A DNA stretch of 64,000 nucleotides from Candidatus Gastranaerophilales bacterium (GCA_944325105.1 CALUYW010000006.1:1-64000); one strand, 5' to 3'. Shown: positions 1-64,000, counted from the first letter of the stretch. Translations and numbers: made by a program. The notes: generated by a model from the letters alone, not told the origin.

Positions 1-2
1 CC

Positions 3-509
3 TTAATCCCACGGCAGCAGCCCCTCTATGGGTTTTATAATGATTTTTTTGCCTTTTATATCCACAATCGGCACAAGCTCTTTTACAAAAGGAATTAAAA
101 TATTTCCGTACCTGTCGTCTTGCGGCTTGATTAATAAAATGTCGTTACCTGTGCTTTTTGCAATAGAGTCAACCGTTCCTATTAAATCGTCCTTATCGTC
201 AAAGACATTTAGCCCGACTAAGTCACCTATCAGGTATTCTTCCTCTTCAAGCGTATTTTGAACTTCTTTTTTCTCAAGGTAGATATTTTCTCCCTTAAAG
301 TTCAAAAGTTCATTTATATCTGAAATTTCTTTGAATTTTATTATGGCAAAGTTCTTGTGAAATCTAAGTTTTTCTATTGTAAGTTCGGTGTCTTTTACAA
401 TGACTTTTTTTAGATTTTTAAGTCTTTGAGCGTCACTAAAGCCTACTTTGGCTTCGCCCATAATGCCGTGGAAATTAAGTATTTTGCCTATTGAGATTAA
501 GTCTTTCAT
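3..509 (-). CDS. rimM: Ribosome maturation factor RimM
   Basis: RimM binds ribosomal protein S19 and helps assemble the head of the 30S subunit in the cytoplasm. The 168-residue length is normal for the family. The N-terminal RimM barrel carries the usual IGKILNFHGIMGE block at about residues 7-19, and a PRC-barrel half follows from about residue 90 (EEYLIGDLVGL). The gene is complete; its usual downstream partner trmD would lie outside the window to the left. It is divergent from the response regulator at 664. There is no clear ribosome binding site; a TATAAT box lies only 6 bases before the ATG, so the message may be leaderless. Confidence 0.95.
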   Translation of the reverse strand: MKDLISIGKILNFHGIMGEAKVGFSDAQRLKNLKKVIVKDTELTIEKLRFHKNFAIIKFKEISDINELLNFKGENIYLEKKEVQNTLEEEEYLIGDLVGLNVFDDKDDLIGTVDSIAKSTGNDILLIKPQDDRYGNILIPFVKELVPIVDIKGKKIIIKPIEGLLPWD

Positions 510-521
510 AGAAAAATTATA
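510..521 (-). promoter_or_regulatory. Extended -10 promoter of rimM, possibly leaderless
   Basis: Read leftward, the sequence TGTTATAAT (TATAAT at 521-516) is an extended -10 box. Six bases separate it from the rimM ATG at 509, which places the expected transcription start at or next to the start codon. No Shine-Dalgarno sequence fits in between. This is a sequence-only inference. Confidence 0.45.
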
Positions 522-572
522 ACATAAATAAAAACTCTGCTAGTAACATCGGGTAATATGACATTGTTAAAT

Positions 573-597
573 TTACCCTTTCGGGTAATGCCCGAAA
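573..597. promoter_or_regulatory. Overlapping inverted repeats upstream of response regulator
   Basis: TTACCC-TTTC-GGGTAA (573-588) and TTTCGGG-TAATG-CCCGAAA (579-597) overlap in the rimM/response-regulator gap, and a further CGGGTAAT copy lies at 550-557. No T-run follows on either strand, so an operator is more likely than a terminator. A related ATTACC-TTG-GGTAAT occurs upstream of the gene at 17044. The binding protein is unknown; autoregulation by the adjacent regulator is possible. Confidence 0.35.
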
Positions 598-663
598 ATA
601 AAATATTGTTTTAGTATTTTTTCATCGGAATGGAAATATTTTTATAAGGAAAGGTTAGGGACT

Positions 664-1362
664 ATGTCAGCACAGGCTAATTCGTATTTTGCAACATATG
701 AGGTAAAGGTAGTTATAGTTGAAGATTACAAGCTTACCCGCGTCGGGTTAAGATATGCGCTTAATCAGATTGAAAACATTAATGTAGTGGCTGAGGCAGA
801 AAGCGCGGAGGAGGGTATAGAAATTATTAAAAAAGAACACCCTGATGTTGTGCTTATGGATTTAGGTTTGCCCAATATGAACGGACTTGAGGCAACTATA
901 AAAATTAAAGAAGTTTCTCCTGATACTCAAGTGGTTATTTTAACTTCTCATGATAGAGAAGAAGAAGTTTTAGCATCTTTAGGCTCGGGCGCTACGGCGT
1001 ATTGCTTAAAAGATATTGACCCGAAGGCATTATCTGATGTTATTAAGTGCGCTGCAAAAGGGGCTTGCTGGATTGACCCCACGGTAGCAAAGCTTGCACT
1101 TAAGCTTTTCCCGAAACCTGAGAATGCAGAGTTTTTATCAAAAGGTGCAAACCCTGACCCTAAAGGACATTTAACAGAAAGAGAACAAGAGGTTTTAAGA
1201 CTGCTTGTTCAAGGCAGGTCAAATACCGAGATAGCAAAGGAGCTTATAGTAAGTGTTCATACTGCAAAAGCGCATGTGTGTTCGATTTTACAGAAGTTGT
1301 GTGTGGATGATAGAGTTCAAGCGGCAGTAAAAGCCATAAAAGAGGGGCTTGTAAAAGCTTAG
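664..1362 (+). CDS. NarL/FixJ-type response regulator
   Basis: This is a two-component response regulator and probable DNA-binding transcription factor of 232 residues. A receiver domain spans about residues 14-135, with the acidic pair E20-D21, phospho-acceptor D66 in DVVLMD, and the conserved T/K region further on (ILTSH, LKDID). A LuxR-type helix-turn-helix follows (LTEREQEVLRLL to the end, about 170-232). The ATG is preceded by an AAGGAAAGG stretch. No kinase gene is adjacent, so it is an orphan here. It is transcribed away from rimM and ends in a strong terminator. The target genes are unknown; inverted repeats upstream may be its own sites. Confidence 0.9.
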   Translation: MSAQANSYFATYEVKVVIVEDYKLTRVGLRYALNQIENINVVAEAESAEEGIEIIKKEHPDVVLMDLGLPNMNGLEATIKIKEVSPDTQVVILTSHDREEEVLASLGSGATAYCLKDIDPKALSDVIKCAAKGACWIDPTVAKLALKLFPKPENAEFLSKGANPDPKGHLTEREQEVLRLLVQGRSNTEIAKELIVSVHTAKAHVCSILQKLCVDDRVQAAVKAIKEGLVKA

Positions 1363-1390
1363 TTTACAAAATTTCTCATTTCCTCAAAAA

Positions 1391-1416
1391 ATAACCCCGC
1401 GTTTGTGCGGGGTTAT
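1391..1416 (+). terminator. Terminator after response regulator
   Basis: A perfect 10-bp stem ATAACCCCGC / GCGGGGTTAT with a 6-base loop lies 28 bases after the stop codon. The following bases are only moderately T-rich, and A-richness precedes the stem, so it may work in both directions between this gene and typA. Confidence 0.75.
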
Positions 1417-1440
1417 TGATTAAAATCTTTTACGCACCCC

Positions 1441-1560
1441 AAGGGCGTTTCCAAACTCTAAGGCTCGCTTTAGCTCGCTAAGAGTTTGTGGGCATCGCCT
1501 ATCAACAGTTGCGCCTGCGGTCTTGCTCCTCGCAAGCCCTGAGGCTCACTCTGGCTTGCG
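1441..1560. repeat. GC-rich structured intergenic element
   Basis: This GC-rich stretch between the terminator and the end of typA stands out from the AT-rich surroundings. It holds CAAACTCT...AGAGTTTG (about 1452-1491) with GCTCGC/GCTCGCT words inside, and CGCAAGCC / GGCTTGCG arms at 1531-1538 and 1553-1560. It shares short words with the 120-bp tandem repeat at 32451 (ATCRACAGTTGC, TTGCGCCTG, GCTTGCGCT). It has no convincing coding potential. It may be a relative of the same mobile or structured element. Confidence 0.4.
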
Positions 1561-3348
1561 CTATTTCTTAAAATTCAGATTAGCTTTTCTCATTCTGACG
1601 TTTTTAGGTGTTACTTCAACAAGCTCGTCTTCGGCTATATATTCAAGGCAATCTTCAAGCCCCATAATTTTTGGTGCTTGCAGAGTTACCATAACGTCAG
1701 CCGTTGCCGAGCGCATATTTGTAAGTTTTTTAGTCTTGCAGATGTTTATTGCTAAATCCTGCGGACGGTTGCACTCGCCAATTATCATACCTCTGTAAAC
1801 CTTGGTTTTTGGAGTAACAAAGAACACTCCGCGGTCTTCAAATTGATGAAGTGCATAAGGAATTGCTTCACCGTCTTCAAAAGCAATAAGAGAGCCTGTT
1901 CTCTGGCGAGGTATGTCGCCTGCGTATTCTCCGTAGTGGGAGAATGTATGATACATAATACCTTCGCCTTTTGTAATTCTTACAAAATCAGACCTAAAGC
2001 CTATCAGTCCTCTTGCGGGAATTAAAAAGTCAATGTTTGTGCGCTTTTCGCCTGTTTCCATATTTTGCATTTGAGCTTTTCTTGAGGCGAGTTTTTCAAT
2101 GACGGAGCCCGCGTATTCTTGCGGCACGTCGATTATAAGATTTTCATAAGGCTCAAGCGTCTGTCCGTCAACTTTTTTAAATATTACCTCAGGTTTTGAA
2201 ACCGCAAATTCATATCCCTCGCGTCTCATTGTTTCAATTAATATACCAAGGTGTAATTCACCTCTGCCTGAAACTCTGAATACATCTGTTGAATCAGTGT
2301 CTTCAACTCTTAGGGAAACATTTTTTTCAAGCTCGTAGTATAGTCTTTTTCTTAACTGGCGGCTTGTTACAAATTTGCCTTCCTGACCTGCAAAAGGTGA
2401 ATTGTTGATAGAAAAATTCATCTGCAGTGTGGGTTCGTCAATTTTTATAAGTGGGAGTGCTATAGGGTTTGTTAGGCTTGATATGGTTTCGCCTATTTGA
2501 ATATCTGAAAAACCTGCAATACCTATGATATCACCTGCGCTCGCTTCTTCAATTTCAACTCTGCCAAGGTCTTTAAAGCCAAAGAGTTTTACAATTTTGC
2601 CTTTTTGCATAGTACCGTCCGCTTTAATAAGCGTTACCTGTTCGCCCGAGTGCAAAATTCCGTTTTTAATTCTGCCTATCGCAATTCTTCCGACATAGTC
2701 GTTGTAATCAAGAGTTGTTACTTGAAATTGCAGTGTCAAATCATCGTCCGCAACGGGAGGTTCAATGTTTTCCAGTATGCAGTCAAGAAGCGGTGTTATG
2801 TCTTTTTCTTCGTCATTTAGTTCTTTTTTTGCAAATTTATGCAGCGAACTTGCGTAAATTATCGGGAAGTCTATTAAGTCTTCTCTGTCCGTTAATTCTG
2901 TAAACAGGTCAAATACTTTGTCAATTGTACCGTTTGGGTCAGCACCCTGTTTATCGATTTTATTTATTACGACAATAATTTTTATACCCAAATCAAGCGC
3001 TTTAGAAAGTACAAAGCGAGTTTGCGGCATAGGGCCTTCTTGAGCATCAACGATTAAAAGCGCCCCATCTACCATGCCTAAAACACGCTCTACCTCACCG
3101 CCGAAATCCGCGTGACCGGGGGTGTCAACGACGTTAATTTTTACGCCTTTATAGTTTACTGAAATGTTTTTGGATAATATTGTAATACCGCGCTCACGTT
3201 CGATGTCATTGTTGTCAAGAACTCTCTCACCTGCCTCTTGGTGCTCTTTAAAAACACCTGTCTGCTGAAGCATACAGTCTACAAGAGTTGTCTTACCGTG
3301 GTCAACGTGTGCGATAATAGCTATATTTCTGATATTTTTCTTCTTCAT
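1561..3348 (-). CDS. typA: Ribosome-associated GTPase TypA/BipA
   Basis: TypA/BipA is a translational GTPase of the EF-G family that binds ribosomes and assists 50S assembly under stress. From the start chosen here the protein has 595 residues, near the usual 600. The P-loop AHVDHGKTT is at 13-21, DTPGH at 75-79 and NKID at 129-132, followed by EF-Tu domain 2-like, EF-G domain V-like and BipA-specific C-terminal parts. The reading frame can be extended three codons to a TTG, but the AGAAGG ribosome binding site is 10 bases from the ATG at 3348 and only about 1-2 from the TTG, so the ATG is preferred. The gene is divergent from glyA. Confidence 0.97.
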   Translation of the reverse strand: MKKKNIRNIAIIAHVDHGKTTLVDCMLQQTGVFKEHQEAGERVLDNNDIERERGITILSKNISVNYKGVKINVVDTPGHADFGGEVERVLGMVDGALLIVDAQEGPMPQTRFVLSKALDLGIKIIVVINKIDKQGADPNGTIDKVFDLFTELTDREDLIDFPIIYASSLHKFAKKELNDEEKDITPLLDCILENIEPPVADDDLTLQFQVTTLDYNDYVGRIAIGRIKNGILHSGEQVTLIKADGTMQKGKIVKLFGFKDLGRVEIEEASAGDIIGIAGFSDIQIGETISSLTNPIALPLIKIDEPTLQMNFSINNSPFAGQEGKFVTSRQLRKRLYYELEKNVSLRVEDTDSTDVFRVSGRGELHLGILIETMRREGYEFAVSKPEVIFKKVDGQTLEPYENLIIDVPQEYAGSVIEKLASRKAQMQNMETGEKRTNIDFLIPARGLIGFRSDFVRITKGEGIMYHTFSHYGEYAGDIPRQRTGSLIAFEDGEAIPYALHQFEDRGVFFVTPKTKVYRGMIIGECNRPQDLAINICKTKKLTNMRSATADVMVTLQAPKIMGLEDCLEYIAEDELVEVTPKNVRMRKANLNFKK

Positions 3349-3433
3349 TGTTGTCAATCCTTCTGTAGGTAAAATTATTGTACAACAAAAAATTTTAAGG
3401 TAAAATAATTTCTATGGGGAAAAGGAGTTGAAA

Positions 3434-4681
3434 ATGGAATTAAACATAGTGAATAAAGTTGATAGCGAAGTTGCAAGTCTTATTAAACAAGAACTTGAAC
3501 GCCAGCAAAATACAATTGAGCTTATCGCAAGCGAAAACTTTACCTCTCAAGCGGTTATGGCAGCTCAGGGAAGTGTTTTAACAAACAAATATGCAGAAGG
3601 TAAGCCCTACAAGAGATTTTATAACGGCTGCGAGAATGTTGATAAAATCGAAGAGCTTGCGGTTGAAAGATGTAAAAAACTCTTTAAGGTTGACCACGCC
3701 AATGTTCAGCCGCATAGCGGTGCACAGGCTAATATGGCTGTATTTTTGTACGCACTAAAACCGGGTGATACCATTATGGGTATGGATTTGTCAAACGGTG
3801 GCCACTTAACTCACGGCTCACCGGTTAATTTTTCGGGACTTTATTTTAATGTCGTAAGCTATGGAGTTAACGATAACGGCGAAATTGATTATGAGGATGT
3901 TAAAAATAAAGCTCTTGAACATAAACCAAAGTTAATAATAGCAGGCGCCAGCAACTACTCTAAAATCATTGATTTTAAGAAGTTTAGAGAAATAGCAGAC
4001 CTTGTTGGTGCGTATTTAATGGTTGATATTGCTCATATTGCAGCGCTTGTTGCAACTGGCTATCACCCCTCGCCTGCTCCGTATGCGGATTTTGTCACAA
4101 CAACAACTCATAAAACCCTAAGAGGCCCAAGGGGCGGTATTACAATGTGCAGGGCAGAGCATGCTCAAGGCATTGACAAAGCAGTTTTCCCGGGTATTCA
4201 AGGCGGGCCTTTAGAGCATGTGATTGCAGCTAAAGCGGTTGCACTAAAAGAAGCACTGAGTGATGAGTTTAAGGAATATGGAAAAAATATTATAGAAAAC
4301 TCAAAAGCCCTTTCTCGCGCGCTTATGGAAGAAGGTATCGATATTGTTGGCGGCGAGAGCGAAAATCACCTTATGACTGTTGATTTAAGAAAGCTCAACA
4401 AAACCGGTAAAGACGTTGCCAATATGCTTGAGAGAATCGGCATTACCGCAAATAAAAATACCGTTCCAAACGACCCTCAAAGTCCTTTTGTAACTTCAGG
4501 CGTCAGAATCGGCGTTCCTGCGGTTACCACAAGAGGTTTTAAGGTTGAAGATATGAAAACTCTTGCAAAAATTATTGCTGACGGTATTTTAGAGCGTGAG
4601 GACGAGGCGGTTCTAAGACAAAGAAGTCTTGAATTGTGCAAAAAATATCCGCTTTACCCTGATATGCAATGTGGAGTGTAG
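3434..4681 (+). CDS. glyA: Serine hydroxymethyltransferase
   Basis: GlyA interconverts serine and glycine with tetrahydrofolate, the main source of one-carbon units, in the cytoplasm with PLP. The protein is 415 residues from the ATG at 3434, typical for bacterial forms. The PLP lysine is K227 in [14 protein letters not shown], and the N-terminal [12 protein letters not shown] and [10 protein letters not shown] blocks are intact. A TTG two codons upstream directly abuts the AAAGGAG ribosome binding site (3421-3427), whereas the ATG is 6 bases away, so the ATG is the start. The gene heads a run with the WecA-type transferase, only 3 bases downstream. Confidence 0.97.
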
Positions 4682-4684
4682 AAA

Positions 4685-5740
4685 ATGATTAAACTTACTC
4701 AAGCTCATATAATCGGTGCTATAATAGCTTATCTTTTGGGGATTTTCATCGTTCCTCCGGTGATTTATTTTTCAAAAAAAGCCGGACTTGTTGATGTTCC
4801 AAACGAAAGAAAAATTCACCACGGTCAAATTTCAAGGCTTGGAGGTATAGCGGTATGGATTTCTGTAATGCTTACCTTTTTATTTCTTGTGCTGTTGAGC
4901 TATTATCCAAAAGGTGTCGGGCTTTCAGGCATTATTGTCGGCGGGTCTTTGATGTTTCTTTTAGGGCTCGTGGATGATATTTTCTGCCTTAATGCAAAAT
5001 TTAAACTCTTTATTCAAATAGCTATAGCTACTATGGTTATTCTTTTGGGTGTTAGAATTGAAGAGATTTACATTCCTTGGATGAACTCTCCTCTTGAGCT
5101 TGGTATATGGGGATACCCGATAAGTTTGCTTTGGATTGTCGGTATATCCAATGCCACAAACTTTATTGACGGTATTGACGGGCTTGCCGGTTCAATTGTT
5201 ACTATAGGTTGTATTGCAATCGGTATAGTATCTCTTGTTGTAACTCCGCCATCTCCGATATCGGCACTTGTTGCTTTTATTTTAATGGGTGCAATGCTTG
5301 CGTTTTTAACATTTAATTATAACCCCGCAAAAATATTTATGGGGGATTCAGGTGCGCTTTATGCGGGATTTTTGCTTGCAACGCTATCTATAACAGGTAT
5401 TATGAAAAACTCTTCAAGCGCTGTTATGTATCTGCCTTTTATTATTCTTGCGGTGCCTATTTTAGATGTAGCATTTTCAAGTATCAGAAGGATTATGAAA
5501 GGCTCAAGTCCTTTTGTAGCTGATAGTGAGCATATTCACCACAAGTTACTGCACCATGGCTGCTCTCAAGACAAAGTTGTGCTGATTTTGGCTACTTTTG
5601 CAATGGGTTGTGCGGTTATTTCAATACTTATAGCGGGCTCTTTCAGCAAGTATTACATAAGCACCGTAGTACTTGTTGCAGTGCTTTTAATATTAAATAT
5701 GATTTCAAAGACAATTAAAAAATCTGACAAAAATGAGTGA
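4685..5740 (+). CDS. WecA/TagO-type undecaprenyl-phosphate sugar-1-P transferase
   Basis: This membrane enzyme of the MraY/WecA family (351 residues) transfers a UDP-activated N-acetylhexosamine-1-phosphate to undecaprenyl phosphate, the first step of O-antigen, wall polymer or capsule synthesis. Around ten hydrophobic segments are visible. Key motifs are DVPNERKIHHG near the start, LVDDIF at about residue 97, NFIDGIDGLAG near 157, MGDSGALYAGF, and the WecA-type HIHHKLLHHG loop, which argues against MraY itself. The sugar cannot be told from sequence. It follows glyA by 3 bases and overlaps the next small gene by 8 bases, so all three are likely cotranscribed. Confidence 0.88.
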   Translation: MIKLTQAHIIGAIIAYLLGIFIVPPVIYFSKKAGLVDVPNERKIHHGQISRLGGIAVWISVMLTFLFLVLLSYYPKGVGLSGIIVGGSLMFLLGLVDDIFCLNAKFKLFIQIAIATMVILLGVRIEEIYIPWMNSPLELGIWGYPISLLWIVGISNATNFIDGIDGLAGSIVTIGCIAIGIVSLVVTPPSPISALVAFILMGAMLAFLTFNYNPAKIFMGDSGALYAGFLLATLSITGIMKNSSSAVMYLPFIILAVPILDVAFSSIRRIMKGSSPFVADSEHIHHKLLHHGCSQDKVVLILATFAMGCAVISILIAGSFSKYYISTVVLVAVLLILNMISKTIKKSDKNE

Positions 5741-6056
5741 GAATAATTTTCAAAACAAAAGATGGTACGACCTTGACCCGACAGTGAGTCTTGCTGTTAA
5801 TATGCTTGAAAAATCGTCAAAAGATATACAGCTCCACTGCGCAAACTACATAATAGAAGAGGCAAAAAACAGGGGTGCTCATATTGGTTTTGAAAACAAA
5901 GATGCATTTAATTATCTTTGGAAAAGATGGCAGGACGATGATGAAACAATGTTTCAAGCCATGGAATATTTTAAGATAATTGACTTTGATACAAAAAAAC
6001 AGCTATCATTAGAAATAATAGATTATATCAGGAATTGCAAAGATAAGTTGAAATAA
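5733..6056 (+). CDS. Small unknown protein
   Basis: I do not recognise this 107-residue soluble protein. It is acidic and lysine-rich, has no signal peptide or membrane segment, and looks mostly helical. Visible landmarks are RWYDLDPTVSLAVNMLE near the N-terminus and YLWKRWQDDDETMFQAMEYFK in the middle. The start overlaps the end of the WecA-type gene by 8 bases, which suggests translational coupling and cotranscription. Homologues in relatives would show whether it is a conserved family; no function is proposed. Confidence 0.75.
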   Translation: MSENNFQNKRWYDLDPTVSLAVNMLEKSSKDIQLHCANYIIEEAKNRGAHIGFENKDAFNYLWKRWQDDDETMFQAMEYFKIIDFDTKKQLSLEIIDYIRNCKDKLK

Positions 6057-6113
6057 AATTTTTCATGCATATGCTTGATGATATCTGCGGGAGTTTTAAA
6101 TAAAATACTGTTT

Positions 6114-6992
6114 ATGAAGAGGACGGTTTTAACTTTATTATTTATCTTTGTTGTTTTGATATTTTCTCATCAAAGTGCCCATGCTATTAAAATAGGACTT
6201 GATGATGGTGTTAAACAGACATATATCGGTTCGTCCAAGCCAAGTGTTGTAGTTGACGGTAAAACTGGCAAAGAACTATACACGATTAAATCTTTTACTC
6301 CATATACAATAAGAGCTTATAATAATGCAATTGTTATAAAAATTGACGGCAGATATTTTAGTTTTGGAACAAACTACATAAAATTAAAGCCTAAAGAAAA
6401 GAAATGTTTCCTTGCTACCAAAAAACGCTGGTACAGAGGTGAACTTATCGTATACAATATTGATAAAAAGCTTGTAGTTATTAATGATGTTCCGATTGAA
6501 GAATATCTTTTAGGTGTTGTACCTTCCGAAATGCCTTCCAAATGGAATTTTGAGGCGCATAAAGCACAAGCGATTGCGGCAAGAAGCTATGCTATAGCAA
6601 ATTTAGGCAAAAGAAAGCATAGTGGCTATGACCTTAAAGATACCCCGCTTGATCAGGCTTATGGCGGTGCAAGCGCCGAAACTCCTCAAACTACGAAAGC
6701 AGTTATGGCAACAAAAGGCATTGTTCTGACATATGGTGGCAAGGTTATCCCTGCTTATTATCATGCTGCATCCGGAGGCAAGACGGTTTCTTCAGGTGCC
6801 GTATGGGCACGTGATTTGCCTTACATTAAATCTGTAAAAGCCTATGATGACGGCATAAAAAAGAACGGTCATGGTGTCGGCATGAGCCAGCATGGGGCGA
6901 ATAATCTTGCAGGTAAGGGCTATAATGCCTATCAAATATTAAATTATTTTTACAAAAATGTGAAGTTTTCCGTTGTTAAAACCCAGTTATAA
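6114..6992 (+). CDS. SpoIID/LytB-domain cell-wall protein
   Basis: This is an exported protein with a SpoIID/LytB domain, a fold known from sporulation lytic transglycosylases and amidase enhancers that act on peptidoglycan; non-sporulating cyanobacteria carry homologues. From ATG 6114 it is about 292 residues with a signal peptide (MKRTVLTLLFIFVVLIF...HAIK). The hallmark stretch VPSEMPSKWNFEAHKAQAIA is at about 150, HAASGGKTVSS follows, and the C-terminal GHGVGMSQHGA signature is intact. An upstream TTG at 6075 would put a long leader before the signal peptide, so the ATG is preferred, although no good ribosome binding site is seen. The catalytic role in this organism is an inference. Confidence 0.85.
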   Translation: MKRTVLTLLFIFVVLIFSHQSAHAIKIGLDDGVKQTYIGSSKPSVVVDGKTGKELYTIKSFTPYTIRAYNNAIVIKIDGRYFSFGTNYIKLKPKEKKCFLATKKRWYRGELIVYNIDKKLVVINDVPIEEYLLGVVPSEMPSKWNFEAHKAQAIAARSYAIANLGKRKHSGYDLKDTPLDQAYGGASAETPQTTKAVMATKGIVLTYGGKVIPAYYHAASGGKTVSSGAVWARDLPYIKSVKAYDDGIKKNGHGVGMSQHGANNLAGKGYNAYQILNYFYKNVKFSVVKTQL

Positions 6993-7055
6993 TGCTCATT
7001 TTGCAATTTTTGCGGCTAAAAAACCAGCTATTTTAAGCTTTTTGTTAAAAAATGC

Positions 7056-7083
7056 TTGCCAAATGCCTATAAATAGGTATAAT
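7056..7083 (+). promoter_or_regulatory. Promoter of HU gene
   Basis: TTGCCA (7056-7061) and TATAAT (7078-7083) are separated by 16 bases, a near-consensus vegetative promoter 30 bases before the HU start codon. Confidence 0.6.
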
Positions 7084-7113
7084 AAAGGGGTAAATATGGA
7101 AAGGGGTTCATAG

Positions 7114-7386
7114 ATGAACAAAGAAGAATTAGTAAAAGCAGTTGCAGAAAAAGCTAAACTTTCTCAAAAACAAACAGCAGAAGTTGTAGCTTCTATTCTT
7201 GAAACAGTTCAAAAAACTGTTGCTAAAGGCAAAAAAGTTACTTTAGTAGGTTTCGGTACTTTTGAAGCTAGAAAAAGAGCAGCAAGAACAGGCCGCAACC
7301 CTCAAACAGGTAAAGAAATCAAAATCGCTGCTAAAACAGTTCCTGCTTTCTCTGCCGGTAAAAAATTCAAAGAACTTGTTAAATAA
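7114..7386 (+). CDS. hup: HU-family DNA-binding protein
   Basis: HU is the small dimeric nucleoid protein that bends DNA without strong sequence specificity. The 90-residue length, the start MNKEELVKAVAEKAKLSQKQ, the central GFGTFEARKRAARTGRNPQTG arm motif and the AAKTVPAFSAGKKFKE end are all textbook. A strong ribosome binding site (AAAGGGG) precedes the ATG. It has its own promoter and a strong terminator, so it is a monocistronic, probably highly expressed gene. Confidence 0.97.
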   Translation: MNKEELVKAVAEKAKLSQKQTAEVVASILETVQKTVAKGKKVTLVGFGTFEARKRAARTGRNPQTGKEIKIAAKTVPAFSAGKKFKELVK

Positions 7387-7405
7387 GTGTTGAATTAGAT
7401 GTTTT

Positions 7406-7447
7406 AAAAAGCCGACATTTGAGTTAATTCTTTGATGTCGGCTTTTT
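7406..7447 (+). terminator. Terminator after HU gene
   Basis: AAAAAGCCGACAT (7406-7418) pairs perfectly with ATGTCGGCTTTTT (7435-7447). The 13-bp stem ends in five T, with A on the opposite side, so it could terminate in both directions. Confidence 0.88.
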
Positions 7448-7496
7448 ACTTTTGCAAATAAGCATATTTATGCTAAAATTACTAAGTTACAATAAT

Positions 7497-7513
7497 AAGG
7501 AGATAAAACAATT
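7497..7513 (+). promoter_or_regulatory. infC ribosome binding site and AUU start codon
   Basis: AAGGAG at 7497-7502 is followed after 8 bases by ATT at 7511-7513, in frame with the IF-3 coding region. No ATG, and the first in-frame TTG (7541) has no ribosome binding site. AUU initiation is the classic feature that lets IF-3 repress its own translation in E. coli. Confidence 0.85.
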
Positions 7514-8041
7514 AACAAAGAAATCAAAGCTCAAAAAGAATTGGTCAATGAAAGAATAAGAGCAAAGGAAGTAAGACTCATTGACGACGAGGGTGTTAAC
7601 CATGGTCTTGTTGCCACAAGTAAAGCACTCGATATGGCAAAAGAGAAGGATTTAGACTTAGTTGTTGTTTCTCCAAATCAATCACCTCCGGTTGCAAAGA
7701 TTATGGACTGGGGTAAGTATAAATACGAAACAGAAAAACGTGCAAAAGAAGCACGTAAAAAGCAGCATACCATTGATATTAAAGAAGTTAAAATGCGCTA
7801 CAAAATAGACACTCATGACTATGAAGTTCGTTTAAAGAGTGCTAAAAAGTTCCTGACATCGGGTAATAAAGTAAAAGTTGTTGTTATGCTAAGAGGGCGT
7901 GAGATGCAGCATAATAAACTCGCTCTTGACCTTGCAAATAAATTTTTGGGTGATTTTGAAGAGGGAACTTATACTCTTGAAAAAGCACCTGCCCTAGAGG
8001 GTAGAAATGTAGTTATGGTTCTTGCTCCAAGCGGAAAATAA
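7511..8041 (+). CDS. infC: Translation initiation factor IF-3
   Basis: IF-3 binds the 30S subunit, prevents premature joining of 50S and proofreads start codons. Read from the AUU at 7511 the protein has 176 residues, beginning (M)NKEIKAQKELVNERIRAKEV, which matches the usual distance between the N-terminus and the INExIRAxEVRLID block. The N-terminal domain, the basic helix linker (about 85-95) and the C-terminal domain with LRGREMQHNKLA are complete. Starting at the TTG 10 codons later would trim the N-terminal lead. The usual partners rpmI and rplT do not follow; instead the convergent flagellar operon ends 67 bases away. Confidence 0.96.
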   Translation: MNKEIKAQKELVNERIRAKEVRLIDDEGVNHGLVATSKALDMAKEKDLDLVVVSPNQSPPVAKIMDWGKYKYETEKRAKEARKKQHTIDIKEVKMRYKIDTHDYEVRLKSAKKFLTSGNKVKVVVMLRGREMQHNKLALDLANKFLGDFEEGTYTLEKAPALEGRNVVMVLAPSGK

Positions 8042-8063
8042 AATATAAAGAAAAAAGCCTCTC

Positions 8064-8098
8064 GCTTGGGCAAAAGGCTATAAAATGGTAAGTTTATA
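8064..8098 (+). repeat. Copy A of a shared leader-like motif
   Basis: GCTTGGGCAAAA (8064-8075) and AAAATGGTAAGTTTATA (8082-8098) recur with one substitution as GCTTGGGCAAAA and AAAATGGTGAGTTTATA at 48357-48390, there as the leader of the histidine kinase gene. Here the sequence lies between the convergent ends of infC and flgL. It may be a duplicated leader remnant or an uncharacterised element. Confidence 0.4.
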
Positions 8099-8107
8099 TT
8101 TTATTAA

Positions 8108-9022
8108 TTAAATGTAGTTTAGAAGCGATGCTTGTTGCATAATTGAAGCACCCGCTTGAAGTGAAGCTTGAAGAGCTGTTTGATACATCATAAGTTGTGT
8201 TGCAGCCTCAGCTATGTCTGTATCTACAAGGTTTGATTTCATCTCGGTTAAACTCAGCGAAGCGTTGTCATTTATATTGCTTGTAGCATCCAGTCTTTGA
8301 ACTCTGCTTGATAGGGTTGATTGTGCGTCTGTAATGCTCTTAATTCCTGCCTGAATCGGGTCAAGGCAAGCGCTGATTGCTTTTACATCCATATCCGGAT
8401 TGGCAAGGGCGTCGTTTAATTGTTTGAGCGTAGCAAATATTCCACCGTTTTCATCTCCTAAAATTTGCTCGCCATTGACGTTAAGAGGCATTGTAACGCC
8501 TTCTGATATTTCAATATTTCTTTCCCAATTCCCGTCTTGTTTTGTGCCGGAGTATGTAACATTTAAGTCATCATCAAGACTGTAAGGAACAGTTGAGGTG
8601 TTAGCGCCTGCAAATATGTATTTATCCTGATATTTTGTATTTGCAAGTTGAGCTATTGTTCTTGTCCTTTGCTCAACCTCATCTCTTATGGCATTTAAGC
8701 TGTCCTCAGAGTTAAATGAGTTAGCAGCTTGCATTGTAAGTTCATTTATCCTCTGCAGGTTTTCCTGAATTAAACCCAGGGTGTCGTAAGATTGGTTAAT
8801 TTCATCTTTTGCGGTTTCTATATTTTTTGACCAATCATCAAGCTGAGAAAGCTGCTTGTTATACTTCATAACTTTTGTGCCGTCAGAGGGGTTTTGCCCT
8901 ACTGAGGTAAGCTTTTTGCCTGATGCTATTTGTTCATATGTCGAATAGATGTTTGACAGATTTTTGTTCATATTTGTCAACATCAGATTAGAAGACATTT
9001 GAGTTGTAATTCTTATACTCAT
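8108..9022 (-). CDS. flgL: Flagellar hook-filament junction protein FlgL (HAP3)
   Basis: FlgL joins the hook to the filament and is exported through the flagellum. The 304-residue protein has the flagellin-like N-terminal helix (MSIRITTQMSSN, then the conserved IASGKK and PSDG blocks) and a C-terminal coiled-coil ending QTALQASLQAGASIMQQ. The short variable middle and position directly after flgK separate it from flagellin. It is the last gene of the leftward operon, 16 bases after flgK, with an AAGGAA ribosome binding site. Confidence 0.93.
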   Translation of the reverse strand: MSIRITTQMSSNLMLTNMNKNLSNIYSTYEQIASGKKLTSVGQNPSDGTKVMKYNKQLSQLDDWSKNIETAKDEINQSYDTLGLIQENLQRINELTMQAANSFNSEDSLNAIRDEVEQRTRTIAQLANTKYQDKYIFAGANTSTVPYSLDDDLNVTYSGTKQDGNWERNIEISEGVTMPLNVNGEQILGDENGGIFATLKQLNDALANPDMDVKAISACLDPIQAGIKSITDAQSTLSSRVQRLDATSNINDNASLSLTEMKSNLVDTDIAEAATQLMMYQTALQASLQAGASIMQQASLLNYI

Positions 9023-9038
9023 AGTGCTTTATTCCTTT

Positions 9039-10580
9039 TTATTGACCGAGTGCCACAAGAACCTGATAGATTTCATTTGCTACGTTAAACATTCTCGCTG
9101 AGGCCTCGTACCCTCTTTGGTATTTAATCATATCCGCAAGTTCTTCATCCAGATTTACGCCTGTAATACTTTGATAATTTGTATTTTCGGATTGATTTAT
9201 GGCATCTGCGGTTTCAAATTTCCCTGCGATATCGCTTTGTTGAAGCCCTACTTCTCCGCTGAAGTAGGTTAAAAATCCTTCAAAAGTCACATTGTTGTCA
9301 CCGCCATAAGTGCTCATGGTGTTTTTATCTCTCAGTTGTGCAGTTGCAACAATGTTATCCGAGTTGCCTACGTTATGCTCCCAGCCGTCAACCGAGGTGT
9401 CGACTCGAGCAGTTGCTATAAGGTTTGGATTATCTATAACATTTTGATTAACACTTATACTGCCTGCAGTTATCGGGTTACCAAGGTTAAATATAGGCTC
9501 TGTTGACGGTACTAAAATCTGCTCGCCTGTCACAGGGTCAGTACCTAATGCCATGGCTTGGATGTCTCCGTCAACAAAAGTCTGGACATTGTTTACTTCC
9601 GTTGCAAAGGCATTTGCCAATTCATCGATTTTGCTTCTCATGCCGCTTATTGTTATAAGACCGTCATCAGACGTGTTTACAATATCAAGAATAGCTCCTA
9701 TTTGACCACCCTCTATTTCACTGTTAGCGTTAGATAAAACAAGTGTGCCATCCATTTTCTCAACTGTTACAATGGCAGGTGTTGTTGCATCTCCTGCAGT
9801 AACATTTAGTTTAAGTAACTGTTCTGAACCCGACACAAGCTTGACATCTCCAACCTTGACATCAACACTTCCATTTTTGTTGTATTCAACATTTAAGTCC
9901 ATGTATGAGGAGAGGTCTTTTAGGAGATTTTCTCTTTCGCTTATAAGACCGCTGCTTGCGCCCTCGCCTTGTATAACGATTTGTTTGTTTAAATCTGCAA
10001 GGCGTTCAAGACCTTTGTTAAAGTCTTGTATGCTCATGTATATATCACTGCCCTCAATTGTTCCGGGCTGCTGCCAGTTGCCTACAAGTTGTTCTTGAAG
10101 TTTATCTAAAGAACCAGCTATTGAGTTAAATTTAAGAGCAACACTTTGTGCGCTTTCTATATAAATTCTTCTTGCAGAGGGGTCTGTAGGGTTGGCGCTA
10201 AGGTTTTGTGCAGCAGAGAAAAAATCTTTAAAACTTGCTTGCAGACCTTCTTCTCCAAGTTCATCAGAAATTGAACCAAGTTGATCCATAATTGTGCCGA
10301 GTGTGTAATAATACTGCGCATCTGAGTTAGCGCCTCTTAGGCTGTTAGCAGCAGCGTTATTGGCGTAGCTTGTAAGTTTAGCTATGCTTGCACCGTTTAG
10401 CCCTCTTATTTGACTATAGATATTATTTCCGCCGTATGTAGGGTTTGTTTGAAAGTCCGCACGTAATTTTATGTAGCCGTCAACATTCATATTTGCAAGG
10501 TTTTGCGACACGACGGCAAGCGCGTGCTGATAGTTGTTCATGGACTCTCTGCTAATATTCATTGTTTGATTTATCGTCAT
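9039..10580 (-). CDS. flgK: Flagellar hook-associated protein FlgK (HAP1)
   Basis: FlgK is the first hook-filament junction protein. The 513-residue protein has the axial-family N-terminal helix (VVSQNLANMNVDGY, about 23-36), the FlgK-type FKDFFSAAQNLSANPTD segment near 115-131, a large variable middle and a C-terminal helix (DEELADMIKYQRGYEASAR) near 475-495. It lies between the FlgN-like chaperone gene and flgL, the canonical order. The size is in the usual range. Confidence 0.93.
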   Translation of the reverse strand: MTINQTMNISRESMNNYQHALAVVSQNLANMNVDGYIKLRADFQTNPTYGGNNIYSQIRGLNGASIAKLTSYANNAAANSLRGANSDAQYYYTLGTIMDQLGSISDELGEEGLQASFKDFFSAAQNLSANPTDPSARRIYIESAQSVALKFNSIAGSLDKLQEQLVGNWQQPGTIEGSDIYMSIQDFNKGLERLADLNKQIVIQGEGASSGLISERENLLKDLSSYMDLNVEYNKNGSVDVKVGDVKLVSGSEQLLKLNVTAGDATTPAIVTVEKMDGTLVLSNANSEIEGGQIGAILDIVNTSDDGLITISGMRSKIDELANAFATEVNNVQTFVDGDIQAMALGTDPVTGEQILVPSTEPIFNLGNPITAGSISVNQNVIDNPNLIATARVDTSVDGWEHNVGNSDNIVATAQLRDKNTMSTYGGDNNVTFEGFLTYFSGEVGLQQSDIAGKFETADAINQSENTNYQSITGVNLDEELADMIKYQRGYEASARMFNVANEIYQVLVALGQ

Positions 10581-10599
10581 TTAAAACTCCTTTGACGCC

Positions 10600-11001
10600 T
10601 TAGGCTTCTTCCGTGATTGAAGAAATATCAAGATTGCTGTCTTGATTTTTCTTGCCCAAATGATTATAGTCTGCATTTTTTGCAGACGATATGTTTAAAA
10701 TTCCCTCAAAAATTTTATTTATAACATTGAGAGAATGAGTAATTAACACTTCGTTATCTTTCTGAAGTTTGTTAATCCTCTCGGTTATCTCATTTAGCTC
10801 TTTTTTTTGCGATTGATTGAGTTCAAATTCATCTTTTTTCTCATAAATCGCTTTTATTTCATCATAAGCACAGATTAACTTTTCATCACAGCTTGCAAGC
10901 ACCTCAAGATTTTTTTCAATGAGTGCTTTTTGCTTATTTTCAAGCAGTGTTTTTATATTTATGTATATTTCTTTTATTTTTTCAAAAGTTATGTTGCTCA
11001 T
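10600..11001 (-). CDS. flgN: FlgN-like export chaperone
   Basis: This 133-residue, highly charged, entirely helical protein occupies the position of flgN, the cytoplasmic chaperone that delivers FlgK and FlgL to the export gate. Long heptad-like stretches (about 10-100: LLENKQKALIEKNLEVL, QKKELNEITERINKLQ) fit the FlgN fold. Sequence conservation in FlgN is low, so the call leans on position directly before flgK, on size, and on predicted coiled coil. Confidence 0.7.
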   Translation of the reverse strand: MSNITFEKIKEIYINIKTLLENKQKALIEKNLEVLASCDEKLICAYDEIKAIYEKKDEFELNQSQKKELNEITERINKLQKDNEVLITHSLNVINKIFEGILNISSAKNADYNHLGKKNQDSNLDISSITEEA

Positions 11002-11009
11002 TTTTCTTT

Positions 11010-11294
11010 CTATGCGCTATAATCTGCAAGTACGCTTCTTCCGTAGGTAAGACCGTATTTGATGTCATCGTCTGTTATATCTTCGCCGATTAGTTTTGCA
11101 GAGTTTTTAATGTCCTCTACATCGACATTTTTAAACAAATCGCTTTGAATGAGTTTGATGTCATCTTCTTTGGTATCGGTATTTTGCACTTCTTTAGGTG
11201 CTAAATTTTGCGTGTTTTTTACCGCATAGTTATAAAATATGCGATTTATCGCCTGAGAATCCGCTATTTGATTTGTGTTCATTGAAATTGTCAT
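11010..11294 (-). CDS. Unidentified small protein in the flgM position
   Basis: This 94-residue acidic protein sits between flgJ and flgN, the place of the anti-sigma-28 factor FlgM in many bacteria. The first half looks disordered (MTISMNTNQIADSQAINRI, then Asn/Asp/Glu/Lys-rich); the second half has a possible helical pair, VEDIKNSAKLIGEDITDDDI followed by KYGLTYGRSVLADY. I do not see the usual FlgM C-terminal signature. It could be a divergent FlgM acting on a sigma factor elsewhere, or a family-specific flagellar protein. It starts 1 base after the flgJ stop, so it is cotranscribed. Confidence 0.6.
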   Translation of the reverse strand: MTISMNTNQIADSQAINRIFYNYAVKNTQNLAPKEVQNTDTKEDDIKLIQSDLFKNVDVEDIKNSAKLIGEDITDDDIKYGLTYGRSVLADYSA

Positions 11295-11295
11295 A

Positions 11296-11667
11296 TTAAC
11301 CTAAGATATCCTTTGTAGTTACATTTTCGTCAGGAACAGTTTTTTCCATTTGCTGGTAAAGTTGTTTTGCAAAGCCAATGTTTGATGTGGGTGAGTTTGC
11401 GACATCTCTGCCTATTTGGTTAAAAAGTATGGATTTAAAGTTGTCCATGTATTTTGAATCGCCAAACATTGAGTTTTCTCTGTCAACGGTTTTATCCATT
11501 TGAGTGAGCATTTTTGAAACAAGAATTGCTTCAAATTCTTTTGCAACTTTTTTTAACTGCTCTTTTTGCGTGCCTGATGACCTTATGGTGTTAACTACGT
11601 CATAATCTGCACCTTGCGAGTAGTTTGTTATTGTGTTTGTTTGTAGTGAATAAAAATTGTCGCTCAT
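11296..11667 (-). CDS. flgJ: Rod-binding protein FlgJ (rod-cap domain only)
   Basis: This is the N-terminal rod-cap half of FlgJ, which guides rod assembly in the periplasm. The 123-residue protein carries the Rod-binding core (KEFEAILVSKMLTQMDKT, MFGDSKYMDNFKSILFNQIG, then the conserved end IGFAKQLYQQM). The C-terminal muramidase domain found in enterobacterial FlgJ is absent. A separate lytic transglycosylase gene heads the same operon and probably supplies that activity. It lies 7 bases downstream of flgI. Confidence 0.9.
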   Translation of the reverse strand: MSDNFYSLQTNTITNYSQGADYDVVNTIRSSGTQKEQLKKVAKEFEAILVSKMLTQMDKTVDRENSMFGDSKYMDNFKSILFNQIGRDVANSPTSNIGFAKQLYQQMEKTVPDENVTTKDILG

Positions 11668-11674
11668 CGTTATC

Positions 11675-12799
11675 CTAAATTATTTGTAGTTCTGCTTGCA
11701 GGCTGCCTGACATTCTAAGTGCCTGAAGTATGGCTATCAAGTCTGTCGGGGTCACCCCTATTGAATTAAGAGCATTTACAAGTTCGCCCAAAGTCGAATT
11801 TGCTTTCATTTCAACAAGGCTGCCCTCTTTCTTTTCTATATCAATTTGTGCGTTTGTAACACCTACTGTTTGGCCTTGCGGTGAGAAAGGCGCGGGTTGA
11901 GATACGTCGTTGTATGCCTGAATATTTACCGTAATACCTCCATGAGCTACTGCTGCAGGCATAAGCTTGGCATCTGCTCCTATTACAACCGTGCCTGTTC
12001 TTTCGTTTATTATTACTTTGGCTCTTTCCTGAGGAGCGCTTACTCTTATGTTTTCAAGTATTGATATAAAAGCAATTCTGTCCGTTAAATATCTCTGTGG
12101 GATATTAACTTTTATACTGCCGCCGTCAAGTGCTATGGCGTCTGATACATTTCTTGAAATTATATTTGCAATTTGTGCTGCCATAGTGTAGTCGGCTTGA
12201 TCCAAGATTAATGTCAGAGAGTTTTCATCCCCTATGGCGCTTATGATATCTCTTTCAACAATAGCGCCGCCCGGGATTCTGCCTGTTGTTGTAATTGCTG
12301 TTCTTGAGCTTGAACCTCCCGCTTTTGCGCTTGCACCTCCGACTGATAGCGGGCCTTGTGCCACGGCTACAATTTCTCCGTTTGGTGCTCTCAGTTGAGT
12401 TTGAACAAGAACTCCGCCCTCAAGACTTTTGGCGTCTGCCATAGCTGAGACAACAACATCTACCTTATCGCCGTTTTTTGCAAAAGGAGGAATGGTGGCG
12501 GTGACAATAACAGCGGCGGAAGCACCTTTTTGAATGTAGTTTGATTGGTCAATTACAGTGCCTAAATTTTGCAGTAAGAGTTGGTTTGTCATTTGTGTGT
12601 GGCGAGAGTTGTCACCTGTGTTTTGCAAACCTACAACAAGACCGTAACCTACAACTTGGTTTTCTCTAACACCTTTGATGTGGGTTATATCTTTAATTCT
12701 TACACTCTGTCCGCTTATTGCGCTTGCAATTCCTGTTTGGAATATACATATTGCAAGTATTAATGCTGTCAGAATAATTTTTTTAAACACTGTTGTCAT
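11675..12799 (-). CDS. flgI: Flagellar P-ring protein FlgI
   Basis: FlgI forms the P ring around the rod in the peptidoglycan layer. The 374-residue protein has a signal peptide (about 1-28, ending GIASA), then the family's highly conserved RIKDITHIKGVRENQVVGYG block, the QLLLQNLGTV segment and the C-terminal GVTPTDLIAILQALRMSGSLQAEL. The length is typical. Its presence together with FlgH indicates a diderm envelope. It is 11 bases after flgH. Confidence 0.96.
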   Translation of the reverse strand: MTTVFKKIILTALILAICIFQTGIASAISGQSVRIKDITHIKGVRENQVVGYGLVVGLQNTGDNSRHTQMTNQLLLQNLGTVIDQSNYIQKGASAAVIVTATIPPFAKNGDKVDVVVSAMADAKSLEGGVLVQTQLRAPNGEIVAVAQGPLSVGGASAKAGGSSSRTAITTTGRIPGGAIVERDIISAIGDENSLTLILDQADYTMAAQIANIISRNVSDAIALDGGSIKVNIPQRYLTDRIAFISILENIRVSAPQERAKVIINERTGTVVIGADAKLMPAAVAHGGITVNIQAYNDVSQPAPFSPQGQTVGVTNAQIDIEKKEGSLVEMKANSTLGELVNALNSIGVTPTDLIAILQALRMSGSLQAELQII

Positions 12800-12810
12800 C
12801 CTTTTTAAAA

Positions 12811-13425
12811 TTAGAATATATATCTCATGAAACGATAGAGTACGCCTTCGTTTTGACCTCTTGATACTGTTCCTGCTCCGCTCATTGCAAATTGCAGGTT
12901 GGCAACTTGAGTTGAGCTTATTTCACCTTGCTGGTCAATCCATCTTGGGTCAACAACGCCCGATACCAAAAGGTCTACGCGCTCGTTTGCGTTAACAAGG
13001 GTCTTTTTGCCTTGTACAAGAAGATTTCCGTTGGGTAAAAGTTGTATAACCTGTACTGCAACTTTATCTTGTATGCCAAGGCGTCTTTGAGTGCTTGTGC
13101 TGCCTGAAACGGAGATTGTTCCGTTTGTATTGTTAAGAGCACCCTTTAGATTTGTTTTAAATATTGTATTTAGTGCACCTGTCAAGTTTTCAAGAATGCT
13201 TGAAGTTTTCTCGGTTTCATATACGCCCGAGTCCGTAAGTGTTGGTACTTCATCAATTACAATTGTCACAAGGTCTCCGACATTTCTTGCTCTAACAGAA
13301 CTATACAGAGGCCTTGGCTCAATAAAGCTTGTCTGAGTTGCATTTAGTGAAAAAAGACTTTCGGCATTTGCCTGTGGCAGTAAAAATGTCATTAAACATA
13401 TTGTGAGTGCTAACTTTTTTATCAT
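12811..13425 (-). CDS. flgH: Flagellar L-ring protein FlgH without a lipobox
   Basis: FlgH forms the outer-membrane L ring. The 204-residue protein shows the conserved ARNVGDLVTIVIDE segment, QVIQLLPNGNLLVQGKK and the NEGVLYRFMRYIF end. Unlike enterobacterial FlgH, which is a lipoprotein, the signal peptide ends in PQANAES with no cysteine at a cleavage site; the only early cysteine (C10) lies inside the hydrophobic core with no lipobox around it. So the protein is probably released by signal peptidase I. The gene sits in the expected place between flgA and flgI. Confidence 0.94.
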   Translation of the reverse strand: MIKKLALTICLMTFLLPQANAESLFSLNATQTSFIEPRPLYSSVRARNVGDLVTIVIDEVPTLTDSGVYETEKTSSILENLTGALNTIFKTNLKGALNNTNGTISVSGSTSTQRRLGIQDKVAVQVIQLLPNGNLLVQGKKTLVNANERVDLLVSGVVDPRWIDQQGEISSTQVANLQFAMSGAGTVSRGQNEGVLYRFMRYIF

Positions 13426-13437
13426 CCTTTTATCCTT

Positions 13438-14160
13438 TTAGATTTTCACGGTTACTTCGTTTTTGTTGCTTACTGTCGCTTGATAGATTTTGTTGTATTT
13501 TAGGCTTTTAACCTGTATGTTATCCCCTATACTTCCCTCTTTAAGGGCTTTTCCGTCGACTGTTATCTTTAGGTTGTCATTTGATTTAAAAATAATGTTT
13601 ACTGTGGAATCTTTAAGTACATCGGGTTTTGATTTTACGTAGTTTTTTAAGATTGGAGAACCCTTTGGGACATTTCTTGTTGCTACAAGCTCTCCTTTTG
13701 GGTATTTATCAATTGTCTGTCCTAAGTACTGTCCGATTTGCATTTTTTGAACGCTTGAGTTAGAAATACTTATTGCCTGTTCTCTAACGATAGGGTTAGT
13801 TGCGCATAAGACTTCTTTATATACAAGAGTATTCACGCTTATGGGGAAAGATTTTATAAAGGTTTTTCCGTCATATACGCTTACTCTTTTTATGTCACGG
13901 CTTAAAAAACCGTTTGTATTAGATTCTACTTTAATTTCAATCTTATCTTTTGCAGTTATTTCTCCTTGAGGCATATTTAAAATTCTTACCTTAACTTCGC
14001 CTCCGCCTAAGTTGTCAACTTGTTTTTGGGCTTGTTTTGTTATTTTCTCAACTATTGCAGCCCTAAGTTCTTCTTCGCTTAGGGTTTGCGCGCTGCAAAC
14101 CGTGCACATCAGAAGCAGAGAAAAAAGTACTGTTAAGATTTTAGTTAGTTTGTTTTTCAT
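13438..14160 (-). CDS. flgA: Flagella basal-body P-ring formation protein FlgA
   Basis: FlgA is the periplasmic chaperone for P-ring assembly. The 240-residue protein has a signal peptide (about 1-24) and the C-terminal SAF/ChapFlgA domain, with VATRNVPKGSPILKNYVK near 158-176 and the terminal beta segment that ends VSNKNEVTVKI. The family is variable, but the placement between flgG and flgH with short gaps (2 and 12 bases) supports the call. Confidence 0.9.
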   Translation of the reverse strand: MKNKLTKILTVLFSLLLMCTVCSAQTLSEEELRAAIVEKITKQAQKQVDNLGGGEVKVRILNMPQGEITAKDKIEIKVESNTNGFLSRDIKRVSVYDGKTFIKSFPISVNTLVYKEVLCATNPIVREQAISISNSSVQKMQIGQYLGQTIDKYPKGELVATRNVPKGSPILKNYVKSKPDVLKDSTVNIIFKSNDNLKITVDGKALKEGSIGDNIQVKSLKYNKIYQATVSNKNEVTVKI

Positions 14161-14162
14161 TT

Positions 14163-14948
14163 TTATTGAAGATTATTTGTTACCTGTAAAATATTTGAAG
14201 CCGAAGTAATGATTTTTGAATTAGATTCAAAAGCGCGCTCCGCTTTGATTAGAGCAATCATTTCTTCTACTGTTTGTACGTTTGAACCCTCAACAAAGTA
14301 TTGCTGAATTGTTCCGTATCCGTCTTGCCCTGCAATACCCGGTACAGGCACGCCTGAAGCGGGTGTTTCAAGGTAGAGGTTGTGTCCTGCTGCCGCAAGA
14401 CCGGAGTTATTTTGGAATTTTACAATTTGCAACTGTCCCACCTGAGTTTGCTCGGTTTGTGAGCCGACTTTAACAGATACCATACCTTGAGGCGTGATTG
14501 TAATTTCTTTTGTGTTTTGAGGAATTTGAATAGGAGGCATAAGTTGATAACCATCTGTTGTGGTCAGTGTTCCGTTGGCATCCATTTTAAAAGAGCCGTC
14601 ACGCGTGTAGGCTATTGTACCGTCATCAAGAGTAATTTGAAAAAATCCGTCTCCCTCAATTGCAACGTCCAAGTTTCTGCCTGTTGATTGCATAATACCT
14701 GTAGTAAAAATTCTTGATGTAGCGGCTGTTTTTACACCAAGACCTATTTCAACACCGACAGGCTGGTACGTGCCCTGCCCCATTTGAGCACCTGCGGCAC
14801 GTTCTGTTTGATAAATTAAATCCTGAAATTCTGCACGTACTTTTTTGTAACCGTAAGTGTTGACGTTTGCCATGTTGTTGGCTATAACATCAAGATTGGT
14901 TTGTTGTGCAATCATACCTGTTGCTGCTGTGTGTAGTGATCTTAGCAT
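14163..14948 (-). CDS. flgG: Distal rod protein FlgG
   Basis: FlgG builds the distal rod. The 261-residue protein matches the family length, starts MLRSLHTAATGMIAQQTNLD with the ANNMANVNTYGYKK motif, and has the typical DGFFQITLDDGTIAYTRDG core and a C-terminal NVQTVEEMIALIKAERAFE helix. The segment EFQDLIYQT at about residue 41-49 is the FlgG-specific part that distinguishes it from FlgF. It lies 18 bases after flgF. Confidence 0.96.
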   Translation of the reverse strand: MLRSLHTAATGMIAQQTNLDVIANNMANVNTYGYKKVRAEFQDLIYQTERAAGAQMGQGTYQPVGVEIGLGVKTAATSRIFTTGIMQSTGRNLDVAIEGDGFFQITLDDGTIAYTRDGSFKMDANGTLTTTDGYQLMPPIQIPQNTKEITITPQGMVSVKVGSQTEQTQVGQLQIVKFQNNSGLAAAGHNLYLETPASGVPVPGIAGQDGYGTIQQYFVEGSNVQTVEEMIALIKAERAFESNSKIITSASNILQVTNNLQ

Positions 14949-14966
14949 TTTATTTCCTCAAATTCC

Positions 14967-15842
14967 TTATCCTCTTATAACTCCCAAATCAATTGCTTTT
15001 GATACGGTGTCACCTTGTGTTTTAACTATTTTTGCCATCGCTTCATAAGAGCGGGTGACTGTAATTGTATTTATCATTTCATAAATGGTATTTGTATTTG
15101 AACTTTCAAGAAATCCCTGCTGAAGAGCTGCTCTGTTGTTATTCTGATACATTCCGGCATCTACCCCCTCAGGTTGTACAAATTTCCCCTCACCTTGAGC
15201 TGAGATTTTTGTTTTATCTGTAAAATCAACAATTTGTATCTGTTGCAGAGTTCTCGGGTTATCAGGGTTTGTAATTTGAATAACCCCTCTTTCTCCTATA
15301 TCAATATCCTTAAGAGAATCTATTCTGTTGTTTGGGTTGTTCTCTTCATCTTCAGGATTAAGGACTATTCTTATCCTTCTGTTTTGTGTGTCCATAACCC
15401 AGTCACCCTCTTTTGTAACAAGGTAGTAATCATCGGTCATTTGAAAATTACCTGCGCGGGTGTAATAATAGTCTGCTTCGTTGTATTGGACATTATCGGG
15501 AACTTCTTTATGCCTAATTTTAAAGAAACCATCCCCTTGAATACCTACATCAAGCTTGTTACCTGTTGTTATAAGTCCGCCTTGAGAGAAGTCTATATAT
15601 GTTCTATCAGCTGCGTTTCCAAGGCTTAAGTTGCCTACTTTCATAAATTGTGTATCTTTTGGGTTATTTGTAATTGGAATTTGTTTTACTTCAACTTGCG
15701 CGTCCATAAGGTTTTTAAAAGTTATATTTGTCTTTTTAAAACCTACAGTGTTTACGTTAGCAAGGTTGTTTGCGTTAACGTCTTCTTGTTTTAAAAGCGA
15801 CATCATGCCTTTTGTAGCAGATTCAAGCCCTCTTGTTATCAT
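14967..15842 (-). CDS. flgF: Proximal rod-type protein FlgF
   Basis: This 291-residue flagellar rod/hook family protein lies directly before flgG and is best called FlgF. It has the ANNLANVNTVGFKKTN N-terminal motif, a central DGFFKI segment and the C-terminal NTNTIYEMINTITVTRSYE helix. Its middle is longer than in FlgG. The start ATGA overlaps the stop of the transglycosylase gene, and the ribosome binding site GGAGG lies inside that gene's last codons, so translation is coupled. Confidence 0.9.
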   Translation of the reverse strand: MITRGLESATKGMMSLLKQEDVNANNLANVNTVGFKKTNITFKNLMDAQVEVKQIPITNNPKDTQFMKVGNLSLGNAADRTYIDFSQGGLITTGNKLDVGIQGDGFFKIRHKEVPDNVQYNEADYYYTRAGNFQMTDDYYLVTKEGDWVMDTQNRRIRIVLNPEDEENNPNNRIDSLKDIDIGERGVIQITNPDNPRTLQQIQIVDFTDKTKISAQGEGKFVQPEGVDAGMYQNNNRAALQQGFLESSNTNTIYEMINTITVTRSYEAMAKIVKTQGDTVSKAIDLGVIRG

Positions 15843-16435
15843 ATTTTTCCTCCTTTCATAGCCTCGTAGGAGGATAAAATATTTTTAACGTAGTTTTGAG
15901 TTTCTCTGTACGGCGGGATGTCTCCGTATTTTTGAACTGCTGCAGGGCCGGCGTTATACGCTGCAAGCGCGAGTTTAGGGTCGTTGTTAAAACGATTCAT
16001 CATGCTTTTTAAATATCTTGTGCCGCCGTCAATATTTTGTTCAGGGTCAAAAGCGTCAATGACACCAAGCCCTTTTGCGGTCTGGGGCATAAGCTGCATA
16101 AGTCCCATAGCGCCGCATTTTGATTTAGCGTCAGGGTTAAATCCCGATTCTTGTTTTACGACAGCTTTTATAAAATCAGGGTCAAGGTTGTTTTTTTGAG
16201 CGTATTTATTTATTAAATTTTCTATATCTTCTCTTGAGTTTTTAAATGTTGTTTTCTCAATCGTTTCTTTATTCTCGCCCATTTTTTCATCAAGAATGGC
16301 TTTAAATTCTTTGGCAGCAGATTTATCAGGCGAAGAAACACTTTCGTCCGTGCCTAAAATGCGGTTGAAATTATTTTCAATCGAACTTAACCTTCTTAAA
16401 GTCAAGTCAAGACCTGTTATTAAGCCCTCACTCAT
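15839..16435 (-). CDS. Lytic transglycosylase (SLT domain) heading flagellar operon
   Basis: This is a soluble-lytic-transglycosylase-type enzyme of 198 residues that would cut peptidoglycan, likely to let the rod through. The catalytic glutamate is E96 in AVVKQESGFNP, followed by GAMGLMQLMPQTA and ALAAYNAGP, the three SLT motifs. No classical signal peptide is visible; export by the flagellar apparatus is possible. The N-terminal 70 residues are unlike other families and may bind flagellar partners. As first gene of the operon, overlapping flgF by 4 bases, it likely replaces the muramidase half missing from FlgJ. Confidence 0.88.
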   Translation of the reverse strand: MSEGLITGLDLTLRRLSSIENNFNRILGTDESVSSPDKSAAKEFKAILDEKMGENKETIEKTTFKNSREDIENLINKYAQKNNLDPDFIKAVVKQESGFNPDAKSKCGAMGLMQLMPQTAKGLGVIDAFDPEQNIDGGTRYLKSMMNRFNNDPKLALAAYNAGPAAVQKYGDIPPYRETQNYVKNILSSYEAMKGGKI

Positions 16436-16464
16436 TTTATATAAACCTACCTCTTACCATTTTA

Positions 16465-16482
16465 TAAGTGTTAAATCACTTA
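16465..16482. promoter_or_regulatory. Inverted repeat before flagellar operon
   Basis: TAAGTG-TTAAAT-CACTTA is a perfect 6-bp inverted repeat 30 bases upstream of the operon's first start codon (16435). It is followed toward the gene by ATAAAATGGTAAG, which resembles the motif at 8080 and 48374. It is a candidate operator in the leader or promoter region; no convincing -35/-10 pair could be fixed. Confidence 0.35.
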
Positions 16483-16549
16483 CAATATAAATATACCCTC
16501 ACTTTATTTGTGTTCTCATCAATCATACGGTGTAATTTTTTCTAAAAAT

Positions 16550-16563
16550 TAAATCTTTAGATT
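16550..16563. promoter_or_regulatory. Palindromic motif upstream of flagellar operon 1
   Basis: TAAATCTTTAGATT here matches the first 14 bases of the perfect palindrome TAAATCT-TT-AGATTTA at 47481-47496, upstream of the regulator-kinase-flagellar unit. It lies about 115 bases before the transglycosylase start. A shared binding site for a flagellar regulator is possible. Confidence 0.4.
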
Positions 16564-16580
16564 GATTTTTTACTAATTAT

Positions 16581-16606
16581 AAAAAATCAGCCGCTGGGGC
16601 TGATTT
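16581..16606 (-). terminator. Terminator of the 80-residue unknown gene
   Basis: Read leftward, AAATCAGCC (16606-16598) pairs with GGCTGATTT (16592-16584) over a 5-base loop and runs into TTTTTT. It starts directly after the stop codon of the gene at 16607-16849 and insulates the flagellar operon from it. Confidence 0.85.
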
Positions 16607-16849
16607 CTATTCAAAAACTTTAGATATAAAACAAATTGCATCCATAAATGTGTCTTTTACAAATTCTCCCGCAAGCTTGTTTAAGGGTTTGTTATCAATA
16701 TGTTCAAAAGCCAGGGTTATAGGGTCTTTTGTTCTTCTGAATGACGGTACAATACTCCTTGAGTCCATATAGTCAAGTTTTGATTTAAGGTCTTTTGTGT
16801 CTTTAAACATACAAACTTGTTCTTCTACATCAAATATTGTTGCACTCAT
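16607..16849 (-). CDS. Small unknown protein
   Basis: I do not recognise this 80-residue protein. It has no signal peptide or clear membrane segment. Visible parts are SATIFDVEEQVCMFKDTKD at the N-terminus, a basic FRRTKDP in the middle and a hydrophobic C-terminal helix (FMDAICFISKVFE). A GAGGAAA ribosome binding site precedes the ATG and a strong terminator follows the stop, which supports a real monocistronic gene. It lies between the flagellar operon and the unknown gene at 17044. Confidence 0.65.
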   Translation of the reverse strand: MSATIFDVEEQVCMFKDTKDLKSKLDYMDSRSIVPSFRRTKDPITLAFEHIDNKPLNKLAGEFVKDTFMDAICFISKVFE

Positions 16850-16963
16850 CTTTTTTCCTCGTTTGAAATATATCGTATTTATATAAAAAATATATTCTTA
16901 AAAAAATTGCCTTTTTTAAAAAATTTTGGTTAAATTTTGTTAACAAATGAAAAAATGTATTTA

Positions 16964-16978
16964 ATTACCTTGGGTAAT
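16964..16978. promoter_or_regulatory. Inverted repeat ATTACC-TTG-GGTAAT
   Basis: A 6-3-6 inverted repeat lies 66 bases before the gene at 17044, in an AT-rich gap. It resembles the TTACCC-TTTC-GGGTAA repeat before the response regulator at 664. It is a candidate operator only. Confidence 0.3.
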
Positions 16979-17043
16979 AGCAAATTTTTTTATTTTCATG
17001 TTTTATGTTTTTAGTGTTGTTCAGTATATGGCAGGGTTAGTAA

Positions 17044-18483
17044 ATGAGAATAAGTGCACTTAACAGCGGATACAATGCAGTAAACTTTGGAAGAGCTCTA
17101 AAGCCTGATGAAATGGAGCAAGCATATCAAAGTGCAAAAAGCGTTAGGGAGTTAATGGGTTTTAAAGATGGTAAAGGTGTTTTATATGTTCCATCGGAAA
17201 AACTGCCTCAAGTAACATCTGAGAACTCTGCAAAAGAGAGTATAAACAGATTTTTTGAAATGGCAAAAAAACTTTTTGGTATAAACACCGTTGAAATTTC
17301 TCCTGAAGTTTCTGAAACTGCAAAAACACTTGTTGACGAGGTGCTAGATTCTCAGGGTATTAAAAGGGTTGCAAAATTTGATTTTCAAACAGAAAATCTT
17401 GAAGAAGCAATTGAAAATGCTGCAAAAACATATGACGGTCTTAGGGTGGTTAATCCTCATCAGTATTCTGAAGACCAGCTAAATCTGTTTGCTGAAATTT
17501 TTGAAAAAGTTAAGGGTGAGTCTTTTGACCCCAAACTTCTTATGTTTCAGGTAGACGACCAGAATAGTGTTTATAATTGGGATAATCATAAACTTTTTAA
17601 AAAATTTGACGGTAAAAATATAATAGGTTCAAGCAATTATATAAATGGAACTAATAAGGATAACTTTTGGGGTTCTACGGCTTTTTATACCAGAAGAATG
17701 AATGTTGATCAGGGGAATTTTATCCATGGCATAAGAAAAGCGGGAGAACCATCTTTAGCACAGCAAATAAAAGACCCTGGACAGGTAAATCAATCAATTC
17801 AATTTCTAGAGAATGAATTAAAACTTCAGGATGAAGATTTTGTTCACCCTGCACGATATGCGGCTGCAAAGCGTGGTGAAGTTGTTTTATCGCAAAACTT
17901 TTATAAGCACTTTGATGATTTAACACCTGAGATTACAACAGATATAATGGGTTTTGAAAAAGCTTATCAGGAGGCGCTTGAGAAAGGGCTTGGAGATAAC
18001 TATTTTGATTCTCTTGCAAAAACAATGAAAGCTCGCGGTTTAAATGAGGGCGAGGGCGCTCAGTTGTACGAACAAATTTGTAAGTACAGAAATGCGCTTT
18101 ATTCTTCAGGTGAAGGCTCCGCAAAGACTATCCAAGATGCTCTTAAATTAACGGCAGAGCAAATTGAGGCTTCATATAAAGATACCAAAAACGTAGCTCT
18201 TCAGGGTTTTGAGATAAGACAAAGAGAAGTGCAAATCGCACTTGATGAAACCGCAAGAAAGCAAGAAGTGGCACGAGCCGTAGAAAATCTTAACCCGCTT
18301 AATGAGCATTTCTTTGATAAGGCAGTTAATTTCGCAAGAAAAAATAAAAAAGCTCTTATATTCACGGGTGCACTTGCTGCTATAGCTGCAGTTGGCGGTA
18401 CAATGTACTCTTACGGTAAAGAAATTGCAACAAAAACAAACGCTGCAAAACCTCAATCCGAAAAATTAGACAAAAAAGCTTAG
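17044..18483 (+). CDS. Unknown protein with C-terminal membrane segment
   Basis: I do not recognise this 479-residue protein. The N-terminus (MRISALNSGYNAVNFGRALK) is not a signal peptide. Residues 20-430 look soluble, alternating helical (EEAIENAAKTYDGL, EITTDIMGFEKAYQEALEKG) and mixed parts. Near the C-terminus (about 437-463) a basic flank (RKNKK) precedes a hydrophobic segment, ALIFTGALAAIAAVGGTMYS, followed by a short charged tail, so it may be tail-anchored. A similar KKAL-plus-hydrophobic segment occurs in the unknown protein at 36305. A weak ribosome binding site (AGGGTTAG) precedes the ATG. Its 3' end overlaps the convergent prepilin peptidase gene by 18 bases. Confidence 0.8.
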   Translation: MRISALNSGYNAVNFGRALKPDEMEQAYQSAKSVRELMGFKDGKGVLYVPSEKLPQVTSENSAKESINRFFEMAKKLFGINTVEISPEVSETAKTLVDEVLDSQGIKRVAKFDFQTENLEEAIENAAKTYDGLRVVNPHQYSEDQLNLFAEIFEKVKGESFDPKLLMFQVDDQNSVYNWDNHKLFKKFDGKNIIGSSNYINGTNKDNFWGSTAFYTRRMNVDQGNFIHGIRKAGEPSLAQQIKDPGQVNQSIQFLENELKLQDEDFVHPARYAAAKRGEVVLSQNFYKHFDDLTPEITTDIMGFEKAYQEALEKGLGDNYFDSLAKTMKARGLNEGEGAQLYEQICKYRNALYSSGEGSAKTIQDALKLTAEQIEASYKDTKNVALQGFEIRQREVQIALDETARKQEVARAVENLNPLNEHFFDKAVNFARKNKKALIFTGALAAIAAVGGTMYSYGKEIATKTNAAKPQSEKLDKKA

Positions 18484-19410
18484 AATTTTTTGCGAAAAAA
18501 ATATCATTAAAAAAGCACTAAATACAAGAGCAGGGCCAAAAGGCATATAGCTTAGGTTTTGCTCTTGTTTTTCGGTTTTTATCCCCTTTAATATAACTAA
18601 CAAACAACACAGAAGGACTATACAAATTCCTAAAAGATAAAAGAGGTAAGAATTTGAATTTGTATCTAAAAATTTTAACGCTATAATCGAGCAGACAATA
18701 GCAGCCAGTGCCCAGCAGGTCTTATAGTTTTTATTTTTTAAATTTTTTATAAATAGAGCAGGAATAGCAAAGAGCGCCTGAATAATAACACTTATAAAAA
18801 CAACTAAAATAAGTATTTTGTACCCAAGAAGCGCTCCTATACCCATTGCAATAAGAGTATCACCCTCCCCAAAGGCTCTTGTTTTAAGCATTAATGTGCC
18901 AAAATGCGCCATAATCTCAAAAATCAAATACCCTGCTGCAAGCCCTAAAAGGCTATCAATTGGAGTTAGTGTGCCGAGTTTTAATATGTTATATAACAAC
19001 CCTGTGCCCATTAATATGTAAGTATGCACATCAAGTACAACACGCTCTTTAAAATCTGTTATACATATAAGTATAAAAATTGACAGAATGACCCATATAA
19101 ACAGGGTTTTTAAACTTGCGCCAAAATTAAGATAGGTAAATAAATATAAAATAGCATTTACTGCTTCAACTAAAGGGTATTGAAGAGAGATTTTTTCTTT
19201 GCAAAACTGGCATTTTCCTCTTAAAAAAACGTAAGAAATAACAGGAATGTTTGTATACCAGTTTAGTTTTTTTCCGCACTTCGGGCATTTTGAGGGCGGA
19301 TATACTATGCTCTCGCCGCTAAGACCTCTTAGGGCAACAACATTTAAAAAGCTCCCTATGCAAAGTCCGATAAGCGCGCTAAATATGGCGCATAGAGTGC
19401 TAATGCTCAT
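18466..19410 (-). CDS. pilD: Prepilin peptidase / N-methyltransferase
   Basis: This A24-family membrane enzyme removes the leader of type IV prepilins and methylates the new N-terminus. The 314-residue protein has the methyltransferase zinc motif with cysteines 42, 45, 67 and 70, and the two catalytic aspartates in ITDFKERVV (D119) and FGEGD (D184). About eight hydrophobic segments are visible; the C-terminal extension beyond the usual 250-290 residues adds membrane helices. It overlaps the upstream sigma-factor gene by 11 bases, so the two are translated together. A substrate may be the prepilin-like protein at 30069. Confidence 0.93.
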   Translation of the reverse strand: MSISTLCAIFSALIGLCIGSFLNVVALRGLSGESIVYPPSKCPKCGKKLNWYTNIPVISYVFLRGKCQFCKEKISLQYPLVEAVNAILYLFTYLNFGASLKTLFIWVILSIFILICITDFKERVVLDVHTYILMGTGLLYNILKLGTLTPIDSLLGLAAGYLIFEIMAHFGTLMLKTRAFGEGDTLIAMGIGALLGYKILILVVFISVIIQALFAIPALFIKNLKNKNYKTCWALAAIVCSIIALKFLDTNSNSYLFYLLGICIVLLCCLLVILKGIKTEKQEQNLSYMPFGPALVFSAFLMIFFSQKILSFFV

Positions 19411-20218
19411 ATTTATGCATACCTTTTTTGGTAATAAGGTTAAAAAGCTTATCCAGAGCTTTTTTTAACTTTCTTGAAACCTGCATTTGTGACATATCAA
19501 GTCTTTGAGATATTTCACGCTGGTTTAAACCCTCAAAATAGTTAAGGATAATAAGTTGCTGCTCATCATTATCCAGTCTTTTTATGGCGTCATTTAAGAT
19601 TAATCTGTTTTCAAACCCTGCTATAATGTCTTTTTGACTTTCATCAACCAATCTGTCAGATAGGGTTGCATTGCTTGTATCTTCGTTTCCTACAATCTGG
19701 TCAATTGAAATAGCTGTCGTACGTCTGTCCAACTCAAAAACTTCTTCAATTTTCTTTTCGCTCATCTGAAGTGCTTGAGCTAGCTCTTTATCGGAGGGTG
19801 TTGTACCGAGTTTTTCGGTTAATTCAAGTGTGATTTTATGCACACGGTAAGAAAGCTCTTTTATTTCTCGCGGAGCGCGGATAATCGTGCTTTTATCCCT
19901 TAAATAGTGGCGAATTTCACCTGTTATTAAATACGTTGCATAAGTTTTAAAATTTGAACTTATCTCGGGTTTAAAAAGGTCAATCGACTTAATAAGGCCT
20001 AAAGCGCCAACTTGTGTGATATCTTCAATAGGGTCGGTAGAACGCCTTGCAAGCGAGCGAGATACCTTTTTAACAAGCGGCATATACGCAAGCACTATAA
20101 GCTCTCGAAGATGCTTTTTTGTAGCATCATCATTTGTTTCTTTGTATTCCTGTAACCACTGATTAACTCTGTTTTCAGGGTCGATTATATCGTTAGTGTT
20201 TGTCAGTTCTTGCGCCAT
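19400..20218 (-). CDS. sigF: Group 3 sigma factor (SigB/F/G type)
   Basis: This 272-residue alternative sigma factor has region 2 (YMPLVKKVSRSLARR, DITQVGALGLIKSID, FKTYATYLITGEIRHYLRD), region 3 (REIKELSYRVHKI, GTTPSDKELAQALQ) and region 4 (LNQREISQRLDMSQMQVSRKLKKALDKL), but no region 1.1. The IRHYLRD and APREIK signatures place it in the SigB/F/G group; in cyanobacteria the group 3 factor SigF controls type IV pili and motility. It overlaps the prepilin peptidase gene, which supports the same role. It could alternatively replace sigma-28 for the flagellar genes. No anti-sigma gene is adjacent. Confidence 0.88.
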   Translation of the reverse strand: MAQELTNTNDIIDPENRVNQWLQEYKETNDDATKKHLRELIVLAYMPLVKKVSRSLARRSTDPIEDITQVGALGLIKSIDLFKPEISSNFKTYATYLITGEIRHYLRDKSTIIRAPREIKELSYRVHKITLELTEKLGTTPSDKELAQALQMSEKKIEEVFELDRRTTAISIDQIVGNEDTSNATLSDRLVDESQKDIIAGFENRLILNDAIKRLDNDEQQLIILNYFEGLNQREISQRLDMSQMQVSRKLKKALDKLFNLITKKGMHKYEH

Positions 20219-20257
20219 ATGTGCAATTATATCACTTGTTTTGCTTTTAATCTATAA

Positions 20258-21811
20258 TTATTTTTTTACGGCAAACTCTGAATCCAGCCTTAAAAATACG
20301 GGCTGAATTTCTGATTTTTCAATCAATTTACCTGCTTTAATCATTTTTGGCTTTAGCTCGTCAAGTTTCATATTGATATCGATTTTTAGCTGCTGTGCCA
20401 TATTTGCCGCAATATTTGGGCAATAAGGATAAATAAGTATTGCAACTTTGCACATCAAATCAAATATTGAATATAAAACTTCGCCGCACTCTCTCATTTT
20501 GCCTTCTTTTGCAAGTGTCCAAGGAGCGTTGTCGTTAATGAATTTATTTGCTTCATCTACGATATTTATTATCTCAGAGGCAGCTTCTGATATTTCAACC
20601 TTGTCAAAATGAGCTTTTACTTTTGATATAGCACCCATGGAAGATGCAGTTAAAATATTTTCGCAAATGTGCTCTTCTAAAATATTTCCGTCAAAGTATT
20701 TGCATAGCATATTTAAAGAACGATTTAAAAGATTGCCCATGTTATTTGCTAAATCAGCATTTACGCGCTCTTTAAAGTCCTCATCCGAGTAGTTTCCGTC
20801 TTTTCCTGACGGTGCGCTTACACACATAAAGTATCTGAATGCGTCAGGTTCACTAAGTTCAAACGCGCCCATTACTGTCTTTGGCGAGATTACATTGCCG
20901 GTTGATTTTGACATTTTGTTTTTGTCAATTGTTATCCAGCCGTGAGCATAGATTGTTTTTGGCAGTTCAACCTCAAGCGCCATAAGGATTGCTATCCAAT
21001 AAATTGAGTGGAATTTTAAAATATCTTTTCCTATTATTTGAAAATTAGCAGGCCAGAAAGTTTTGAAGTTTTCGCTACTTTCGCCGTTTGGATTGTAGTT
21101 AAGAGCCGTAATATAGTTGCTAAGTGCATCAATCCACACATATATTACCTGCTCGGGGTCGGATTTTACTTCAATACCCCAGTTTACATTGCTTTTTGCC
21201 CTTGAAACAGAGATATCTTCAATATTTTCAAGCTGATTTAAAACTTCATTTGCTCTGAAAGAGGGCATAATAAAGTTTGGATTTTCTTTTATGTGTTTAA
21301 TAATAGCGTCTTTGTATTTTGTTAATTTAAAGAAGTAATTTTCTTCGCTTACAAGTTCGGGCTTTTTGCCATGTATTGGGCAGCAGCCGTTTTCATCCAA
21401 GTCTTTTGGGCTTAAAAAGCTTTCGCAGCCGCTGCAGTACAGTCCTTCGTATTTGTTTTTATATATATCGCCTTTTTCAAGGAGTTTTTCAAAAATTTCC
21501 TGAACGATTTTTTTGTGTTGCTCATCTGTTGTTCTTATAAATTTATCGTAATTTATATCCAAAAGCGCCCAAGCGTCTTTGAACTTTTGAGAATTTTCAT
21601 CGCACAGCTTTTTAGGTTCAATACCCATAGATGCTGCTGTTTTTTGGATTTTTATACCGTGCTCGTCAGTTCCTGTTAAAAAAAATGTTTTGTCGCATCT
21701 TTGTTTAAAGTGACGAAAAAGTACATCCGTTAATATTTTCTCAAACGCATGACCTATGTGCGGAGCTCCGTTTACATAGTCAATTGCTGTTGTTACCATA
21801 AATTTATTCAT
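20258..21811 (-). CDS. metG: Methionyl-tRNA synthetase
   Basis: MetG charges tRNA-Met. The 517-residue protein has the class I HIGH motif (GAPHIGHA, about 16-23), the zinc-knuckle region starting CSGCESF with CCPIHG further on, and the KMSKSTG motif. The anticodon-binding helical domain occupies the C-terminal third. There is no C-terminal EMAP/tRNA-binding extension, as in the short form of the enzyme. It lies 39 bases before the sigma-factor gene and 41 after the nucleoside phosphorylase in the same leftward run. Confidence 0.97.
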   Translation of the reverse strand: MNKFMVTTAIDYVNGAPHIGHAFEKILTDVLFRHFKQRCDKTFFLTGTDEHGIKIQKTAASMGIEPKKLCDENSQKFKDAWALLDINYDKFIRTTDEQHKKIVQEIFEKLLEKGDIYKNKYEGLYCSGCESFLSPKDLDENGCCPIHGKKPELVSEENYFFKLTKYKDAIIKHIKENPNFIMPSFRANEVLNQLENIEDISVSRAKSNVNWGIEVKSDPEQVIYVWIDALSNYITALNYNPNGESSENFKTFWPANFQIIGKDILKFHSIYWIAILMALEVELPKTIYAHGWITIDKNKMSKSTGNVISPKTVMGAFELSEPDAFRYFMCVSAPSGKDGNYSDEDFKERVNADLANNMGNLLNRSLNMLCKYFDGNILEEHICENILTASSMGAISKVKAHFDKVEISEAASEIINIVDEANKFINDNAPWTLAKEGKMRECGEVLYSIFDLMCKVAILIYPYCPNIAANMAQQLKIDINMKLDELKPKMIKAGKLIEKSEIQPVFLRLDSEFAVKK

Positions 21812-21852
21812 AATTTTTCACCTCTGATTTCAAGACGATTATACTATGAACA

Positions 21853-23157
21853 TTACCCCTCGTAAATAAGAACAGGGGGAATTACTTCATTATTACTCAA
21901 TTTAAAGGAGTTTTTAGCATTTTCAATTGCTTCTTTTAGCTTTTCTTCTTTAACGTCGTTATAATAAAGTGTTAAAATAGTTTCGCCCTCTTGGACTTTA
22001 TCGGATATTTTTTTAGATAAAATGCAACCTGCGCTAAAATCTATAGAGTCAGATTTTTTATCCCTTCCTGCACCTAAAAGCTTACAGGCATGGGCTATTT
22101 CAAGGGCATCAAGGTCAGATATAAAACCTTGGTTTTGCGCTTTTATTTCATATTTATTTTTTGCTTGTTTAAAAAGACTGTAATTGTCAACTACATCAGG
22201 GTTTCCGCCTTGATAAGATATAATTTTTCTAAGCATTTCAAGAGCTTTTTTTGATTTTATGCTCTCATCCATTTTTTCTTTTGCTTCTTCTTTTGTTTTG
22301 CAAAAACCGCCCGCTATAAGGGTTTTGGCTACAATTTCTAAGGTAACGTCATAGAGGTCTTGAGAATAGTTGCCCTTTAGAAACTCTATACTTTCAATAA
22401 TTTCAAGACTGTTACCAATGTTTTTGCCCAGAGGCTGCTCCATAGAGGTAATGATAGCTGAGATTTTTCTATTGAGCAGTGCTCCTGTTTCTATCATAAG
22501 CTCGGCAAGCTCTTGAGCTTCTTCTTTTGTTTTAATGAAAGCACCTGAGCCGTATTTAACATCCAAAACAATTGAATTTGCACCGCTTGCGATTTTTTTG
22601 GACACAACAGAGGCACAAATAAGAGATTTGTTATCAACCGTAGCGGTCACGTCACGAAGAGCGTATATTTTACCGTCAGCTGGGGTAAGATTTGGGCTTT
22701 GAGAAGAAATAGCGGCGTTGATTTCTTTTATTTGCTTCATAAAGTCATCTTTTGACATTTCGCATTTGAAATTTGGTATAGATTCAAGCTTATCAACCGT
22801 TCCGCCGGTATAGCCCAAGCCTCTGCCGGATAGCTTGGCGCAAGTTACACCCAAACTTGCAAGCAAGGGGATTAAAACTATTGTTACTTTATCCCCCACT
22901 CCTCCTGTGGAGTGCTTGTCTGCAACAAAATTACTTATTGAAGAAAAGTCTAAAACTTCGCCCGAATCTACAAAAGCTTCGGTAAGATATGCGGTTTCTT
23001 CCTTATCAAGACCCTGAAAGCACACTGCCATAAGCCAAGCTGACATTTGATAATCTTCAATTTCTCCTTTTGTGTACCCCTCGACAAGAGAGTAAATCTC
23101 TTCACGAGTGTGTTTTTTACCGAGTTTTTTCTTTTGTATTAAATCAACTGCTCTCAT
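21853..23157 (-). CDS. pdp: Pyrimidine-nucleoside phosphorylase
   Basis: This enzyme cleaves uridine/thymidine/deoxyuridine with phosphate, salvaging bases and pentose phosphate. The 434-residue protein shows the phosphate-binding DKHSTGGVGDK block at about 80-90, the family signature LSGRGLGYTGGTVDKLESIP, and a C-terminal barrel-sandwich domain (ISDKVQEGETILTLYYND). The length and KHSTGG-type loop fit both thymidine phosphorylase (DeoA) and Pdp; overall it resembles the Gram-positive Pdp type. It lies 8 bases after rlmH. Confidence 0.92.
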   Translation of the reverse strand: MRAVDLIQKKKLGKKHTREEIYSLVEGYTKGEIEDYQMSAWLMAVCFQGLDKEETAYLTEAFVDSGEVLDFSSISNFVADKHSTGGVGDKVTIVLIPLLASLGVTCAKLSGRGLGYTGGTVDKLESIPNFKCEMSKDDFMKQIKEINAAISSQSPNLTPADGKIYALRDVTATVDNKSLICASVVSKKIASGANSIVLDVKYGSGAFIKTKEEAQELAELMIETGALLNRKISAIITSMEQPLGKNIGNSLEIIESIEFLKGNYSQDLYDVTLEIVAKTLIAGGFCKTKEEAKEKMDESIKSKKALEMLRKIISYQGGNPDVVDNYSLFKQAKNKYEIKAQNQGFISDLDALEIAHACKLLGAGRDKKSDSIDFSAGCILSKKISDKVQEGETILTLYYNDVKEEKLKEAIENAKNSFKLSNNEVIPPVLIYEG

Positions 23158-23165
23158 TATTACTC

Positions 23166-23582
23166 CTATTTATGGTACGGTTCATTGTTTAAAATTCTAT
23201 AAGCCCTGTATATTTGTTCAATCAGAATAAAAGTTGCCTCCTGATGCAAAAATGTAAGCTTTGACATTGAAAATTTAAAATCCGACATGTTCCGGACTTC
23301 TTTTGCAAGCCCCTCTGCCCCACCTATTAAAAAAAGTATTTCATTAGCTATGCCGCTTGTTTCAATTTCTCTTATTTTATTTGCAAACTCAACACTTGAG
23401 AGCATTTTGCCTTCTATTTCAAGGGTAATTATATACGCCCCTTTTTTGCCTTTTAAAAATTCATAAATGTCTGAAACTTCAAGAACCTCGACTTTATTCA
23501 GCAGTCTTTTTTCAAATTCGTCTACTCCTGCCTTAAAGTAAGGTTCTTTGATTTTTCCTTCAAGTATTATTTTTATATTCAT
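23166..23582 (-). CDS. rlmH: 23S rRNA pseudouridine-1915 N3-methyltransferase RlmH
   Basis: RlmH is the SPOUT methyltransferase that modifies helix 69 of 23S rRNA on the assembled 70S ribosome. At 138 residues it is shorter than the usual 150-160, with a trimmed N-terminal part. The knotted C-terminal region is intact: FLIGGAEGLAKEVR, FSMSKLTFLHQEA, then LIEQIYRAYRILNNEPYHK at the end. Its ATG shares one base with the stop codon of the symporter gene (TAATG). Confidence 0.95.
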   Translation of the reverse strand: MNIKIILEGKIKEPYFKAGVDEFEKRLLNKVEVLEVSDIYEFLKGKKGAYIITLEIEGKMLSSVEFANKIREIETSGIANEILFLIGGAEGLAKEVRNMSDFKFSMSKLTFLHQEATFILIEQIYRAYRILNNEPYHK

Positions 23583-24904
23583 TAAACTATTTCTTTGTAG
23601 CCGTCAGGGTTGTTTAGAAGGTCATAGTTTATTTCATTTTCGTTATCTGCTATTATTGCCGCAACAACAGCGTCTGACGCTACGTTAACGGTTGAGCGAA
23701 GCATATCTGCAAGTCTTTCAAGCGCAAACAGGAATGAGAAACCTACAACCAAATGCTCCGGAGTAAGTCCTATACCGTTTAGAACAAGTGCTATGGTGAT
23801 TAAACCGGCTCCCGGGATACCTGCTGAAGTTGAAGATGCTATCATTGCCAGTACTGCAATTTGAACTATTAACCCTAAAGAAAGGTCAATGCCATACGCT
23901 TGAGTTAAGAATATAACCGCAACGGTTTGCACAAGCGCTGTTCCGTCCATATTAAGAGTAGCACCCAAAGGTAGTACAAAAGAGCAGATTTTATTTGAAA
24001 TACCTCTTTTTTCGCAGCAGGTAATTGTCAAAGGTAAAGTTGCAGAGCTTGAAGCTGTACCAAAGGCTACCATAATAGCCTCTGTAATTGCAGTATAGAG
24101 TTTGCCTACGGGAACTTTGGAGAATATCTTCATTAATAACGGGTAAACGACAAAGAACTGTATTGCAAGACCTAAGGATATTACAAGGAAGTATTTCCAA
24201 ACTTCAGAGAACATTTGCATACCAAAACTTGCAACAGAGCTTGCAGTAAGGGCAAAAACACCCGGTGCTGCAAGATACATAATCCAATCGGTCACTTTCA
24301 TTGTCGCTGCAAACACGCTTTCAAAGAATGAAACAACGGGACGATTAATCTCGCCTACTTTTGCAAGAGCTATTGCAAAAGCTAACACAAATATGATAAT
24401 CGGTATCATTTGTCCTTGAGCAAGCGAATTAAACGGATTTTTAGGTATCATATCAAGAACCATACCTGCCATATTTGCTCTTTGTTCTGAAATTGCGCTT
24501 GCAACATAGCTTTGCATTTGCTGAGCGACATCAGAGTTGATAAAGCTTTGGGCACCTATACCCGGTTTGAAAACCAAAGCTAAAACAGCGCCTATTGTTA
24601 CTGCTGCAAGAGTAATGATAAAGTAATAAAGTATCATTTTCTTGCCAAATTTAGCCAGCTGCTTGTTGTCGCCAATATTCGAAACACCTATTACAATAGC
24701 ACTTATTACAAGTGGTATAACAACCATTTGTATAATATTAATAAAGCCTTGACCTATAAAATTAAGGACTTTATGTATCATGGGATAGCTTGCCGAGGGG
24801 AAAAGTATTCCTACCACAATACCTGCTATTAAACCGAAAAATATATGCCAGTTTCTTTTTATACCTAAAAGCACTGCAATTAGTATCTGCATATGTATTC
24901 CCAT
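23582..24904 (-). CDS. Dicarboxylate/amino acid:cation symporter
   Basis: This DAACS (GltP/DctA/GltT) family transporter of 440 residues takes up glutamate, aspartate or C4-dicarboxylates with sodium or protons. The first helix follows the start MGIHMQILIAVLLG. Family hallmarks are the serine-rich re-entrant loop (FGTASSSATLPLT, about 277-289), the NMDGTAL motif, and the second hairpin ASSTSAGIPGAGLI. The substrate cannot be decided from sequence. It is the first gene of the six-gene leftward run; an AAAGGAT ribosome binding site precedes the ATG. Confidence 0.93.
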   Translation of the reverse strand: MGIHMQILIAVLLGIKRNWHIFFGLIAGIVVGILFPSASYPMIHKVLNFIGQGFINIIQMVVIPLVISAIVIGVSNIGDNKQLAKFGKKMILYYFIITLAAVTIGAVLALVFKPGIGAQSFINSDVAQQMQSYVASAISEQRANMAGMVLDMIPKNPFNSLAQGQMIPIIIFVLAFAIALAKVGEINRPVVSFFESVFAATMKVTDWIMYLAAPGVFALTASSVASFGMQMFSEVWKYFLVISLGLAIQFFVVYPLLMKIFSKVPVGKLYTAITEAIMVAFGTASSSATLPLTITCCEKRGISNKICSFVLPLGATLNMDGTALVQTVAVIFLTQAYGIDLSLGLIVQIAVLAMIASSTSAGIPGAGLITIALVLNGIGLTPEHLVVGFSFLFALERLADMLRSTVNVASDAVVAAIIADNENEINYDLLNNPDGYKEIV

Positions 24905-25002
24905 AATATAAAATCCTTTATCCGCTAGTTCATTATTAAATTAATATTACAACTATTTTTCCACTCTGACAATACATGTATCGTTGTACTTTTGGCTTAA
25001 GC

Positions 25003-25036
25003 GTTGAATTTTAAATATTTCTTTTAAAATTTCAAC
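25003..25036. repeat. AT-rich inverted repeat
   Basis: GTTGAATTTTAAA (25003-25015) and TTTTAAAATTTCAAC (25022-25036) can pair with one bulge in the divergent gap between the symporter and TPR genes. A run of C and T follows. It may be a leader structure or operator; the role is unknown. Confidence 0.3.
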
Positions 25037-25131
25037 CTTTTAGATGATTTTTGTCCGTTATATATAAAGCACAATCCTTATAACCCGTTAAAATTATTTG
25101 TATAACCAAATTTAGTCCAAAGGAACATAAA

Positions 25132-26790
25132 ATGTTCAAACAAAAAACTCCAGATAATTCGCATGCAGACTCGCACAGCGGGTCAAATCGTTCTATGCAG
25201 CTTGCGCAAGCTGCACACCAGAGGTACCTTTTACACTCTTCAAGTGAGGATTTAACCACTGCGATAAATTTTTATATAGAAGCACTAAAAGATAATCCAG
25301 ATACTTCAAATGCTTATTTTAGACTGGCAAGTCTTTTGCATGACAACGGACAAATTGGGATAGAATCTGCAATTGAACAGTGTAGAAGGGCAGTTGATAT
25401 TGACCCTAAAAACCCTAATGCTCATATGTATCTTGGATATTTTTTGTCTCTTAAAAACGAATTTGACGAGGCAAGCGAACATTTTAAAACGGCAATTAAA
25501 TTAAAGCCCTTGGCTTCTTCAAGGACAAGATTGGTTTTAGCGCTTACACTACTTGAGAAAATAAAAACAAAAGATAAGTCGCTGCTGGATTTTTCTTCTG
25601 CAATGTACTATATTTTTTCCGGTTCGCTACTGTTTTTATTTGACAAAGCAAGTATTAAAATGTTTGTAAAAAACATAGCTGACGACTTGAGTTTTATTAA
25701 ATACAGAGCTTTTGGAGAAATTTTAGAGAAAACTCACAATGAAGTATCTGCTTATGATATGTATGCAAATGCTCTTGATAAAACCAAGAATAAAGCCGTT
25801 TTCTATGAAAAAATGGCACAGATTGCAAAGAAGAAAAAGCGCTTTGAAGTTGCGTTTGAATGTTACCAAAACGCTGTTGCACTCTCCAATGCTAATCCCA
25901 TGTGCGTAGTTAGCGCTATAGAGTTTATTGAGGAATATTTTCCTGAAAAAACGGACGAGTTAATAGATTTATATACGGTTTTGACCGCTCAAAATCCTGA
26001 TATCCCCCGTTGTTACTACGAGCTTGGACATTTGTATCTTAAAAAAGAAGATAAAATAAGTGCGGTTAACGCTTTTAAGCTTGCTCTTGATTATGAAAAA
26101 GACAACCCGTTTTATCTTAACTCTCTTGCTTTTGCATATGTGCAACTTGAGCAGTATGACAGTGCTATTGAACTTTATCAAAAAGCAATTAACTTAAATC
26201 CCGATAACGAATGGTCAGCTGTTGTTGCTCAGGCGCTTGCTGCAATTTATCATCAAGTTAAGGGTAATTTTGATGCGGCAATTTCAATGCTTCAAAATGC
26301 TCTGCTTTTAACAAAAAATAAGGCACCTATATATCAAGCAATAGCGGATGTATATTATGATATGGAAGACTTAGATAAGGCTATCGAGTTTTACAATTAC
26401 TCGCTTGACGGCGATTGTGATAACCCAAAGGCATATTCAAGACTGGCTATGGCTTATTGGGAGAAAGACAATATAGAAAAAGCGATTATTTATTATTCAA
26501 AAGCGATAGACTTAGACCCTGAGTATGATATTGCATATAATAATCTGGGTGTAATATTCCTTGATGGTCTGGGTGACGCTAAGCGCGCGTTAGCGTATTT
26601 TGAAAATGCAGTTGATATTAATCCTAACTATGTACTTGCGCATTTTAATATCGGACGGGCTTATGCACTTATGGAACAGAAAATTGATGCCGCCAAAGAA
26701 TATCAAATAGCGCTTAACTTAAATAAAATTAACCCTGAAATTGAATCGCAAATGATAGAAGATATGCTTTATAAATTGTTTGAAGCATAG
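25132..26790 (+). CDS. Large TPR protein (no signal peptide)
   Basis: This 552-residue protein is built almost wholly of tetratricopeptide repeats, a protein-binding scaffold. The N-terminal 35 residues are Ser/His/Asn-rich and not a signal peptide. Repeats of the A-x-x-x-Y-x-x-A-L-x-x-x-P type run from about 45 to 130 and from about 220 to the end (for example AIELYQKAINLNPDNEW and AIIYYSKAIDLDPEYDIAY). Residues 150-190 are partly hydrophobic and less regular. It starts the three-gene unit that continues with a membrane-anchored TPR protein and a diguanylate cyclase. Function is not known; a scaffold for the cyclase is a guess. Confidence 0.88.
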   Translation: MFKQKTPDNSHADSHSGSNRSMQLAQAAHQRYLLHSSSEDLTTAINFYIEALKDNPDTSNAYFRLASLLHDNGQIGIESAIEQCRRAVDIDPKNPNAHMYLGYFLSLKNEFDEASEHFKTAIKLKPLASSRTRLVLALTLLEKIKTKDKSLLDFSSAMYYIFSGSLLFLFDKASIKMFVKNIADDLSFIKYRAFGEILEKTHNEVSAYDMYANALDKTKNKAVFYEKMAQIAKKKKRFEVAFECYQNAVALSNANPMCVVSAIEFIEEYFPEKTDELIDLYTVLTAQNPDIPRCYYELGHLYLKKEDKISAVNAFKLALDYEKDNPFYLNSLAFAYVQLEQYDSAIELYQKAINLNPDNEWSAVVAQALAAIYHQVKGNFDAAISMLQNALLLTKNKAPIYQAIADVYYDMEDLDKAIEFYNYSLDGDCDNPKAYSRLAMAYWEKDNIEKAIIYYSKAIDLDPEYDIAYNNLGVIFLDGLGDAKRALAYFENAVDINPNYVLAHFNIGRAYALMEQKIDAAKEYQIALNLNKINPEIESQMIEDMLYKLFEA

Positions 26791-26805
26791 TAGATTATCC
26801 CCAAA

Positions 26806-27888
26806 ATGAAAAAAATACTTGAGTTTTTTAAAAATACAACCGTAAGAATTGTAAGTATTTTATTGCTTATACTTTTTTTGCTGAGTATAGTTTTATTTTT
26901 TGATAATTACGTAAGACAGATTAAAAAGGGTGTAAGTTTTTATTGGGTTTATAGAGGTGATAAATACTACAGAGAGAATAAAACTCAAAGAGCAATTGAT
27001 TGTTACAAAAGAGCTATCGCATATCATCCTAACCACTACAAAGCTCGCTATAATCTTGCAAATATTTATGTTACCTATGAAGATTATTACTCGGCATTGG
27101 ATGAATATTCAAAAGCGCTTGAAATAAAGCCTGATTTTATGATAGCTCGTATAGACTACGCACTTGTACTATCCGAAGCTACGTTTAATCACGATAGAGC
27201 TATAGAAGAGTATGAAAATGCCATAAGAAATAAGCCTAAGTGGTTTTATATTCCTTTTTTTATAAATAACAGGAAAACATATAAGTATAATTCTGCCATT
27301 GCTTACTATAATATGGGTCTTGCGTGGCGCGCGAAGTCATTGCTTGTCGGGGAAAATAAATTTTCTGCAAGAGAATATTTGTACAATGCTGTTGAAGCCT
27401 ATCAAAAGGCGCTAAAAACCCTTAAGAGTTATGATATTTATTACAATCTTGCTCTTGTAAATCAGCTTTTAAAAAATAATGAAGAAGCAGGTATAAACTA
27501 CTGCAAGGCAATTGAGCTTGCTCCTCTTAACTATGAAGCCCACTATAATCTTGCCATTCTTTTAAGGGACATGAAACTTTACAGGGATTCTCTGGAAGAA
27601 TTTAAAAAAGCGGGTTTGATTTTAGATGTTGACGGTGATAGTGTAAAGACAAGATATATTTATGATGTTCTAAGTGAAGTAACACAAAAAATGGTTCAAC
27701 AGGGAGATTACAAGTACCTTGTCGAACATATTGATGAAAAAGGACATAAGGAAGGCTATAATCAGGCTGAATTAACCTATGTCGGGGGTAAACTTGTTGT
27801 AACCGATGAATTTGACAGAGCTGTTTTAAAAAACTTTAAAACTTGCTCGGCAAAGGCTCACTTTAAAACACTTGATGAGGAAAATTAG
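26806..27888 (+). CDS. Membrane-anchored TPR protein
   Basis: This 360-residue protein has a single N-terminal membrane helix (about 12-33, RIVSILLLILFLLSIVLF) after a short basic start, followed by TPR units (TQRAIDCYKRAIAYHPNHYKA, SALDEYSKALEIKPDFM, and further copies to about 270) and a C-terminal part that is not TPR. The bulk should face the periplasm. It follows the first TPR gene by 15 bases, and its TAG stop shares a base with the GTG start of the cyclase gene, so all three are cotranscribed. It may transmit an envelope signal; no partner is known. Confidence 0.87.
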   Translation: MKKILEFFKNTTVRIVSILLLILFLLSIVLFFDNYVRQIKKGVSFYWVYRGDKYYRENKTQRAIDCYKRAIAYHPNHYKARYNLANIYVTYEDYYSALDEYSKALEIKPDFMIARIDYALVLSEATFNHDRAIEEYENAIRNKPKWFYIPFFINNRKTYKYNSAIAYYNMGLAWRAKSLLVGENKFSAREYLYNAVEAYQKALKTLKSYDIYYNLALVNQLLKNNEEAGINYCKAIELAPLNYEAHYNLAILLRDMKLYRDSLEEFKKAGLILDVDGDSVKTRYIYDVLSEVTQKMVQQGDYKYLVEHIDEKGHKEGYNQAELTYVGGKLVVTDEFDRAVLKNFKTCSAKAHFKTLDEEN

Positions 27889-29273
27889 TGGATTTTAAAA
27901 CTTTCTATAATTTTATGTTTAAACTTACCTGTGCTTTTGAAAAATCAAAGTGCAGGACAGATTTTATTGATAGCCTTGAGAGTGCTTTTTCAAAGATTTT
28001 AAGCGTAGAAAAAATAAAAATATACGTACTTGATGAGTTTTCTTTTGTTCTAAAAGATTTTGAAAAACCATGGGAAAATATGTCTGACGGGGAAGAAAAC
28101 CAAAAAATCCAAAGTGTACTGAATTCCTTTGTGGGCTCAAAAGAAAACGCAAAAATTATTGATAACATAATATATATGCCGATTTATGAAGAGACAAAAA
28201 TCTTAGGTGCTATAAAAATTATCCCCGATGAAATAACGGATGAGCAAAATGAGATTTTTCAAATTGCTCCTCTTGTGCAAAAGCAGATTTCATACGCTGT
28301 GCTAAATTTCAAATCCCGCGAGAAAATGCAGCTGAATACCAAGTTTTATCAAACAATAAGAAATATAGCAAAAATTATTGAAACCCAGTATGAACTAAGC
28401 TATATTTTGCCGATTTTGGGCGAGATGATAGATAGTTTTATATATGAGCATTTAATATATATATTTATAAAAAATAAAAATAAAAAAGAATTTAAGCTTG
28501 TTTGGCCGGCAAATATTAAAGATGTAAAAATATATAATTATTTAGAGCAATTAACTCCAAAGTCGCAGGTAATGCTTGAGCGCGAGGGTAAGGTTGGAAT
28601 TTTTCCTCTTTTAAGCGAGCAAAAGCTTCTGGGGGCTATTGTTGCATATAATCCTTTTGATAAATTAAATGAAAATGAAATAAACTACCTTGATGAAATT
28701 TCAAAACAAGCCTCTATTACTATAGAGCGTGCTTCAGAGTACATGAAAGTGCTAAAAGACGCTACGCTCGATGCTCTAACAGGTCTTAACAACCGTCATC
28801 AATTCGCACTACGTTTAAGGGAAGAAACGGCTTTTGCAAAAAGGCAAAACAAGCCCCTGTGCTGCATTATGACCGATATTGATTTCTTTAAAAAGGTAAA
28901 TGATACATACGGGCATGCGGTGGGTGATTGCGTGCTTAAAAATGTTGCCCGCACCATAAAAAAGGAACTCCGTGAAAATGATATCCCCTCAAGATACGGC
29001 GGAGAAGAGTTTGCGATTCTCCTTCCATACACAACTCTTGATGAGGCTACTCTTGTAGCGCAGAGGTTAAGAAGTGCAATTGAAAAGAAAAAAATAAATA
29101 TCGAAGAATATAATATCGAGGGTGTAAAACAGCTAAGTGTCACAATTTCTGTGGGTGTAAGTTTGTATGATAAAACAATGAAAGACCCCGAGCAGTTATA
29201 TCAAAACGCTGATAAGGCACTGTATGAAGCTAAAGAGGGCGGCAGAAACCAGGTTGTTGTTTTTAAGGCTTAA
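27888..29273 (+). CDS. Diguanylate cyclase (GAF-like + GGDEF)
   Basis: This 461-residue protein makes the second messenger c-di-GMP. The C-terminal GGDEF domain starts at DALTGLNNRHQF (about residue 290), and the active-site motif is GGEEF at 371-375. An inhibitory RxxD site (R362-D365) lies five residues before it, so product feedback is expected. Metal and substrate residues (TDIDFFKKVNDTYGH) are intact. The first 280 residues look like one or two GAF-type sensory domains, without membrane segments. The GTG start overlaps the TPR gene stop by one base; the 3' end overlaps the convergent repressor gene by 4 bases. Confidence 0.9.
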   Translation: MDFKTFYNFMFKLTCAFEKSKCRTDFIDSLESAFSKILSVEKIKIYVLDEFSFVLKDFEKPWENMSDGEENQKIQSVLNSFVGSKENAKIIDNIIYMPIYEETKILGAIKIIPDEITDEQNEIFQIAPLVQKQISYAVLNFKSREKMQLNTKFYQTIRNIAKIIETQYELSYILPILGEMIDSFIYEHLIYIFIKNKNKKEFKLVWPANIKDVKIYNYLEQLTPKSQVMLEREGKVGIFPLLSEQKLLGAIVAYNPFDKLNENEINYLDEISKQASITIERASEYMKVLKDATLDALTGLNNRHQFALRLREETAFAKRQNKPLCCIMTDIDFFKKVNDTYGHAVGDCVLKNVARTIKKELRENDIPSRYGGEEFAILLPYTTLDEATLVAQRLRSAIEKKKINIEEYNIEGVKQLSVTISVGVSLYDKTMKDPEQLYQNADKALYEAKEGGRNQVVVFKA

Positions 29274-29839
29274 TTTTCGTATCTGATAATTGAGTGCAAA
29301 GCTCCCAATATTTCAATTTCATCTGTTTTGAAATCATCTGTAACTATATCTGTATAGTCTTTGTTGTCGGATTTTAAAATAATTGTATTCATATTGTTTA
29401 GAATTCTTTTTATATAAAGAGAATTTTTAAATTTTATAAGAAAGATCTTCCCGTCTTCAATTTTTTCATATTTTTTATTAAATACTGCTATATCCCCTTT
29501 GTTAATGTACGGTGACATAGAATTTGTATTTACGGTTATTGCAAAAGTTGATTCTTCATCCGTACCTTCTTTTTTTGAAAGGCAAATAAAATCGCTTGTC
29601 TGCTGCATTTGGTCTTGGTAGACAGGAACTTTTATGAAATCAAAAGATGTATTGGAATTTAGTTTTACATTAAAATAGGACTCAATTTTTTTTATTTTAT
29701 CTTCGTCAAGGTCAGAATTTTTTGCAAAAAGTTGGGAAACATTTGACCTTGTAGTACTAATAGCCTTTGCTATGTCCCCTTGTGAAATATTTGTATTTTT
29801 CAGTCGGCGGAGTGCGTCTTGGACATCTTTTATATACAT
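29270..29839 (-). CDS. XRE-type repressor with S24/LexA-like peptidase domain
   Basis: This 189-residue protein joins an N-terminal helix-turn-helix (ISQGDIAKAISTTRSNVSQLF, about 18-39) to a LexA/CI-like S24 domain. The Ser-Lys dyad is present as S107 (NTNSMSPYINKGD) and K144 (SLYIKRI). No clear Ala-Gly or Cys-Gly cleavage site is seen in the linker (about 60-80), so self-cleavage is uncertain. It is transcribed from a promoter that overlaps that of the divergent glycine-rich prepilin gene, and two palindromes cover both -10 regions. It is likely an autoregulated repressor of its neighbour. No other phage genes are nearby. Confidence 0.85.
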   Translation of the reverse strand: MYIKDVQDALRRLKNTNISQGDIAKAISTTRSNVSQLFAKNSDLDEDKIKKIESYFNVKLNSNTSFDFIKVPVYQDQMQQTSDFICLSKKEGTDEESTFAITVNTNSMSPYINKGDIAVFNKKYEKIEDGKIFLIKFKNSLYIKRILNNMNTIILKSDNKDYTDIVTDDFKTDEIEILGALHSIIRYEN

Positions 29840-29853
29840 AGGTACTTTCTTAT

Positions 29854-29869
29854 CTTAATATTTATTAAG
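29854..29869. promoter_or_regulatory. Operator-like palindrome 1 (CTTAATA-TT-TATTAAG)
   Basis: This perfect 7-2-7 palindrome covers the -10 box (TATTAA, read leftward at 29860-29855) of the repressor's own promoter. It shares the CTTA/TAAG ends with palindrome 2. It is a likely binding site for the S24 repressor; this is inferred from position. Confidence 0.55.
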
Positions 29870-29883
29870 TTAATACTTGACAA
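29855..29883 (-). promoter_or_regulatory. Leftward promoter of the S24 repressor gene
   Basis: Read leftward, TTGTCA (29883-29878) and TATTAA (29860-29855) are spaced by 17 bases, 16 bases before the repressor ATG. Its -35 box overlaps that of the rightward promoter, so only one polymerase can bind at a time. Confidence 0.6.
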
Positions 29884-29905
29884 AAGTTAAGTTCTAACTT
29901 ATTAT
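29877..29905 (+). promoter_or_regulatory. Rightward promoter of the glycine-rich prepilin gene
   Basis: TTGACA (29877-29882), a 17-base spacer and TATTAT (29900-29905) form a near-perfect vegetative promoter. A palindrome fills the spacer and touches the -10 box. The leader would be about 155 bases long. Confidence 0.68.
29888..29901. promoter_or_regulatory. Operator-like palindrome 2 (TAAGTT-CT-AACTTA)
   Basis: This perfect 6-2-6 palindrome sits between the -35 and -10 boxes of the rightward promoter, where a bound repressor would block RNA polymerase. It is related to palindrome 1 by its TAAG/CTTA ends. Confidence 0.55.
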
Positions 29906-30068
29906 GTAGTTACTAACAAAAAATAGTTAATTTATAGGTAATTGCACTATAGATACGAAATAGCGCGCTTGTTTGTGCGTTATTATTTGCAATTTAATAA
30001 ACATCATAAGGTGTTTAGAATAAATAGTAAATAGAATGTTTATTTTTTTTAATTAATCTGGAGTCTAT

Positions 30069-32357
30069 ATGAAAGGTACGAATTTTTCGCAAGCTTTTAC
30101 GCTTGCAGAACTACTTACTGCTGTCCTTGTGATATCGGTAATTATGGTGGCGCTTGCGCCTGTTATTACAAAAAGAGTTAAGGAGAATATATCTGTTCAA
30201 ACGGATAGGAAAAAGGGTGAAGAAATATGGACAAATCCCGGCGCCTACACTTTTCAAGTGCCTGCAGGAGTAAATATTCTTGAAATTTCAGGCTCGGGAG
30301 GTGGCGGCGGAGGTGCAGGTGCTGCTATGAAAAACTATTCTAAAACATATAACGGCGCTTCAACAAGGACTATCATTGTGCCAAAGGGTGTTTCAACGGT
30401 TACATTTGCTCTTTTGGGTGCCGGTGGCGGTGGCGGAGGTGCAAATGCCTTAGTAAAAAACGACACATGTAAATATCCGCTTATTATTCCTGCTATGGCT
30501 GACAACGGAAGGGATTTGTGTGTTTCTAACGCAGAAGTCTCATCTGGCTATAGGGGTCTTTTCGATGTAGTTGATGTTGGGGTAGATGGTACAAGAAATG
30601 CTACTTGCTGGGTTGCAACCGCAAGCAGAAATACTGCAGCTTACTGTTCTGATGCATCTTGGCCAAACTCCAGTCCTTATTATAAAGGAGGAGGGTGCAA
30701 AAAAATGGTATGCACAAGGGACGCTGTTTCCGGTTTGTGCGGTACTTATACCCCATATGTTGTTGGTGAAGATAGTAAGTACAAAAGTTACAGATTATTT
30801 ACTGTTGCTGAAATAAAAAGACTTTATTCTGAAAGCAATTCTTCAAATCAATACAAATGGATATTTGGGAATGGTCTAGACCTTGGTATGCATATGTATA
30901 AACTTGGTGCTTTAACTGCAGGAAAATATACTGCTGCAAGTGAGACTACAGGATGTTTTGCACCCAATTCATCCGTCTGTAGTCCTTACATGTTGCATTT
31001 ATCTGACGGCATTCTTGCAATAATAGATTCTAATTATTGGGGGCCTAACCCTGATGAGCCGTATTTTGATAAATACGGGCCTGTTTATTACGGGGTAAGT
31101 AATTCCGGTTCTGCTCAAGTGCGTTGCGTGCGCGAGCTTGATAACTGGGTTCCATACTCCGGAGCAGGAGGCGCAGGTGGTGCTAAATTAATAAAGACAA
31201 TCAATGTACAACCCGGAGATACACTCACTTTTGTTATCGGTGCAGGAGGTCTTGGCGGCTCTAAAGGTGGTGGCACAGGCTCTCAAGGAGGAGCAACTTG
31301 TGTTGAGCACAAAAGAAACGGAGTAAGATATACTGATCCTGATAATTCTTTGAATAACGGATATTATTGCGCGTATGGCGGATATGGAGGAAGGGGTGCG
31401 ACAACAAGTGCGAACGGTCAGCCAAATGCAACATTGGCTGCTTGTACTCATGCAGACGGGTGTACAAAGTCTGTAAACGGTTCTGCAGGAACATCCTCAA
31501 CTGGAGGTACGGGTGCAAACGGTGGTACAGGGGCAACTGTTGATACGGGAGAAGATAACATTGTAGGTGTGGGATACAATGGAGAAAATACGGCCTCAGG
31601 AGGCGGAGGCGGTTTTTGTCAAAGAGGAAACAGAGTTCCGTCTAATTGTCAAAAAGGAGGTAATGGTGTTGACGGAAGTTTTACAATAGCTTTTGACCAG
31701 TATGTTGCAGGCGGTGGCGGTGGCGCTGCTGGAGCGGCAGGAACGGATAGTGACGGAAACTATAAACCTATAAAATTGCGTGTCCAAGGTGGTGAAACAA
31801 TAACATTTACAATAGGCTCGGGTGGCCTTGGCGGTCAGTTCTCAACAAATGGGGAAGACGGAGGCGATACTGTTATTGCAACAAAAAACAACCCTGAGGT
31901 TTTTGTTTTTCAAGGCGGTACAGGTGGTAAAACCGGGGTTTTTGACGGTAGTTGTACGTATGACAACATTGGTTGCGCAAAAGGCGGAGAAGGCGGGTAT
32001 GGAGGAAAATATCCAAATTATCTTTTGACCCCGAATTCTTTTACCTACTTAACTCCGACAATTGAATCCGCAGGAAAATCAGGCGGAGCCGACCAGATGG
32101 GATTTCAAGGTGGCTCGGGTGGTACTACGGTTTTAGGTAAATACGGCTCTTGTGGCGGGTTTGAGATAAATGTTGATACAACATGTAGCAAGTATGACGC
32201 AGATGGTAATAGCGGGGAAAAACACAACCCTATTACAAATTTATTTGGCGGCTCGGGCGGGGGCGGTGCCGGAGTTGACGGAAAAAACGGCGGGTCGGGA
32301 GGTTCCGGCGGCCCGGGGTATATAAGAATCAAGTGGGATGAAGCAAATAATGAATGA
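30069..32357 (+). CDS. Large glycine-rich prepilin-like surface protein
   Basis: This 762-residue protein begins like a type IV prepilin: a short leader ends at A9, then FTLAELLTAVLVISVIMVAL with E14 at mature position +5. Ala rather than Gly stands at -1. Glycine-rich beta segments follow (about 77-90, 120-130, 358-530 and on to the end), with two related units, NVQPGDTLTFVIGAGGLGG and RVQGGETITFTIGSGGLGG. Between about 190 and 350 lies a cysteine-containing domain with YRLFTVAEIKRLY and an SAQVRCVREL end, resembling Lcl/FISUMP-type (DUF1566-like) domains. It is likely an exported, pilus-like or adhesive protein. It has a GGAG ribosome binding site and sits under the divergent promoter of the S24 repressor. 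Confidence 0.85.
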   Translation: MKGTNFSQAFTLAELLTAVLVISVIMVALAPVITKRVKENISVQTDRKKGEEIWTNPGAYTFQVPAGVNILEISGSGGGGGGAGAAMKNYSKTYNGASTRTIIVPKGVSTVTFALLGAGGGGGGANALVKNDTCKYPLIIPAMADNGRDLCVSNAEVSSGYRGLFDVVDVGVDGTRNATCWVATASRNTAAYCSDASWPNSSPYYKGGGCKKMVCTRDAVSGLCGTYTPYVVGEDSKYKSYRLFTVAEIKRLYSESNSSNQYKWIFGNGLDLGMHMYKLGALTAGKYTAASETTGCFAPNSSVCSPYMLHLSDGILAIIDSNYWGPNPDEPYFDKYGPVYYGVSNSGSAQVRCVRELDNWVPYSGAGGAGGAKLIKTINVQPGDTLTFVIGAGGLGGSKGGGTGSQGGATCVEHKRNGVRYTDPDNSLNNGYYCAYGGYGGRGATTSANGQPNATLAACTHADGCTKSVNGSAGTSSTGGTGANGGTGATVDTGEDNIVGVGYNGENTASGGGGGFCQRGNRVPSNCQKGGNGVDGSFTIAFDQYVAGGGGGAAGAAGTDSDGNYKPIKLRVQGGETITFTIGSGGLGGQFSTNGEDGGDTVIATKNNPEVFVFQGGTGGKTGVFDGSCTYDNIGCAKGGEGGYGGKYPNYLLTPNSFTYLTPTIESAGKSGGADQMGFQGGSGGTTVLGKYGSCGGFEINVDTTCSKYDADGNSGEKHNPITNLFGGSGGGGAGVDGKNGGSGGSGGPGYIRIKWDEANNE

Positions 32358-32392
32358 TGTTTTGTAAGTTTTTTATTTTATTTTCGTATCAA

Positions 32393-32427
32393 GGGGTGCT
32401 CTCCAGGTAATGCGCCCCATTTTTTTA
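32393..32427 (+). terminator. Terminator after glycine-rich protein gene
   Basis: GGGGTGC (32393-32399) pairs with GCGCCCC (32412-32418) with one G-U pair, followed by ATTTTTTT. It lies 36 bases after the stop codon. Confidence 0.8.
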
Positions 32428-32450
32428 TTTAAAGACACAATATGTTAATT

Positions 32451-32737
32451 GCAAACGCCAAGCTCGTCGCTTGTCGTTTTCACTCCGGTGTGGTTTTTGC
32501 GCCTGTGCAATCAAAGATTGCTTCTCTCGTTACGCTTGCGCTCCACTCGAAACGGCGCTCATCGACAGTTGCAAACGCCAAGCTCGTCGCTTGTCGTTTT
32601 CACTCCGGTGTGATTTTTGCGCCTGTGCAATCAAAGATTGCTTCTCTCGTTACGCTTGCGCTCCACTCGAAACGGCGCTCATCGACAGTTGCAAACGCCA
32701 AGCTCGTCGCTTGTCGTTTTCACTCCGGTGTGGTTTT
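32451..32737. repeat. 120-bp tandem repeat, 2.4 copies
   Basis: Units start at 32451, 32571 and 32691 with GCAAACGCCAAGCTCGTCGC. Units 1 and 2 are 120 bases each and differ at one position (G/A at unit position 42); unit 3 matches for 47 bases and then diverges. By my count a unit is about 53% G+C, far above the surroundings. Each contains GCAATC-AAA-GATTGC, a small perfect hairpin. Two reading frames stay open only because 120 is a multiple of 3, and no ribosome binding site supports them. This could be a MITE-like element, a structured RNA or a recently expanded intergenic repeat. Confidence 0.85.
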
Positions 32738-32911
32738 ATTAAGTTTTGTTTCAAAAATAATTTATCGGGTGTTAGAAAATTACTTTTTGAATATAATGGT
32801 ATGGCAAAATTAATTAGTACTTTTGGATTATTTTTTTGCATGTAAGGACTTGAAAATATCTTTGTGCTAAGATTTTGTATGTATGGTAGTAAGTATTAAA
32901 GGATTTAAAAA
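32738..32911. other. Rest of the gene-free 32358-32911 stretch
   Basis: The gap between the glycine-rich protein gene and the phosphorylase-like gene holds the terminator at 32393, the tandem repeat, and this AT-rich remainder. I see no gene here. The promoter of the next gene should lie in it, but no -35/-10 pair is convincing. An AAAGGA ribosome binding site precedes the ATG at 32912. Confidence 0.5.
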
Positions 32912-34609
32912 ATGGCTTTACCAAATGTCGCATATTTCTCAATGGAAATCGCCCTTGACCAATCATTAGCAACATATTCAGGTGGTTTGGGCTTTTTGGC
33001 AGGCGCTCACATGCAATCTGCAGGTTATCTGCAAATGCCTATGGTGGGTGTTACTATGTTATGGTCTTTCGGCTACTACGACCAACGTATCAATGAAAAC
33101 GGCGAAGTTGAAGTAGCATACATTAGAAAGCACTATGACTTTTTAACAGATTTGAATGTATACACAACAGTTAAAGTTTTTGGTGAAGATGTTAAAGTTA
33201 AGGCTTACAGGGTTGAAGGTGACCTGTTTGGTTCATGCCCTGTTTATCTTCTAACAACTGATATTGACGGAAACTCTGAATGGGCAAGAAGAATTTCTCA
33301 CAAACTTTATGACGGAGATGAAAAAATCCGTATCGCTCAAGAAACAATTCTCGGTATCGGCGGTGTAAGAATTCTTCAAGAAGTCGGCTATCCTTTTGAC
33401 GTAGTTCATATGAATGAAGGCCACGCTCTTCCTGCTGCATTTGAACTTTTAAGACAATTTAACGGTGACTTAAATGCGGTTAAGAAAAGAACAGTATTTA
33501 CAACTCACACACCTGTTGCCGCAGGTAACGAAGTACACTGGGTAGATACACTAATGGAAGGCGGATTCTTCGCAGGCTGCCCGAGAGATAAAGCAATTGA
33601 ACTCGGTGGAGAAAACTTCTCGCTAACGGTTGCTGCTCTTAGAATGTCAAGAGTTGCAAACGCAGTTTCTCAGCTTCACGGTCTTGTTGCTAACAAGATG
33701 TGGGATTGGGTTCAAGGCAGATGCCCCATCCGCGCTATTACAAACGCTGTAAACCAACACTACTGGCAAGACCCCAGATTTGCTTCAGCAGAATCTTATC
33801 AAGAGTTGCTTGATGCTAAGAAAGAAATGAAAAAAGACTTGTTCCAATACATTTCTGACACTCAAGGTAAGAGATTTGACCCCAATGTTCTTACAATTAC
33901 TTGGGCAAGAAGATTTGCAGACTACAAACGTGCTTGGTTAATCTTAATGGATAAACCGCGTATCGAAAAACTTTTGAACGAAAACAAAGTTCAATTGATA
34001 TTTGCAGGTAAGTTCCACCCGGATGATACAATGGGTAAAGAAATGTTCAACAAGATTTTAAAAGAATCTTACAACATGAAAAACGTAGTTGTACTTCCCG
34101 GTTATGAACTTGCACTTTCAGCAAGACTTAAAAAAGGTTCTGACATATGGTTAAATACACCTCTAAGACCTTTCGAGGCTTCAGGCACTTCAGGTATGTC
34201 AGCTAACTTAAACGGTGCACTTCACTTCTCAACTTATGACGGTTGGACAGTTGAAGGTACTTTCCCCGGTATCAACGGTTACACTGTTGAATACCCCGGC
34301 TTGGATGATGATATTCCTTGGGAAGAACGTCACTGGAAAGACCATCAGTGCGTAATGAACACTCTTGAAAATGAAATTATTCCGACTTACTACAATAACC
34401 CTGACGAGTGGGCAAGACTTATGCGTCAAGCTAAAAGAACTGCAGAAGCTTACTTCAACTCTGACCGTATGGTTATTGAATACTATAACCGTGTATATAA
34501 ACCAATTGCTCACGGTGGTTCTCAAGCAGGTCTTGATGATGACCAAAGCGAAGCTAAAATTGCAGAAAATCCAAATCTTGACGCTTGGACATTCAGCAAT
34601 ATCAAGTAG
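32912..34609 (+). CDS. Alpha-glucan phosphorylase homologue lacking the PLP lysine
   Basis: This 565-residue protein is clearly of the GT35 alpha-glucan phosphorylase family, short form, which normally splits glycogen with phosphate using PLP. Family blocks are present: VAYFSMEIAL and YSGGLGFLAGAHMQSA at the start, FTTHTPVAAGNEVH, WARRFADYKRAW, VQLIFAGKFHP. The cofactor-binding block reads EASGTSGMSANLNGAL (422-437): S430 stands where the PLP lysine should be (GTSGMK / GTGNMK in active enzymes). The codon is TCA at 34199-34201 in a clean frame. The protein may be PLP-independent, have another reaction, or be a glucan-binding regulator. It is monocistronic, with a terminator after it. Confidence 0.88.
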   Translation: MALPNVAYFSMEIALDQSLATYSGGLGFLAGAHMQSAGYLQMPMVGVTMLWSFGYYDQRINENGEVEVAYIRKHYDFLTDLNVYTTVKVFGEDVKVKAYRVEGDLFGSCPVYLLTTDIDGNSEWARRISHKLYDGDEKIRIAQETILGIGGVRILQEVGYPFDVVHMNEGHALPAAFELLRQFNGDLNAVKKRTVFTTHTPVAAGNEVHWVDTLMEGGFFAGCPRDKAIELGGENFSLTVAALRMSRVANAVSQLHGLVANKMWDWVQGRCPIRAITNAVNQHYWQDPRFASAESYQELLDAKKEMKKDLFQYISDTQGKRFDPNVLTITWARRFADYKRAWLILMDKPRIEKLLNENKVQLIFAGKFHPDDTMGKEMFNKILKESYNMKNVVVLPGYELALSARLKKGSDIWLNTPLRPFEASGTSGMSANLNGALHFSTYDGWTVEGTFPGINGYTVEYPGLDDDIPWEERHWKDHQCVMNTLENEIIPTYYNNPDEWARLMRQAKRTAEAYFNSDRMVIEYYNRVYKPIAHGGSQAGLDDDQSEAKIAENPNLDAWTFSNIK

Positions 34610-34627
34610 GAATACAAATTTAATAAT

Positions 34628-34657
34628 AAACAGACAGTGTTGTTGCACTGTCTGTTT
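34628..34657 (+). terminator. Terminator after phosphorylase homologue
   Basis: AAACAGACAGTG (34628-34639) and CACTGTCTGTTT (34646-34657) form a perfect 12-bp stem with a 6-base loop, followed by a T-rich run. Confidence 0.9.
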
Positions 34658-34707
34658 TATTTTTGTGATAAAATTTTTTTATAATTACTTTAATCAGGAG
34701 AGATAAA

Positions 34708-36201
34708 ATGGAATCTACCCAAACAAATAACAGCACTATCTCAAGTATTCGAGAGAACAGGATACAAAAGCTTAATGACCTCACGGATAAAGGTATTAAT
34801 CCGTACCCTTATTCATACGATAAAAATATTTCAGCTGCAGAATTGCAAAAAAAATACGCTGATTTGCCCGCAGGAGAAGAGACAAACGACTCCTATAATG
34901 TTGCAGGCAGGATTATGGCAATTCGTAACACAGGCATGTTTATAGACCTTATGGACCCGTCAGGCAAAATACAGATTTTCTCTCACAAAGAAAATCTTGA
35001 CCCTGATAAACTTGCAATAGTAAAAATGCTCGATGTCGGCGATATTGTTGGTTTTTCAGGTGATGTGCGCCGTACACCAAGGGGCGAATTGAGTATAAAA
35101 GCGCGTGATGTAAAACTTTTATCAAAAGCACTTTTGCCTTTGCCTGAAAAATTTCACGGTTTAACAGATGTAGAAATTCGCTATCGTCAGCGCTATGTAG
35201 ATATGATTATGAATCCTGAAGTGCGCGATACTTTCAGAAAACGCTCTTTAATTATTCAAAAAATCAGAGAATACCTCTGCAACCAAGGATTTTTAGAGGT
35301 TGAAACTCCTATGCTCCATGCTCAAGCAGGCGGTGCGTCTGCCAGACCTTTTGAAACATATCACAATGCTCTTGATATGCATATGGTTTTAAGAATTGCT
35401 CCCGAGCTTCACTTAAAAAGACTCCTTGTTGGCGGTGTGAGCGAAAAGATATTTGAGATGAATCGTAACTTTAGAAATGAAGGTATTGATACGCGTCATA
35501 ACCCTGAGTTTACAATGATTGAGCTATATCAGGCTTATGTTGATTATAATGATATGATGGTTCTTTTAGAAAATATGGTTTCAACTGTTGCTCAAGAAGT
35601 TTTGGGTACTATGGTTATTGAATATCAGGGTCAAAAAATTGACCTTACTCCTCCGTGGGATAGAAAAACCATGCTTGGTGCTATAAAAGAATTTACAGGC
35701 ATTGATTTTAATGAATATTTAACAGTTGATGAAGCCGCTGCTCAAGCTAAAAAGCTCGGTATTGAGGTAGAAGAAAATGACAGCTGGGGTAAAATCCTGG
35801 ATAAGATTTTTGAAGAAAGAGTTGAGCCCAAACTTGTTCAACCTACTCATATTCTTGATTATCCTCGAGATATATCTCCTCTTGCAAAAGTTCACAGAGA
35901 TAATCCAAGGCTTACGGAGCGTTTTGAAACCCGTGTTAACGGTTGGGAAATTTCAAATGCGTTCTCTGAACTTACTGACCCGATTGACCAGCGTAACCGC
36001 TTTGAAGCACAAGCGAGAGAAAAGGCAATGGGAGATGAAGAAGCTTGCGGTATAGATGAAGACTTTATCTGTGCGCTTGAACATGGCATGCCTCCTGCGG
36101 GCGGTATGGGTATAGGTATAGACAGACTCGTGATGCTCCTTACGGACTCGCCATCAATTCGTGATGTAATTGCATTTCCTACAATGCGTCCAAGAGGATA
36201 A
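34708..36201 (+). CDS. lysS: Lysyl-tRNA synthetase (class II)
   Basis: LysS charges tRNA-Lys. The 497-residue protein has the OB-fold anticodon domain (VAGRIMAIRNTGMFIDLMD, about 65-85) and class II motifs 1 (FLEVETPMLHAQAGGASARPF), 2 (FRNEGIDTRHNPEFTMIELY) and 3 (GMGIGIDRLVMLL) near the C-terminus. The length is standard. A CAGGAGAG ribosome binding site precedes the ATG, and a terminator follows. Confidence 0.97.
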   Translation: MESTQTNNSTISSIRENRIQKLNDLTDKGINPYPYSYDKNISAAELQKKYADLPAGEETNDSYNVAGRIMAIRNTGMFIDLMDPSGKIQIFSHKENLDPDKLAIVKMLDVGDIVGFSGDVRRTPRGELSIKARDVKLLSKALLPLPEKFHGLTDVEIRYRQRYVDMIMNPEVRDTFRKRSLIIQKIREYLCNQGFLEVETPMLHAQAGGASARPFETYHNALDMHMVLRIAPELHLKRLLVGGVSEKIFEMNRNFRNEGIDTRHNPEFTMIELYQAYVDYNDMMVLLENMVSTVAQEVLGTMVIEYQGQKIDLTPPWDRKTMLGAIKEFTGIDFNEYLTVDEAAAQAKKLGIEVEENDSWGKILDKIFEERVEPKLVQPTHILDYPRDISPLAKVHRDNPRLTERFETRVNGWEISNAFSELTDPIDQRNRFEAQAREKAMGDEEACGIDEDFICALEHGMPPAGGMGIGIDRLVMLLTDSPSIRDVIAFPTMRPRG

Positions 36202-36222
36202 GCAATATTAAAAAAACTTAAC

Positions 36223-36260
36223 AATTGCGGTTAATTTTTTGCATTAACCGCAATTTTTTT
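36223..36260 (+). terminator. Terminator after lysS
   Basis: AATTGCGGTTAAT (36223-36235) pairs perfectly with ATTAACCGCAATT (36243-36255), followed by TTTTT. Confidence 0.9.
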
Positions 36261-36304
36261 GCTTGAATGTTTTTATACTGACAGTTACAAGGTTAGGTAA
36301 ATTT

Positions 36305-37549
36305 ATGACTCAAATTTCTCCTCTTACAGGCAGTGCCTATAATATGTTTAAAATGCCCCCCGAACAGAGAACTAATAAGGCAATGCGAGAGCCCAAGCAA
36401 CTTCTCAATGAAGATGGCAATAAAGAAGTTATGCAAACTACACCTGTGAAAAAAAGTTCAAAAAAGGCATTAGTTGGTGGTTTGGTTGCCGCTGCAGCGA
36501 TTATTGCGGGTGTTGCTTATGGTGTTAAGTCAGGAAAGATAAATGCCGAGTCTATAAAAACTAAAATTCCTTTCTTTGGCAAAAAATACAAAGAAAAATT
36601 GGCTGCAAAAGAAGCTGAAGAAGCGGCAAGAAAAGCAGCCGAAGAAGCTGCAAAAAATATGAAAAAAACTGATGCCAACTTTTTTACGACTGTTTTTGGT
36701 CTTGGTTTAATTGCAAAGGGCTTTGCAAAGCATATGGCTTCTAAAGGTGCAGGTGATGAAACCGATATGGTAAAACTTGCGTATGAAAAAGAGCAGTATA
36801 TGAAAGAAGTTGAACTCCCCCTTGTACTTGATGAATCGGCTTCATATAAAGAAAATTATTCACAAAAGATACTTTCTGCAATTGAAAAATTGCAAATTCC
36901 CACCCAGTATATGAAAGCTAAGTACGACTCTGCTTTAGCACTTTATCCGACTCTTGTGAAAGAGAATTCTGTTGAAACTTGGCCTAACACTGATGTAAGA
37001 AAATCGCAAATTGTTAATAACGAATTAACAGGTACTCTTACTCACTATACTTTTGATAAAAAAGGTTTAGTCCGTGAAAAGGTAGTATATGTAAATGATT
37101 ATCCGATTCAGATAGAATCATACAGAGATGATAAACTGGTTGCCAAAGCGAGATTTGCAAAAAAAGAAGGTGTAAAAGACCCTTACATGTCCCATTTATT
37201 CAAACACAATCCTTTAACCGGTAAAATTTCAGGTACACTTGTATATAATGAGAATGGTGAAGTAACTAGTTATCTTGCGAGAGATACAGAAGGCAGGTTG
37301 AATAAAATATTTAATATAGACCCTGAAACAACGAATATCAAGTCAGTTTGCCTATCAGATGACGAAGGTAAAAAATGCACAAGAAAATATTTTTACGATG
37401 AGTCGGGTAATATTAAAGAAGCGTACTTTGCCAAAACAAAAGATATGCCAAAACATGTCTATGAATTTGAAAGCGGTGTTGCTACGGCCGTGAGATTTTA
37501 TAACAATGACTCATCTGACGTGTCGGTTAGAGTCCCTTTTGAGGTTTAA
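36305..37549 (+). CDS. Unknown membrane protein with repeat-like C-terminus
   Basis: I do not recognise this protein of about 414 residues. The preferred ATG at 36305 has AAGGTTAGG upstream; an earlier ATG frame start at 36263 lies in the terminator region. After a soluble 40-residue start, KKALVGGLVAAAAIIAGVAYGV (about 53-74) is a membrane helix, followed by an Ala/Glu/Lys-rich helix (AAKEAEEAARKAAEEAAKNM) and, from about 230, beta-rich units such as YDESGNIKEAYF and YNENGEVTSYLA that recall YD/MORN-like repeats. The segment resembles that of the protein at 17044. Convergent with xerD. Confidence 0.78.
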   Translation: MTQISPLTGSAYNMFKMPPEQRTNKAMREPKQLLNEDGNKEVMQTTPVKKSSKKALVGGLVAAAAIIAGVAYGVKSGKINAESIKTKIPFFGKKYKEKLAAKEAEEAARKAAEEAAKNMKKTDANFFTTVFGLGLIAKGFAKHMASKGAGDETDMVKLAYEKEQYMKEVELPLVLDESASYKENYSQKILSAIEKLQIPTQYMKAKYDSALALYPTLVKENSVETWPNTDVRKSQIVNNELTGTLTHYTFDKKGLVREKVVYVNDYPIQIESYRDDKLVAKARFAKKEGVKDPYMSHLFKHNPLTGKISGTLVYNENGEVTSYLARDTEGRLNKIFNIDPETTNIKSVCLSDDEGKKCTRKYFYDESGNIKEAYFAKTKDMPKHVYEFESGVATAVRFYNNDSSDVSVRVPFEV

Positions 37550-37550
37550 A

Positions 37551-38432
37551 CTAACCGTTATTTATGGCAAAATAAACTTCCCTTAGACGCTTTTTGCTTA
37601 TGTGTGTATAAAGTTGTGTTGTAACAATGCTGGAGTGTCCAAGGAGCTCCTGTACCACCCTTAGGTCTGCTCCGTTTTCAAGAAGGTGTGTTGCAAAAGA
37701 GTGCCTTATGGTGTGAGGGGATATATCTTTTTCGATTTTTTTGCCAAGATTGTGAATGAATTTATAAACATACTGGCGAGTAATTTTTGACCCATTGGGT
37801 TTTAAAAAAACATATTTTTCATACTTTCTCCCGCAAGAAGAGTTAATGAGAGTTACCTCCCTTTCTTTAAGGTAGTTTTTAAGAGCGTTTTTTGCTTTAG
37901 AGCCAAATGGGATAATGCGCTCTTTTGAGCCTTTGCCCATGGTTTTTATTATTCCTGTTTTAAGGTCAGTGTTTTTTATCTCGAGATTAACAAGCTCAGA
38001 TACTCTTAATCCGGTTGCATAAAAAAGTTCAAAAAGCGCTTTTTCCATAGTGTTTAGGTGGCTTGCAAGGAGTTTTTCTATTTCTTTTATACTTATTACT
38101 TTTGGTAATTTTTTACTTACTTTTGGAGAATTTAGCGCAAGGGCGGGGTTTTTTACAATTTCTTCATTTAGACAAAGGTATCTGAAAAAGCCTTTTATGG
38201 AGGCGATTTTTCTTACAATGCTTGTGGGGTTTATCCCTTCTTTTGCCAGATATCTGTTATAAGAACTAAGGTGTGTACGTCTGACTTCTTTTATGTCTTC
38301 AACGCCCATAGTGTTTTTTAAATATTCAAAAAAAGCAAAAATGTCCCTTCTGTACGCTTCAATTGTGTTTTCACTCAAAGCGCGCTCAACTTCAAGGTAG
38401 TTTAGATAGTTTGATATTAGCCCTATAATCAT
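37551..38432 (-). CDS. xerD: Site-specific tyrosine recombinase XerD/XerC
   Basis: XerC/XerD recombinases resolve chromosome dimers at dif. The 293-residue protein has the N-terminal SAM-like core-binding domain (1-85) and all catalytic residues: R143 (ATGLRVSEL), K167 (GKGSKERIIP), H240 and R243 (SPHTIRHSFATHLL), H266 (LLGHSS) and nucleophile Y275 (TTQLYTH). The length and start fit Xer rather than a phage integrase, and the genes around it are housekeeping. Which Xer it is cannot be told; a second Xer may exist elsewhere, or it acts alone. It lies downstream of ftsZ but behind a terminator. Confidence 0.93.
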   Translation of the reverse strand: MIIGLISNYLNYLEVERALSENTIEAYRRDIFAFFEYLKNTMGVEDIKEVRRTHLSSYNRYLAKEGINPTSIVRKIASIKGFFRYLCLNEEIVKNPALALNSPKVSKKLPKVISIKEIEKLLASHLNTMEKALFELFYATGLRVSELVNLEIKNTDLKTGIIKTMGKGSKERIIPFGSKAKNALKNYLKEREVTLINSSCGRKYEKYVFLKPNGSKITRQYVYKFIHNLGKKIEKDISPHTIRHSFATHLLENGADLRVVQELLGHSSIVTTQLYTHISKKRLREVYFAINNG

Positions 38433-38453
38433 TTTTTAATTTTATCATTTAGC

Positions 38454-38488
38454 AAAAAACAGCACCTCCTTTTAATTAAGGAGGTGCT
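38454..38488 (-). terminator. Terminator after ftsZ
   Basis: Read leftward, AGCACCTCCT (38488-38479) pairs with AGGAGGTGCT (38470-38461) and runs into GTTTTTTG. It separates ftsZ from xerD. Confidence 0.88.
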
Positions 38489-38508
38489 GAAATTATTATT
38501 TTAACAGA

Positions 38509-39699
38509 TTACAGTCTGTTTTTAGGGTTTAAGAATTCAGGTATATCAAGCAGGCTGCTTGCTGTTGCTTCGTGATTTTGGTTTTCATTTGCACCTGTGC
38601 TTGGAGTTGAATTTCCTAAATTACCAAATGATAAAGCGCCTGCTCCATTACCGCCAAAGAAACTTGCAGCTGAGAGTTTAAGGTCGTCTTTAGCAGTTAC
38701 CGTATCGCCATTTTTAAGTTCAAAACCTGTAGCGATAATTGTAATCATAATTTCGCCTTGGATTCTATCGTCAATTACAGAACCAAAGATTACTTCAGCG
38801 TCGTCTGAAACGGCATCGTGAATTACACTTGCAGCTTCGTTTACTTCATGAAGCGTCATATCAGGGCCGCCTGTTACGTTCATTATGATACCTGTTGCAC
38901 CATTGATTGAAGTTTCAAGTAACTTAGAATTAATTGCAAGTTTGGCAGCTTCCATTGCTCTGCCTTCGCCTGATGATTTACCGATACCCATAAGTGCCGA
39001 GCCGGATGATTGCATAATTGTTTTAACATCGGCAAAGTCTACGTTGATTAAGCCGGGAACGGTAATGATATCTGAAATACCTTGAACACCGCAGAGAAGA
39101 ACTTCATCTACCACGCTGAATGCATCTCTCATTGTTGTTCTGCGTTCAACTACTTCTATTAATTTGTCATTGGGGATAACAATTAGTGCGTCTACATTTT
39201 CTTTTAATTTTTCTAAACCTTGAAGGGCTTGTGTCATACGACGTTTGCCTTCAAATTGGAAAGGTTTTGTTACAACACCGATTGTAAGTGCGCCAAGCTC
39301 TTTAGCAATTTTTGCAACAACCGGAGCTGCACCTGTACCTGTACCGCCGCCCATACCGGCTGTTACAAAGACCATATCAGAACCATCAAGTGCCACAAGT
39401 AAATCTTCTCTTGATTCTTCCGCAGCTTTTTCACCGATTGACGGGTTGCCGCCTGCACCAAGTCCTGAAGTAAGTTTTGCACCGAGTTGAATTTTCTTTG
39501 ACGCTGCAGACATTTCAAGAACCTGAGCATCAGTGTTCATTGCCCAAAACTCTACTCCTGATAAACCTGCTTTTATCATTCGGTTGACAGCATTTCCGCC
39601 GCCGCCGCCTACACCGATTACCTTTATGTTAGCCTGTGAAGAATATCTGCTGTACTCAGAAGCTTGTCTGTCATAACTGTCTAATTTGAACTTTTCCAC
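38509..39699 (-). CDS. ftsZ: Cell division protein FtsZ
   Basis: FtsZ is the tubulin-like GTPase that forms the division ring. The 396-residue protein has the [14 protein letters not shown] nucleotide loop near residue 30, the tubulin signature [12 protein letters not shown], the T7-region [12 protein letters not shown], and an Asn/Ala/Ser-rich linker ending in the conserved FtsA/ZipA-binding tail [13 protein letters not shown]. The start codon is GTG at 39699, with a G-rich stretch upstream. It stands alone, with no ftsA or mur cluster next to it. Confidence 0.97.
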
Positions 39700-39911
39700 T
39701 TAAATGGCCCCCATTTTTTTCTTTATTTAATTTTACTATATTTTAAAAGCGTTTATATGTAAAGCTTTCCTGATGAAATTATCCTCTAATGTTAACATAA
39801 ATTCAATTAAACTTTACAGAATTTAATTTTTTACCCTTTTATGGTTGTAGAAAAAATTATTTAGATTTTTCTTAATATTTTGAAATATTTTTAAATTAAA
39901 ATTTTTTGTCA

Positions 39912-39924
39912 TATAATCTGAGCT
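39912..39924 (+). promoter_or_regulatory. -10 box directly before the GDP-fucose synthase gene
   Basis: TATAAT at 39912-39917 is 7 bases before the ATG at 39925, so the transcript may start at the start codon. No clear -35 or ribosome binding site is seen. Confidence 0.4.
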
Positions 39925-40860
39925 ATGGAAAAGAAAATTTTTGTCGCAGGGCACAGGGGATTAGTTGGCGGAGCAATTTTAAGAGAGCTCCAAAAAAAAG
40001 GTTATAAAAATTTTGCTCTGAGAACTCATAGTGAATTGGATTTAACCGATACAAAAGCTGTTGATGAGTTTTTCAGTAAAGAAAAACCCGACTGGGTATT
40101 TTTAGCAGCTGCAAAAGTCGGCGGAATATACGCCAATAATACCTACCCCGTTGATTTTTTACTTGAAAATTTAAAAATCCAAAACAATATTTTTGAAAGT
40201 TCTTTTAAATATAATGTTAAAAAATTTATGTTTCTGGGGTCATCCTGTATTTACCCAAAAAATGCTCCTCAGCCTATTAAAGAGGAGTATTTGTTGTCTT
40301 CAAAACTTGAACCCACAAACGAGCCTTACGCTCTTGCAAAAATATGCGGTATAAAGCTTGCAAATGCTTATAATCGTCAATATTCCACTAACTACATAAG
40401 CGTTATGCCTTGCAATTTGTACGGCATAGGGGATAATTACCACCCTGAAAATGCTCATGTTGTACCAATGCTTATAAGAAGATTTCATGAAGCAAAAATA
40501 AGAGGGGATAAAACAGTCACCGCCTGGGGAACGGGCACACCTTTAAGGGAATTTTTATTTTCAGATGATTTAGCAAGCGCTTGTGTTTATCTTATGGAAA
40601 ATAAAAACGCAGATGAGATAGGCGAGTTTATAAACATAGGTTCGGGCAAGGAAAAAAGCATTAAAGAAATTGTTGAGCTTGTCAAAAAAACTGTAGGCTT
40701 TGAGGGTGAAATTATTTGGGATACAACAAAACCAGACGGTACACCAAGAAAACTCATGGATGTATCAAGGATAAATTCTCTTGGCTGGAGCAGCAAAGTT
40801 GAGCTTGGAGAAGGTTTAAAAATTGCTTATGCTGATTTTTTAGCCCGTTACGGCGCTTAG
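39925..40860 (+). CDS. fcl: GDP-L-fucose synthase
   Basis: This short-chain dehydrogenase/epimerase (311 residues) turns GDP-4-keto-6-deoxymannose into GDP-L-fucose with NADPH, for surface polysaccharide. The N-terminal [10 protein letters not shown] Rossmann motif, [20 protein letters not shown], and the YxxxK pair in [10 protein letters not shown] are all present, as is the family-specific [18 protein letters not shown]. The partner gmd is not in this window, so the gene is separated from its usual operon. It precedes glnA by about 100 bases. Confidence 0.94.
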
Positions 40861-40960
40861 GTATAAAGATTTTATAAACCCCTTTGACTAATTGTATAAA
40901 AAAGTGGATAATAAGCTCATTAATTATTTAGAAGCAGTTAGATTTAAGGAGAGCAAGCCG

Positions 40961-42307
40961 ATGTGTTACATTCCAGAGCACGGAAAGACTTTAACTAAGG
41001 AAGAGATTAAGGATATTATCTGCAAAAACGATATTCATTTTATCAGATTGCAGTTCGTTGACATTAACGGTAATGTAAAAAATCTCTGCGTACCGTCATC
41101 TCAGATAGATAAAGTTTTAAATAACGAATGTATGCTTGATGGCTCTTCAATTAAGGGTTTCAGAAGTATTGAAACTTCAGATATGTATTTTTACCCCGAT
41201 CTTGCTACATTTGCAATTTTGCCTTGGAAACAAGCAGGAAATAGAAATGTGGCAAGGATAATCTGTGATATTTATAACGCTGACGGTACACCTTTTGAAG
41301 GTTGTCCCAGATGTAACCTTAAAAGGGTGGTAAAAGAGGCTGCGGATATGGGTTACACGCTAAATGCGGGCCCTGAAGCAGAGTTTTTCTTATTTAAAAG
41401 AGATGAACACGGTAAACCCACGCTTGAAACGCATGATGACGGTTATTACTACGATGTAGCACCTGTGGATAAGGGTGAAGATATTAGAGCGCAGATGGTT
41501 GATGTGCTTCAAAAAATGGGTTTTGAAATTGAAGCAAGCCACCACGAAGCAGCACAAGGTCAACATGAAATAGATTTTAAATACGCTGATGCAATTACAA
41601 CGGCTGATAATGTTGTTACATTTAAGTATGCGGTTAAAGCTGTTGCGGATTTGCATAATTTGCATGCTACATTTATGCCAAAGCCTATTTTTGGTGCGAA
41701 CGGTTCAGGCATGCACTGTAATGTGTCGTTGTTTAAAGACGGCAAAAATGCTTTTTATGATAAAAACGCCCCCTATGAGCTTTCAAGCGAGGCTATGTAT
41801 ACAATAGGTTCTTATCTAAAACATGTTCAAGAGTTTACGGCTGTTTGTAATCCTCTTGTAAACAGTTACAAGCGTTTAGTCCCCGGCTATGAAGCGCCTG
41901 TATACCTGGCTTGGTCTTTGGCTAACCGTTCCGCTCTTATAAGAGTTCCCGCTAAGCGCGGTAATGCTACCCGTGTTGAGCTTCGCTCACCTGACCCGAG
42001 CTGCAACCCTTATCTTGTTTTTGCCGTACTTTTAACTGCTGCACTTGAGGGTATAAAAAATAAAATTGAACCTCCAAAACAAAGAGAAGAAAATATCTAT
42101 GAAATGAGTGAAGCTCAAAAGAGAGAAAAAGGAATTTTGGCACTCCCCGGCAGCTTGAATGAAGCTCTTTACATGATGAAAAAATCAGACCTTGTTAAAA
42201 AAGCTCTTGGTGAGCACATATTTAACGAGTTCTTATCATCAAAAGAAAAAGAATGGGATGACTACAGAATAAGAGTTACCGACTGGGAATTAAGACATTA
42301 TATGTAA
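40961..42307 (+). CDS. glnA: Glutamine synthetase type I
   Basis: GlnA makes glutamine from glutamate, ammonia and ATP. From the ATG at 40961, which has AAGGAG at 40946-40951 (9 bases away), the protein has 448 residues, like the short GSI-alpha form. Key blocks are LDGSSIKGF, GPEAEFFLF, HHEAAQGQHEID, GSGMHCN, and NPLVNSYKRLVPGYEAP. The region that holds the adenylylation tyrosine in GSI-beta (here NIYEMSEAQKREKGI) does not match that site, so control by adenylylation is unlikely. A longer frame from a TTG at 40892 has no ribosome binding site. Confidence 0.95.
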   Translation: MCYIPEHGKTLTKEEIKDIICKNDIHFIRLQFVDINGNVKNLCVPSSQIDKVLNNECMLDGSSIKGFRSIETSDMYFYPDLATFAILPWKQAGNRNVARIICDIYNADGTPFEGCPRCNLKRVVKEAADMGYTLNAGPEAEFFLFKRDEHGKPTLETHDDGYYYDVAPVDKGEDIRAQMVDVLQKMGFEIEASHHEAAQGQHEIDFKYADAITTADNVVTFKYAVKAVADLHNLHATFMPKPIFGANGSGMHCNVSLFKDGKNAFYDKNAPYELSSEAMYTIGSYLKHVQEFTAVCNPLVNSYKRLVPGYEAPVYLAWSLANRSALIRVPAKRGNATRVELRSPDPSCNPYLVFAVLLTAALEGIKNKIEPPKQREENIYEMSEAQKREKGILALPGSLNEALYMMKKSDLVKKALGEHIFNEFLSSKEKEWDDYRIRVTDWELRHYM

Positions 42308-42310
42308 ATT

Positions 42311-42334
42311 AAAGCCCCTTTTAAAAGGGGCTTT
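42311..42334. terminator. Bidirectional terminator between glnA and ATP synthase operon
   Basis: AAAGCCCCTTTT / AAAAGGGGCTTT is a perfect 12-bp arm pair at 42311-42322 and 42323-42334, T-rich on the right and A-rich on the left. It can stop glnA and the leftward atp operon alike. Confidence 0.88.
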
Positions 42335-42341
42335 TTAGTTT

Positions 42342-43301
42342 TTATTTTAGGGCATCCGCCCCTGATACAACTTCGTTAAGTTCTTGAGTGATTTGAGCTT
42401 GACGAGCTTTGTTGTAGTCTATGGTCAATACTCTTATCATCTCCTGAGCGTTATTTGTTGCGGCGGACATGGCCGTCATTCTTGAAGCAAGCTCTGAGGC
42501 TTGAGCTTCCAAAAATGCCTGAAAAATGATGTTTGCTATATACATGGGTACAATTTTTTGTAAAACCGTACACAAATCGGGAATAAACTCTGTAAGAGGG
42601 TCAATTTTATGTGAGCTTTCCTTGTGAACTACATTATGCTCTTGGTCAAACTCTTTTTTGTGGAATTCTTTTATCTCAACAGGTAAAAGTGTCCATTTTT
42701 CGACCTTGTAGGTCATCATATTCAAGTATCTTGTTGTGATTAAAACAATTGAGTCAATCTCGCCTGATACATATTGAGTTGCTAAATCCTCAGCCAAAAC
42801 AAGAGAACTTGCCGAGTCGGGGTTGTCCATAATGCTTGAATAGACACTTTTTATTTCAAAATCGAGATTTCTGGTAGCGTTTTTAAGCGGTGCGTAGGCT
42901 TTTTGCCCTGCAAGATAGAGTTTAACTTTTTTGCCCTCAGAGAGTGCTTTTTTTATTTCATTTAGGGTAAATCTTACGATATTTGCACTGTATGCGCCTG
43001 CAAGACCTTTGTTAGAGGACATTACAACAAAGCCGACGGTCTTTATCTCTCTTTTTTTAAGTAATTGAGGATAATTATCAATCGCACGCTGCGTTTTTAT
43101 GTCTTCAAGCGGGCAATCGGGCAGAGCCTGATAGACTTTTGTGAACATTTTATAGAGTTCAAAAGTAAAAGGACGTGACATTTTTACTGCATTTTCGGCT
43201 TTTTTAACCTTAGCTGCAGCAACCATTTTCATTGCACGCGTGATTTTTTGCGTATTTTGAATACTTGTTATTCTGTCTTTTATATTACGTAGGTTTGCCA
43301 T
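42342..43301 (-). CDS. atpG: ATP synthase gamma subunit
   Basis: The gamma subunit is the central rotating shaft of F1. The 319-residue protein has the conserved N-terminal helix (RNIKDRITSIQNTQKITRAMKMVAAAKV) and C-terminal helix (EAQASELASRMTAMSAATNNAQ). The stretch between LLPVEIK and KIVPMYIAN is longer than in Bacillus and shorter than in photosynthetic cyanobacteria, where it carries a regulatory insertion; no paired cysteines as in chloroplasts are seen. It is the last gene of the operon. Confidence 0.96.
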   Translation of the reverse strand: MANLRNIKDRITSIQNTQKITRAMKMVAAAKVKKAENAVKMSRPFTFELYKMFTKVYQALPDCPLEDIKTQRAIDNYPQLLKKREIKTVGFVVMSSNKGLAGAYSANIVRFTLNEIKKALSEGKKVKLYLAGQKAYAPLKNATRNLDFEIKSVYSSIMDNPDSASSLVLAEDLATQYVSGEIDSIVLITTRYLNMMTYKVEKWTLLPVEIKEFHKKEFDQEHNVVHKESSHKIDPLTEFIPDLCTVLQKIVPMYIANIIFQAFLEAQASELASRMTAMSAATNNAQEMIRVLTIDYNKARQAQITQELNEVVSGADALK

Positions 43302-43302
43302 T

Positions 43303-44826
43303 TTAATCCTTTTTGAAGATATTTTCCTTAAAGTCTTTTAGTTTGCTTCTCAGGTTTTCTTTGTCGCTATCATCAAGCGCTGCGCCATCGTTGAGTTTTT
43401 TCTCAAGTTCGCTCATATTTGATACAAAGTATTCAAACCACTGTTCTTTAAAGTCTTGAATATCTTTGTTTTCAACATCATCCAAAAACCCTTCGTTTCC
43501 TGCAAAAAGTATGGATACTTGTTTTGCAACACTAAGAGGTTTGTACTGAGGCTGAATAAGTATCTGTGTAAGCTTTTCACCCTTTAGGAGCTGTGCTCTG
43601 GTTGCAGGGTCAAGGTCTGACGCAAACTGTGCAAATGCAGCCAACTCACGATACTGTGCCAAATCAAGCCTTAGCTGCCCTGCAACTTGTTTAATACCTT
43701 TTGTCTGAGCTGCACCGCCGACACGAGATACCGATATACCGGCGTTAATAGCCGGTCTTTGACCTGAGTTAAACAAGTTTGACTCAAGGAAGATTTGTCC
43801 GTCGGTAATTGAAATTACGTTTGTCGGGATGTAAGCTGATACGTCACCTGCCTGTGTTTCAATGATTGGAAGTGCTGTAATTGAGCCTCCGCCTAACTCG
43901 TCAGAGAGTTTGCAGGCTCTTTCAAGCAATCTTGAGTGCAAGTAAAATACATCCCCTGGGTATGCTTCACGTCCCGGAGGTCTTCTTAAAAGCAAGCTCA
44001 TTGCACGGTACGCTTGAGCGTGTTTTGTAAGGTCATCATATACGATAAGAACGTGTTTACTTTGTTCTAAAAATTCTTCGCCGATAGCGCATCCTGCAAA
44101 CGGTGCTATGTACTGTAGAGGTGCACTTTCATTTGCTGCAGCGGATACAATAATTGAATAATCCATAGCGCCGTGCTCTTCAAGAGTTTTTGCAAGCTGC
44201 GCTACAGTTGATGTTTTCTGACCTATTGCAACATAGATACAAATTACATCTTGACCCTTTTGGTTCAAAATTGTATCAAGAGCAATTGCTGTTTTACCTG
44301 TTTGCCTGTCGCCGATTATAAGTTCCCTTTGACCTCTGCCTATAGGAGTTAGAGCATCAATTGCAGTAAGACCCGTTTGGAGAGGTTGGTGTACTGATTT
44401 TCTTGTAATGATACCGGGGGCAACACGCTCGATAGGACGGGTTTTTGTACTTTCAATGTCGCCTTTACCGTCAATTGGTTTACCCGTCGGGTCGATAATT
44501 CTTCCGATAAGCCCGTCACCCACGGGAATAGAAGCAATTTTGCCGGTTGATTTAACCTGCATACCTTCTTTGATTTTTGTATATTCACCAAGTATAACTA
44601 CACCCACGTTATCTTCTTCGAGGTTTAGTGTAATACCAAGCGTTCCTTCTCCGTCTTGAAATTCTACAAGCTCGGATGCCATAACATTTTTAAGTCCGTA
44701 TATACGAGAAATGCCATCACCTATCTCAAGCACCGTGCCTACGTTTGTTACTTCGTTTACGGAGTCAAAATTTTGGATTTTTTCTCTAATGATAGAACTT
44801 ATTTCATCCGGTTTAATTGCTACCAT
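43303..44826 (-). CDS. atpA: ATP synthase alpha subunit
   Basis: Alpha is the non-catalytic nucleotide-binding F1 subunit. The 507-residue protein shows [13 protein letters not shown] (P-loop, about 169-181), the [21 protein letters not shown] block and the C-terminal [17 protein letters not shown] helical part. The length is standard. The gene lies 11 bases after atpH and 1 base before atpG. Confidence 0.98.
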
Positions 44827-44837
44827 ATTTTTTCCTC

Positions 44838-45386
44838 TTATTTTATTATTGCGTTTTTAAATCTGTTTATTTTCCCTGCAAGAGATGTATCAAAAACATC
44901 GTCGCCCATTTTGTAAACAAGCCCTGCAAGAATGGAGTTGTTAACATTGTAATTTACGATTATTTCTTTCTTTAGAACTTGAGCGAGTTTTTCTTTTATT
45001 TGATTTTTATATTCATCATTAAGCTCAATTGCCGATATAACCTCTACTTTTGAGATATTGTTTAACTTATCAAGCAGACTGTTGTAGATTTTAACTACAT
45101 CAAAAATCAAATTAAAACGATTTTTTCTGACAAGGAGTTTTAGAAAATTTCTCATCATTTCATCTGTGTCTTTTTCAAAAATACTATCTATAACAGCCTC
45201 TTTATCGCTAGCTGAGATTATAGGATTTACAAGAGCTTCATAAAGCTCTTTAGATGACTCAAGGATTATTTTAATGTTTTCAAGATTTTGCCAAACAACA
45301 GAATTATCAAGCTTGTTTTGTTCATTAAGCTCAAATAATGACTTAGCGTATCTTGTTGCAATAAGTTGGTTTTCACTTTTATTCAT
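44838..45386 (-). CDS. atpH: ATP synthase delta subunit
   Basis: Delta (OSCP-like) links the peripheral stalk to the top of F1. The 182-residue protein has the N-terminal helical [13 protein letters not shown] block and the C-terminal [21 protein letters not shown] signature. Its ATG lies in the last codons of atpF, an 8-base overlap (ATGAATAA), which implies translational coupling. Confidence 0.94.
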
Positions 45387-45879
45387 GTCTTAACCTGTCA
45401 AGTTCATCTATACTTTTTTTGATAAAGCTCTCGTGATACTCAGGCTTGTTTTCAAGAGTATTTTTCATATGATTTTTAGCTACTTCTAAAGACGCAAGGG
45501 CTGTTTTTTGAGTTAATGAGAGAGCAATTTTTTTGCCTTCCGATTCAATTGCCTTCTGTGCATTTTCAAAAATATTTTTTGCCTGAGTGTCGGCGTCTTT
45601 TAATATTTTCTCGCCCATAAGTTCAGCACTTTTTTGTGCGTTGTCAAAAATTTCTTTAACTTCTTGAGCAATATTTTTTACCGTTTCGTTGGCTTCTTTT
45701 AGCTTTATTATGGAGTTTTCTTTTGCATCATCCGAGGATTCAACGTCTTGCTTGACTTTTTGTCTTGCTGATTCAATGAGATTTCCCACTTTGAAAAATT
45801 TAATCGCAAAGATGATTAATCCTAAAAGGATTAAAAAGTTAAAAGCGTTTGATTTTACGATTAGTGTCCAGATTTCCAT
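45379..45879 (-). CDS. atpF: ATP synthase b subunit
   Basis: Subunit b forms the peripheral stalk. The 166-residue protein has one N-terminal membrane helix (about 12-27, AFNFLILLGLIIFAIKFF) and then a long charged coiled coil. Together with the b' gene just upstream it gives the heterodimeric stalk typical of cyanobacteria. It overlaps atpH by 8 bases and lies 3 bases after b'. Confidence 0.94.
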   Translation of the reverse strand: MEIWTLIVKSNAFNFLILLGLIIFAIKFFKVGNLIESARQKVKQDVESSDDAKENSIIKLKEANETVKNIAQEVKEIFDNAQKSAELMGEKILKDADTQAKNIFENAQKAIESEGKKIALSLTQKTALASLEVAKNHMKNTLENKPEYHESFIKKSIDELDRLRHE

Positions 45880-45882
45880 ATG

Positions 45883-46353
45883 TTATTCTCGCATTATTTT
45901 CTCAACAAGGTCGTTATCAACATCCGTGATTTTTTCTTGTGTTTCAAAAAATTTATCGCAGATAATTTGAGCAAGATTTTTTACCTCGCCCTTAAGCGTA
46001 TTTTTTGCTTCGTTGCTTGCGTTGATGTTGTTAAGTCTTTCCTGCTCTATTTTTTCCTTTGCTTGATTTTTTGCATCGGATGTTATTTTGTCTTTTTTGT
46101 CTTTTGCAAGGTTAATCTTTTCATCAACATTTTGCTTTGCTTCAAATCTTGCCTTTGAGAGTTTGTTTTTTCTATCCTCAAGGATTGATTTGGTCTTTTC
46201 GGAGTTGTTTTTTGCCTCATTATAATTGGCGTCAATATAATTTTTGCGTTTTTTTACGATATCATTTATAGGTTTGTATAAAATGATATTCATAATGAAC
46301 ACAAAAACTATAAAGCTTATAAATGCAACTATAAATGTGGCATTAAATTCCAT
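45883..46353 (-). CDS. atpF': ATP synthase b' subunit
   Basis: This second b-type subunit of 156 residues has a membrane helix at about 4-25 (ATFIVAFISFIVFVFIMNII) followed by the KPINDIVKKRKNYIDANY neck and a long Lys/Glu coiled coil. Two different b genes in the order c-b'-b-delta are a mark of cyanobacteria and some other phototroph lineages, and a main clue to the identity of this organism. Confidence 0.92.
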   Translation of the reverse strand: MEFNATFIVAFISFIVFVFIMNIILYKPINDIVKKRKNYIDANYNEAKNNSEKTKSILEDRKNKLSKARFEAKQNVDEKINLAKDKKDKITSDAKNQAKEKIEQERLNNINASNEAKNTLKGEVKNLAQIICDKFFETQEKITDVDNDLVEKIMRE

Positions 46354-46369
46354 TCTTAAGCTTGCCTTT

Positions 46370-46615
46370 CTAACCTATTAACTGAAGTGCAATAAACAAA
46401 GCGTAAATAGCTGTTGCTTCTGCAAGACCAAGACCGATAATGAAGTTGATGAAAGCTTTACCTGCAATTTCAGGTTGTCTTGCCATAGATTCAAGCATAC
46501 CTTTTGTAGCTATACCAATACCGATACCGCCGCCAATTGCACCAAAGCCGATTGCAATACCTGCGCCAAGTTTGCTGAATGCTGCAACTTGTGTTGCTAA
46601 TTGTTCTACTGCCAT
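46370..46615 (-). CDS. atpE: ATP synthase c subunit
   Basis: Subunit c forms the rotor ring. The 81-residue hairpin has a glycine-rich first helix (GAGIAIGFGAIGGGIGIG), the ARQPE polar loop and the ion-binding glutamate E66 in GLAEATAIY. The residue after it is Ala, and the glutamine and Ser/Thr ligands of sodium-type rings are not evident, so proton coupling is more likely. Confidence 0.96.
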   Translation of the reverse strand: MAVEQLATQVAAFSKLGAGIAIGFGAIGGGIGIGIATKGMLESMARQPEIAGKAFINFIIGLGLAEATAIYALFIALQLIG

Positions 46616-46631
46616 TTTTTTCTCCTTTTAT

Positions 46632-47315
46632 TTATTCTTCTTTATTTACTGCAAGTGCAATGTATGTTGTTGAAAGCAGTGTAAATACAAGCGCTTGAAT
46701 TAAGGCAACGAAAATTTCAAATGCCATAAACGGAAGCGGCACAAAGTATGCACACATGCTTGCAAAAGTGAAGACCAAAATCTCACCTGCCAATATGTTG
46801 GCAAAAAGTCGGAGTGCAAGCGAAAAAGGTCTTACAAAAAGTTCAAGCAAATCAACAAGGGCAATCATTATACCGTCAATTTTGAAACTGTGAATAAAGA
46901 ATTTAAACCCTTTTGCTTTAATACCGTAGAATATATAATAAATCGACACCACAATAGCCATTGCAGCTGTCATATTTATATCGTTATTAGGAGAAGCAAG
47001 TTCCCCTTGATGCAGATGTATCAGCCTCCAAGGGAGCTGACCGATTAAATTTGCGGTTAAAATAAACATAAACAATGTAAGCAAAAGCGGCAAGTGTTTT
47101 GCGCCTTCTTTTTCACCCATATTTGAGGTAGTGATGTCTGAAAAATATCCTATGATTTTTTCAAACACCAACTGGATTTTAGTGGGTATAAGGGAGAGGT
47201 TTCTTGTAGCTATAAAAGATACAACAATAAGCAGTACCATAGTGAACCACATTGTAATAAGTGTGTCCAAATTGACCTGCATTCCAAAAAACTGAGCGTT
47301 TAGATGCTCTCCCAT
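46632..47315 (-). CDS. atpB: ATP synthase a subunit
   Basis: Subunit a carries the proton half-channels. From the ATG at 47315 the protein has 227 residues with five or six membrane helices. The essential arginine is in SLALRLFANILAGEIL, and the C-terminal FVALIQALVFTLLSTTYIALA helix is typical. A longer frame from a TTG at 47363 would add 16 polar residues without a ribosome binding site, while AGGA precedes this ATG. It is the first gene of the operon; no atpI is seen before it. Confidence 0.95.
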   Translation of the reverse strand: MGEHLNAQFFGMQVNLDTLITMWFTMVLLIVVSFIATRNLSLIPTKIQLVFEKIIGYFSDITTSNMGEKEGAKHLPLLLTLFMFILTANLIGQLPWRLIHLHQGELASPNNDINMTAAMAIVVSIYYIFYGIKAKGFKFFIHSFKIDGIMIALVDLLELFVRPFSLALRLFANILAGEILVFTFASMCAYFVPLPFMAFEIFVALIQALVFTLLSTTYIALAVNKEE

Positions 47316-47640
47316 AGTGTTTTTCCTACATTGTATTTGCTTACTGTCCAATAATACACGCAAAGGTGGTGTTTGTTTTGGTCTATTTGGATGAAAAAAA
47401 TAAAAAAAATGTATTTTATTAAAATTGGGAGGATTGACAAAGTCTTTTGCCCTTATTTTTTCTGCATTTTTTTCTTAAACTAAATCTTTAGATTTAGAAC
47501 TTATTATCCACCCCAAATGCCCTAAAATTAAACCTTTCAATTGATGAATAAATCATCTTGGGAGGGTATATTTTAACTGTGAGGGGATGAAAAATAACCC
47601 GTAAAGTGTAAAAAATGATTAGGGATAAGCGGAGGAGAAT
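47316..47640. other. Divergent regulatory gap between atp operon and flagellar unit 2
   Basis: No gene is visible in these 325 bases. The stretch is AT-rich and contains a perfect palindrome at 47481-47496, a TATTAT box at 47502-47507 and a TTGACA at 47434-47439 without a well-spaced partner. A GGAGGAG ribosome binding site at its end belongs to the regulator gene at 47641. Promoters of both directions should lie here. Confidence 0.5.
47481..47496. promoter_or_regulatory. Perfect palindrome upstream of flagellar unit 2
   Basis: TAAATCT-TT-AGATTTA is a 7-2-7 perfect palindrome 145 bases before the regulator's start codon, just ahead of a TATTAT box (47502-47507). Fourteen of its bases recur at 16550-16563 upstream of the other flagellar operon. 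It is a candidate site for a NarL-type regulator, which binds such dyads. Confidence 0.45.
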
Positions 47641-48351
47641 ATGAGAAGAGCTGATTTTAAAAGAAAATCAAGAGTTATTGTAGTAGATGACAATTATGAC
47701 CATGCTTCAGGCATAAGAGAACTTATTAATCTTGAGCAGGATTATGAAGTTATAGCTAACGCAGGCAATGTTAATGTTGCAATTTCTCTTATTAAGAAAT
47801 ATCAGCCCGATATTGTTCTGATGGATATTAATATGCCCGAGATTGACGGTATAACTGCAATTTCCGAGATTGAAAAACTCGGATTAAAGACAAAAATAAT
47901 TGCACTTACAGGTTACGATGATGCGGATTTAATCTATCGCGCTATGAAAATAGGTGCTAAGGGTTACATCTTAAAAACTATGGCATCTGCTCAACTTATT
48001 CGCGCACTAGATGAAGTTACAATGGGCAAAATCTATCTCCCCTCTGTCCTCTGCTCTAAATTCTTTGAATATTTTCAAGCCGCAGAAAGAAATGAAAAAG
48101 CATATAATGCAGCTGAAGATGAAGAAAATCTGCTTAATTACCTGACAAATCGCGAAGAAGAAGTTTTGGGACTTTTAACCGAGGGTATTACTTACAAAGG
48201 TGTAGCTCAGCAGTTATTTATCTCTGAAACAACTGTTAAAACACACGTTAACAACATCTTCCAAAAATTACAGGTAAACGACAGAACACAAGCTGTGCTT
48301 TATGCAATAAATAAAGGTTTTGGCTCAAGGAAAAAAGCAAAAATAGCATAA
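47641..48351 (+). CDS. NarL/FixJ-type response regulator of the flagellar unit
   Basis: This 236-residue regulator has a receiver domain (about 11-125; acidic D16-D17, phospho-acceptor D62 in DIVLMD, T at IALTGYDD, K in ILKTMAS) and a LuxR-type DNA-binding domain (LTNREEEVLGLLTEGI, ISETTVKTHVNNIFQKL, about 168-225). It is followed by a histidine kinase and the flgB-flgC-fliE-F-G-H-I genes, so it likely controls flagellar synthesis. It lacks a sigma-54 interaction domain, unlike FlrC/FleR, the regulator often found in this place. A strong GGAGGAG ribosome binding site precedes the ATG. Confidence 0.92.
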   Translation: MRRADFKRKSRVIVVDDNYDHASGIRELINLEQDYEVIANAGNVNVAISLIKKYQPDIVLMDINMPEIDGITAISEIEKLGLKTKIIALTGYDDADLIYRAMKIGAKGYILKTMASAQLIRALDEVTMGKIYLPSVLCSKFFEYFQAAERNEKAYNAAEDEENLLNYLTNREEEVLGLLTEGITYKGVAQQLFISETTVKTHVNNIFQKLQVNDRTQAVLYAINKGFGSRKKAKIA

Positions 48352-48356
48352 CTTGT

Positions 48357-48390
48357 GCTTGGGCAAAAAGTTTAAAATGGTGAGTTTATA
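48357..48390 (+). repeat. Copy B of a shared leader-like motif
   Basis: GCTTGGGCAAAA (48357-48368) and AAAATGGTGAGTTTATA (48374-48390) match copy A at 8064-8098. Here the GGTGAG forms the ribosome binding site of the kinase gene, and GGTGAGTTTAT recurs before flgB at 49636. Confidence 0.4.
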
Positions 48391-48392
48391 AA

Positions 48393-49631
48393 ATGTACAG
48401 AAACAATAAAAAATCCATAAAAGGTTTTTTGGATTCAGAATTTGAAAACAGCGAAGAATATTTTTCAAGAAAGACCGTTAACGGTCTTCTTCGCAGTTTA
48501 TTAGAACCAATTGCCGCAAATAATGCTAAATCACTCATTTTCACAAGGTTTAAAGATACATCTTCAATTGATGGAATTGTAAAAAGACTTGAATACTGTT
48601 CAAATGTGGAGATGTTCAGTTTTTTGGATTTTGATGTTGTTTCAAAAGACGATTTAGTCGAGCTTGAGTTTGTAATTATAACCTCACACAGGTACAATGC
48701 CGTTTTAATCTGGGATTATTCGGAATCTCAAAACAAGGATGAAACAAGACTCTTTATAAGGGTTAACTCAAAAGATGTTAATGAAGTATATGAAAGCGTA
48801 AAAGACAAACTAAGAACAAATCTTGACGAAAAATTTTATTCATATCGTCCGGAACGTCGTGAAAATGCCCTTTTAAACGATGCTGTTTATAATATCTTAA
48901 AGATTTTAAATGAAAATATTAAAGAAAACGATTTTAATTTCAAAGAGCAGGAAGTAATAGCCGATAAGCTCCAAACAAGAGATAAAATCGATGAAATTAA
49001 TGCAAATATCAGAAGTTGCGCCCATGAAATAAAAAATCAGCTTAGCGTACTTGATATCTATGCAAAAATTCTTGAAAAACAGCTCGGTGAAGATAAAAAC
49101 CTCGGGTTGATTAAAAAATCCATATCATTGATAAGACTCCAGCTGGACGATTTAAGAGCAAATGATAATCTTAACTTTGAAGAAAAAGACTTAAGAGAGG
49201 TTATAAAGTCTTCAATCTCGGTCTTTGAGCACATATTGCCTGAGAGAAACAATAAAATAAAACTTATTGACAATGTAAAAGGCAGAGCCCTTGTTTTGAT
49301 TGATGAAGAGAGGTTTTTTGCAGTATTAAACAACATTGTGAAAAATGCAGATGAGTCAACCTCAAATGATGAAATAGAAATAAAAATAGAGGCTGATGAA
49401 AAATATGCAAAGATTTTTGTTAAAAACCATGGGGAAAAAATACCCGAAGATATTAAAACAAAACTTTTTATGGAAGGTTTTTCAACAAAAAAAGACGGCT
49501 GGGGACTGGGTTTGAATATTTGCAAAAAATATCTTGCCGCTCAGCTGGGCTCAATTTCACTTGTGAAAAGTGATGATGATGAAACGGAATTTTTGGTTAC
49601 TATACCGCTTTTAACAGACGGTATAAACTAA
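48393..49631 (+). CDS. Soluble sensor histidine kinase
   Basis: This 412-residue kinase has the H-box SCAHEIKNQLSVLD with H211, the N-box VLNNIVKNADEST, a G1-like region and the G2 box GWGLGLNICKKYL. The first 160 residues are a sensory region that I do not recognise (SLIFTRFKDTSSID, VIITSHRYNAVLIWDYSES); there is no membrane segment, so it senses something inside the cell. It probably phosphorylates the regulator encoded 41 bases upstream and sits directly before flgB, 13 bases away. It may report on flagellar assembly, as FlrB/FleS do, but its sequence is not of that type beyond the kinase core. Confidence 0.88.
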   Translation: MYRNNKKSIKGFLDSEFENSEEYFSRKTVNGLLRSLLEPIAANNAKSLIFTRFKDTSSIDGIVKRLEYCSNVEMFSFLDFDVVSKDDLVELEFVIITSHRYNAVLIWDYSESQNKDETRLFIRVNSKDVNEVYESVKDKLRTNLDEKFYSYRPERRENALLNDAVYNILKILNENIKENDFNFKEQEVIADKLQTRDKIDEINANIRSCAHEIKNQLSVLDIYAKILEKQLGEDKNLGLIKKSISLIRLQLDDLRANDNLNFEEKDLREVIKSSISVFEHILPERNNKIKLIDNVKGRALVLIDEERFFAVLNNIVKNADESTSNDEIEIKIEADEKYAKIFVKNHGEKIPEDIKTKLFMEGFSTKKDGWGLGLNICKKYLAAQLGSISLVKSDDDETEFLVTIPLLTDGIN

Positions 49632-49644
49632 AAGAGGTGAGTTT

Positions 49645-50106
49645 ATGGATTTAATAAACAACAGAACACGAGACATAGCGGCACTTGCACTCAATGGGCT
49701 TTATGAGCGCTCAAGAGCAATTTCCGCTAATACGGTTAACGCTACAACTCCCGGGTATCAAAGAAAAGATGTTGCCTTTGAAGACCAAATTCAACATATG
49801 ATTGAGCGTGAGGATTTAAAAGAAAAAATTAAAGCCGAAAACTCAAGAAAAATCGTAGAAAATCCTGTTGAGGCCTTAAAAAAACAAGACCCCGCGCAGA
49901 TTGCATTTTTAAGAAGTCCCGTAAATAATAACTTCTCTCCCGAGGTTCTTGCAGATTATTCAGACCCGATAAGTGCCGATGGTAATAATGTAAATCTTGA
50001 AGCGGAAATGATGGATGAGGCTAAGACAGGTACACAATATACAATTCTTGCAACTTTAATGTCAAGGTCTTATCAAAGTTTGCAAAGTGTAATTAAAGGA
50101 CAATAA
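49645..50106 (+). CDS. flgB: Flagellar proximal rod protein FlgB
   Basis: FlgB is a rod protein at the base of the flagellar axis. The 153-residue protein has the NGLYERSRAISANTVNATTPGYQRKDV segment near 18-44 (family motif A-N-T-x-N-x-x-T-P-G-Y) and a C-terminal helix. The MIEREDLKEKIKAE insertion is variable in the family. It starts with AGAGGTGAG as ribosome binding site and precedes flgC by 14 bases. Confidence 0.93.
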   Translation: MDLINNRTRDIAALALNGLYERSRAISANTVNATTPGYQRKDVAFEDQIQHMIEREDLKEKIKAENSRKIVENPVEALKKQDPAQIAFLRSPVNNNFSPEVLADYSDPISADGNNVNLEAEMMDEAKTGTQYTILATLMSRSYQSLQSVIKGQ

Positions 50107-50120
50107 AAGAGGTTTAGTAT

Positions 50121-50615
50121 ATGAGTTTTGATATTTTTGACATAGCAGCTTCAGGAATGCATGCACAACGCGTGATGATGGATACTGTTTCATCTAACAT
50201 TGCCAATGCTAACACCACAAGAAACGCCAAAGGCGAAAGAGAAGTTTACGCAAAAAAAGAAGTTACTTTTAAGTCGGTTTATAAAGATTCTCTGCGTCCT
50301 GCCCGTCCTACAGGCGAAGTTGAGCCTCAGATGGACTTAGAAAACGGCCCTTACTTGAGAGGAAGGGTTGTTTTTGAAGAGGACGGACTTTCTCAAGGGG
50401 TTATGGTGGATAAAATAACAGAATCTGAAAACCCTTACAGAATGGTTTATGACCCGACTCACCCCGACGCGGATGAAAAAGGTATGGTAACTTTGCCAAA
50501 TGTAAATGTCGTTGAAGAAATGGTTAATATGGTTAACGCTTCAAAGGCTTATGAGGCAAATGTCACAATAGCTCAAACAACAAAAACCATGATTCAATCA
50601 GCTATGCAAATATAG
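50121..50615 (+). CDS. flgC: Flagellar rod protein FlgC
   Basis: FlgC is the second proximal rod protein. The 164-residue protein shows the FDIAASGMHAQRVMMDTVSSN start, the SNIANANTT motif, the conserved NPYRMVYDPTHPDADEKGMV block and the C-terminal VNVVEEMVNMVNASKAYEAN. Size and order (flgB-flgC-fliE) are canonical. Confidence 0.95.
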   Translation: MSFDIFDIAASGMHAQRVMMDTVSSNIANANTTRNAKGEREVYAKKEVTFKSVYKDSLRPARPTGEVEPQMDLENGPYLRGRVVFEEDGLSQGVMVDKITESENPYRMVYDPTHPDADEKGMVTLPNVNVVEEMVNMVNASKAYEANVTIAQTTKTMIQSAMQI

Positions 50616-50624
50616 GATTAGAAA

Positions 50625-51098
50625 ATGAATTTTGAAATTAACACAAATATAGGTTCAATAGATAGCTATAACAAAAGTTTTGACAAAAGCATAAAAAATT
50701 TCAACGAACAAATTGATAACGCATCTGATTTTAATGAAGTTTTTAATTCAATGACTTCATCAAAACCCGCTAATTCAAAGGAACCTCAAAAATTAAAAGG
50801 CAGTATTGAGATGTTTTTAGGGGCGGACGCGATTAATGCGCAAAAGATAGAAAACCTCTCGGACACTGCGCGTATGGCTCGCGACATCGGACAAGGGTTT
50901 TCCCAAGGTGTTACTAATCTAAGCGGTGTGCAAAAAGAGGCGGAAGACGCCATGGAAACATTTGCTGCAGGTGGCGATATAAGCGTTCATGAAGTTATGA
51001 TTGCATCACAAAAGTCATCTCTTGCAATGCAGATGGCAATTCAGTTAAGAAACCAGATGATAAACGCTTATAGTGAATTTAAAAACCTAAGAGTTTAA
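50625..51098 (+). CDS. fliE: Hook-basal body protein FliE with N-terminal extension
   Basis: FliE joins the MS ring to the rod. At 157 residues it is about 50 longer than most FliE proteins: the family core is in the last 80 residues (QKEAEDAMETFAAGGDISVHEVMIASQKSSLAMQMAIQLRNQMINAY), while the first 75 are Asn/Ser/Lys-rich and probably flexible. Position directly after flgC and before fliF supports the name. Confidence 0.92.
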   Translation: MNFEINTNIGSIDSYNKSFDKSIKNFNEQIDNASDFNEVFNSMTSSKPANSKEPQKLKGSIEMFLGADAINAQKIENLSDTARMARDIGQGFSQGVTNLSGVQKEAEDAMETFAAGGDISVHEVMIASQKSSLAMQMAIQLRNQMINAYSEFKNLRV

Positions 51099-51182
51099 AA
51101 AACCTTAACAAATTGAATTTAACGGTAAAAAAGTCTAAAATACTATAGTAAACGTATAAAATTAACAGGGATATTTAATAAA

Positions 51183-52901
51183 GTGAACGAACATCTAAAA
51201 GCCATGGCTCTTGATATAAAGAAAATCTGGGACAAGTTTGACTTGAACCAGAAATTTATGATAAGCGCCTTAATGGTCGTTGCCATGGTCGTTTGCGTTT
51301 ATTTTATTTTTAAAGCAACTGAGCCTAACTGGTCGGTTCTGTATTCCGATTTATCAAAAGATGATGTTGCCGCAATATCTGAAAGCCTTAAAAAAAGCGG
51401 TTACGCTTTTAAATTATCCGATGATAAATCAGCTATCTTAGTTCGCGAACAGGATAAAGAAAATCTCAGAATTTTTGTTGCGGAAAATGACCTTATAAAA
51501 GATTCATCTCCGGGGTTTGAACTGTTGGATGACCTGCAGCTTGGTTCTACAGATTTTAAAAATAAACTTACAAAACAAAGAATTTTTCAAGGCGAGCTTA
51601 CCCGCTCAATAGAGAAAATATCGGGTATCCAAAAAGCAAGAGTTCAGCTTGCTGAGCCTGAACGCTCAGTGTTTTCTGACAATGATGAAGAACCGAGCGC
51701 AAGTGTAATATTAATACTTGAGCCCGGCTACAGGCTAAAACCGGCTCAAATTCTGGCTATTAAAAATCTTGTAGCATATTCTGTTCCAAGGCTTACAAAC
51801 GACAGAGTATTTTTAACAGACCAATACGGAAATGCACTTAGCGAGGATGTTTCAAAAAACAACACAGATATGCAATCCTACAGGTCAAACTTTGAAAAAG
51901 AGGCCGCAAAGAAAATCCAAACTACTCTTGAAACTATAATGGGTAAAGACAATGTCTCCGTTCAAGTAAGTGCGGTTATGGACTTTAACTCAACCCGCTC
52001 AACTATTGAAAGCTACATCCCTGCTGACGGTTCTCAGGGCGGAGTTATTGTAGGCCAGCAAAGCGAAAGGGAAAGCTACAAAAAACCTCAGCCCATAGTT
52101 CTTAAAAAAGATGAAGTGGCACTTGACCCCGATAATCCGCAAGCGCAGCAAAACCCTCAGGCAGCAGGGCAAAATGCTCAAAACCCTCAGACTCAAAATG
52201 TTATGACTGTTGTTGAAGAGCAAACGGGTATAAGTGAAGCGGATGAAAATTCCAGAAACGTGACAGATAAAGTTCGCGGACGTGAATTAAGCTATGAAAA
52301 AGAAAAAAATGCCGTAAACTACGCGGTTACAAAAGAAGTAAAACAGGTAGTTTACGCCCCAGGTTCGGTTACAAGATTATCCGTTGCGGTTGCGGTTAAT
52401 AAGATTTTAACCGATGAAGAAAAAGAAGATATAAAAAATCTTGTAATAGCCGCTGCGGGTATGGATATTGCAAGAGGGGATGTTGTTAATGTTTCAAGTC
52501 TTAAGTTTATGGGAATTGATAAGGCAGAGCAACTGCAGACTTTAAATGAAGAAAGATATGCGAATATTATGGAAATGTTGAGTTTTATATTTACTAATGT
52601 TGCGCCGCTTTTAATAGTTCTGGTGCTCGGTTTAGTAGGTTTATCCACTTTCTCATCAATATTTAAAAAGCCCGAGCCTCCCAAGCCTCAAGTTCAGGAA
52701 GAAAATCAATTCAGCGGATTTGACCCTTATCTTATGATGAGCAATAATGACAATATGGATGGTGAGTACTTAGAGCAGCTTGATTCTGACGAGCCTGCAT
52801 TTACATCCCTTGTTGATAAGAAACGCGCAGAGATAACGGATATAGTAATGGGCGACCCGCAGGACGCTGCAAGATTGCTTACATCGTATGTTAAAGAATA
52901 G
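51183..52901 (+). CDS. fliF: Flagellar MS-ring protein FliF
   Basis: FliF forms the membrane ring that anchors the flagellum. The 572-residue protein has two membrane helices (about 27-45, FMISALMVVAMVVCVYFIF, and about 465-485, FTNVAPLLIVLVLGLVGL), ring-building motifs between them (YSDLSKDDVAAISESLKKSGY, ARVQLAEPERSVF), and a Gln/Asn-rich loop near 320-340. The C-terminal part that meets FliG is present. The start codon is GTG at 51183. Confidence 0.96.
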   Translation: MNEHLKAMALDIKKIWDKFDLNQKFMISALMVVAMVVCVYFIFKATEPNWSVLYSDLSKDDVAAISESLKKSGYAFKLSDDKSAILVREQDKENLRIFVAENDLIKDSSPGFELLDDLQLGSTDFKNKLTKQRIFQGELTRSIEKISGIQKARVQLAEPERSVFSDNDEEPSASVILILEPGYRLKPAQILAIKNLVAYSVPRLTNDRVFLTDQYGNALSEDVSKNNTDMQSYRSNFEKEAAKKIQTTLETIMGKDNVSVQVSAVMDFNSTRSTIESYIPADGSQGGVIVGQQSERESYKKPQPIVLKKDEVALDPDNPQAQQNPQAAGQNAQNPQTQNVMTVVEEQTGISEADENSRNVTDKVRGRELSYEKEKNAVNYAVTKEVKQVVYAPGSVTRLSVAVAVNKILTDEEKEDIKNLVIAAAGMDIARGDVVNVSSLKFMGIDKAEQLQTLNEERYANIMEMLSFIFTNVAPLLIVLVLGLVGLSTFSSIFKKPEPPKPQVQEENQFSGFDPYLMMSNNDNMDGEYLEQLDSDEPAFTSLVDKKRAEITDIVMGDPQDAARLLTSYVKE

Positions 52902-52928
52902 AGAAATAAAGAGAAGAATTAAAGAGAA

Positions 52929-53951
52929 ATGCTCCCGATACAAATAGAAGCTATGACACATTCACAAAAGGTTGCAGCACTTATGATAGTGCTGGGGCCT
53001 GCTGCGGCGTCCGAGATTATGAAAAATATCACTGATGATGATGTATTGGAGCAAATCACGCTTGATATAGCCGCCATGAATAAGCTTCCCATTGAAACGC
53101 TGGAAGCTATAGTCGAAGAGTTTCACACTATTTTTCAGGCTAATTCCATGCTTGCTTCAGGCGGCATGAACTATGCTAAAACACTTCTTGAAAAAGCATA
53201 CGGAACAGAGCAGGCAAATAAAATTTTAGACAGACTGGTAACTATTTTAAACTCAAATCCGTTCCAGTTTTTTAACGATGCCGACCCGATTCAGCTTGCA
53301 ACTTCTTTTCAAAATGAAAATCCGCAGTTAATTGCTCTTATTTTAGCGTATTTAAAGCCTGAGCAATCGGCAAAAGTTTTAAACTGTCTGCCTCCTGCGG
53401 TTCAGCATAAAGTGTCGTTAAAAATTGCACAAATGGAGACAACAAATCCTGAGATTATTTCTGAGGTTGAAAAAATCGTTGAAAGCAAATTTTCTAATGT
53501 CGTTATACAAGATTTCTCGAAAGCAGGCGGAACAGAGGCTCTTGCAAGTATCTTAAACAGAACTGACCGTGCAACAGAGAAAAATGTTATTGAAATGCTT
53601 GAGGAAGAAACTCCGCAGCTTGCTGAAGATGTCAGAAGTCTGATGTTTGTGTTTGAAGACATTGTTAATCTTGATGACAGAGCAATTCAGAGAATACTTC
53701 GTGAAGTTGATACAAAAGACCTTGCACTTTCGCTTAAGGGTACAAGGGACGATGTTAAAGATAAAATTTTGCGTAACATGTCAGAGCGTGCTCAGGCGAT
53801 ATTGCTTGAAGATATGGAATATATGGGTCCTGTTAGAGCTCGTGAGGTTCAAGAAGTTCAGTCAAAAATTGTCGGTGTTATAAGAACTCTTGAGCAAAAC
53901 GGTGAGCTTGTCATTGTACGCGATGGCGCAGGAGATGAGCTAATTGAGTAG
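52929..53951 (+). CDS. fliG: Flagellar motor switch protein FliG
   Basis: FliG sits on the MS ring and meets the stator to produce torque. The 340-residue protein has the armadillo-like domains and the C-terminal torque domain with the charged residues in FEDIVNLDDRAIQRILREVDTKDL and ILRNMSERAQAILLEDMEYMGPVR. Its last codons contain the TTG start of fliH (overlap TTGAGTAG at 53944-53951). Confidence 0.96.
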   Translation: MLPIQIEAMTHSQKVAALMIVLGPAAASEIMKNITDDDVLEQITLDIAAMNKLPIETLEAIVEEFHTIFQANSMLASGGMNYAKTLLEKAYGTEQANKILDRLVTILNSNPFQFFNDADPIQLATSFQNENPQLIALILAYLKPEQSAKVLNCLPPAVQHKVSLKIAQMETTNPEIISEVEKIVESKFSNVVIQDFSKAGGTEALASILNRTDRATEKNVIEMLEEETPQLAEDVRSLMFVFEDIVNLDDRAIQRILREVDTKDLALSLKGTRDDVKDKILRNMSERAQAILLEDMEYMGPVRAREVQEVQSKIVGVIRTLEQNGELVIVRDGAGDELIE

Positions 53952-54852
53952 AATTAAGTCTGACAAAATAAACCTTGGCGACTCGGTCGTGGTTGATTTT
54001 TTTTCCGACGAGATGAGTGAGTACGGCGAATTTCAACAAGACGCTCCTGTTTCGCCTGATTTTTCAAACAAGTTAAATCTTATTGAGCAGGAGGCAAGAA
54101 ACAAAGCCGAAAAAATTCTTGAAGAGGCAAAAAATAAGGCTCAAGGGTTGATTGATGATGCAGAAATTAAAGCACAGCAGCTAAAAGATGAGGCGCAGTT
54201 TTGTTTGGATGAATCTAAAAATAAGGCTCAAGAGATACTAAACAAGGTAAATCAAGAGGCCCAAGCCATAAATGAAGCTGCTAATCAAGAGGCTCAAGCT
54301 ATAAGAGAATCTGCTTCGCAAGAAGGTGCAAAAGAGGGCTATGAAGCGGGTTATGCTGATGGCAGGGAAAAAATTCACCAGGAATTACTAAATAAAATTC
54401 AAGGTATGGATGAAATTGCCCTCAGTGCTTTTGATGTGAAAAATAAAATTTTAAACTCATCAAAACATGAGATTATAGAACTTGTACTTTTAATTGCTAA
54501 AAAGATTTGCATTGATTCAATTAATAAAGAGGCGGTTGCAAAAGTAGTTAGCTCTTCTATAAAACTTCTCAGCGATAAAGAAAATATTGAACTTATTTTA
54601 AGTGAGAAATATGCAAGTCTTATAAATGAAATTCTAAACGGTGAAGATGCGGAAAATATTGACATAGATAAGTTAAGAGGTATAAAACTTACATATAATT
54701 CAAAATTCTCTGATGATACTTTAATTGTTCAAACACCTAAAGAGCGTCTGGACTTGGGTTTTAAGACTCAGCTTGATAATATTTCAAAAGAGTTTTTGAA
54801 CCGTTTAAATACAGTTGAAGAACAAACGGATGAGGAAGAACTTCTTGAGTAG
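53944..54852 (+). CDS. fliH: Flagellar export regulator FliH
   Basis: FliH binds and regulates the export ATPase FliI. The 302-residue protein has a long Ala/Glu/Lys/Gln coiled coil (about 45-125) with repeated ARNKAEKILEEAKNKAQ-type units, the GYEAGYADGREK glycine-like segment, and a C-terminal FliH/V-ATPase-E-like domain. The start is a TTG at 53944 with GGAG 9 bases before it (53931-53934); no better ATG is near. Each end overlaps its neighbour by 8 bases with the same TTGAGTAG. Confidence 0.9.
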   Translation: MSRIKSDKINLGDSVVVDFFSDEMSEYGEFQQDAPVSPDFSNKLNLIEQEARNKAEKILEEAKNKAQGLIDDAEIKAQQLKDEAQFCLDESKNKAQEILNKVNQEAQAINEAANQEAQAIRESASQEGAKEGYEAGYADGREKIHQELLNKIQGMDEIALSAFDVKNKILNSSKHEIIELVLLIAKKICIDSINKEAVAKVVSSSIKLLSDKENIELILSEKYASLINEILNGEDAENIDIDKLRGIKLTYNSKFSDDTLIVQTPKERLDLGFKTQLDNISKEFLNRLNTVEEQTDEEELLE

Positions 54853-56158
54853 TTTTGATTTTTCTCCTTATAAAAAAATACTTGAGGATATGACGCCTGT
54901 TGTAAAAATTGGCAAGGTGACAGAAATTATCGGCCTTATTATTGAAGCTGACGGGCCCGACTCTTCAATTGGGGACTTATGCTATATTACATCTGATGAT
55001 ATGGAGCCGATATATTGTGAGGTAGTGGGGTTTAGAGAAGATAGAGTTCTTCTTATGCCTCTTGGTTCAATTGACGGGCTAAAGGCAGGTGCTAAAGTAT
55101 TTAACACCGGTTCCGATATGAAGGTAAAAGTTTCAGATGCGCTTTTGGGGCGCGTTTTGGATGGCTTGGGTAATCCGATAGATGAGTTGGGCGATATTCC
55201 TGCAGATAAGTATTATTCGACATCAGGTAAGATAATTAATCCGCTTAAAAGAAAACCCATAGATGAGCCATTAAGCCTTGGAATTAGGGCAATAGACGGT
55301 TTGATAACCATAGGTAAAGGTCAGAGGATGGGTATTTTTGCAGGCTCCGGTGTTGGCAAGAGTACTACACTTGCCATGATGGCAAAAAATACATCTGCCG
55401 ATATTAATGTTCTGGCGCTAATCGGTGAGCGCGGACGTGAGGTTAGAGAGTTTATTGAACACACATTGGGGCCTGAGGGCATGAAGCGCTCTGTTGTTGT
55501 GGTTGCGACTTCCGAGCAGCCGTCTTTGGTTAAAATCAAAGCTGCGTTTGTAGCTTGTGCCATAGCAGAATACTTCAGGGACAGAGGAAAAGACGTACTT
55601 TTTATGCTTGATAGCGTAACGCGTATAGCTCTTGCTCAAAGAGAAGTAGGGCTTGCAGTCGGTGAGCCTCCTGCTACAAGAGGTTATACACCCTCCGTTT
55701 TTGCTCTTATGCCTAAGTTTCTTGAAAGAGCAGGCTGTAACGAGTTTGGTACAATAACGGGGCTTTATACTGTACTTGTTGAGGGTGATGATTTTAACGA
55801 ACCCATATCAGATACTGCAAGAAGTATACTTGACGGGCATATTATGTTATCGCGTGCTTTGGCGCATAAAAACCACTATCCTGCAATTGATGTCCTGCAG
55901 AGCATTTCTCGTGTTATGAATAATGTAGTTGAAAAAGAGCATAAAGATGCGGCGGGCAAAATCCGTTCTCTTCTTGCAAGTTATGCTAAAAATGAGGATT
56001 TAATTAATATCGGTGCTTATCAAAGAGGTGCCGACCCGATGACTGATAAAGCTATAGCCTTGATGGACAGGATAAATGCATACTTAACTCAGTCTGTTGG
56101 TGATAAGGCGAGTTATGAGGTAAGTGTAAATGAGCTTATAAAATTAGCGCAATCATAG
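54845..56158 (+). CDS. fliI: Flagellum-specific ATPase FliI
   Basis: FliI drives or assists protein export into the flagellum. From the TTG at 54845 the protein has 437 residues, the usual size. It has the Walker A motif GIFAGSGVGKSTTLAMM, Walker B VLFMLDSVTRIALAQREVG, and the FliI-type ALIGERGREVREFI and GEPPATRGYTPSVFALMP blocks. The overlap with fliH (TTGAGTAG, 54845-54852) repeats that of fliG/fliH, and AGGAAG lies upstream. In-frame ATG (54830) and TTG (54815) codons would add residues absent from relatives. A terminator overlaps the end. Confidence 0.95.
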   Translation: MSSFDFSPYKKILEDMTPVVKIGKVTEIIGLIIEADGPDSSIGDLCYITSDDMEPIYCEVVGFREDRVLLMPLGSIDGLKAGAKVFNTGSDMKVKVSDALLGRVLDGLGNPIDELGDIPADKYYSTSGKIINPLKRKPIDEPLSLGIRAIDGLITIGKGQRMGIFAGSGVGKSTTLAMMAKNTSADINVLALIGERGREVREFIEHTLGPEGMKRSVVVVATSEQPSLVKIKAAFVACAIAEYFRDRGKDVLFMLDSVTRIALAQREVGLAVGEPPATRGYTPSVFALMPKFLERAGCNEFGTITGLYTVLVEGDDFNEPISDTARSILDGHIMLSRALAHKNHYPAIDVLQSISRVMNNVVEKEHKDAAGKIRSLLASYAKNEDLINIGAYQRGADPMTDKAIALMDRINAYLTQSVGDKASYEVSVNELIKLAQS

Positions 56159-56178
56159 TGACTGCGCTAATTTTTATT
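56141..56178 (+). terminator. Terminator at the end of fliI
   Basis: AAATTAGCGCA (56141-56151, inside fliI) pairs with TGCGCTAATTT (56163-56173), followed by a T-rich run. It ends the flagellar unit before the convergent S1-like gene. Confidence 0.85.
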
Positions 56179-56192
56179 TGTTAACCAACGTG

Positions 56193-57263
56193 TTATTCTT
56201 CGTTTTGTGTTACGCTTAAGGAGATTCTCTTATCGTCAGGGTTGAATTTTAATATTACTGTATCTATTTCATCGCCGACATCAAGAATTGTGCCGTGTTC
56301 GTTTTGATACTGTACAAGTTCGGCCTGAGGAAGAAGTGCCTCAACACAAGGGTATACTTCAACAAACGCGCCAAAGTGTTTAATTCTTGTGATTTTACCT
56401 TTAACTTTAGCACCTTCGGTTATTTTTCCTTTTGCCTCTACCCATGGGTCAGGCTCAAGGTTTTTAAGGCTTAGCGATACTCTTTGTTTATCGGAGTCAA
56501 TGCCTATAATTTCAACATTTATTTTTTCTCCGACTTTCAAAATGTCGCATGGGTGGTCTACCCAGCGCCAAGAAATTTGCGACAAGGGCAGAAGTCCGTC
56601 TATTCCGCCTATATCAACAAATGCGCCAAAGTCTGCAATTCTTACAACTTCGCCTTTAACAACCGCACCTACTTCAAGTTGTCCGAATACATCTTTTTTA
56701 ATTTCTTCAAGATTATCCGTATAAACTTTTCTGTTTGAGAGGATGAAGTTATTTTGCGACATATCCATGCTCAAAATTTTAAGTTCAATTTTTTGGTTGA
56801 TTATATTATCAGGCTCTTTTGACCTTAGATGACTTGAGGGTACAAAGCCTCTGACACCCATTACATCAACAAGTATGCCGCCTTTGACTGCTTGAACTAC
56901 GGTACCTTCAACTACTTTATCCTGAGCCTTGGCTTCTTCAAGGACTTTCCAGTTGTATGCCATGGCAACTTTTTTGTAAGATACGGTAAATCTACCGTCG
57001 TCATCTTCTTCTTTGATTATCAGAAATTCATATTCTTTACCTTTTTCCAGAATTTCTTCAATATTGTCTTCTTTATTGAGCTTTGCCTCTTTCTCGGGAC
57101 AAATTGCATTTGTTTTTGCACCTATGTCAACAATAGCACCTTCGCTATCATATGCACATACCGTACCTTTTACCAAATCTCCCTTTTGGAAGCTGTATTC
57201 GTACTTTTTAAGAAGCTCTTCATACTCTTTGTCACTAAGCTGGTTTGATGGGCACATAGTCAA
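56193..57263 (-). CDS. rpsA: Ribosomal protein S1-like RNA-binding protein
   Basis: This 356-residue protein carries four S1 (OB-fold) domains, at about 24-98, 117-182, 198-268 and 285-355; the best are GAVVKGEVVRIADFGAFVDI and GAKVKGKITRIKHFGAFVEV. S1 helps bind mRNA to the 30S subunit. Four domains are fewer than the six of E. coli; cyanobacterial S1 proteins are also short. The gene starts at TTG 57263 (spacing 5 from AAGGAG) or at ATG 57257 (spacing 11); the sequence does not decide between them. Confidence 0.9.
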   Translation of the reverse strand: MTMCPSNQLSDKEYEELLKKYEYSFQKGDLVKGTVCAYDSEGAIVDIGAKTNAICPEKEAKLNKEDNIEEILEKGKEYEFLIIKEEDDDGRFTVSYKKVAMAYNWKVLEEAKAQDKVVEGTVVQAVKGGILVDVMGVRGFVPSSHLRSKEPDNIINQKIELKILSMDMSQNNFILSNRKVYTDNLEEIKKDVFGQLEVGAVVKGEVVRIADFGAFVDIGGIDGLLPLSQISWRWVDHPCDILKVGEKINVEIIGIDSDKQRVSLSLKNLEPDPWVEAKGKITEGAKVKGKITRIKHFGAFVEVYPCVEALLPQAELVQYQNEHGTILDVGDEIDTVILKFNPDDKRISLSVTQNEE

Positions 57264-57457
57264 AAAGTCTCCTTGTATTGTTATCTATTATGATTATAAC
57301 AAATTTTTGAAGTTAGTACATATTTTAGAGTTAATATTTCTTAATAAATAGGCTGCATGGATGAGAGAAAAAGTAAAAATTTTATGTTATGCGCTGCCTT
57401 TTTTTGTTACTATAGTTTTATGTGTGCCTAGTAACTATAAAATCTCAGGCGGTTTAT

Positions 57458-58375
57458 ATGTTGAAAACTGATAATAATATTGCACAAACGGGAGTAAGGA
57501 TTTTATTTGTGCTTCAAATGCTCATGAAATCTCCTGTTTCAAAGGCTCAGATTTTGGAGAAAATTAATACTTGCTCTAATCTAAGGAGTGTTACGTCGGA
57601 TACAATAACGCTTGATATAAACACTCTGAAGGCTGCCGGTTTTGATATAAAGTCGGGAAATAAGGGCAATAACTATTGCTATGAATTGAAATTAAGCCCA
57701 ATTAAGATAAAACTTACCAAAAACGAGTTAAGAGCCATTTCTATTGCCAAAAAAGCAATGTTTTATTTTATGGATTTCAGATACATAGTGTCGATTTATC
57801 AAACATTTGAAAAAATCTCGAAACTCATAGAGTCAAAAGAACACGCGGAAGAAATTTTAAATTTTGGTAATTTTTTAAAAACGGATTTTAATCTTTTAAA
57901 GGAGCTTGATATCCATTGTAAGCACAAAAATGAAATACTAATTTCGTACAATTCTCCCTCAAAATCGCTAAGGCAGATGAGCGTTAAATGTCTTGATATT
58001 AAGTATTCAAAGAAAAACGATAAACTCTATCTGTGGTGCGATTGCAAGGAACGCGGCGGGGTTGTTTATCTGAGAGCGGATAAAATAGAGAAAATTATTA
58101 AAATAGTAAAAATAAATGCTGATATAGATTTGCCTCAAAATATTTGCGTATATAGTATTTTAAGGGCACAGAATGCTCCTTTGGAGGTAGAGGATTATGA
58201 AAAAATAATAAAAATCACTCCGGATTATGTTCAGATAAGGGCAAGCTATTTGAATGAGTTTAATTTTATTCAGCGCCTTTTGTCTTTTGGTGAAAATCTC
58301 ACATATGTAAGTGATGAAAAATTAGTTATTAAATTAAAAAAGATTATAAAAAATGTCAGGGAGATGTACAATTGA
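57458..58375 (+). CDS. WYL-type transcriptional regulator 1
   Basis: This protein of about 305 residues has an N-terminal winged-helix-like part (GVRILFVLQMLMKSPVSKAQILEKI, about 9-33) and a C-terminal region of the WYL type (beta-rich EILISYNSPSKSLRQMSVKCL). Such proteins often bind DNA and a ligand, and cyanobacterial members exist. An upstream GTG (57422) would add 12 residues without a ribosome binding site, so the ATG at 57458, with AGGCGG upstream, is preferred. It overlaps the similar gene at 58372 by 4 bases. The target is unknown. Confidence 0.75.
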   Translation: MLKTDNNIAQTGVRILFVLQMLMKSPVSKAQILEKINTCSNLRSVTSDTITLDINTLKAAGFDIKSGNKGNNYCYELKLSPIKIKLTKNELRAISIAKKAMFYFMDFRYIVSIYQTFEKISKLIESKEHAEEILNFGNFLKTDFNLLKELDIHCKHKNEILISYNSPSKSLRQMSVKCLDIKYSKKNDKLYLWCDCKERGGVVYLRADKIEKIIKIVKINADIDLPQNICVYSILRAQNAPLEVEDYEKIIKITPDYVQIRASYLNEFNFIQRLLSFGENLTYVSDEKLVIKLKKIIKNVREMYN

Positions 58376-59265
58376 GAAAAATTGACGCCTCATACAGGAT
58401 AATGAAAATATTTCAAATGCTCTATAAAAACCCTTGCTCACTTGATGAAATATGTGATGAACTATATAGCGAGGATATTGTTCTCAGCCGTGAAACAATC
58501 GCTAAATATTTTAAAACTTTAAGGAGTTTTGGTTGTGTGATAAGAAAAAGAAAAGGACGTTTTGAGCTTGTAAGTGTTCCTTTTTCTCTTGATTTATCCG
58601 ATGATGATTTCTATTTCCTTGCTGCTTTTGAGAATTTGGGTATAAATTTATACGGGGAAAATATAAAAGAAGACTTAAAAAGCGTACTTGCAAAAGTGCT
58701 TTCCCTCACCGACGGCAGCAGTTATGAAAAATACAGAGGATATTCAAGCGGTGTTTCAAAAATTAACCATATATCAGTTTTGTTTAGAGATAAAATATCA
58801 AAACTTTTAAAATATGGTTATGATAATGCAAAGATTAAAATTTTATACGGAGATAAGAAAATAAATATTTCTCATATTTCTTTTAAATATTGTGACAATG
58901 CGGTTTTCTTGCATGTCTTTAATGAAGATACGAAAAGTTACGAGCTATTGCTCCTTGAAAATATAAAAGAAATATACTCCACCCCCAAAAGCTCTCTGGC
59001 ATCAAATTTTGCACCAAATACGGTTTTTGAATTAAAAGGGAGATTAAAGAACTCGTATACTCTTTACGAAGGCGAAAGAGTTATCAAAGTTGGTGAAGAT
59101 TTTCTTGTGGTTGCAAATAATTATGAAGATAAAAGCGAACTTCTTAAAAGACTGATAAGGTATGGAGACTTATGCAAGATTATTTCTCCAAAAGGAGATA
59201 TAGAAAAATTCAAAGAAATGTTAGGCAAAATGGAGCATAATCTTTTATGTTTAAATACTAATTAA
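58372..59265 (+). CDS. WYL-type transcriptional regulator 2
   Basis: This 297-residue protein has the same layout as its upstream neighbour: a winged-helix start (RIMKIFQMLYKNPCSLDEICDEL, ETIAKYFKTLRSFGC) and a WYL-like beta-rich region (AKIKILYGDKKINISHISFKYC). It starts with TTG at 58372, inside the upstream gene's stop (TTGA), with GGGAG before it. The two may act as a heterodimer. Its 3' end overlaps the convergent TPR gene by 8 bases. Confidence 0.75.
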   Translation: MRKIDASYRIMKIFQMLYKNPCSLDEICDELYSEDIVLSRETIAKYFKTLRSFGCVIRKRKGRFELVSVPFSLDLSDDDFYFLAAFENLGINLYGENIKEDLKSVLAKVLSLTDGSSYEKYRGYSSGVSKINHISVLFRDKISKLLKYGYDNAKIKILYGDKKINISHISFKYCDNAVFLHVFNEDTKSYELLLLENIKEIYSTPKSSLASNFAPNTVFELKGRLKNSYTLYEGERVIKVGEDFLVVANNYEDKSELLKRLIRYGDLCKIISPKGDIEKFKEMLGKMEHNLLCLNTN

Positions 59266-59986
59266 ACCCTGCTTTTTCGTACCCGAGTATTATATTTCTT
59301 ATTTCATAATCGCTTGGTTTTGTAGAGTATGCGTATCTGTAATATTCAAGAGCTAATTCTTTGTTGCCCGAATTTTCGAATATTTTTGCGATATTAAAAT
59401 ATGCATCCGTACATGAGGGGTTTATATTTATTGCAAGCATGTATTCTACAATTGAGTCTTTGTAGTTGTTTAAGCACCTTAAAATGTCGGCTTTTAGAAA
59501 ATGCGCCTCCATACTGAGAGGATTTTTTTCTATTGCATGGTTAATGTTCTCTAAGGCATCTTTATATTTTTCTTTGCTTTTTAAGTTAACGGCAAGCGTC
59601 AAATATTCTTCGTATGTTGGAGTTATTTTTGCTGCGGCAGCAATTTTTTGGGAGTTTAGTGAAATAGAGTACTCTTTGGGTACTTTTTCGTACTTTGGTT
59701 TTTTGCTTTTTGGGTTTGATATTGTATAGGTGTTTTTTGCACTTAAAAGATTAAGCGGACGAAAACCCTTGTAGTATGAAAGATTTAACTCTTGGTTGTT
59801 AATCTCGGGGAGTTTTTTTGTATCAATAGGGATTGATTGCGGGATTTGCTCTGAGCCGTTAAGGTGAAATTCATAAACAACACCCGCGTTAATTTTTTCA
59901 CTGCAATATGAAAGCTGCGTTGAAAAGAGCAAACATGATGTTGCTATAAAAAAGGTATACAGAGTTTTTTTTGTTAAACTATTCAT
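59258..59986 (-). CDS. Exported TPR protein
   Basis: This 242-residue protein has a signal peptide (about 1-28; the C inside ...LSYCSEK is not in a clear lipobox, so a lipoprotein is uncertain), a linker of about 100 residues, and TPR units from about 125 (YLTLAVNLKSKEKYKDALENI, then repeats ending RYAYSTKPSDYEI). The role is unknown; it would act in the periplasm. Its ATG overlaps the HD gene's stop by 8 bases, so it is cotranscribed with the HD protein and CheA hybrid. Confidence 0.82.
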   Translation of the reverse strand: MNSLTKKTLYTFFIATSCLLFSTQLSYCSEKINAGVVYEFHLNGSEQIPQSIPIDTKKLPEINNQELNLSYYKGFRPLNLLSAKNTYTISNPKSKKPKYEKVPKEYSISLNSQKIAAAAKITPTYEEYLTLAVNLKSKEKYKDALENINHAIEKNPLSMEAHFLKADILRCLNNYKDSIVEYMLAININPSCTDAYFNIAKIFENSGNKELALEYYRYAYSTKPSDYEIRNIILGYEKAGFN

Positions 59987-60590
59987 CGCAAAGACAAACT
60001 TTTACTTTAAATACATCCTCAAAAAGAGTTTTCTTTTTGTCGAAAACTTGCTTAATCCCCTTATTAAACATTATATTTATGTCTGTATTTAATGTCAAAG
60101 TCCGTGTATCAAAATCATATTTAAAAACGATATTCTCGGCGGTTTGCATATGTCCTCTGTCAAGGGCATCGGCTAATCTTATAAGCGATGATATTACAAG
60201 CACTTTGTTTCTATCTGCTTTTGCAAGCGAGCTATAAAGCCTGTGTCTTGCCTCTTTTGGTTTTGAGCCTCTATGGTATCTTATGCTTGCTGCAACAATT
60301 TTGAGCTCGTTTTCTTTCAGGTCTTCAATTCCGTTCTCCAAAACAAGCTTTGCTCCTGTTTTGTTGTGCGGTTTTAGTGAATTCAAGCCGGTAAAAAAAT
60401 TTCCTATGTCATGTAAAAGTGCGCAGTAAGTTATTAATTTTTCACTGTTTTCAAAGTTTAAAAGTGTATTATCCGGCAATATGTTTTTTAAATCTTTAAA
60501 TATTTTAAGACTTGTATTTTTTACAAAATAAGCGTGCTCAATACCTTTTTTTGAAGTGATATAGTTTTTTATATATTCTTCAAATCTCAT
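59979..60590 (-). CDS. Stand-alone Ppx/GppA-type HD-domain protein
   Basis: This 203-residue protein has an HD phosphohydrolase core with ALLHDIGNFF (H60-D61). The segment AASIRYHRGSKPKEARHRLY followed by LADALDRGH matches the C-terminal HD domain of exopolyphosphatase/GppA enzymes, but the actin-like catalytic domains are absent. It may hydrolyse a nucleotide such as ppGpp or simply bind one; this is not settled by sequence. The start overlaps the stop of the CheA gene by one base (TAATG). No membrane part is seen. Confidence 0.82.
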   Translation of the reverse strand: MRFEEYIKNYITSKKGIEHAYFVKNTSLKIFKDLKNILPDNTLLNFENSEKLITYCALLHDIGNFFTGLNSLKPHNKTGAKLVLENGIEDLKENELKIVAASIRYHRGSKPKEARHRLYSSLAKADRNKVLVISSLIRLADALDRGHMQTAENIVFKYDFDTRTLTLNTDINIMFNKGIKQVFDKKKTLFEDVFKVKVCLCDE

Positions 60591-63500
60591 TACAATGCTT
60601 TCTTTAGGAAGCTATCGACGCATCTTACAAAGTATTCCTGTTCAAAACGGTCTTTTTGAATATATGCTTGAGTTCCTGCTTCTTTAAATCTTTTGCCCCA
60701 TTTTGCTTCCGGCATGGAGGTTAAGACAATTATGGGTATATTTGCCCACTGAGGCTCTTTTCTTATTTCTTTTACAAATTCAAGTCCGCTCATAACGGGC
60801 ATTTCATGGTCTGTTACTATAAGGTCAAAGTGTTCTTTGTGCATTTTGGTAAGAGCATCAGGTGCATTTGTTGCTATTTGCACCCTGTAACCGTAGTTTG
60901 TAAGAATATTCTTCTGCAGGGTTCTTGTAGTAAGTGAATCGTCTACTACAAGAATTTTATGCGAATAATTTTCTTTCATTTTTATGGCTTTATTTGAAGC
61001 CACAATTTTTGAGCTTAATTTTTTTGGCAATGCGCTTGAGAATATGTCTCCAACATTTAAAATTAAACATATCTCACCATTTGCAAGGGTAGTAATGCCC
61101 GAGATGTTTTTAACCTTGAATAAAGGTGCTTCAAGTCTTTTGTGCAGTACTTCTTGATCGCACACAAGTTTTTCGACAATAATTCCTATGGTCATACTCT
61201 CTGATTTAACAATCATGAGAGTATATTTGTTTGCATGGCGGGGCTTGTTTTCAAGTTCAAGTATTTGAGACAGTGTATAAACAGGAATAACATCATCATT
61301 ATGCACAAAATAATTTTTACCGTCTCTTTCAAAAACATCTGTCGTATCTACCCTAACTACGGTTTTGATTGCAGATGTAGGTATGGCATAGAGCTGATTT
61401 TGCTCGCTTACTATGAATGTTTTTATGGTTGCCATAGTGGCGGGAAGCTCTATAGTTACCATTGTGCCTTTTTGAAATTCGCTAAAGATATCCACCCTGC
61501 CGTTAAGTTGTGAAATTTTAGTATGAACAATGTCAAGCCCCAAGCCTCTTCCTGAAAGCTCGGTTACCGAATCGCCCGTTGTGAAGCCGGGGTAGAATAT
61601 CAAATTTACCAGATGCTCTTCGTCTATTTTTTCTATTTCATCGGGAGTTAAAAGACCGTTTTCAAGGGCTTTTTGCTTAATTTTTTCTACATCCAGTCCT
61701 CGTCCGTCATCGGTTATATTGATTATTATTTTGTTTTCCCTGTGTTTGGCACTTATTGTAATTTTACCGACGGGGTTTTTACCCGCTGCTTTTCTTTCTT
61801 CGGGCAGTTCTATGCCATGGTCTATTGAATTCCTTAGAATATGGATGAGGGGGATTTTAATTTCCTCTATAATTTTTTTATCCGCTGCAACATCTGCGCC
61901 CTCTGTAATAAATTCAATTTGTTTACCTTTTTCTTTGGCTATATTGTGCACCATACGGGGAAAAAGATGAAAAATCGTAGACAAGGGCAAAATGCGCATG
62001 TTTTTGACCATGCCTTCAATCTCACTTGTTGCGGAATTGAGTTTAGAGTCATTTTCTTGCATTTGTTTAAAAAGGTCAGAAGTCTCTTTTATCAGGTAGA
62101 CCATTTTTTCCGCATGATAATTTTGTAAAACCATAAGTTGTTTATTAAAAGCTGCTATGGCTCTGGGGTCAACAGTTGCTCCAAAAGATGGACCGCTTAT
62201 GTATTTTCTGTCGAAATATTTTATATAGTACCCCATTTTGTTAAAGCTTTTTTGCCATTCAAGAAGTTCGTTCTGTATGTTTTTTGCAACGCTTAAGTGT
62301 TCATTGGTTTTAATTCTTGTGACAATAAGGTCGCCTATTTGGTTCACAAGCTTATCCAGTTTAAAAGAATCAATCCTAAGGGTTTTTATATCGCTTGTAT
62401 CAATTGCACTTAGCCAGTCTTGACCTGATTTTTCGGTTTTTGCAGGTTTTTTGCTGATTTTTGGTCTTGTAATATTTAATTTTGACATCTGCTCAACTAT
62501 TGTAATTTTTTGCAGCAGAAGTTCTATTTCAAATTTTCTCTCTTCCGGTTTTAGGCTTTCGGGTTCAAATATTTTCCTTGTGTTTTCACAGATTTCCTTT
62601 ATCGCCTCAAGGGTGTCATTTTCAATGTTTTTTGAATTACTTTGGTATAAATCAAGTATTTTTAATATAGTTTCAAATATTTTCTTTATTTCTGCATTTT
62701 CTATTTTGGTAAGCACCTGAGTGAGGAGCTCTTTTATGTCAGGTAAAAATTCAAGGTTAATCTCAAGCAGGCTGAGTTTTTCGTATATTCTGTCTATAAG
62801 CTCTGCGATTATTTTTTTGTCTTCTCTCTTGTCTTTTTTAAATTTATCATCCGAATTGCTGTTTAGGAGTTCGTTTGCAATATTAAAATAATTTTGTGTC
62901 TGTATGCCTTTTTCTTTGCAGTATTGAGTAAAGAACTCTTCGATAGCGTCTATTTTTGAGTTCATTTCAAGAATTTCGTTTTCGCTCGGGACTCTGCCAT
63001 GAAAAGAAGAGATAAATCTTCCCGTATCGGTTATTAAATCTGAAAGTTCGCGTATGTTTAAATCTTTTACTATTACATTTAATTCTGCAAGAGGTGATTT
63101 TATTATTTGAATTTCGGAAAAATCGTTATTCTGTCTTGCTGACGAAAAAATGTATATCATCTGAACCATAAGTTCTTCGATTTTGTTTAATTTTGACAGA
63201 AGTTTTTTTACATTCTCGGGACAGTTAAACATTGCATTGTTTTGCTTACTGTCTTGCGGTGCTATGGATGATATCTTTTCCAGTTTTTCTATATAATCTT
63301 GTGTATCGGGGGTTTTGTATTCTTGTTTTTGCTCAACTGTTTTATTGATTAAAACCTGAATGTGGCTCAGTCCTCCGGAGATTAGGTCAATAATTTCACT
63401 TGTTGTTTGGATTTTTCCGTCTCTTAAGTACCCTAAAATATCTTCAATTTTGTGTGCAATTTTTTGAATACTCTCAAAGCCCAGCATTCTTGCTGAACCT

Positions 63501-63661
63501 TTTAGACTGTGGGCGTCTCGTGCAAGCTGGATTAAAATGTCTTGATTTTTCGGGTCTTTTTCAAGAGCAAACAAACTTTTATCCATGGATTGCAGAATTT
63601 CTCCGCCTTCCTGCTGGAAAATATTTAGAATTTCATCCAGTTCGTCATCTAAGAAATCCAT
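60590..63661 (-). CDS. CheA-type hybrid histidine kinase (PilL-like)
   Basis: This 1023-residue chemotaxis-type kinase has an N-terminal Hpt domain with H51 (DAHSLKGSARML), a long helical region (about 140-430), a dimerisation part, the ATPase domain (HILRNSIDHGIELPEERKAAG and DDGRGLDVEKI, then GRGLGLDIV), a CheW-like domain and a C-terminal receiver with D951 (DLIVTDHEMP). The single Hpt, no clear P2 domain and attached receiver resemble PilL/ChpA and cyanobacterial motility kinases more than flagellar CheA. It follows the chemoreceptor gene by 12 bases. Flagellar or pilus output is open. Confidence 0.9.
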   Translation of the reverse strand: MDFLDDELDEILNIFQQEGGEILQSMDKSLFALEKDPKNQDILIQLARDAHSLKGSARMLGFESIQKIAHKIEDILGYLRDGKIQTTSEIIDLISGGLSHIQVLINKTVEQKQEYKTPDTQDYIEKLEKISSIAPQDSKQNNAMFNCPENVKKLLSKLNKIEELMVQMIYIFSSARQNNDFSEIQIIKSPLAELNVIVKDLNIRELSDLITDTGRFISSFHGRVPSENEILEMNSKIDAIEEFFTQYCKEKGIQTQNYFNIANELLNSNSDDKFKKDKREDKKIIAELIDRIYEKLSLLEINLEFLPDIKELLTQVLTKIENAEIKKIFETILKILDLYQSNSKNIENDTLEAIKEICENTRKIFEPESLKPEERKFEIELLLQKITIVEQMSKLNITRPKISKKPAKTEKSGQDWLSAIDTSDIKTLRIDSFKLDKLVNQIGDLIVTRIKTNEHLSVAKNIQNELLEWQKSFNKMGYYIKYFDRKYISGPSFGATVDPRAIAAFNKQLMVLQNYHAEKMVYLIKETSDLFKQMQENDSKLNSATSEIEGMVKNMRILPLSTIFHLFPRMVHNIAKEKGKQIEFITEGADVAADKKIIEEIKIPLIHILRNSIDHGIELPEERKAAGKNPVGKITISAKHRENKIIINITDDGRGLDVEKIKQKALENGLLTPDEIEKIDEEHLVNLIFYPGFTTGDSVTELSGRGLGLDIVHTKISQLNGRVDIFSEFQKGTMVTIELPATMATIKTFIVSEQNQLYAIPTSAIKTVVRVDTTDVFERDGKNYFVHNDDVIPVYTLSQILELENKPRHANKYTLMIVKSESMTIGIIVEKLVCDQEVLHKRLEAPLFKVKNISGITTLANGEICLILNVGDIFSSALPKKLSSKIVASNKAIKMKENYSHKILVVDDSLTTRTLQKNILTNYGYRVQIATNAPDALTKMHKEHFDLIVTDHEMPVMSGLEFVKEIRKEPQWANIPIIVLTSMPEAKWGKRFKEAGTQAYIQKDRFEQEYFVRCVDSFLKKAL

Positions 63662-63673
63662 ACTTTGCGCCCG

Positions 63674-64000
63674 TTATTCCTCGCTTAAGTTTGTTCTGAA
63701 ATTTTTAGACAAAAATTGGAGATTTTCGACATTCTGGAAATTTTCTTCGGTAGCTTTGTAGTTATTTTCAAGCATAGAATTAATTTCTGAAATGGCATTT
63801 TCCGTAGTTCCGGTGTCATTTGATATTTTCTTTGATGAACCCGTCATATCGTTAATGCCTTGAGAAATTTCATTCATAAGCAAAATCAGTTGTTCAATAT
63901 TTGAACCTATGTTATGAGCTAGCTCAATCCCGGATTCTACCTCTTTTGTACCTTCTTCTGTTGCAAGAACGGTTGAGTTAGCTGTTTGCTGAATATTTGT
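63674..64000 (-). CDS. C-terminal end of a methyl-accepting chemotaxis protein (partial)
   Basis: The frame is open to the window's right edge and begins outside it. The visible 108 residues are the tail of a chemoreceptor signalling domain: EEGTKEVESGIELAHNIGS, EISQGINDMTGSSKKIS and a final Asn/Glu-rich coiled coil ending NLSEE. The heptad pattern and the EGTKEVE-type block are typical of the methylation/coiled-coil region. It precedes the CheA hybrid gene, so receptor and kinase belong together. The sensory part cannot be judged here. Confidence 0.85.
   Translation of the reverse strand, partial: TNIQQTANSTVLATEEGTKEVESGIELAHNIGSNIEQLILLMNEISQGINDMTGSSKKISNDTGTTENAISEINSMLENNYKATEENFQNVENLQFLSKNFRTNLSEE

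Follow-up and report, generated by a model that had tools for sequence, protein, structure and literature searches.

This locus raises the question of why a CI-like repressor gene should face a gene for a surface protein in a gut bacterium, and whether the DNA between the two genes forms a switch that is peculiar to this pair or is one example of a wider arrangement. The window, i.e., the whole stretch of DNA that was analysed, comprises 64,000 nucleotides (bases 1-64000 of contig C6) of a Candidatus Gastranaerophilales genome, G000, which has 1.76 Mb in 28 contigs. The genes at the locus are:

27888-29273, GGDEF gene, whose end is overlapped by the repressor gene
29270..29839, minus strand, S24/CI-like repressor of 189 aa with an N-terminal HTH_3 and a C-terminal Peptidase_S24 domain
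30069..32357, plus strand, prepilin-like glycine-rich surface protein of 762 aa with the cleavage motif A|FTLAELL
from 32912, after the prepilin gene, a gene that reads as glycogen-phosphorylase-like from its sequence

The divergent pair that had been described in the first-pass annotation was confirmed at the level of both open reading frames and their domain matches. The repressor matched Peptidase_S24 (E 7.3e-18) and HTH_3 (E 1.9e-5), while the facing protein has both the prepilin peptidase motif and a hydrophobic N-terminus, and one of its paralogues (L089) scored above the cut-offs of TIGR02532 and N_methyl. Orthologues of the repressor were 91% (G013), 90% (G003) and 54% (G002) identical to the protein of the window, and the prepilin gene faces the repressor gene in all four genomes that have the pair (G000, G013, G003 and G002). 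A PDB sequence search with the repressor gave no match, and its AF2 model, which was built on only 4 sequences and had a mean pLDDT of 64.6, was set aside. Downstream of the prepilin gene, a 120-bp unit occurs in three tandem copies (32440-32760); this array is single-copy in G000, and G013 has a similar sequence in front of its phosphorylase gene.

The region between the two genes contains the following features:

29877..29905, plus strand, rightward promoter TTGACA-17-TATTAT of the prepilin gene, 11/12 match, conserved
29855..29883, minus strand, leftward promoter TTGTCA-17-TATTAA of the repressor gene, 9/12 match and below the rule of the scan, with its -10 inside the invariant O1
29854..29869, candidate operator O1, CTTAATATTTATTAAG, over the leftward -10, invariant in four species
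29876..29891, candidate operator O2, CTTGACAAAAGTTAAG (CTTGACATTTATTAAG in G002), over the shared -35 region, 22 bp from O1
29898..29913, candidate operator O3, left half CTTATTAT strong and right half weak, over the rightward -10, 22 bp from O2, the weakest of the three
29999..30059, plus strand, conserved 5' leader of the prepilin gene with the hairpin AAACATC-ATAA-GGTGTTT (7 bp) and a T8 run

The rightward promoter was the sole 11/12 match that the promoter scan found in 5.5 kb, and the -35 elements of the two promoters overlap, as the first-pass annotation had proposed. The leftward promoter that it named is present in the sequence but is weak and absent from the matches of the scan. Alignment of the intergenic region revealed conservation in the promoter-operator block and in a second block, the leader just before the prepilin start. 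In the former, the conserved units each span 16 bp and follow the pattern CTT...N10...AAG, which the third only half matches; the three start at 29854, 29876 and 29898 and are thus exactly 22 bp apart over both -10 elements and the common -35. Their identity to G002 was 16/16, 12/16 and 11/16 for O1, O2 and O3, compared with 3/6 for each of the 6-bp spacers and 35/77 downstream. Scored against CTTAATAT, the successive half-sites matched at 8, 7, 6, 7, 8 and 3 of 8 positions in G002 and at 8, 7, 5, 6, 7 and 4 of 8 in G000. The palindrome that had been noted over the leftward -10 is O1, which is indeed present and invariant but is not significant in G000 alone (p ~0.2 against base-shuffles of this AT-rich stretch). 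Similarly, the 22-bp period was not significant in G000 alone (p 0.27); in G002 it was (p 0.0002). The G000 sequence is unconvincing by itself; the case for operators leans on conservation. The second palindrome of the earlier reading, TAAGTT-CT-AACTTA, does not recur in this form in G002; it appears because O2 ends in AAG and O3 starts with CTT, and to take it for an operator of its own was probably a misreading of these two ends. Read from the sequence, the locus has candidate operators in tandem between divergent promoters, as in a lambda-type switch. A genome search found no further copy of the promoter DNA in G000 at <=3 mismatches. The leader is 55/61 identical to that of G002 and, among the fetched loci, is confined to the orthologues of the S24 locus. 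Its fold has a z of -2.06, and an Rfam search matched it to no riboswitch or known RNA. The motif ATACGAA was found in 38 of 110 family leaders and is not enriched in the window.

The divergon with its shared promoter-operator DNA is supported and is conserved in four species, but the first-pass annotation saw in it a single case of what is a genome-wide pattern and missed about 15 similar divergons. The prepilin family has ~16 members in G000, i.e., ~15 paralogues of the gene in the window. In 14 of the paralogues, ~70 residues from the mature N-terminus are nearly identical and are followed by a hypervariable Cys-rich domain and then by a Gly-rich C-terminal half; this half is near-identical among the paralogues, which have little in common upstream of the cleavage site. 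Since the C-terminal halves are so similar, the assembly collapses or breaks inside the genes: ~13 contigs of G000 end within a family gene and several more begin in its last codons (...SGYLRIRWDASEQE). Breaks of this kind were seen in contigs C3, C4, C5, C7, C9-C16, C18, C20, C22 and C23.

A small divergent regulator gene was found at 15 of the 16 family loci of G000, the exception being the locus on C12. Eleven of these regulators are HTH_3 proteins, one (on C11) is of the MerR type, and three are small orthologous proteins with no clear Pfam match, the Pfam scan having covered one of the three. In total, G000 has 31 HTH_3 matches, 20 of which do not adjoin the family and 11 of which do; with an estimated ~1,700 genes, chance would place well below one there. 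Across the genus, 96 of 110 family loci have such a regulator gene, and these genes fall into 14 orthologous groups. All 72 HTH genes that were detected with an HMM lie on the facing strand and point away from the prepilin gene. Applied to ~28 prepilins from other genera, the same HMM detected an upstream HTH gene in just 4 cases; this control may be somewhat insensitive because the HMM was built from G000. Some regulator groups have palindromes of their own, such as CTATCACGTTCACGAACGTGATAG in six species and TTACTGGAC..TCCAGTAA in four, and two subgroups of related regulators differ in their palindrome (TCAGGCANATAGCCTGA versus TAATCCGTAGT..ACTACGGATTA). For the remaining groups, the palindrome search gave no significant result.

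A given locus can be recognised across species by its orthologous regulator, but the variable domains do not always track the regulators. The variable domain of the G013:C21 locus (regulator cluster 2) is 94% identical to that of G003:C26 (cluster 5), and the one of G013:C22 (cluster 8) is 91% identical to that of G003:C10 (cluster 4). Between the same two genomes, clusters 0 and 7 retain their cassettes; at some loci, the entire coding type differs between species. Thus, the regulators stay orthologous in place, while the coding cassettes that they face become homogenised or change locus. The S24 locus is atypical of the family: it is orthologous in all four species (44-69%), and its variable domain is unshuffled and distant from those of the other members. 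This domain is located as follows:

30429..31172, plus strand, hypervariable Cys-rich domain inside the Gly-rich domain, with a predicted FGE/C-type-lectin-like fold

An AlphaFold (AF2) model of the domain that was computed with 42 family members had a pLDDT of 70-90 over much of its length. VIA-align of this model placed FGE-fold proteins in all of the top four rows (Z 4.7-6.0, the next being 2.8); Foldseek returned nothing significant, and a PDB sequence search with the variable domain returned nothing credible. A relative in G014 (L312) matched Lcl_C, presumably the former DUF1566, with an E of 1.2e-5, a match that falls short of the cut-off of that model. DUF1566 was reported to be the most common domain of the targets of diversity-generating retroelements (DGRs) and to have a CLec fold (PMC6642488). 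The variable domain may thus resemble the FGE/C-type-lectin fold.

Components of such a retroelement were found in G000 itself (L320/L297, G000:C21:1-2263), immediately after the C-terminal end of a family gene that is truncated by the start of the contig:

G000:C21 724-1113, Avd-like gene, DivGenRetAVD E 1.6e-8, a match short of the model cut-off
G000:C21 1085-2263, reverse transcriptase (RT) with LTSQ (IGNLTSQF)

The RT was present by strong match in eight genomes of the genus. No TR was found in the stretches of G000 that were examined, and contig C21 starts inside the family gene. In G005, the TR differs from the VR of a family gene at 21 of 62 A, 1 of 53 C, 0 of 47 G and 0 of 44 T (non-A 1/144). 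Six family genes of G014, three of which have private HTH regulators, differ from the template mainly at A; when they were pooled, 40% of A and 12-15% of the other bases differed at codon positions 1 and 2 (p 5.9e-16). The TR and VR of G002 differ at 2 of 49 A and at 0 of the other bases. A DGR mutates the putative binding domain of related family members, with adenine-specific variation in G005, G014 and G002; these results do not extend to the gene in the window. Additionally, G002 has a tandem array of ~31 template-like repeats of ~260 bp each (G002:C1:341283-349800; L322 1283-9800), which lie outside any long gene and each encode a different end of the variable domain (LCD..SS..GS..C....SVRCV). 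The VR of the adjacent gene is 98.6% identical to unit u26; the two differ in a pair of A substitutions and a single deletion. A one-base deletion, GGTTCG to GGTCG, is common to the VR next to the RT of G005 (L313 4674-4879) and that of G002 (L315 5173-5385); it shifts the frame of the surface gene and possibly represents an off-phase state or a recoding site. G000 also has a second RT, on C1 (L298 1279-2274; 331 aa, YVDDIT). It is possibly retron-like and has an XRE gene and a short ORF of repeat-like character (792-980) in its vicinity. The 4.6-kb contig G000:C28 (L346) contains an ORF of long DTDV/DTDI repeats.

We propose, with a probability of roughly two in three, that every surface-binder gene is controlled by a self-limiting repressor switch of its own. 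In this proposal, the S24 repressor is encoded by the host, is a stand-alone CI-like regulator and serves only the gene that it faces. A dimer of the repressor would bind O1, O2 and O3, which, because of their 22-bp spacing, all point to almost the same side of the helix. Occupation of O2, over the common -35, would shut both promoters; at O1, the repressor would close its own -10, and at O3, that of the surface gene. The repressor level would then be self-limited and the surface gene off or low, its release being conceivable through dilution, stochastic fluctuation or another signal. The sister loci would follow an equivalent logic with different proteins and operators. As every prepilin-like gene would face its own regulator and promoter, the binders could be expressed singly or in combinations, and a cell may display one or a few binders out of a hypervariable set. 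Several observations count against this proposal: the right half of O3 is poor, the leftward promoter is weak, and O1 and the 22-bp period are non-significant in G000 alone. The same can be said of the three small regulators with no recognised DNA-binding domain (one scanned), the regulator-less locus G000:C12, the atypical gene of the window and the TR search in the examined stretches of G000, which found none. It is also feasible that the regulators of the family are activators instead, the one on C11 being of the MerR type. A broader version of the proposal remains tentative, and we consider it somewhat improbable as a whole: the ~16 loci of one hypervariable, retroelement-diversified pilin-lectin family would each have a non-homologous repressor and operator to themselves, fixed switches would drive exchangeable cassettes, expression would be mutually exclusive or stochastic per cell, and the G002 bank of ~31 template repeats would supply new binding domains.

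The first-pass annotation had suggested damage or another cleavage trigger, and in an SOS-type switch, RecA-stimulated self-cleavage of the S24 repressor would free the adhesin upon DNA damage. The S24 fold does have a Ser107/Lys144 dyad, invariant in the four orthologues, at the spacing of 37 residues that is known for LexA and UmuD. However, none of the four has an Ala-Gly or Cys-Gly scissile pair at the cleavage position ~35 residues before the Ser, where IKVPVYQDQMQQ / IKIPYYENLKIK is found instead. The only other S24 protein in G000 is LexA, which has an intact scissile site (RAGF) and a palindromic box of its own (TTATGTAC-GATT-GTACATAA), and no LexA box is present at the S24 divergon. 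Control of the divergon by LexA or the SOS response was rejected on these grounds; the missing scissile pair together with the separate LexA makes a damage trigger unlikely, and we give the SOS-type switch very little credence. By analogy with lambda CI, the most likely role of the S24 domain is in contacts within and between dimers, i.e., oligomerisation, rather than self-cleavage.

A phage or mobile element could have left an immunity repressor beside an unrelated surface gene, which would agree with the best PHROG match, a phage transcriptional repressor (E 7.6e-26), and with the presence or absence of the module at a clean site within the genus. In nine other genomes, the GGDEF gene directly adjoins the one for glycogen phosphorylase with no module between them, and the module was therefore gained or lost as a unit, which equally suits the private-switch proposal. 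A phage or mobile-element origin is nevertheless highly improbable in view of a neighbourhood with no recognised phage genes, as the first-pass annotation had also stated, and of viral contigs among which a search that detects close relatives only found none; the partner gene and the operators are constant in four species, and the sister loci use other kinds of regulators. A less remote, though still unlikely, alternative is an ordinary local autoregulator that senses a ligand or host state and switches on this one surface protein, the other pairs being independent and forming no system. Small XRE genes are common, as the 20 HTH_3 matches of G000 (out of 31) away from the family illustrate, and the S24 locus is unshuffled. 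It is the pairing at 15 of 16 paralogues and at 96 of 110 loci of the genus, in a single facing orientation and against 4 of ~28 other prepilins, that speaks against independent pairs and for private switches.

The findings suggest an individually switchable repertoire of surface binders in a gut Gastranaerophilales, a cyanobacterial side-branch. If the private-switch reading is true, targeted hypermutation and cassette exchange are coupled to gene-by-gene transcriptional control in uncultured, widespread gut bacteria. The way in which DGR-diversified surface proteins are selected for expression, an open question, would then become directly testable with a few regulator-operator pairs in vitro and in E. 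coli.

The closest counterpart of the S24 locus is the CI repressor of lambda and 434, in which divergent promoters enclose three tandem operators, OR1-OR3, at a spacing of roughly two turns of the helix. The S24 locus likewise has an HTH and an S24-type C-terminal domain, three tandem candidate operators and plausible autoregulation; it differs in the absence of a cleavage site and of phage context, in its common -35 and host gene target, and in having no opposing Cro-like gene, the facing gene being the prepilin. Neisseria pilE/pilS and Borrelia vlsE combine one expression site with silent stores. The prepilin family shares with them conserved ends, a hypervariable middle and sequence that was moved between copies, but all of its copies are complete genes, each with a promoter and a regulator to itself. 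Among known DGRs with CLec/DUF1566 (Lcl_C) targets, several VRs per TR and pilin-linked targets were already reported (PMC6642488, PMC8144416). The family resembles these systems in its RT with LTSQ, Avd, adenine-specific TR-to-VR change and putatively CLec-like surface targets, whereas its targets are dispersed prepilins, most of which have a private divergent regulator, and G002 has ~31 tandem template-like repeats. The operon-linked regulators of chaperone-usher fimbriae are another case of surface appendage genes with local regulators (reviewed in PMC9820224). The genes of the prepilin family similarly have local regulators, but here near-identical paralogues of a single family are paired with facing regulators from ~14 groups and of several kinds. 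A search of the open-access literature turned up no report that describes DGRs, or pilin regulators of this private kind, from Gastranaerophilales. Divergent autorepressors, multi-target DGRs and variable pilins are each known singly; private, unrelated regulators that are fixed before exchangeable, retroelement-diversified paralogues appear to be new in the open-access literature that was searched.
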